Shown: one piece after another, positions 1-10,747 of the stretch
Layout: the number at the start of each line of letters is the position of its first letter
Position numbering within the stretch: position 1 is the first letter of the stretch
Source: an uncultured Eubacteriales bacterium
GTDB taxonomy: Bacteria > Bacillota_A > Clostridia > Christensenellales > Aristaeellaceae
Direction of reading: 5' to 3'
DNA length: 10,747 bases
Assembly: GCA_902803675.1 (NCBI GenBank)
Contig: CADCQZ010000335.1
Coordinates: forward strand, 1-10,747
The notes under the pieces: generated by a model
The model's database searches: none
The model's input: only the letters and a program-made list of their open reading frames with translations
Told to the model about the DNA's origin: nothing
Translations under genes and position numbers: made by a program

Positions 1-2066
1 CCTACGGCATCCAGGGGAAACGCTTCACCGCGGCTTTCACCCGGGGCACCGAGGAGGAGATCCTCGCCGCTTCCGCCGCCAGGGACAAGCTGCTGCCCCC
101 GCTGGAGCGCCTGAAGGAGAACTGCCCCCGGGGAGCCGATACGGATCAGCTGATCGGCGCCCTGGTGACCTATCTGGAGGAAAAGGGCGTATTCGAACGC
201 CTGATGGACACGGAAAAGAAACTGCTGGACCTGGGGCTGGAGGACGAGGCCGTCCAGGGCCGGCAGATGTGGACCCGGCTGATGGGCCTGATGGACCAGA
301 TGCATGAGATCATGGGAAAGGAGCCCCTGCCCCGGGCCCTGTTCCTGGAGCAGCTGCAGGCCGCTCTTGAGACCTGCATGCTCAACGGCCTGCCGCCCCG
401 GGGCGGTGTGGCTCAGTGCCTGCCCGCCGGCGGTGTGGCCCAGGAGGACATGGGGGCCGTGTTCATCACGGGCTTCAACGACGACGCCTTCGAGCCGGGG
501 CCGGAGGGCCTGATGCCCGACCACGCGCGCAAGGCGCTGGAGACCTTCGGGAAGACCCACATCCGCCCCGACGGCAGCGGCCGGGAGGACCTGAAGCGCC
601 TGGATCTTTACCGGGCGCTGTGCTCCACCGGGGAAAGGCTGTACCTGTCCCGGTGCGCCGCCTCCCAGAAGGGCGAGAGCAAACGGGCCCACGCGTACCT
701 GCACCGCATCCGGGCCGTGCTGCCCGGCCTCCGGGAAGAGGGCGGCCTCACCGCGTCCGCCGATAAGGTGCCCGGCACCAAAGACCAGGCGGCGGAGGAA
801 CTGGTGCGCCTGTTCTCCACCGGGGAGCCCCTCCCGCCCGACTGGCAGAAGGCCTGGCGCGAGATCAACGCCTTCTATCCGGACACGACGGACGGGATCC
901 TGAGCGCTCTCAGGCCGCCGGAAAAGATCACCGATCTGAGCGCTTCCGTGACCAAAGCCCTGTACCCGGAAAAGACCGTGAGCGTATCCCGGCTGGAGGC
1001 CTTCGCGGCCTGCCCGTACAAGCACTTCGTGGAATACGGCCTCAGGCCCCTGGAAAAAAAGGAATGGAACGTGGATGCCGCCGCTGCCGGGAGCTTTTAT
1101 CACAGCGTCCTGGAGGCCCTGACGAGCCGGCTCATGCGCCTCCCCGGCTGGCCCGACTGCAGCCGCGCCGATGTGGAGCGCCTGGTGGACGAGGTGTCCG
1201 GCCCCATGTTCCTGGACCGGTTCGGAGACATGGCATCGGACCTGCCGAAGGTGGAGACGCTCAGGATCAAATACCTGCGGGTGCTCCGGCGGGTGGCCTG
1301 GTCCTTCACCGCGGCGGCCAGGGCCAGCGCCTTCTCCGTGATGGGCTCCGAGATCCGCTTCGGCTACCCGGATGAAAACTCCCTGCCCCCCGTGCCCATC
1401 GATCTGCCGGACGGCGGGAGGGTGCTGCTGCGCGGCGTGATCGACCGCATCGACCGCTATCAGGGAGATGAGGGGATGTATTTCCGCGTGGTGGACTACA
1501 AGTCCGGCGGCACCAAGCTGGAGCCCGAAAAGCTGTACTACGGCACCCAGCTGCAGCTGATGCTGTACCTGGCGGCGGTCCGGGGCGGGCCGGATAACGG
1601 CGAGCCCGCCGGGGCCTACTATATGCACCTGAAGGACGACCTGATCCCCGATGACGAGACGGTCAAGGGACTGGAAACGCTGCTGGCGAAAAAATGCGCC
1701 CTCACCGGCATCACTTTAAAGGATGTGCGGGTGGTGAAGCTGATGGACGCCTCCGAGCCGCCGGTGAGTTTCGAGGAGAGCCTGCTGACCGCCAAGGGCG
1801 AATTCGGCAAAAACAAGCCGGTGGCCGCCATGGCGGATCTGGAGCGCCTCATCCTGCACGCCCGGGAATGCGCCCGGAGGATCGTGGTGTCCCTTACGGG
1901 CGGTGTGATCAAAAGGGAGCCCCTCAGGATCGCCGGGGACGAGCGGGATGAGTGCTCCCGGTGCGATTACGCCGCCATCTGCCGGGTGGAGGAAGCCGGG
2001 CAGCGGCGCGGACAGCGCATGAATTATGAGGAGCTGTTCCGCACCCTTGAGGAGGAGCAGGGATGA
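1..2066 (+). CDS. addB: AddB, ATP-dependent helicase/nuclease subunit B (5' end outside window)
   Basis: AddB is the second subunit of the AddAB helicase-nuclease, the Firmicute counterpart of RecBCD. It processes double-strand DNA ends for recombination. The reading frame is open from base 3, giving 687 visible residues; family members are about 1,150 residues, so roughly the first 40% is missing. A GTG at 165 lies in frame but is not the true start. Visible C-terminal features are a first cysteine in FAACPYKHF (codon at 1011) and a closing CxxCx5C cluster, CSRCDYAAIC (codons at 1953, 1962, 1980). This is the split four-cysteine iron-sulfur cluster typical of AddB. Between them lies the PD-(D/E)xK nuclease core: GSFYHSVLEAL, then GVIDRID (about 1437-1454), then VVDYKSGG with Asp at 1494 and Lys at 1500, then a TQLQLMLYL helix. 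All catalytic residues look intact. The stop codon overlaps the next start. The usual partner addA does not follow. Confidence 0.95.
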   Translation, partial: YGIQGKRFTAAFTRGTEEEILAASAARDKLLPPLERLKENCPRGADTDQLIGALVTYLEEKGVFERLMDTEKKLLDLGLEDEAVQGRQMWTRLMGLMDQMHEIMGKEPLPRALFLEQLQAALETCMLNGLPPRGGVAQCLPAGGVAQEDMGAVFITGFNDDAFEPGPEGLMPDHARKALETFGKTHIRPDGSGREDLKRLDLYRALCSTGERLYLSRCAASQKGESKRAHAYLHRIRAVLPGLREEGGLTASADKVPGTKDQAAEELVRLFSTGEPLPPDWQKAWREINAFYPDTTDGILSALRPPEKITDLSASVTKALYPEKTVSVSRLEAFAACPYKHFVEYGLRPLEKKEWNVDAAAAGSFYHSVLEALTSRLMRLPGWPDCSRADVERLVDEVSGPMFLDRFGDMASDLPKVETLRIKYLRVLRRVAWSFTAAARASAFSVMGSEIRFGYPDENSLPPVPIDLPDGGRVLLRGVIDRIDRYQGDEGMYFRVVDYKSGGTKLEPEKLYYGTQLQLMLYLAAVRGGPDNGEPAGAYYMHLKDDLIPDDETVKGLETLLAKKCALTGITLKDVRVVKLMDASEPPVSFEESLLTAKGEFGKNKPVAAMADLERLILHARECARRIVVSLTGGVIKREPLRIAGDERDECSRCDYAAICRVEEAGQRRGQRMNYEELFRTLEEEQG

Positions 2067-2578
2067 GGATCGAAACGGACAGGCTGATCATCACTCAGTT
2101 CACATTGGACATGGCGCGGGCCGTGCATGAAAATTCCCTGGATGAGGACAACCGGCGCTTCGTACCGGACGAGGTCTTCGAAACGGTGGACGAGGCCCGG
2201 GATACGGTAGCGTTCCTGATGTCCTGTTACTCTGGGGAAGGGCCCCGGGTGTATCCCGTGCTGATCAAACACGGCGGGGAGAACATCGGCTATGTGCAGC
2301 TGGTGCCCCTGGGGGACGGGCAGTGGGAGATCGGCTACCACATCGCCAAAGAGCACACCGGAAAGGGGTACGCCACGGAGGCGGTCAGGGCTTTCCTGCC
2401 GGTGATCTCTGAGGAAGCCGGGATCCGGGAAGTGCTGGGAGTGTGCCTCAGGGACAACGCGGCGTCAAAACGCGTGCTTCAAAAATGCGGATTCGGGAAA
2501 ACATACGAGGGCCCGGGGGATTACCAGGGAGAGGAACGGGAGATCTTCCGGAGCCTGTGGAAAAGGCCCGAAAGGTAA
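2063..2578 (+). CDS. GNAT acetyltransferase, RimJ/RimL-like (Acetyltransf_3 type)
   Basis: This 171-residue protein looks like an acetyl-CoA-dependent N-acetyltransferase of the RimJ/RimL subgroup. The subgroup acetylates protein N-termini, small amines or antibiotics; the substrate here cannot be told from sequence. It opens with the subgroup's ETDRLIITQFT strand. A central beta pair (ENIGYVQLVP, then WEIGYHIAKE) leads into the acetyl-CoA pyrophosphate loop HTGKGYATEAV at about residues 96-106. The C-terminal part has the usual NAASKRVLQKCGF segment. The ATG at 2063 overlaps the addB stop in an ATGA junction, and GAGGAGGAG at about 2049-2057 inside the end of addB serves as ribosome binding site, so it is translationally coupled to addB. 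A housekeeping link to DNA repair is not implied; GNAT genes are common operon passengers. Confidence 0.9.
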   Translation: MRIETDRLIITQFTLDMARAVHENSLDEDNRRFVPDEVFETVDEARDTVAFLMSCYSGEGPRVYPVLIKHGGENIGYVQLVPLGDGQWEIGYHIAKEHTGKGYATEAVRAFLPVISEEAGIREVLGVCLRDNAASKRVLQKCGFGKTYEGPGDYQGEEREIFRSLWKRPER

Positions 2579-2591
2579 GGAGGGGAAGGAT

Positions 2592-3071
2592 ATGTCCTGC
2601 CGGCGGAGGACCACGGTGCTCAGGATACCCGCTTCGGCCCTGGGGATGAAGACCCGGCGCGAGTGGGAAAACTTCCTTCGGGAGCACGAGGACGTGTTCG
2701 ACTGGGAGCCGGGGCACTTCGGCGAGTCCCTGAGCGAGAGCCGCCCCTGGAGCCCGTCGCGGCCGGAAGCGGATCTGCCCGGTCCCCTCGATCGCCTGGA
2801 CAGTCGGGATCCCGCCTGCCCCGACGTGGTGCCGGGGCCGTTCCTGGACTACTGCCTGGAGGAGATCCTGCCCCTGCCCCCGGAGCAGGACCATTGGGGC
2901 GAAGAAAACACCGCCCGGCCCCTTAAGAAAAAAGAGGCGGAAAGATATCTGCCCCTTTTTAAGGCGCTGTTCCCCCGCTTCACCCTGAAGGATATGGAAT
3001 TCGTGAGATGGTGCCGGTATGAGTGGTACGACGGATCTGACGCGCCGTACCTGTATTCCGACACGGAATAG
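2592..3071 (+). CDS. Conserved-looking small protein of unknown function
   Basis: I do not recognise this 159-residue protein. No signal peptide or membrane segment is visible, so it is probably cytosolic. The N-terminal third is Arg- and Ser-rich with WEPGHFGESLSESRPWSPS, the middle is Pro/Asp/Glu-rich, and the C-terminal 40 residues are dense in aromatics: FPRFTLKDMEFVRWCRYEW followed by YDGSDAPYLYSD. That end looks like a conserved folded module. The start at ATG 2592 is chosen because AAGGAGGGG (2577-2585) lies 6-8 bases upstream and overlaps the stop of the preceding GNAT gene. An in-frame ATG at 2646 lacks such a site. Spacing and shared strand place it as third gene of the addB transcript. 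Codon usage and GC resemble the neighbours, which supports a real gene. Confidence 0.75.
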   Translation: MSCRRRTTVLRIPASALGMKTRREWENFLREHEDVFDWEPGHFGESLSESRPWSPSRPEADLPGPLDRLDSRDPACPDVVPGPFLDYCLEEILPLPPEQDHWGEENTARPLKKKEAERYLPLFKALFPRFTLKDMEFVRWCRYEWYDGSDAPYLYSDTE

Positions 3072-3103
3072 AGAGAACGAAAAAAAGGCTTTCCCGCCCG
3101 CAT

Positions 3104-3144
3104 AAAAAACGGACCCCTGTTTCTTTCAAAATACAGGGGTCCGT
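3104..3144 (-). terminator. Intrinsic terminator of the CDF transporter gene
   Basis: A 12-bp perfect inverted repeat (ACGGACCCCTGT at 3109-3120 and ACAGGGGTCCGT at 3133-3144, 12-nt loop) lies 21 bases past the transporter stop. Read on the minus strand it is followed by a run of six U (3104-3109). On the plus strand no U run follows the stem, so it is a poor terminator for the converging addB operon, although the hairpin may still protect that transcript's 3' end. Confidence 0.88.
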
Positions 3145-3165
3145 GGTCGTAATGGGCCGGGCTTT

Positions 3166-4059
3166 TCAGCGCGGAGCTGTGCAGCAGTCCTCTTCGAGCG
3201 GATTGACGTGGATCATCACGTGCTTCACGTTGGGGAATTCCTTTTCCACGGCGCTGTGGACCCTCTCCGCGATGCCATGGGCCTCCCGGAGCGAGATATC
3301 CGGCCGCACCGCGATCTCCAGGTCCACATAGATCCGGCTGCCGAACTGCCGGGTGCGCAGCAGGTCTATCCGTTTCACGCCTTCCTGAGAGATGATGAAG
3401 TCGCGCAGCTTATGCTCCAGGACGGTGCCGCCGGAGGTGTCCAGCATGCGGTCCAAAGCGTCCCGGGAGATATCGAAAGCCACCTTGAGGATCAGTGCGC
3501 AGATCACCAGGCTGGCGATGGGGTCCATGATGGGGAAGCCCAGCCGGGCCAGGAGGATGCCGGCGAAGGAGCCCACCGAGGAGATGGCGTCCGACCGGTG
3601 ATGCCACGCGTCCGCCTTGAAGGCCGCCGAATCCAGCGCCCGGGCGTAGTGCATGGTGTACTGGTACATGGCCTCCTTGACCACGATGGATACCACCGCC
3701 GCGATCAGGGGCAGGGCCGTGGGGATCTCAAGGCTGCCGGGATCGGAAAAGAGCTTGCGCAGGCCCGTCAGGCCGATACCGGCGCCGGTGCCGGCGAGGA
3801 TCAGCCCCAGCAGCAGGGAGGCTACGCACTCCAGGCGCTCGTGCCCGTAGGGGTGCTGCGCGTCCTCCGCGCGCCGCGACAGGCGCACGCCCACCCAGGC
3901 GATCAGGGTGGCGAACACGTCCGAAAGGGAATGCACCGCGTCCGATACCATGGCGCCGGACCGGCCCAGCACGCCGGCCAGCAGTTTGAACGCCGCCAGC
4001 AGCACGTTCCCGAAGATCCCTACGCGGGAGAGACGGTCAAAGATCTTTTTTTCGTCCAT
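3166..4059 (-). CDS. Cation diffusion facilitator (CDF) family metal exporter, probably Co2+/Ni2+
   Basis: This 297-residue protein is a full-length CDF transporter, an inner-membrane proton-antiporting exporter of divalent metals working as a dimer. Six membrane segments are followed by a cytosolic ferredoxin-like domain from about residue 210. The transport site has the HxxxD/HxxxD pattern: H43 and D47 in DAVHSLSD (TM2), H153 and D157 in AWHHRSD (TM5). Other family marks are HPYGHERLE at 69-77, MDPIASL at 178-184, and C-terminal metal-ligand candidates H261, H280 and H284 (IHVNP). It ends in a DCC motif. HxxxD/HxxxD sites occur in Zn, Cd, Co and Ni exporters, so sequence alone does not fix the ion. 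The NiCo-type riboswitch in its leader points to cobalt and nickel. ATG 4059 is preceded by GAGGT (4066-4070) at 6 bases. Confidence 0.95.
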   Translation of the reverse strand: MDEKKIFDRLSRVGIFGNVLLAAFKLLAGVLGRSGAMVSDAVHSLSDVFATLIAWVGVRLSRRAEDAQHPYGHERLECVASLLLGLILAGTGAGIGLTGLRKLFSDPGSLEIPTALPLIAAVVSIVVKEAMYQYTMHYARALDSAAFKADAWHHRSDAISSVGSFAGILLARLGFPIMDPIASLVICALILKVAFDISRDALDRMLDTSGGTVLEHKLRDFIISQEGVKRIDLLRTRQFGSRIYVDLEIAVRPDISLREAHGIAERVHSAVEKEFPNVKHVMIHVNPLEEDCCTAPR

Positions 4060-4083
4060 TCTGGTACCTCGACTCTAAACCGC

Positions 4084-4100
4084 GGGCACGCTTTGTGCCC
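4084..4100 (-). other. Short hairpin between riboswitch terminator and CDF start
   Basis: GGGCAC and GTGCCC form a 6-bp perfect stem with a 5-nt loop, lying after the riboswitch terminator and about 14 bases before the ribosome binding site. No U run follows it on either strand, so it is not a terminator. It might stabilise the mRNA or help keep the GAGGT site open. Function unknown. Confidence 0.5.
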
Positions 4101-4106
4101 CGTGAC

Positions 4107-4153
4107 TTAAAAAAGCGCGTTCCGGAACATTCCGCTGTCCCGCAGACGCGCTT
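4107..4153 (-). terminator. Riboswitch-controlled terminator in the CDF leader
   Basis: On the minus strand AAGCGCGT (4146-4153) pairs with ACGCGCTT (4113-4120), 8 bp. A smaller CGGA/TCCG hairpin lies inside, and a run of six U follows (4109-4114). The hairpin sits between promoter and start codon, so it must be overcome for the exporter to be made. Its 5' arm is also the 3' arm of aptamer helix P4, and its interior contains the conserved GGGACAG. Aptamer and terminator therefore cannot form together, which fits metal-induced antitermination. Confidence 0.85.
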
Positions 4154-4233
4154 AAAAAGCTATCCTGCTGCCGATCGAGTCGGCCCGGCCACGGGCCTTC
4201 CCCGCCGGGGAAGCCCTGCCTGATCAGATGGGT
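4135..4233 (-). promoter_or_regulatory. NiCo (czcD-type) riboswitch aptamer
   Basis: NiCo riboswitches bind Co2+ or Ni2+ cooperatively in a four-way junction and turn on metal exporters, classically czcD-type CDF genes. Read on the minus strand the leader shows the conserved blocks in order: CUGAUCAGGCA (4217-4227), then GUGGCCGGGCCG, then CGGCAGCA, and lastly UCUGCGGGACAG (ending at 4135). These match the junction strands I remember from the Erysipelotrichaceae crystal-structure RNA. Helices: P2 pairs 4207-4216 with 4193-4203 (one bulge, GGC loop); P3 is GCCGA/UCGGC within 4170-4184; P4 spans 4143-4167 with a GCUU/AAGC tip. P1 is weak: I see CUG/CAG plus CC/GG across an internal loop. Position, downstream gene and the overlapping terminator all agree. 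The family match was not confirmed by a covariance search. Confidence 0.85.
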
Positions 4234-4265
4234 GTAAGAAGGGTGAGACGCTTTGGATCGGCGCA

Positions 4266-4294
4266 ACTATAGCATAGCCGGCGAGGCGTGTCAA
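4266..4294 (-). promoter_or_regulatory. Sigma-70/A type promoter for riboswitch and CDF gene
   Basis: On the minus strand TTGACA (4289-4294) is separated by exactly 17 bases from TATAGT (4266-4271), a nearly perfect housekeeping promoter. Transcription would begin near 4259 and give a leader of about 200 nt, long enough for the whole riboswitch. It lies just past the stop of the SH3 gene, for which no separate terminator is visible. Confidence 0.9.
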
Positions 4295-4312
4295 GACATG
4301 CGCCGGGATCGG

Positions 4313-5308
4313 TCAGAAGCCGTAGTACATCCAGTAATCGTCCACGAAGGGATCGGGCACCCAGGCCCGGCGCCAGCATTTGAGGCCGCTGTCATAGAAC
4401 TCGATCTGGATGAAATCGCTGGACTGGGACCCGCCGTAGGCGTAACCGTAGATGGTGCAGCTCACGCCGGCGGGCACGTTGCGGGAGATCTGCTTGTAAT
4501 CATACCCCGGGCCGTAGTAGCACTCCAGGCTGCGGTTGACCGTGCAGGAACCGATGGGGTACTCCTCCGGCACGTTGTTGATGTTCAGGCCGCTCATCCT
4601 TTTCAGGCCGGTGTAGGCCCGGTAGCGGTTCCGGCCGTAGTAAAATTCCACCTGCACCCACCAGATCCCGTTGGCGTTGTCATAGGCTTTGGACAGTACG
4701 GTGACCGCGCTGCCCGAGGACAGGAAGGTGCCCGGCTCGTCATAGGTGGTGCCGGGGCCGGTCCTGGTGGCCAGCTTGCTGTTGAGGGTGCAGGTGGCAT
4801 AGGCGTAGTCGGTGTAGCCGCCCGTCGGGGTGCCGCTGCCGGAGGAGGAGACGCCGGTGCCGCTGCCATAGGAAGAAATGCCGATGCCGGTAGTGGAGGC
4901 CTGGCCCTGGGGCACGCCGGAGCCGCCCGTCACGCAGCTGACGGATATGTAGGCCGTGCCGCCGTTATAGATGATCTGATACCAGTCCTTGCCGCCCTCG
5001 TGGCTGGCGACCCTCTGCACCGCGGTCAGAGCGGTGCCCTTGGAGACCGTGCCGAGTTTGGAATATGAAGAGGCCGGGCCGGAGCGGATATTGGCCTTCT
5101 GGTTGGCGTAGACCGTGAAGGTCCCGGTGGAATAGCTGCCCGCGGAATTTCCCTGGGGCCGGGGCGTGCCGTCGGAAGGGCAGTAATTATCGGTGCACTG
5201 CCGCCCGCATTTCGGGCAGTACCAGACGCTGTCCGCCAGCGCGGCAGGCAAGGCCGCGCTCAGGAGCATGATCGCGCAGAGCGCCGCGCACAGGATCTTT
5301 TTGATCAT
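4313..5308 (-). CDS. Secreted protein with N-terminal zinc ribbon and three SH3-like repeats
   Basis: This 331-residue protein is exported. Residues 1-25 form a Sec signal peptide (MIKKILCAAL, a hydrophobic core, then a PAALA cleavage site). The mature N-terminus carries a zinc-ribbon-like block, CPKCGRQCTDNYCPSDG, with C31, C34, C38 and C43. Three bacterial SH3-like domains follow, at about 62-126 (ANIRSGPASSYSKLG is a classic SH3b motif), 168-236 (LATRTGPGTTYDEPG) and 252-320 (LECYYGPGYDYKQIS). The first two are joined by a Gly/Ser/Thr linker (about 128-165). SH3b domains usually bind peptidoglycan or cell-surface polymers. No catalytic domain is present, so it may be a wall-binding or adaptor protein. 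ATG 5308 is fixed by AAGGAGGG (5316-5323) seven bases upstream. The terminal part is rich in Tyr and Trp. Confidence 0.88.
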   Translation of the reverse strand: MIKKILCAALCAIMLLSAALPAALADSVWYCPKCGRQCTDNYCPSDGTPRPQGNSAGSYSTGTFTVYANQKANIRSGPASSYSKLGTVSKGTALTAVQRVASHEGGKDWYQIIYNGGTAYISVSCVTGGSGVPQGQASTTGIGISSYGSGTGVSSSGSGTPTGGYTDYAYATCTLNSKLATRTGPGTTYDEPGTFLSSGSAVTVLSKAYDNANGIWWVQVEFYYGRNRYRAYTGLKRMSGLNINNVPEEYPIGSCTVNRSLECYYGPGYDYKQISRNVPAGVSCTIYGYAYGGSQSSDFIQIEFYDSGLKCWRRAWVPDPFVDDYWMYYGF

Positions 5309-5442
5309 CGTGTTTCCCTCCTTGCACCCATTGGTCTTAAGGTCTTCCCTCTGACAGGATCATACCATGGCCCGCGCATGTTTCCGTAGACCGGTTTTTT
5401 CGCTGACCGTACCGAATACGATATTCTGTCGACGCCGCGGCT

Positions 5443-5451
5443 ATTATATCA
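5443..5451 (-). promoter_or_regulatory. Candidate extended -10 promoter for the SH3 protein gene
   Basis: On the minus strand TGATATAAT gives a perfect -10 box with the TGn extension; no good -35 box lies 17 bases upstream (ATGTAT). Transcription would start near 5436, leaving a leader of about 130 nt. A second extended -10, TGGTATGAT at 5359-5367, would give a leader near 44 nt. I cannot tell which is used. Confidence 0.5.
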
Positions 5452-5579
5452 CAAATAATGTCAGAATACATCGCTTCATCCTTCTCTTTTCGCTCCGCCG
5501 GAGGGCTTTCCCTCTGACGCGGTCAGCATACATCCCCCGCATGTCTCCCGTGATCCCGGTTTTCGCGTGCGGGTTCACG

Positions 5580-5606
5580 TAAAAAAGCCGGGGATCGCTC
5601 CCCGGC
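5580..5606 (-). terminator. Intrinsic terminator of the AEC permease gene
   Basis: GCCGGGG (5587-5593) and CCCCGGC (5600-5606) form a 7-bp GC stem with a 6-nt loop. On the minus strand six U (5581-5586) follow directly. It lies about 33 bases past the permease stop codon. Confidence 0.87.
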
Positions 5607-5638
5607 CTTCGGGCCGTGCTGTATCCGATGCCCCGGCG

Positions 5639-6568
5639 TCACGCCAGGGAATAGGCCGCCACGCCGATGAACGTGAGGATGGTCACCACCGTCATCACGC
5701 TCAGGCAGGTGGACACGTACTCCCCGTCCTCCTTCAGGTCCGCGTACAGGGGGATGATGAAGGGCGCGGGCAGGGACCAGGCCAGCATCAGGGCCGTGAA
5801 CAGCTGCCTGTCGAAGGGGATCACGGCGAAGATCACCAGGCTGTCCAGGGCCAGCAGCGCCGCCATCACGATAAGGCGCAGGCCCACCGTGATCATCACG
5901 GGCTTCAAAAGGGTCTTTTTGAAGCTTAGCTCATAGCCCACGATGATGAGGATCAGCCCGGAAACGGGCGCGGCGATGAAGGAGATCGTGTCACTGATCA
6001 GTTTGCCCGCGGCCGAGTGCAGGGCCGCCTGCCCCACGCCCAGCGCGCCCGATATCACGCCCAGCACGATGGCGATCAGCACGGGATTGCGCACCGCGTC
6101 CTTCAAAAGGGCCTTCCCGTTCGTCTTTCCGGTGCCCACTGCCTGCAGCGCGGTGAGGAACACGGTGAACGCCGCCAGGGTCTGGCCGATATCCGCCATG
6201 GCGAACACGTGGGTCTGCCCCGGGTAAAGAAGGCCGAAGAGAGCATAGCCCATCATGCCGCCCTCGAAATTGGTGACCAGGAAGGGCAGGAACTTTCCCC
6301 GCTCCTTCACGAAGCGGCGCAGCAGGAAGCCGCAGAGCAGCCCCAGGCCGCAGGAAACATACACCACCAGGAAGGTCAGGGCGATCTTCCCGGAATACTC
6401 CGCGGTGGAAAAGGCGTTGAACAGCACCACCGGCAGAAGCACGCTGCCCACCAGGGCCTTGATGCCCTTCAGGCCCTCAAAGGAAAAGATCTGCCTGCGC
6501 CGGCACATAAAGCCCAGCAGGAACATGAGGATCACGGGGCATACCATCTCAAGGATCTGCAGGAACAT
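5639..6568 (-). CDS. AEC (auxin efflux carrier) family permease
   Basis: This 309-residue, very hydrophobic protein has the length and about ten membrane segments of the AEC family. Bacterial AEC members are secondary transporters, often for malate, malonate or other organic acids; the substrate here is unknown. Family marks are the GxxCRRRQIF loop after the first helix, the LPVVLFNAFS segment (45-54), NFEGGMMGYALF (100-111, the family's NxGfmG motif), NPVL (161-164) opening the second half, and AWSLPAPFIIPLYA (263-276), with the last helices at about 285-305. The start at ATG 6568 is supported by AGGGAGGT (6573-6580) four bases upstream. It follows the HdeD-like gene on the same strand, but a strong terminator lies in the 84-base gap and only about 24 bases separate that terminator's U run from the start codon, so its own promoter is not apparent. 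Confidence 0.92.
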   Translation of the reverse strand: MFLQILEMVCPVILMFLLGFMCRRRQIFSFEGLKGIKALVGSVLLPVVLFNAFSTAEYSGKIALTFLVVYVSCGLGLLCGFLLRRFVKERGKFLPFLVTNFEGGMMGYALFGLLYPGQTHVFAMADIGQTLAAFTVFLTALQAVGTGKTNGKALLKDAVRNPVLIAIVLGVISGALGVGQAALHSAAGKLISDTISFIAAPVSGLILIIVGYELSFKKTLLKPVMITVGLRLIVMAALLALDSLVIFAVIPFDRQLFTALMLAWSLPAPFIIPLYADLKEDGEYVSTCLSVMTVVTILTFIGVAAYSLA

Positions 6569-6592
6569 GTTTACCTCCCTGTTCAGGATCAG

Positions 6593-6629
6593 AAAAAAGG
6601 GGAGCCGGGACTGTGACCCGGCTCCCCTT
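6593..6629 (-). terminator. Strong intrinsic terminator between HdeD-like and AEC genes
   Basis: A 13-bp perfect stem (6597-6609 with 6617-6629, 7-nt loop) is followed on the minus strand by six U (6593-6598). It ends the HdeD-like transcript 23 bases past its stop. Because the AEC ribosome binding site begins only about 12 bases later, it also acts as a potential read-through control point for the permease. Confidence 0.9.
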
Positions 6630-6652
6630 CATGGGATGCCGAATGATGTCGA

Positions 6653-7165
6653 TCAGCGCAGCTCGTCCCTGGCCTTGTAGAGCATCATCAGGTCGAAGGC
6701 GCCGTTGAGGGTGAGGCCGATGCCCACGCACAGCACGATGGCGTTGGCGATGAAGCCCGGATGGAAAGCGATCAGGATGCCGGCGATGATCACCAGCACC
6801 GCGGTGACGGCCGTGCCCTTTTCTTTCGTGCGCCCGGCCTCGGCCAGGTTGCTCATGCCGTTGAGGATCAGGGCCACGCCCGCCAGGATGGGGAACAGGT
6901 CCACGATCAGCCGCGGCCAGGACAGGAAAATGATGCCCGCCGCGGCGCATCCGGCGGCCGTCATCAGCTGGGTGCTGTCCTTATAGAAGCCGATCAGATA
7001 AAACACCCCGTAGACCGCCGCGCCCAGAAGCATCAGCCCGCCGATGATCCTCACGATCTCGTCCAGGGCGGACCGGCGCGCCACGATCAGCACCACGCCC
7101 ACGATGACGCTCAGCGCCGCCGTGACCACTTTGTTCCTCATCAGCCGTTTCATCATGTCATTCAT
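6653..7165 (-). CDS. HdeD family (DUF308) small membrane protein
   Basis: This 170-residue protein has about six membrane helices in three hairpin-like pairs, the layout of the HdeD/DUF308 family. E. coli HdeD is tied to acid resistance at high cell density; the biochemical role of the family is unclear. Repeated GGLMLLGAAVYGVFYLI, AGVALILNGMSNLAEA and VGIGLTLNGAFDLMML blocks show the internal repeat that marks DUF308, each ending a hydrophobic stretch with a Gly/Asn turn. The frame stays open much further upstream (to about 7552), but that part is Arg/Pro-rich, antisense to another gene and spans the promoter region. The start at ATG 7165 is fixed by AAGGAGGT (7173-7180) seven bases upstream. 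It has its own TATAAT box and terminator. A link to acid or membrane stress is inference from the family only. Confidence 0.85.
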   Translation of the reverse strand: MNDMMKRLMRNKVVTAALSVIVGVVLIVARRSALDEIVRIIGGLMLLGAAVYGVFYLIGFYKDSTQLMTAAGCAAAGIIFLSWPRLIVDLFPILAGVALILNGMSNLAEAGRTKEKGTAVTAVLVIIAGILIAFHPGFIANAIVLCVGIGLTLNGAFDLMMLYKARDELR

Positions 7166-7172
7166 GCTAAAA

Positions 7173-7180
7173 ACCTCCTT
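7173..7180 (-). promoter_or_regulatory. Shine-Dalgarno sequence that fixes the HdeD-like start
   Basis: AAGGAGGT on the minus strand is a full match to the anti-Shine-Dalgarno end of 16S rRNA, seven bases before ATG 7165. It rules out the much longer upstream open frame. Confidence 0.9.
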
Positions 7181-7192
7181 TGCACATCTCCC

Positions 7193-7198
7193 ATTATA
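7193..7198 (-). promoter_or_regulatory. Candidate -10 box for the HdeD-like gene
   Basis: A perfect TATAAT on the minus strand lies 28 bases before the start codon, so transcription would begin close to the ribosome binding site. No good -35 box is seen at 16-18 bases (TCCCCA or similar), so it would need an activator or be weak. Confidence 0.5.
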
Positions 7199-7269
7199 CA
7201 CCAAATACGGCCTTGTGGGGAGAGGGATTGTTCTTTTTCCGTACCCCCCGTCCGGGCGGCCCGGCAAAG

Positions 7270-7278
7270 TGCTATAAT
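7270..7278 (+). promoter_or_regulatory. Extended -10 promoter for the stand-alone GNAT gene
   Basis: TGCTATAAT is a perfect -10 box with the TGn extension, which can replace a -35 box; none is evident upstream. It lies 46 bases before ATG 7325 and points away from the HdeD-like promoter about 70 bases to the left. Confidence 0.65.
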
Positions 7279-7324
7279 GCCCGGGAAAATAAACCGTGCC
7301 GCTCCGGCGGCGGAAAGGACGCCC

Positions 7325-7789
7325 ATGATACGCCCCGCGAAAGAAGAAGATATCCCGCGCCTGATCGCCCTGCTGGAGCAGGTGAACCGGGTCCACGCCC
7401 TCGGAAGGCCCGATCTGTTCCGCCCCGGCACCAAGTACGGCCCGGAGGAATTGAAAGCCATCCTCCGCGATCCCGCCGCGCCGGTGTTCGTGTATGAGTT
7501 CGACGGCGGGGCGGCGGGCTACGCGTTCTGCCGGATCAAACAGGCCCTTCATGACCGCCTTCTCACGGATGTGAAGGAACTATACATCGACGACCTGTGC
7601 GTGGATGAAAAGCGGCGGGGGCAGGGCATCGGCAGGCTGCTGTATGAGCACGTGCTGGCGTACGCCCGGGAAACGGGATGCTATCACGTGACCCTCAATG
7701 CCTGGTCCCTCAACCCCGGTGCCATCCGGTTTTACGAAAAAATGGGCATGGAGCCCATGAGGATCACCATGGAAAAGATCCTGGACTGA
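7325..7789 (+). CDS. GNAT family N-acetyltransferase
   Basis: This 154-residue protein is a typical small GNAT acetyltransferase that transfers acetyl from acetyl-CoA to an unknown amine. The opening MIRPAKEEDIPRLIALL is the family's first strand and helix. A middle strand pair (FVYEFDGGAAGYAFCRI) follows, then the strand LYIDDLCVDEKRRGQGIGR, whose RRGQGIG (97-103) is the acetyl-CoA pyrophosphate-binding loop. NAWSLNPGAIRFYEKMGM at about 125-142 completes the fold. ATG 7325 has AAAGGA (7314-7319) five bases upstream. The frame is open further upstream, but that part crosses the promoter and is antisense to the HdeD-like gene. It is a single-gene unit with its own promoter and terminator. Sequence does not separate a protein N-terminal acetylase from a small-molecule one. 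Confidence 0.93.
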   Translation: MIRPAKEEDIPRLIALLEQVNRVHALGRPDLFRPGTKYGPEELKAILRDPAAPVFVYEFDGGAAGYAFCRIKQALHDRLLTDVKELYIDDLCVDEKRRGQGIGRLLYEHVLAYARETGCYHVTLNAWSLNPGAIRFYEKMGMEPMRITMEKILD

Positions 7790-7811
7790 GCCGCGCCATA
7801 CCCGCAGAAAG

Positions 7812-7867
7812 ACACCGTCCCGACATTCGGCCGGATCAAACGGCCCGTTCATGGGGACGGTGTTTTT
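7812..7867 (+). terminator. Terminator of the GNAT gene, possibly shared by the converging flavodoxin operon
   Basis: ACACCGTCCC (7812-7821) pairs with GGGACGGTGT (7854-7863), 10 bp, enclosing a second GGCCG/CGGCC hairpin (7829-7845). A plus-strand U run follows (7863-7867). On the minus strand the tail is UCUUUCU, weaker, but it may serve the flavodoxin operon whose stop is at 7870. The inner hairpin is nearly identical to a segment inside the GNAT gene about 300 bases upstream. Confidence 0.85.
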
Positions 7868-7869
7868 AT

Positions 7870-8619
7870 TCAGCGTTCTTCGCTGATCTGTTTTTTCGCC
7901 AGCCAGCCCCGGAAAAGGCCGCCCCCGAACAGGGAGATGATGACGAAGAAGATATCCGCGAACAGGATAAAGATGAAGGACGGGATCAGGATGCGGGTGT
8001 ACCGGCAGCCGCCCGCGGCGCCCCCGGTGATCCGGCGGCCCTGGCGGATCAGATATGCCAGTACCCCCAGATTGAAATACATCAGGAGCGCGGCGTTTTC
8101 CCCAAAGCTGAGCCAGGCGTCCCCCGGGAAAAAGTTCCCGGTATCCACGGCGCTCAGCACCGTGTTGACAAGGAGCAGGATCACGTCCACGATGAACAGG
8201 ATGCGGGTCACGTTGAGCATCACCCCGCCGCCGATGCCCACGCCGCCGCCCCAGGGGACCCCTGCCCGGGCGCAGAAATGCCCGAAACTGCGCATGAGGG
8301 GCTCGCACTGCTTTCCCTCGATGAAGCCGTTGTTGGCGACGCAGTAAATACTCGGGTGAAGGTCCCGCTCGCGCAGGAAGGCTTCCAAAAGTTCCATGAA
8401 TCTCAGCACGTGGGAGGGGATGCCGTCCACGTACAGCGGCAGGAAGAATACCACCGCCTGCGCGTCCCTCAGCTGTTCCAGGATGCGCGCGTGATCCGCC
8501 GGGCCGCGCAGCTTTTCCGTCACCTTTTCCCCGCAGGTGAACAGGCGCTGCAGGAAGAGGAAATAGGCGGAAGCGCTGAACCTTTTCTTCGGGCTGCAGT
8601 TGATGAACACCGTCTTCAT
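7870..8619 (-). CDS. Flavodoxin-fold NAD(P)H oxidoreductase with membrane-spanning C-terminus
   Basis: This 249-residue protein joins an N-terminal flavodoxin-like domain to a membrane anchor. The first strand and phosphate loop, MKTVFINCSPKKRFSASAYF, fit an FMN-binding FMN_red/flavodoxin start. QAVVFFLPLYVDGIPSHVL (54-72) is the second FMN loop, and SIYCVANNGFIEGKQ (90-104) the third strand and loop. A Gly-rich WGGGVGIGGG (123-132) follows. The rest holds three hydrophobic helices at about 138-157, 175-192 and 209-231, ending in the basic tail KKQISEER. It is therefore probably a membrane-bound reductase or electron carrier with its flavin domain in the cytosol. Its start overlaps the stop of the preceding Cys-rich flavoprotein (8616-8619), so the two are coupled and may form a complex. 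Redox partner and substrate are unknown. Confidence 0.82.
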   Translation of the reverse strand: MKTVFINCSPKKRFSASAYFLFLQRLFTCGEKVTEKLRGPADHARILEQLRDAQAVVFFLPLYVDGIPSHVLRFMELLEAFLRERDLHPSIYCVANNGFIEGKQCEPLMRSFGHFCARAGVPWGGGVGIGGGVMLNVTRILFIVDVILLLVNTVLSAVDTGNFFPGDAWLSFGENAALLMYFNLGVLAYLIRQGRRITGGAAGGCRYTRILIPSFIFILFADIFFVIISLFGGGLFRGWLAKKQISEER

Positions 8620-9104
8620 AACAGCGCCTCCAGTTCCTCCGGATTTTGGATGAAAGAGACCTCAGACTTTTCAAAGCCGTCGTTCAGGGCGTTGCGCTCC
8701 GCGCGGAGGCGGAAGGTCTCCTTTTCTTCTTCCGTGATATCCCCGTAGACGATCACTTTCCACAGCCGGTGTTTCCCGTAGCGCAGGGTGTGGTGCATCT
8801 GCCCGCCCCGGTAGGTGCTCAGGGGCGTGGAGGTGCCGATGGAACGGTCCAGCACGTTCTTCACGTCCGCGCTGTATTCCCCGTACAGGTTCCTCGTGAT
8901 GATCACCACCTCGTCCGCCTGCCCGATGACCCGGCAGACCTGACGCAGGCTGTCCTTCATGAAGCACTCCGCCGGGTGCTTCGTCCAGCAGCCGAAGCAG
9001 CCCCGACAGGGCGCGTATTTCCCGTCCGCGGCGATCAGGCGGCCGCATTTCTTTTCCAGCCGGCCGTCGTACTCACGGCCGAGATCGTGGATGATGACTC
9101 TCAT
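8616..9104 (-). CDS. Flavodoxin-family oxidoreductase with CxxCxxC motif
   Basis: This 162-residue protein belongs to the NAD(P)H-dependent FMN reductase/flavodoxin-like group. The key mark is CRGCFGCWTKHPAEC (C33, C36, C39, C47), matching the CxGCFxCW..P..C motif near the first FMN loop in many clostridial flavoproteins; in relatives these cysteines can bind an iron-sulfur cluster or act as redox thiols. VVIITRNLYGEYSADVKNVLDR (67 onward) is the next strand and FMN loop, and GTSTPL..YRGGQMHHTLRY the substrate or dimer region. The N-terminal phosphate loop before the cysteines is shorter than in classical flavodoxins. ATG 9104 has GGAGGGGAG just upstream. It is the first gene of a two-gene operon with a TTGACG/TATTAT promoter and an overlapping palindrome. 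A role in thiol, quinone or electrophile stress is inference. Confidence 0.85.
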   Translation of the reverse strand: MRVIIHDLGREYDGRLEKKCGRLIAADGKYAPCRGCFGCWTKHPAECFMKDSLRQVCRVIGQADEVVIITRNLYGEYSADVKNVLDRSIGTSTPLSTYRGGQMHHTLRYGKHRLWKVIVYGDITEEEKETFRLRAERNALNDGFEKSEVSFIQNPEELEALL

Positions 9105-9149
9105 TCTCCCCTCCGGCGCGGTCAGCCGCGGCCGCGCGATCGATAACGC

Positions 9150-9175
9150 GTATTATGTAACAATTGTTATAATAC
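9150..9175. promoter_or_regulatory. Long palindromic operator candidate over the flavoprotein promoter
   Basis: A perfect 12-base palindrome, TAACAATTGTTA (9158-9169), lies inside a longer imperfect one, with GTATTAT at 9150-9156 matching ATAATAC at 9169-9175 across a two-base offset. It covers the minus-strand -10 box and probable start of transcription, where a bound dimer would block RNA polymerase. Size and AT-rich symmetry resemble MarR-family operators, but no regulator gene lies in the window. Confidence 0.65.
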
Positions 9176-9197
9176 ACGCTGCCGGATCGGACGTCAA
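9169..9197 (-). promoter_or_regulatory. Promoter of the flavodoxin-fold operon
   Basis: On the minus strand TTGACG (9192-9197), a 17-base spacer and TATTAT (9169-9174) form a good housekeeping promoter. The start of transcription would fall near 9162, inside the palindrome, about 58 bases before ATG 9104. Confidence 0.8.
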
Positions 9198-9241
9198 TAC
9201 TGATCTGATATGAAACTTTATCCCTTCCGGGACGAGGGCGC

Positions 9242-9871
9242 TCAGCCCTGCGCGGTGATCCGCTCGAAGTCCGACGCGGGATGCTTGCAGATGGGGCAGA
9301 TAAAGCCCTCCGGCAGCTCCTCGCCCACGAATTCGTACCCGCACACGGTGCAGCGCCACACGGTCTTCCCGCCTTGCGCAGTGTCTGCGGGTCTGGGCCT
9401 GGGCTTGATGTGCTCCTGATAATAGGTGTAGGTAGCGGAGGGGGACTTTGTGAGCACGTCCATGTCCGTCACGGCCGCGACGAACAGGATGTGGCTGCCC
9501 AGGTCCAGGGCCTGTTCCACCCGGGCCGAGATGAAGGCGTTGGTGCCCTCCGTGACCGCGAGGGTGCCGTTGCCCACGCGCCTGACCGGATCGAAGCCGG
9601 CGAACTTGTCCGTGTCCCGCCCGCTCTGGAACCCGAACCGTTTAAAAAGATCGAAGGACGCGTCCTGACTGATCACGGAAGCGGTGAAGACGCCGCTTTT
9701 TTCGATCATCCCGCAGGTGTGATTGGCCTTGTTCACGGCCACGGTGACCCGGTTGGGATCGGAGGTGACCTGGGCCACGGTGTTGGTGACGCAGCCGTTG
9801 TCGCGGTCGGATACGCGTGTGGTGAGGATGTACAGGCCGTATGAAACGGCATACATGGCTTTGGGGTCCAT
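9242..9871 (-). CDS. Flavin reductase domain fused to a rubredoxin-like domain
   Basis: This 209-residue protein has an N-terminal FMN-binding flavin reductase (split-barrel) domain, about 1-150, marked by SYGLYILTTRVSDRDNGCVT, VAVNKANHTC, GVFTASVISQDAS and a DLGSHILFVAAVTD strand near the end. A C-terminal rubredoxin-like module has CTVC (174-177) and CPIC (192-195), binding one iron. The same order occurs in the high-molecular-weight rubredoxin of acetogens, which passes electrons from NADH to flavodiiron oxidases, so an oxygen- or NO-detoxifying electron-transfer role is likely but inferred. The spacing between the two CxxC pairs is short, as in rubrerythrin tails. The frame runs upstream to 9994, but AAGGAGG (9878-9884) marks the real start. 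ATG 9871 sits 6 bases from it and ATG 9874 only 3, so I prefer 9871. Confidence 0.9.
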   Translation of the reverse strand: MDPKAMYAVSYGLYILTTRVSDRDNGCVTNTVAQVTSDPNRVTVAVNKANHTCGMIEKSGVFTASVISQDASFDLFKRFGFQSGRDTDKFAGFDPVRRVGNGTLAVTEGTNAFISARVEQALDLGSHILFVAAVTDMDVLTKSPSATYTYYQEHIKPRPRPADTAQGGKTVWRCTVCGYEFVGEELPEGFICPICKHPASDFERITAQG

Positions 9872-9877
9872 CATGAT

Positions 9878-9884
9878 CCTCCTT
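9878..9884 (-). promoter_or_regulatory. Shine-Dalgarno sequence that fixes the flavin reductase start
   Basis: AAGGAGG on the minus strand, followed by ATC and two ATG codons in a row. Spacing favours the second ATG (9871). It excludes the upstream extension to 9994, which overlaps the promoter. Confidence 0.88.
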
Positions 9885-9926
9885 TTGCCGTCCGTCATGG
9901 CGGCGGACAGGATGTTTTCTTCCCTG

Positions 9927-9955
9927 ATTATACCAGACGGCACGGCGGAAAACAA
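9927..9955 (-). promoter_or_regulatory. Promoter of the flavin reductase-rubredoxin gene
   Basis: On the minus strand TTGTTT (9950-9955), 17 bases, then TATAAT (9927-9932) with a TGG extension just before it. The leader would be about 50 nt. It is divergent from the ABC-F promoter, with the two -35 boxes only about 21 bases apart. Confidence 0.78.
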
Positions 9956-9976
9956 CCGATCCCAAATTCCCGCGCC

Positions 9977-10005
9977 TTGACAAAAGCCGCTCAAAACGGT
10001 ATGCT
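9977..10005 (+). promoter_or_regulatory. Promoter of the ABC-F leader and gene
   Basis: TTGACA (9977-9982), a 17-base spacer and TATGCT (10000-10005) form a strong promoter. Transcription should start near 10012, leaving about 194 nt of leader before the ABC-F start codon. Confidence 0.85.
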
Positions 10006-10042
10006 GTTCCCATCAAAGAGAAAGGCAGGCTCAAGGGCACTG

Positions 10043-10060
10043 ATGAGGATCCGCGGCTGA
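10043..10060 (+). CDS. Five-codon leader peptide MRIRG of the ABC-F attenuator
   Basis: ATG at 10043 opens a five-codon frame, MRIRG, ending in TGA at 10058-10060. AAGGG (10033-10037) lies five bases upstream, so it can be translated. Residues 2-4, Arg-Ile-Arg, fit the +X+ motif at which macrolide-bound ribosomes stall, known from ErmD-type leaders containing MRLR. A ribosome stalled with Ile in the P site would cover 10052-10058, which is the 5' arm of the leader hairpin. The peptide would be a regulatory stalling sequence with no function after release. The frame is short enough to arise by chance; its position in the leader is the main support. Confidence 0.6.
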   Translation: MRIRG

Positions 10061-10134
10061 CGAACGGCATTCGGTCTCCCTTCCGGAGCGAAAAGATCCG
10101 GAGGGCTTATTACCGTTGCCGGAGGGGAGCCGCG
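10052..10134 (+). promoter_or_regulatory. Long leader hairpin sequestering the antiterminator strand
   Basis: CGCGGCT (10052-10058, end of the leader peptide) pairs with AGCCGCG (10128-10134). Inside, CGGCA/TGCCG and CGGT/ACCG pair, and CCC-TTCCGGA (10078-10087) pairs with TCCGGAGGG (10097-10105) with one bulge. The 3' arm overlaps GGGGAGC (10124-10130), which could instead pair with GCTCCTC (10173-10179) of the terminator. Breaking the outer stem by a stalled ribosome would free it. Confidence 0.65.
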
Positions 10135-10171
10135 TTCGTTTAAGGCGCCGTGTTTCGGCCAGGCTTTTGCG

Positions 10172-10205
10172 CGCTCCTCCCCGGCGGGGAAGGAGCGTGT
10201 TTTCT
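10172..10205 (+). terminator. Attenuator hairpin that also buries the ABC-F ribosome binding site
   Basis: CGCTCCTCCCC (10172-10182) pairs with GGGGAAGGAGCG (10186-10197), 11 bp with one bulged A and a GGC loop, followed by TGTTTTCT directly before ATG 10206. It looks like an intrinsic terminator. Its 3' arm contains AAGGAG (10190-10195), the only ribosome binding site for the ABC-F gene, so it could act on transcription, translation or both. Confidence 0.78.
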
Positions 10206-10747
10206 ATGGTGAAGCTTTTACTGGAAGCGGATCGTATCGACAAGAATTTCGGCCCCCGGCGGCTTCTTGACATCAAACACCTGACCGTGTACGACGGGGA
10301 AAGGATCGGCCTGATCGGCGAAAACGGGGCGGGCAAGTCCACCCTGCTCAGGATCCTGTGCGGGGAGGAGGCGCCGGATGCGGGAAACGTGCGCCGGTAC
10401 GGCCCCGCCGCCCTCATCCGTCAGCAGGGGAATGCGGACGGCGCGGATGACACCCGCGTGCGGGCCGTGTTCAGGGCCCGGGATGAGCGGGAGGGCCTGT
10501 CCGGCGGGGAGATGACGAGGAACAGGATCGCCGCCGCCCTGTCCGCGCATCCGCGGCTGCTGCTGGCGGATGAGCCCACCACGGATCTGGACGGGGAGGG
10601 CATCGCCCTTCTTAAAAGCGAGCTGGAGCTTTTCCCCGGGGCCCTGATCCTGGTCTCCCATGACCGGGCTTTGCTCCGTGCGCTGTGCGGGCGGATCTGG
10701 TATCTGGAGGACGGCACGATCACGGATTTTCCCGGGGGCTACGACGC
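10206..10747 (+). CDS. ABC-F ATPase, antibiotic-resistance ribosomal protection type (3' end outside window)
   Basis: The first 180 codons of an ABC-F protein are present; the frame runs off the window. ABC-F proteins have two ATPase domains and no membrane part; resistance members bind the ribosomal E site and dislodge macrolides, lincosamides, streptogramins or pleuromutilins. Visible in order: Walker A GENGAGKST (38-46), Q-loop QQ (73-74), signature LSGGE followed by MTR (98-105), Walker B LLLADE (118-123) with PTTDLD, and the switch His in SHD (151-153). The unusually short stretch between Walker A and signature and the ADEPTT wording fit the Vga/Msr/Lsa-like resistance branch better than housekeeping EttA or Uup types. 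The interdomain linker that decides drug spectrum is not in view. ATG 10206 lies 10 bases after AAGGAG; GTG 10209 is an alternative. The drug-sensing style of its leader supports a resistance role. Confidence 0.9.
   Translation, partial: MVKLLLEADRIDKNFGPRRLLDIKHLTVYDGERIGLIGENGAGKSTLLRILCGEEAPDAGNVRRYGPAALIRQQGNADGADDTRVRAVFRARDEREGLSGGEMTRNRIAAALSAHPRLLLADEPTTDLDGEGIALLKSELELFPGALILVSHDRALLRALCGRIWYLEDGTITDFPGGYD

Follow-up and report, generated by a model that had tools for sequence, protein, structure and literature searches.

A candidate ribosome-mediated attenuator with a conserved five-codon open reading frame precedes VgaA/CplR-like ABC-F genes in rumen and gut Clostridia

We describe a leader RNA of about 190 bases ahead of an ABC-F ribosome-protection gene in a 10,747-nucleotide stretch of DNA from an uncultured Eubacteriales bacterium (contig CADCQZ010000335.1, hereafter the window), and propose, with a probability of roughly 0.8, that it acts as a ribosome-mediated attenuator of this VgaA/CplR-like gene. 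This reading is based on the anatomy of the leader, its conservation in relatives, the covariation of two competing stems (P1 and P4), the association with ABC-F genes and computed switching. The short open reading frame (mini-ORF) within the leader is presumably translated, antibiotics would stall its ribosome, and a hairpin directly before the gene (P3) would terminate transcription.

All parts of the leader lie on the forward strand. Transcription would start near 10012, downstream of a promoter (9977-10005) that agrees with the sigma-70-type pattern in 10 of 12 positions (TTGACA at 9977-9982, a 17-nt spacer and TATGCT at 10000-10005) and is the sole such match in 9400-10747 (shuffled sequences gave a mean of 0.2). 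Next come GAAAGGCAGG (10020-10029), a candidate ribosome-binding site and a conserved block in our leader alignment A1, and the mini-ORF, which runs from the ATG at 10043 to the TGA at 10060 and encodes MRIRG. An earlier note, made from the sequence of the window alone, had credited the mini-ORF with its own ribosome-binding site; the block is indeed conserved, partly through selection as GAAA served to find the leaders, but it ends 13 nt from the ATG in the window, which is long for a canonical Shine-Dalgarno (SD) sequence. Codons 4 and 5 together with the T of the stop codon (10052-10058) form the outer 5' arm of hairpin P1 and pair with 10128-10134, and the inner 5' arm CGGC (10065-10068) pairs with 10118-10121. 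A further hairpin inside P1 (10079-10105) has 9 bp in the window fold and varies in sequence among relatives. The minimum-energy fold of 10012-10230 contains both P1 helices (-99.2 kcal/mol, z -3.45), and none of 200 dinucleotide shuffles was as stable. The 3' side of P1 belongs to a switch strand (10116-10134), recognized by covariation, duplex energies and folds, which can pair either with the end of the mini-ORF or, as P4, with the 5' arm of the GC-rich, terminator-like hairpin P3 (10169-10200); in P4, GGGGAGC (10124-10130) meets GCTCCTC (10173-10179) as part of a longer duplex of -32.0 kcal/mol. The 3' arm of P3 contains AAGGAG (10190-10195), the ribosome-binding site of the ABC-F gene, whose first 180 codons (10206-10745, beginning with the ATG at 10206) are recognizable by sequence and profile matches before it runs off the window. 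The earlier note had placed promoter, mini-ORF, P1, P4 and the hairpin that buries the ABC-F SD exactly here, and the two alternative partners that it gave GGGGAGC agree with the minimum-energy fold and the P4 duplex. Its terminator holds as a hairpin with the SD in its 3' arm, but the T-rich tail is short in the window (GTTTTCT) and P3 was not among the outputs of a simple terminator scan of the window. Across 60 leaders, a run of at least four T precedes the gene in 56, and a putative terminator and/or SD-hiding hairpin is recognizable by sequence and fold.

We propose that without drug, ribosomes would clear the five codons at once, letting P1 form as an anti-antiterminator, after which P3 would end transcription; in RNA that is read through nonetheless, the ABC-F SD would remain inside P3. 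An antibiotic that holds a ribosome on the mini-ORF would cover the 5' arm of P1 with the ribosomal footprint, and the freed switch strand could then pair with the 5' arm of the terminator to form P4, the antiterminator. With P4 in place P3 could not form, so that transcription would continue and the SD would be freer.

Conservation was assessed by scanning the 180-residue ABC-F fragment against species genomes, which gave 80 loci: L001-L061, with ABC-F genes 50-71% identical, most of them in Clostridia assembled from rumen or gut, and L062-L080 (19 loci, 28-42% identical, other lineages), which were left out of the leader analysis. The usable set comprised 61 leaders (the window and 60 loci), as L021 had only 57 nt upstream and was dropped; the search pattern required GAAA with an ATG ORF after it, L059 failed this and counts as a miss, L061 was included manually, and where two ORFs fitted (e.g., L012, L014 and L045) the one in the aligned position was taken. 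A mini-ORF occupies the same place in 60 of these 61 leaders, with five codons in 57, four in two and six in one, ending in TGA (58) or TAA (2), and in all three length classes the stop stays at the P1 arm. Among the 57 five-codon ORFs, codon 2 is K in 29 and R in 25 (K/R in 54), codon 3 is I in 41 and K in 11, codon 4 is R in 43 (all CGC) and S in 8, and codon 5 is N in 33 and S in 12, with an overall range of N, S, G, D, I, V, R or K. On this sequence evidence the consensus of the family is M[K/R]IR[N/S] and stop, with M-[K/R] as the near-constant peptide feature. At least two basic residues occur in codons 2-4 of 51/57 (column shuffles had a mean of 43.7 and a maximum of 49 in 5000), an excess that base pairing does not explain. 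Of the 14 ORFs that lack Arg at codon 4, 10 have a basic residue at codon 3, compared with 1 of the 43 that have Arg there, which is how two basic residues are kept in those 51. A promoter match of at least 9 of 12 precedes 60/60 leaders, versus 2.8/60 in shuffled controls.

A second set consisted of 24 of the 83 genome copies described below, those on contigs that match none of L001-L061 in length. The mini-ORF is present in 24/24 of them (five codons in 23 and four, MKIR and stop, in one), found with a model that had been trained on leaders chosen for having a mini-ORF. Codon 2 is K/R in 23 of the 24, MYICD being the exception; one leader (L156) reaches Arg by the synonymous route of CGC instead of AGR at codon 2. 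Of 18 outside leaders tested, 16 have the promoter.

P1 and P4 covary across the leaders. On a 60-row alignment with 15 tested pairs, the outer P1 helix has 92.6% standard pairs with both sides changed at four of its seven pairs, and the inner helix has 91.1% paired cells, none changed on both sides; a candidate small hairpin GGT/ACT between SD and ATG (helix 1) has 72.5% paired cells. Over the 15 pairs there are 25 doubly changed cells against 5.8 +- 2.1 in shuffles, none of 500 being as high; as the sequences are related and no tree was used, this and the other shuffle and permutation tests overstate significance. With the structure slid along the alignment, 7-18 cells and 4-8 pairs were doubly changed, compared with 25 and 7 for the real one, so the pair count alone does not rise above the slides. 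The window is itself a covariant case, with CGCGGC/GCCGCG where most leaders have CGCAAC/GTTGCG. Duplex energies of own against swapped strands were -21.3 versus -19.0 for P1 and -21.9 versus -19.7 for P4, with 0/5000 permutations as good in either, and, for 18 of the outside 24, -22.6 versus -18.5 (0/5000) for P1; the own partner ranked at a median of 8.5 (P1) and 17 (P4) of 60. In the window, no terminator arm of the 59 other loci pairs better with the switch strand than its own. For the GC-rich end of the window mini-ORF, 33 other loci offer a better switch strand (among variant rows, 6/33 do), and its P1 is therefore strong but not specific. P1 and P4 share the switch strand and each pairs better with its own partner than with swapped ones, as a stem that overlaps the ORF and excludes the antiterminator. 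The ribosome-controlled attenuator of an ABC-F gene that the earlier note had sketched is thus supported, its mini-ORF being conserved and its stem switchable.

Several relatives, L002, L010 and L003 among them, carry a further hairpin P2 (CGTTTGG/CCAGACG) between P1 and P3, which shares the switch strand and is not present in that form in the window. By eye, a T-run comes after P2 in many relatives, giving it the look of an additional terminator, and in others TTTTTT stands after P1 itself. P2 could itself terminate where T-runs come after it.

Folding with the ORF region blocked, which the earlier note had put forward as a check, gave switching in the nascent RNA and far less at equilibrium. 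We masked a ribosome footprint of -15 to +15 and cut the nascent RNA at the terminator loop. P4 exceeded a probability of 0.3 in 7/60 free leaders and in 49, 45 and 47 of the 60 when the ribosome was placed at the AUG, codon 3 or the last sense codon, respectively, so that a ribosome stopped anywhere on the ORF would free the switch strand. The window is among the leaders whose nascent fold moves from P1 to P4 on masking; its free nascent RNA has P1 at only 0.11, with another fold instead. At full-length equilibrium with codon 3 masked, the window switches (P3 from 0.92 to 0.17, P4 from 0 to 0.72), but only 17/60 leaders move to P4 and elsewhere P3 mostly stays. Full-length equilibrium folding was accordingly rejected as proof of switching and counted as evidence against it; the small number suggests that the decision is kinetic, as is typical of known attenuators, or that the competing P2 has a role. 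An earlier nascent cut (P4 above 0.3 in 48/60 masked and 11 free) fell inside the terminator 3' arm in some rows, e.g., L002, and was replaced; with that cut, P2 exceeded 0.3 in 11/60 masked RNAs.

The gene downstream is nearest to VgaA/CplR-like ABC-F proteins by sequence. The full-length relative L002 passes the general NCBIfam model ribo_prot_ABC_F (434.9 bits, cut-off 380) and scores 472.6 with Vga_all, 432.4 with CplR and 382 with Msr_all, each below its own cut-off, so that it lies under the cut-offs of these named resistance models and has Vga and CplR as nearer relatives than Msr. The 180-residue fragment in the window scores best to NCBIfam Msr_all. The best matches among solved proteins are VgaA-LC, VgaL/Lmo0919 and MsrE, and the linker of L002, judged by eye, is two residues shorter than that of VgaA and about six shorter than that of MsrE. 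In Clostridioides difficile, the cplR leader, with mini-ORF MR[I/M], is induced by lincomycin and retapamulin according to excerpts of PMC10201436, where lincosamides and pleuromutilins are also named as stopping ribosomes just after initiation. Together with the position of L002 nearest to Vga and CplR, this induction favors, without proving, a drug of the lincosamide, pleuromutilin or streptogramin A type that acts at the peptidyl transferase center, which we regard as somewhat better than an even bet for the inducer.

A macrolide is in our judgment an unlikely inducer, though the earlier note took Arg-X-Arg macrolide sensing as the signal. The same attenuator would then serve as a macrolide or ketolide sensor, on which a ribosome holding M-K/R-I in its P site would halt, unable to accept Arg4, a +X+ arrest like that of MRLR and of ErmDL, which controls a methylase. 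The leader peptide of msrD, also concerned with macrolides, is reportedly MYLIFM, unlike the mini-ORF here. In the available text of PMC10314930, the msrD leader provides macrolide-controlled expression of an ABC-F gene and is alike in that respect; its gene is of the Msr type. Macrolides cause stalling on ErmDL and on short MRLR peptides (excerpts of PMC8298421), and these peptides resemble most members of our first set in having basic-X-basic early in a short peptide, as K/R-x-K/R occurs in 41/57 five-codon ORFs; MRIRG of the window fits, and the window fragment scores best to Msr_all. Yet the motif is not fixed in this family: only 12 of the 24 outside copies have it (by eye), MRKSN, MRKND, MRIND and MYICD lacking it. 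The alignment of related leaders that the earlier note had suggested thus supports the ORF and the P1/P4 covariation but not the Arg-X-Arg motif, which was rejected as the defining signal and kept as a rival. Codons 4-5 are moreover constrained by P1 pairing, L002 is closer to Vga and CplR, and its linker is shorter than that of MsrE. As the same excerpts state that erythromycin stalling on ErmDL does not strictly need the motif (PMC8298421), its loss here does not exclude macrolides.

Very improbable, in our estimate, is a leader in which the folds matter, the mini-ORF is untranslated and another ligand or factor controls P1: base pairing would explain codons 4-5 and the SD-like block lies far from the ATG, but in 60/61 and 24/24 leaders an ATG ORF has its stop codon at the P1 arm, and the basic residues exceed column composition. 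An amino-acid-starvation attenuator reading Arg or Asn codons is barely credible, as Arg4 and Asn5 are common but the ORF does not repeat codons for any one amino acid, codon 5 varies over eight residues and the target is a ribosome-protection gene.

Returning to the proposed attenuator of ABC-F genes, its distribution was followed with a model of P1 only (R1; copies counted at E<=0.001). R1 occurs in 82/308 genomes of one bacterial family, that of the L002 genome, as 83 copies, and in 5/297 genomes of an even order-wide sample under stricter filters. Of the 83, 77 lie directly ahead of a same-strand ABC-F match, 76 of them at 53-159 nt and one at 422 nt because its match begins only at residue 118. 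Contig ends truncate the remaining six: two show the start of an ABC-F gene (G008:C171 and G384:C6), two more are the contigs of L052 and L060 (lengths 3378 and 3824), each with a truncated ABC-F, G504:C166 ends just past the SD and ATG, and G345:C106 stops 65 nt beyond the leader. G008 has two leader copies, each before an ABC-F gene, for which a duplicate and a mixed assembly are both possible. Among plasmid records, all 1243 matches were below 60% identity, the eight of the 1243 listed lying at 35.5-37.5%.

Experimentally shown attenuators with three-codon ORFs and control of both transcription and translation have been published for vmlR (MIN) and cplR (MRI), as excerpts of PMC9226507 and PMC10201436 describe, so neither novelty nor a record for small size can be claimed for the design, and the "notably minimal system" with dual control seen by the earlier note is not supported. 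From the same partial texts, the cplR leader is alike in its mini-ORF within a 5' hairpin, a terminator that hides the SD, an ARE1 ABC-F gene and dual attenuation, and unlike in having three codons instead of five, the comparison being one of architecture (PMC10201436). The vmlR leader of Bacillus subtilis shares an anti-antiterminator with mini-ORF, an antiterminator and a terminator; it has a separate SD-hiding hairpin, SL-4, where the leader here joins terminator and SD in one hairpin (excerpts of PMC9226507). What is new, as far as searched, is the leader family itself, which is distinct, has a consensus of five codons and is absent from Rfam. No covariance model of Rfam 15 matched the window leader at gathering score (at E<=5 only a microRNA model appeared, with 20.1 bits versus a gathering score of 50), and none did so in the leaders of 20 relatives. 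Among the matches listed from open-licence papers there was no report of the family, and no study of such regulation was found for this lineage. Mini-ORF attenuation of ABC-F genes, known from Bacillus and Clostridioides, would thus be intensely conserved in dozens of species of the rumen and gut, largely uncultured ones, and the 84 natural variants (60 + 24) of a sensor of about five residues are a resource on how very short nascent peptides act with a drug-bound ribosome.

ABC-F genes without R1 have short ORFs of their own. Such genes make up 23 of 100 ABC-F hits, and of the 18 upstream regions read, 17 have a short ORF (3-5 codons) positioned as in a leader; short ORFs also arise there by chance, and visibly conserved are only M-x-I-[R/K] (8 loci) and MISR (4 loci), each before a stop. 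The former belongs to a second ABC-F paralog of the same family (L125, L130-L136), which has a conserved leader of its own; its mini-ORF reads MIIR, MIIK, MNIR, MTIR or MLIR and lies some 170-183 nt ahead of the ABC-F match. Further ABC-F homologs carry MISR (L126-L129), MKIC or MKNC (L123-L124), MRN (L122), MLVKL (L121) and MRM (L138), of which single cases may be chance; MRM fits the CplR consensus MR[I/M]. We speculate, while holding it unlikely, that each paralog has its own mini-ORF dialect (M[K/R]IR[N/S], M-x-I-[R/K], MISR, MK[I/N]C and MRM), a minimal arrest peptide adapted to whichever drug the ABC-F in question removes, the main one being selected for two basic residues in the first four codons; if true, this would be a natural code linking peptides of 3-5 residues to drug classes.

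Two neighbors in the window were also noted. The ORF at 9242-9994 on the reverse strand, divergent from the leader and bearing the motif CTVCGY...CPICKHP, is presumably a flavin reductase domain with a C-terminal rubredoxin-like domain. At 4133-4237, also on the reverse strand, a NiCo riboswitch (Rfam RF02683, 51.9 bits, E 9.9e-10) stands directly before a 297-codon ORF (3166-4059, reverse strand), which we take from its sequence to be a cation-diffusion-facilitator transporter.
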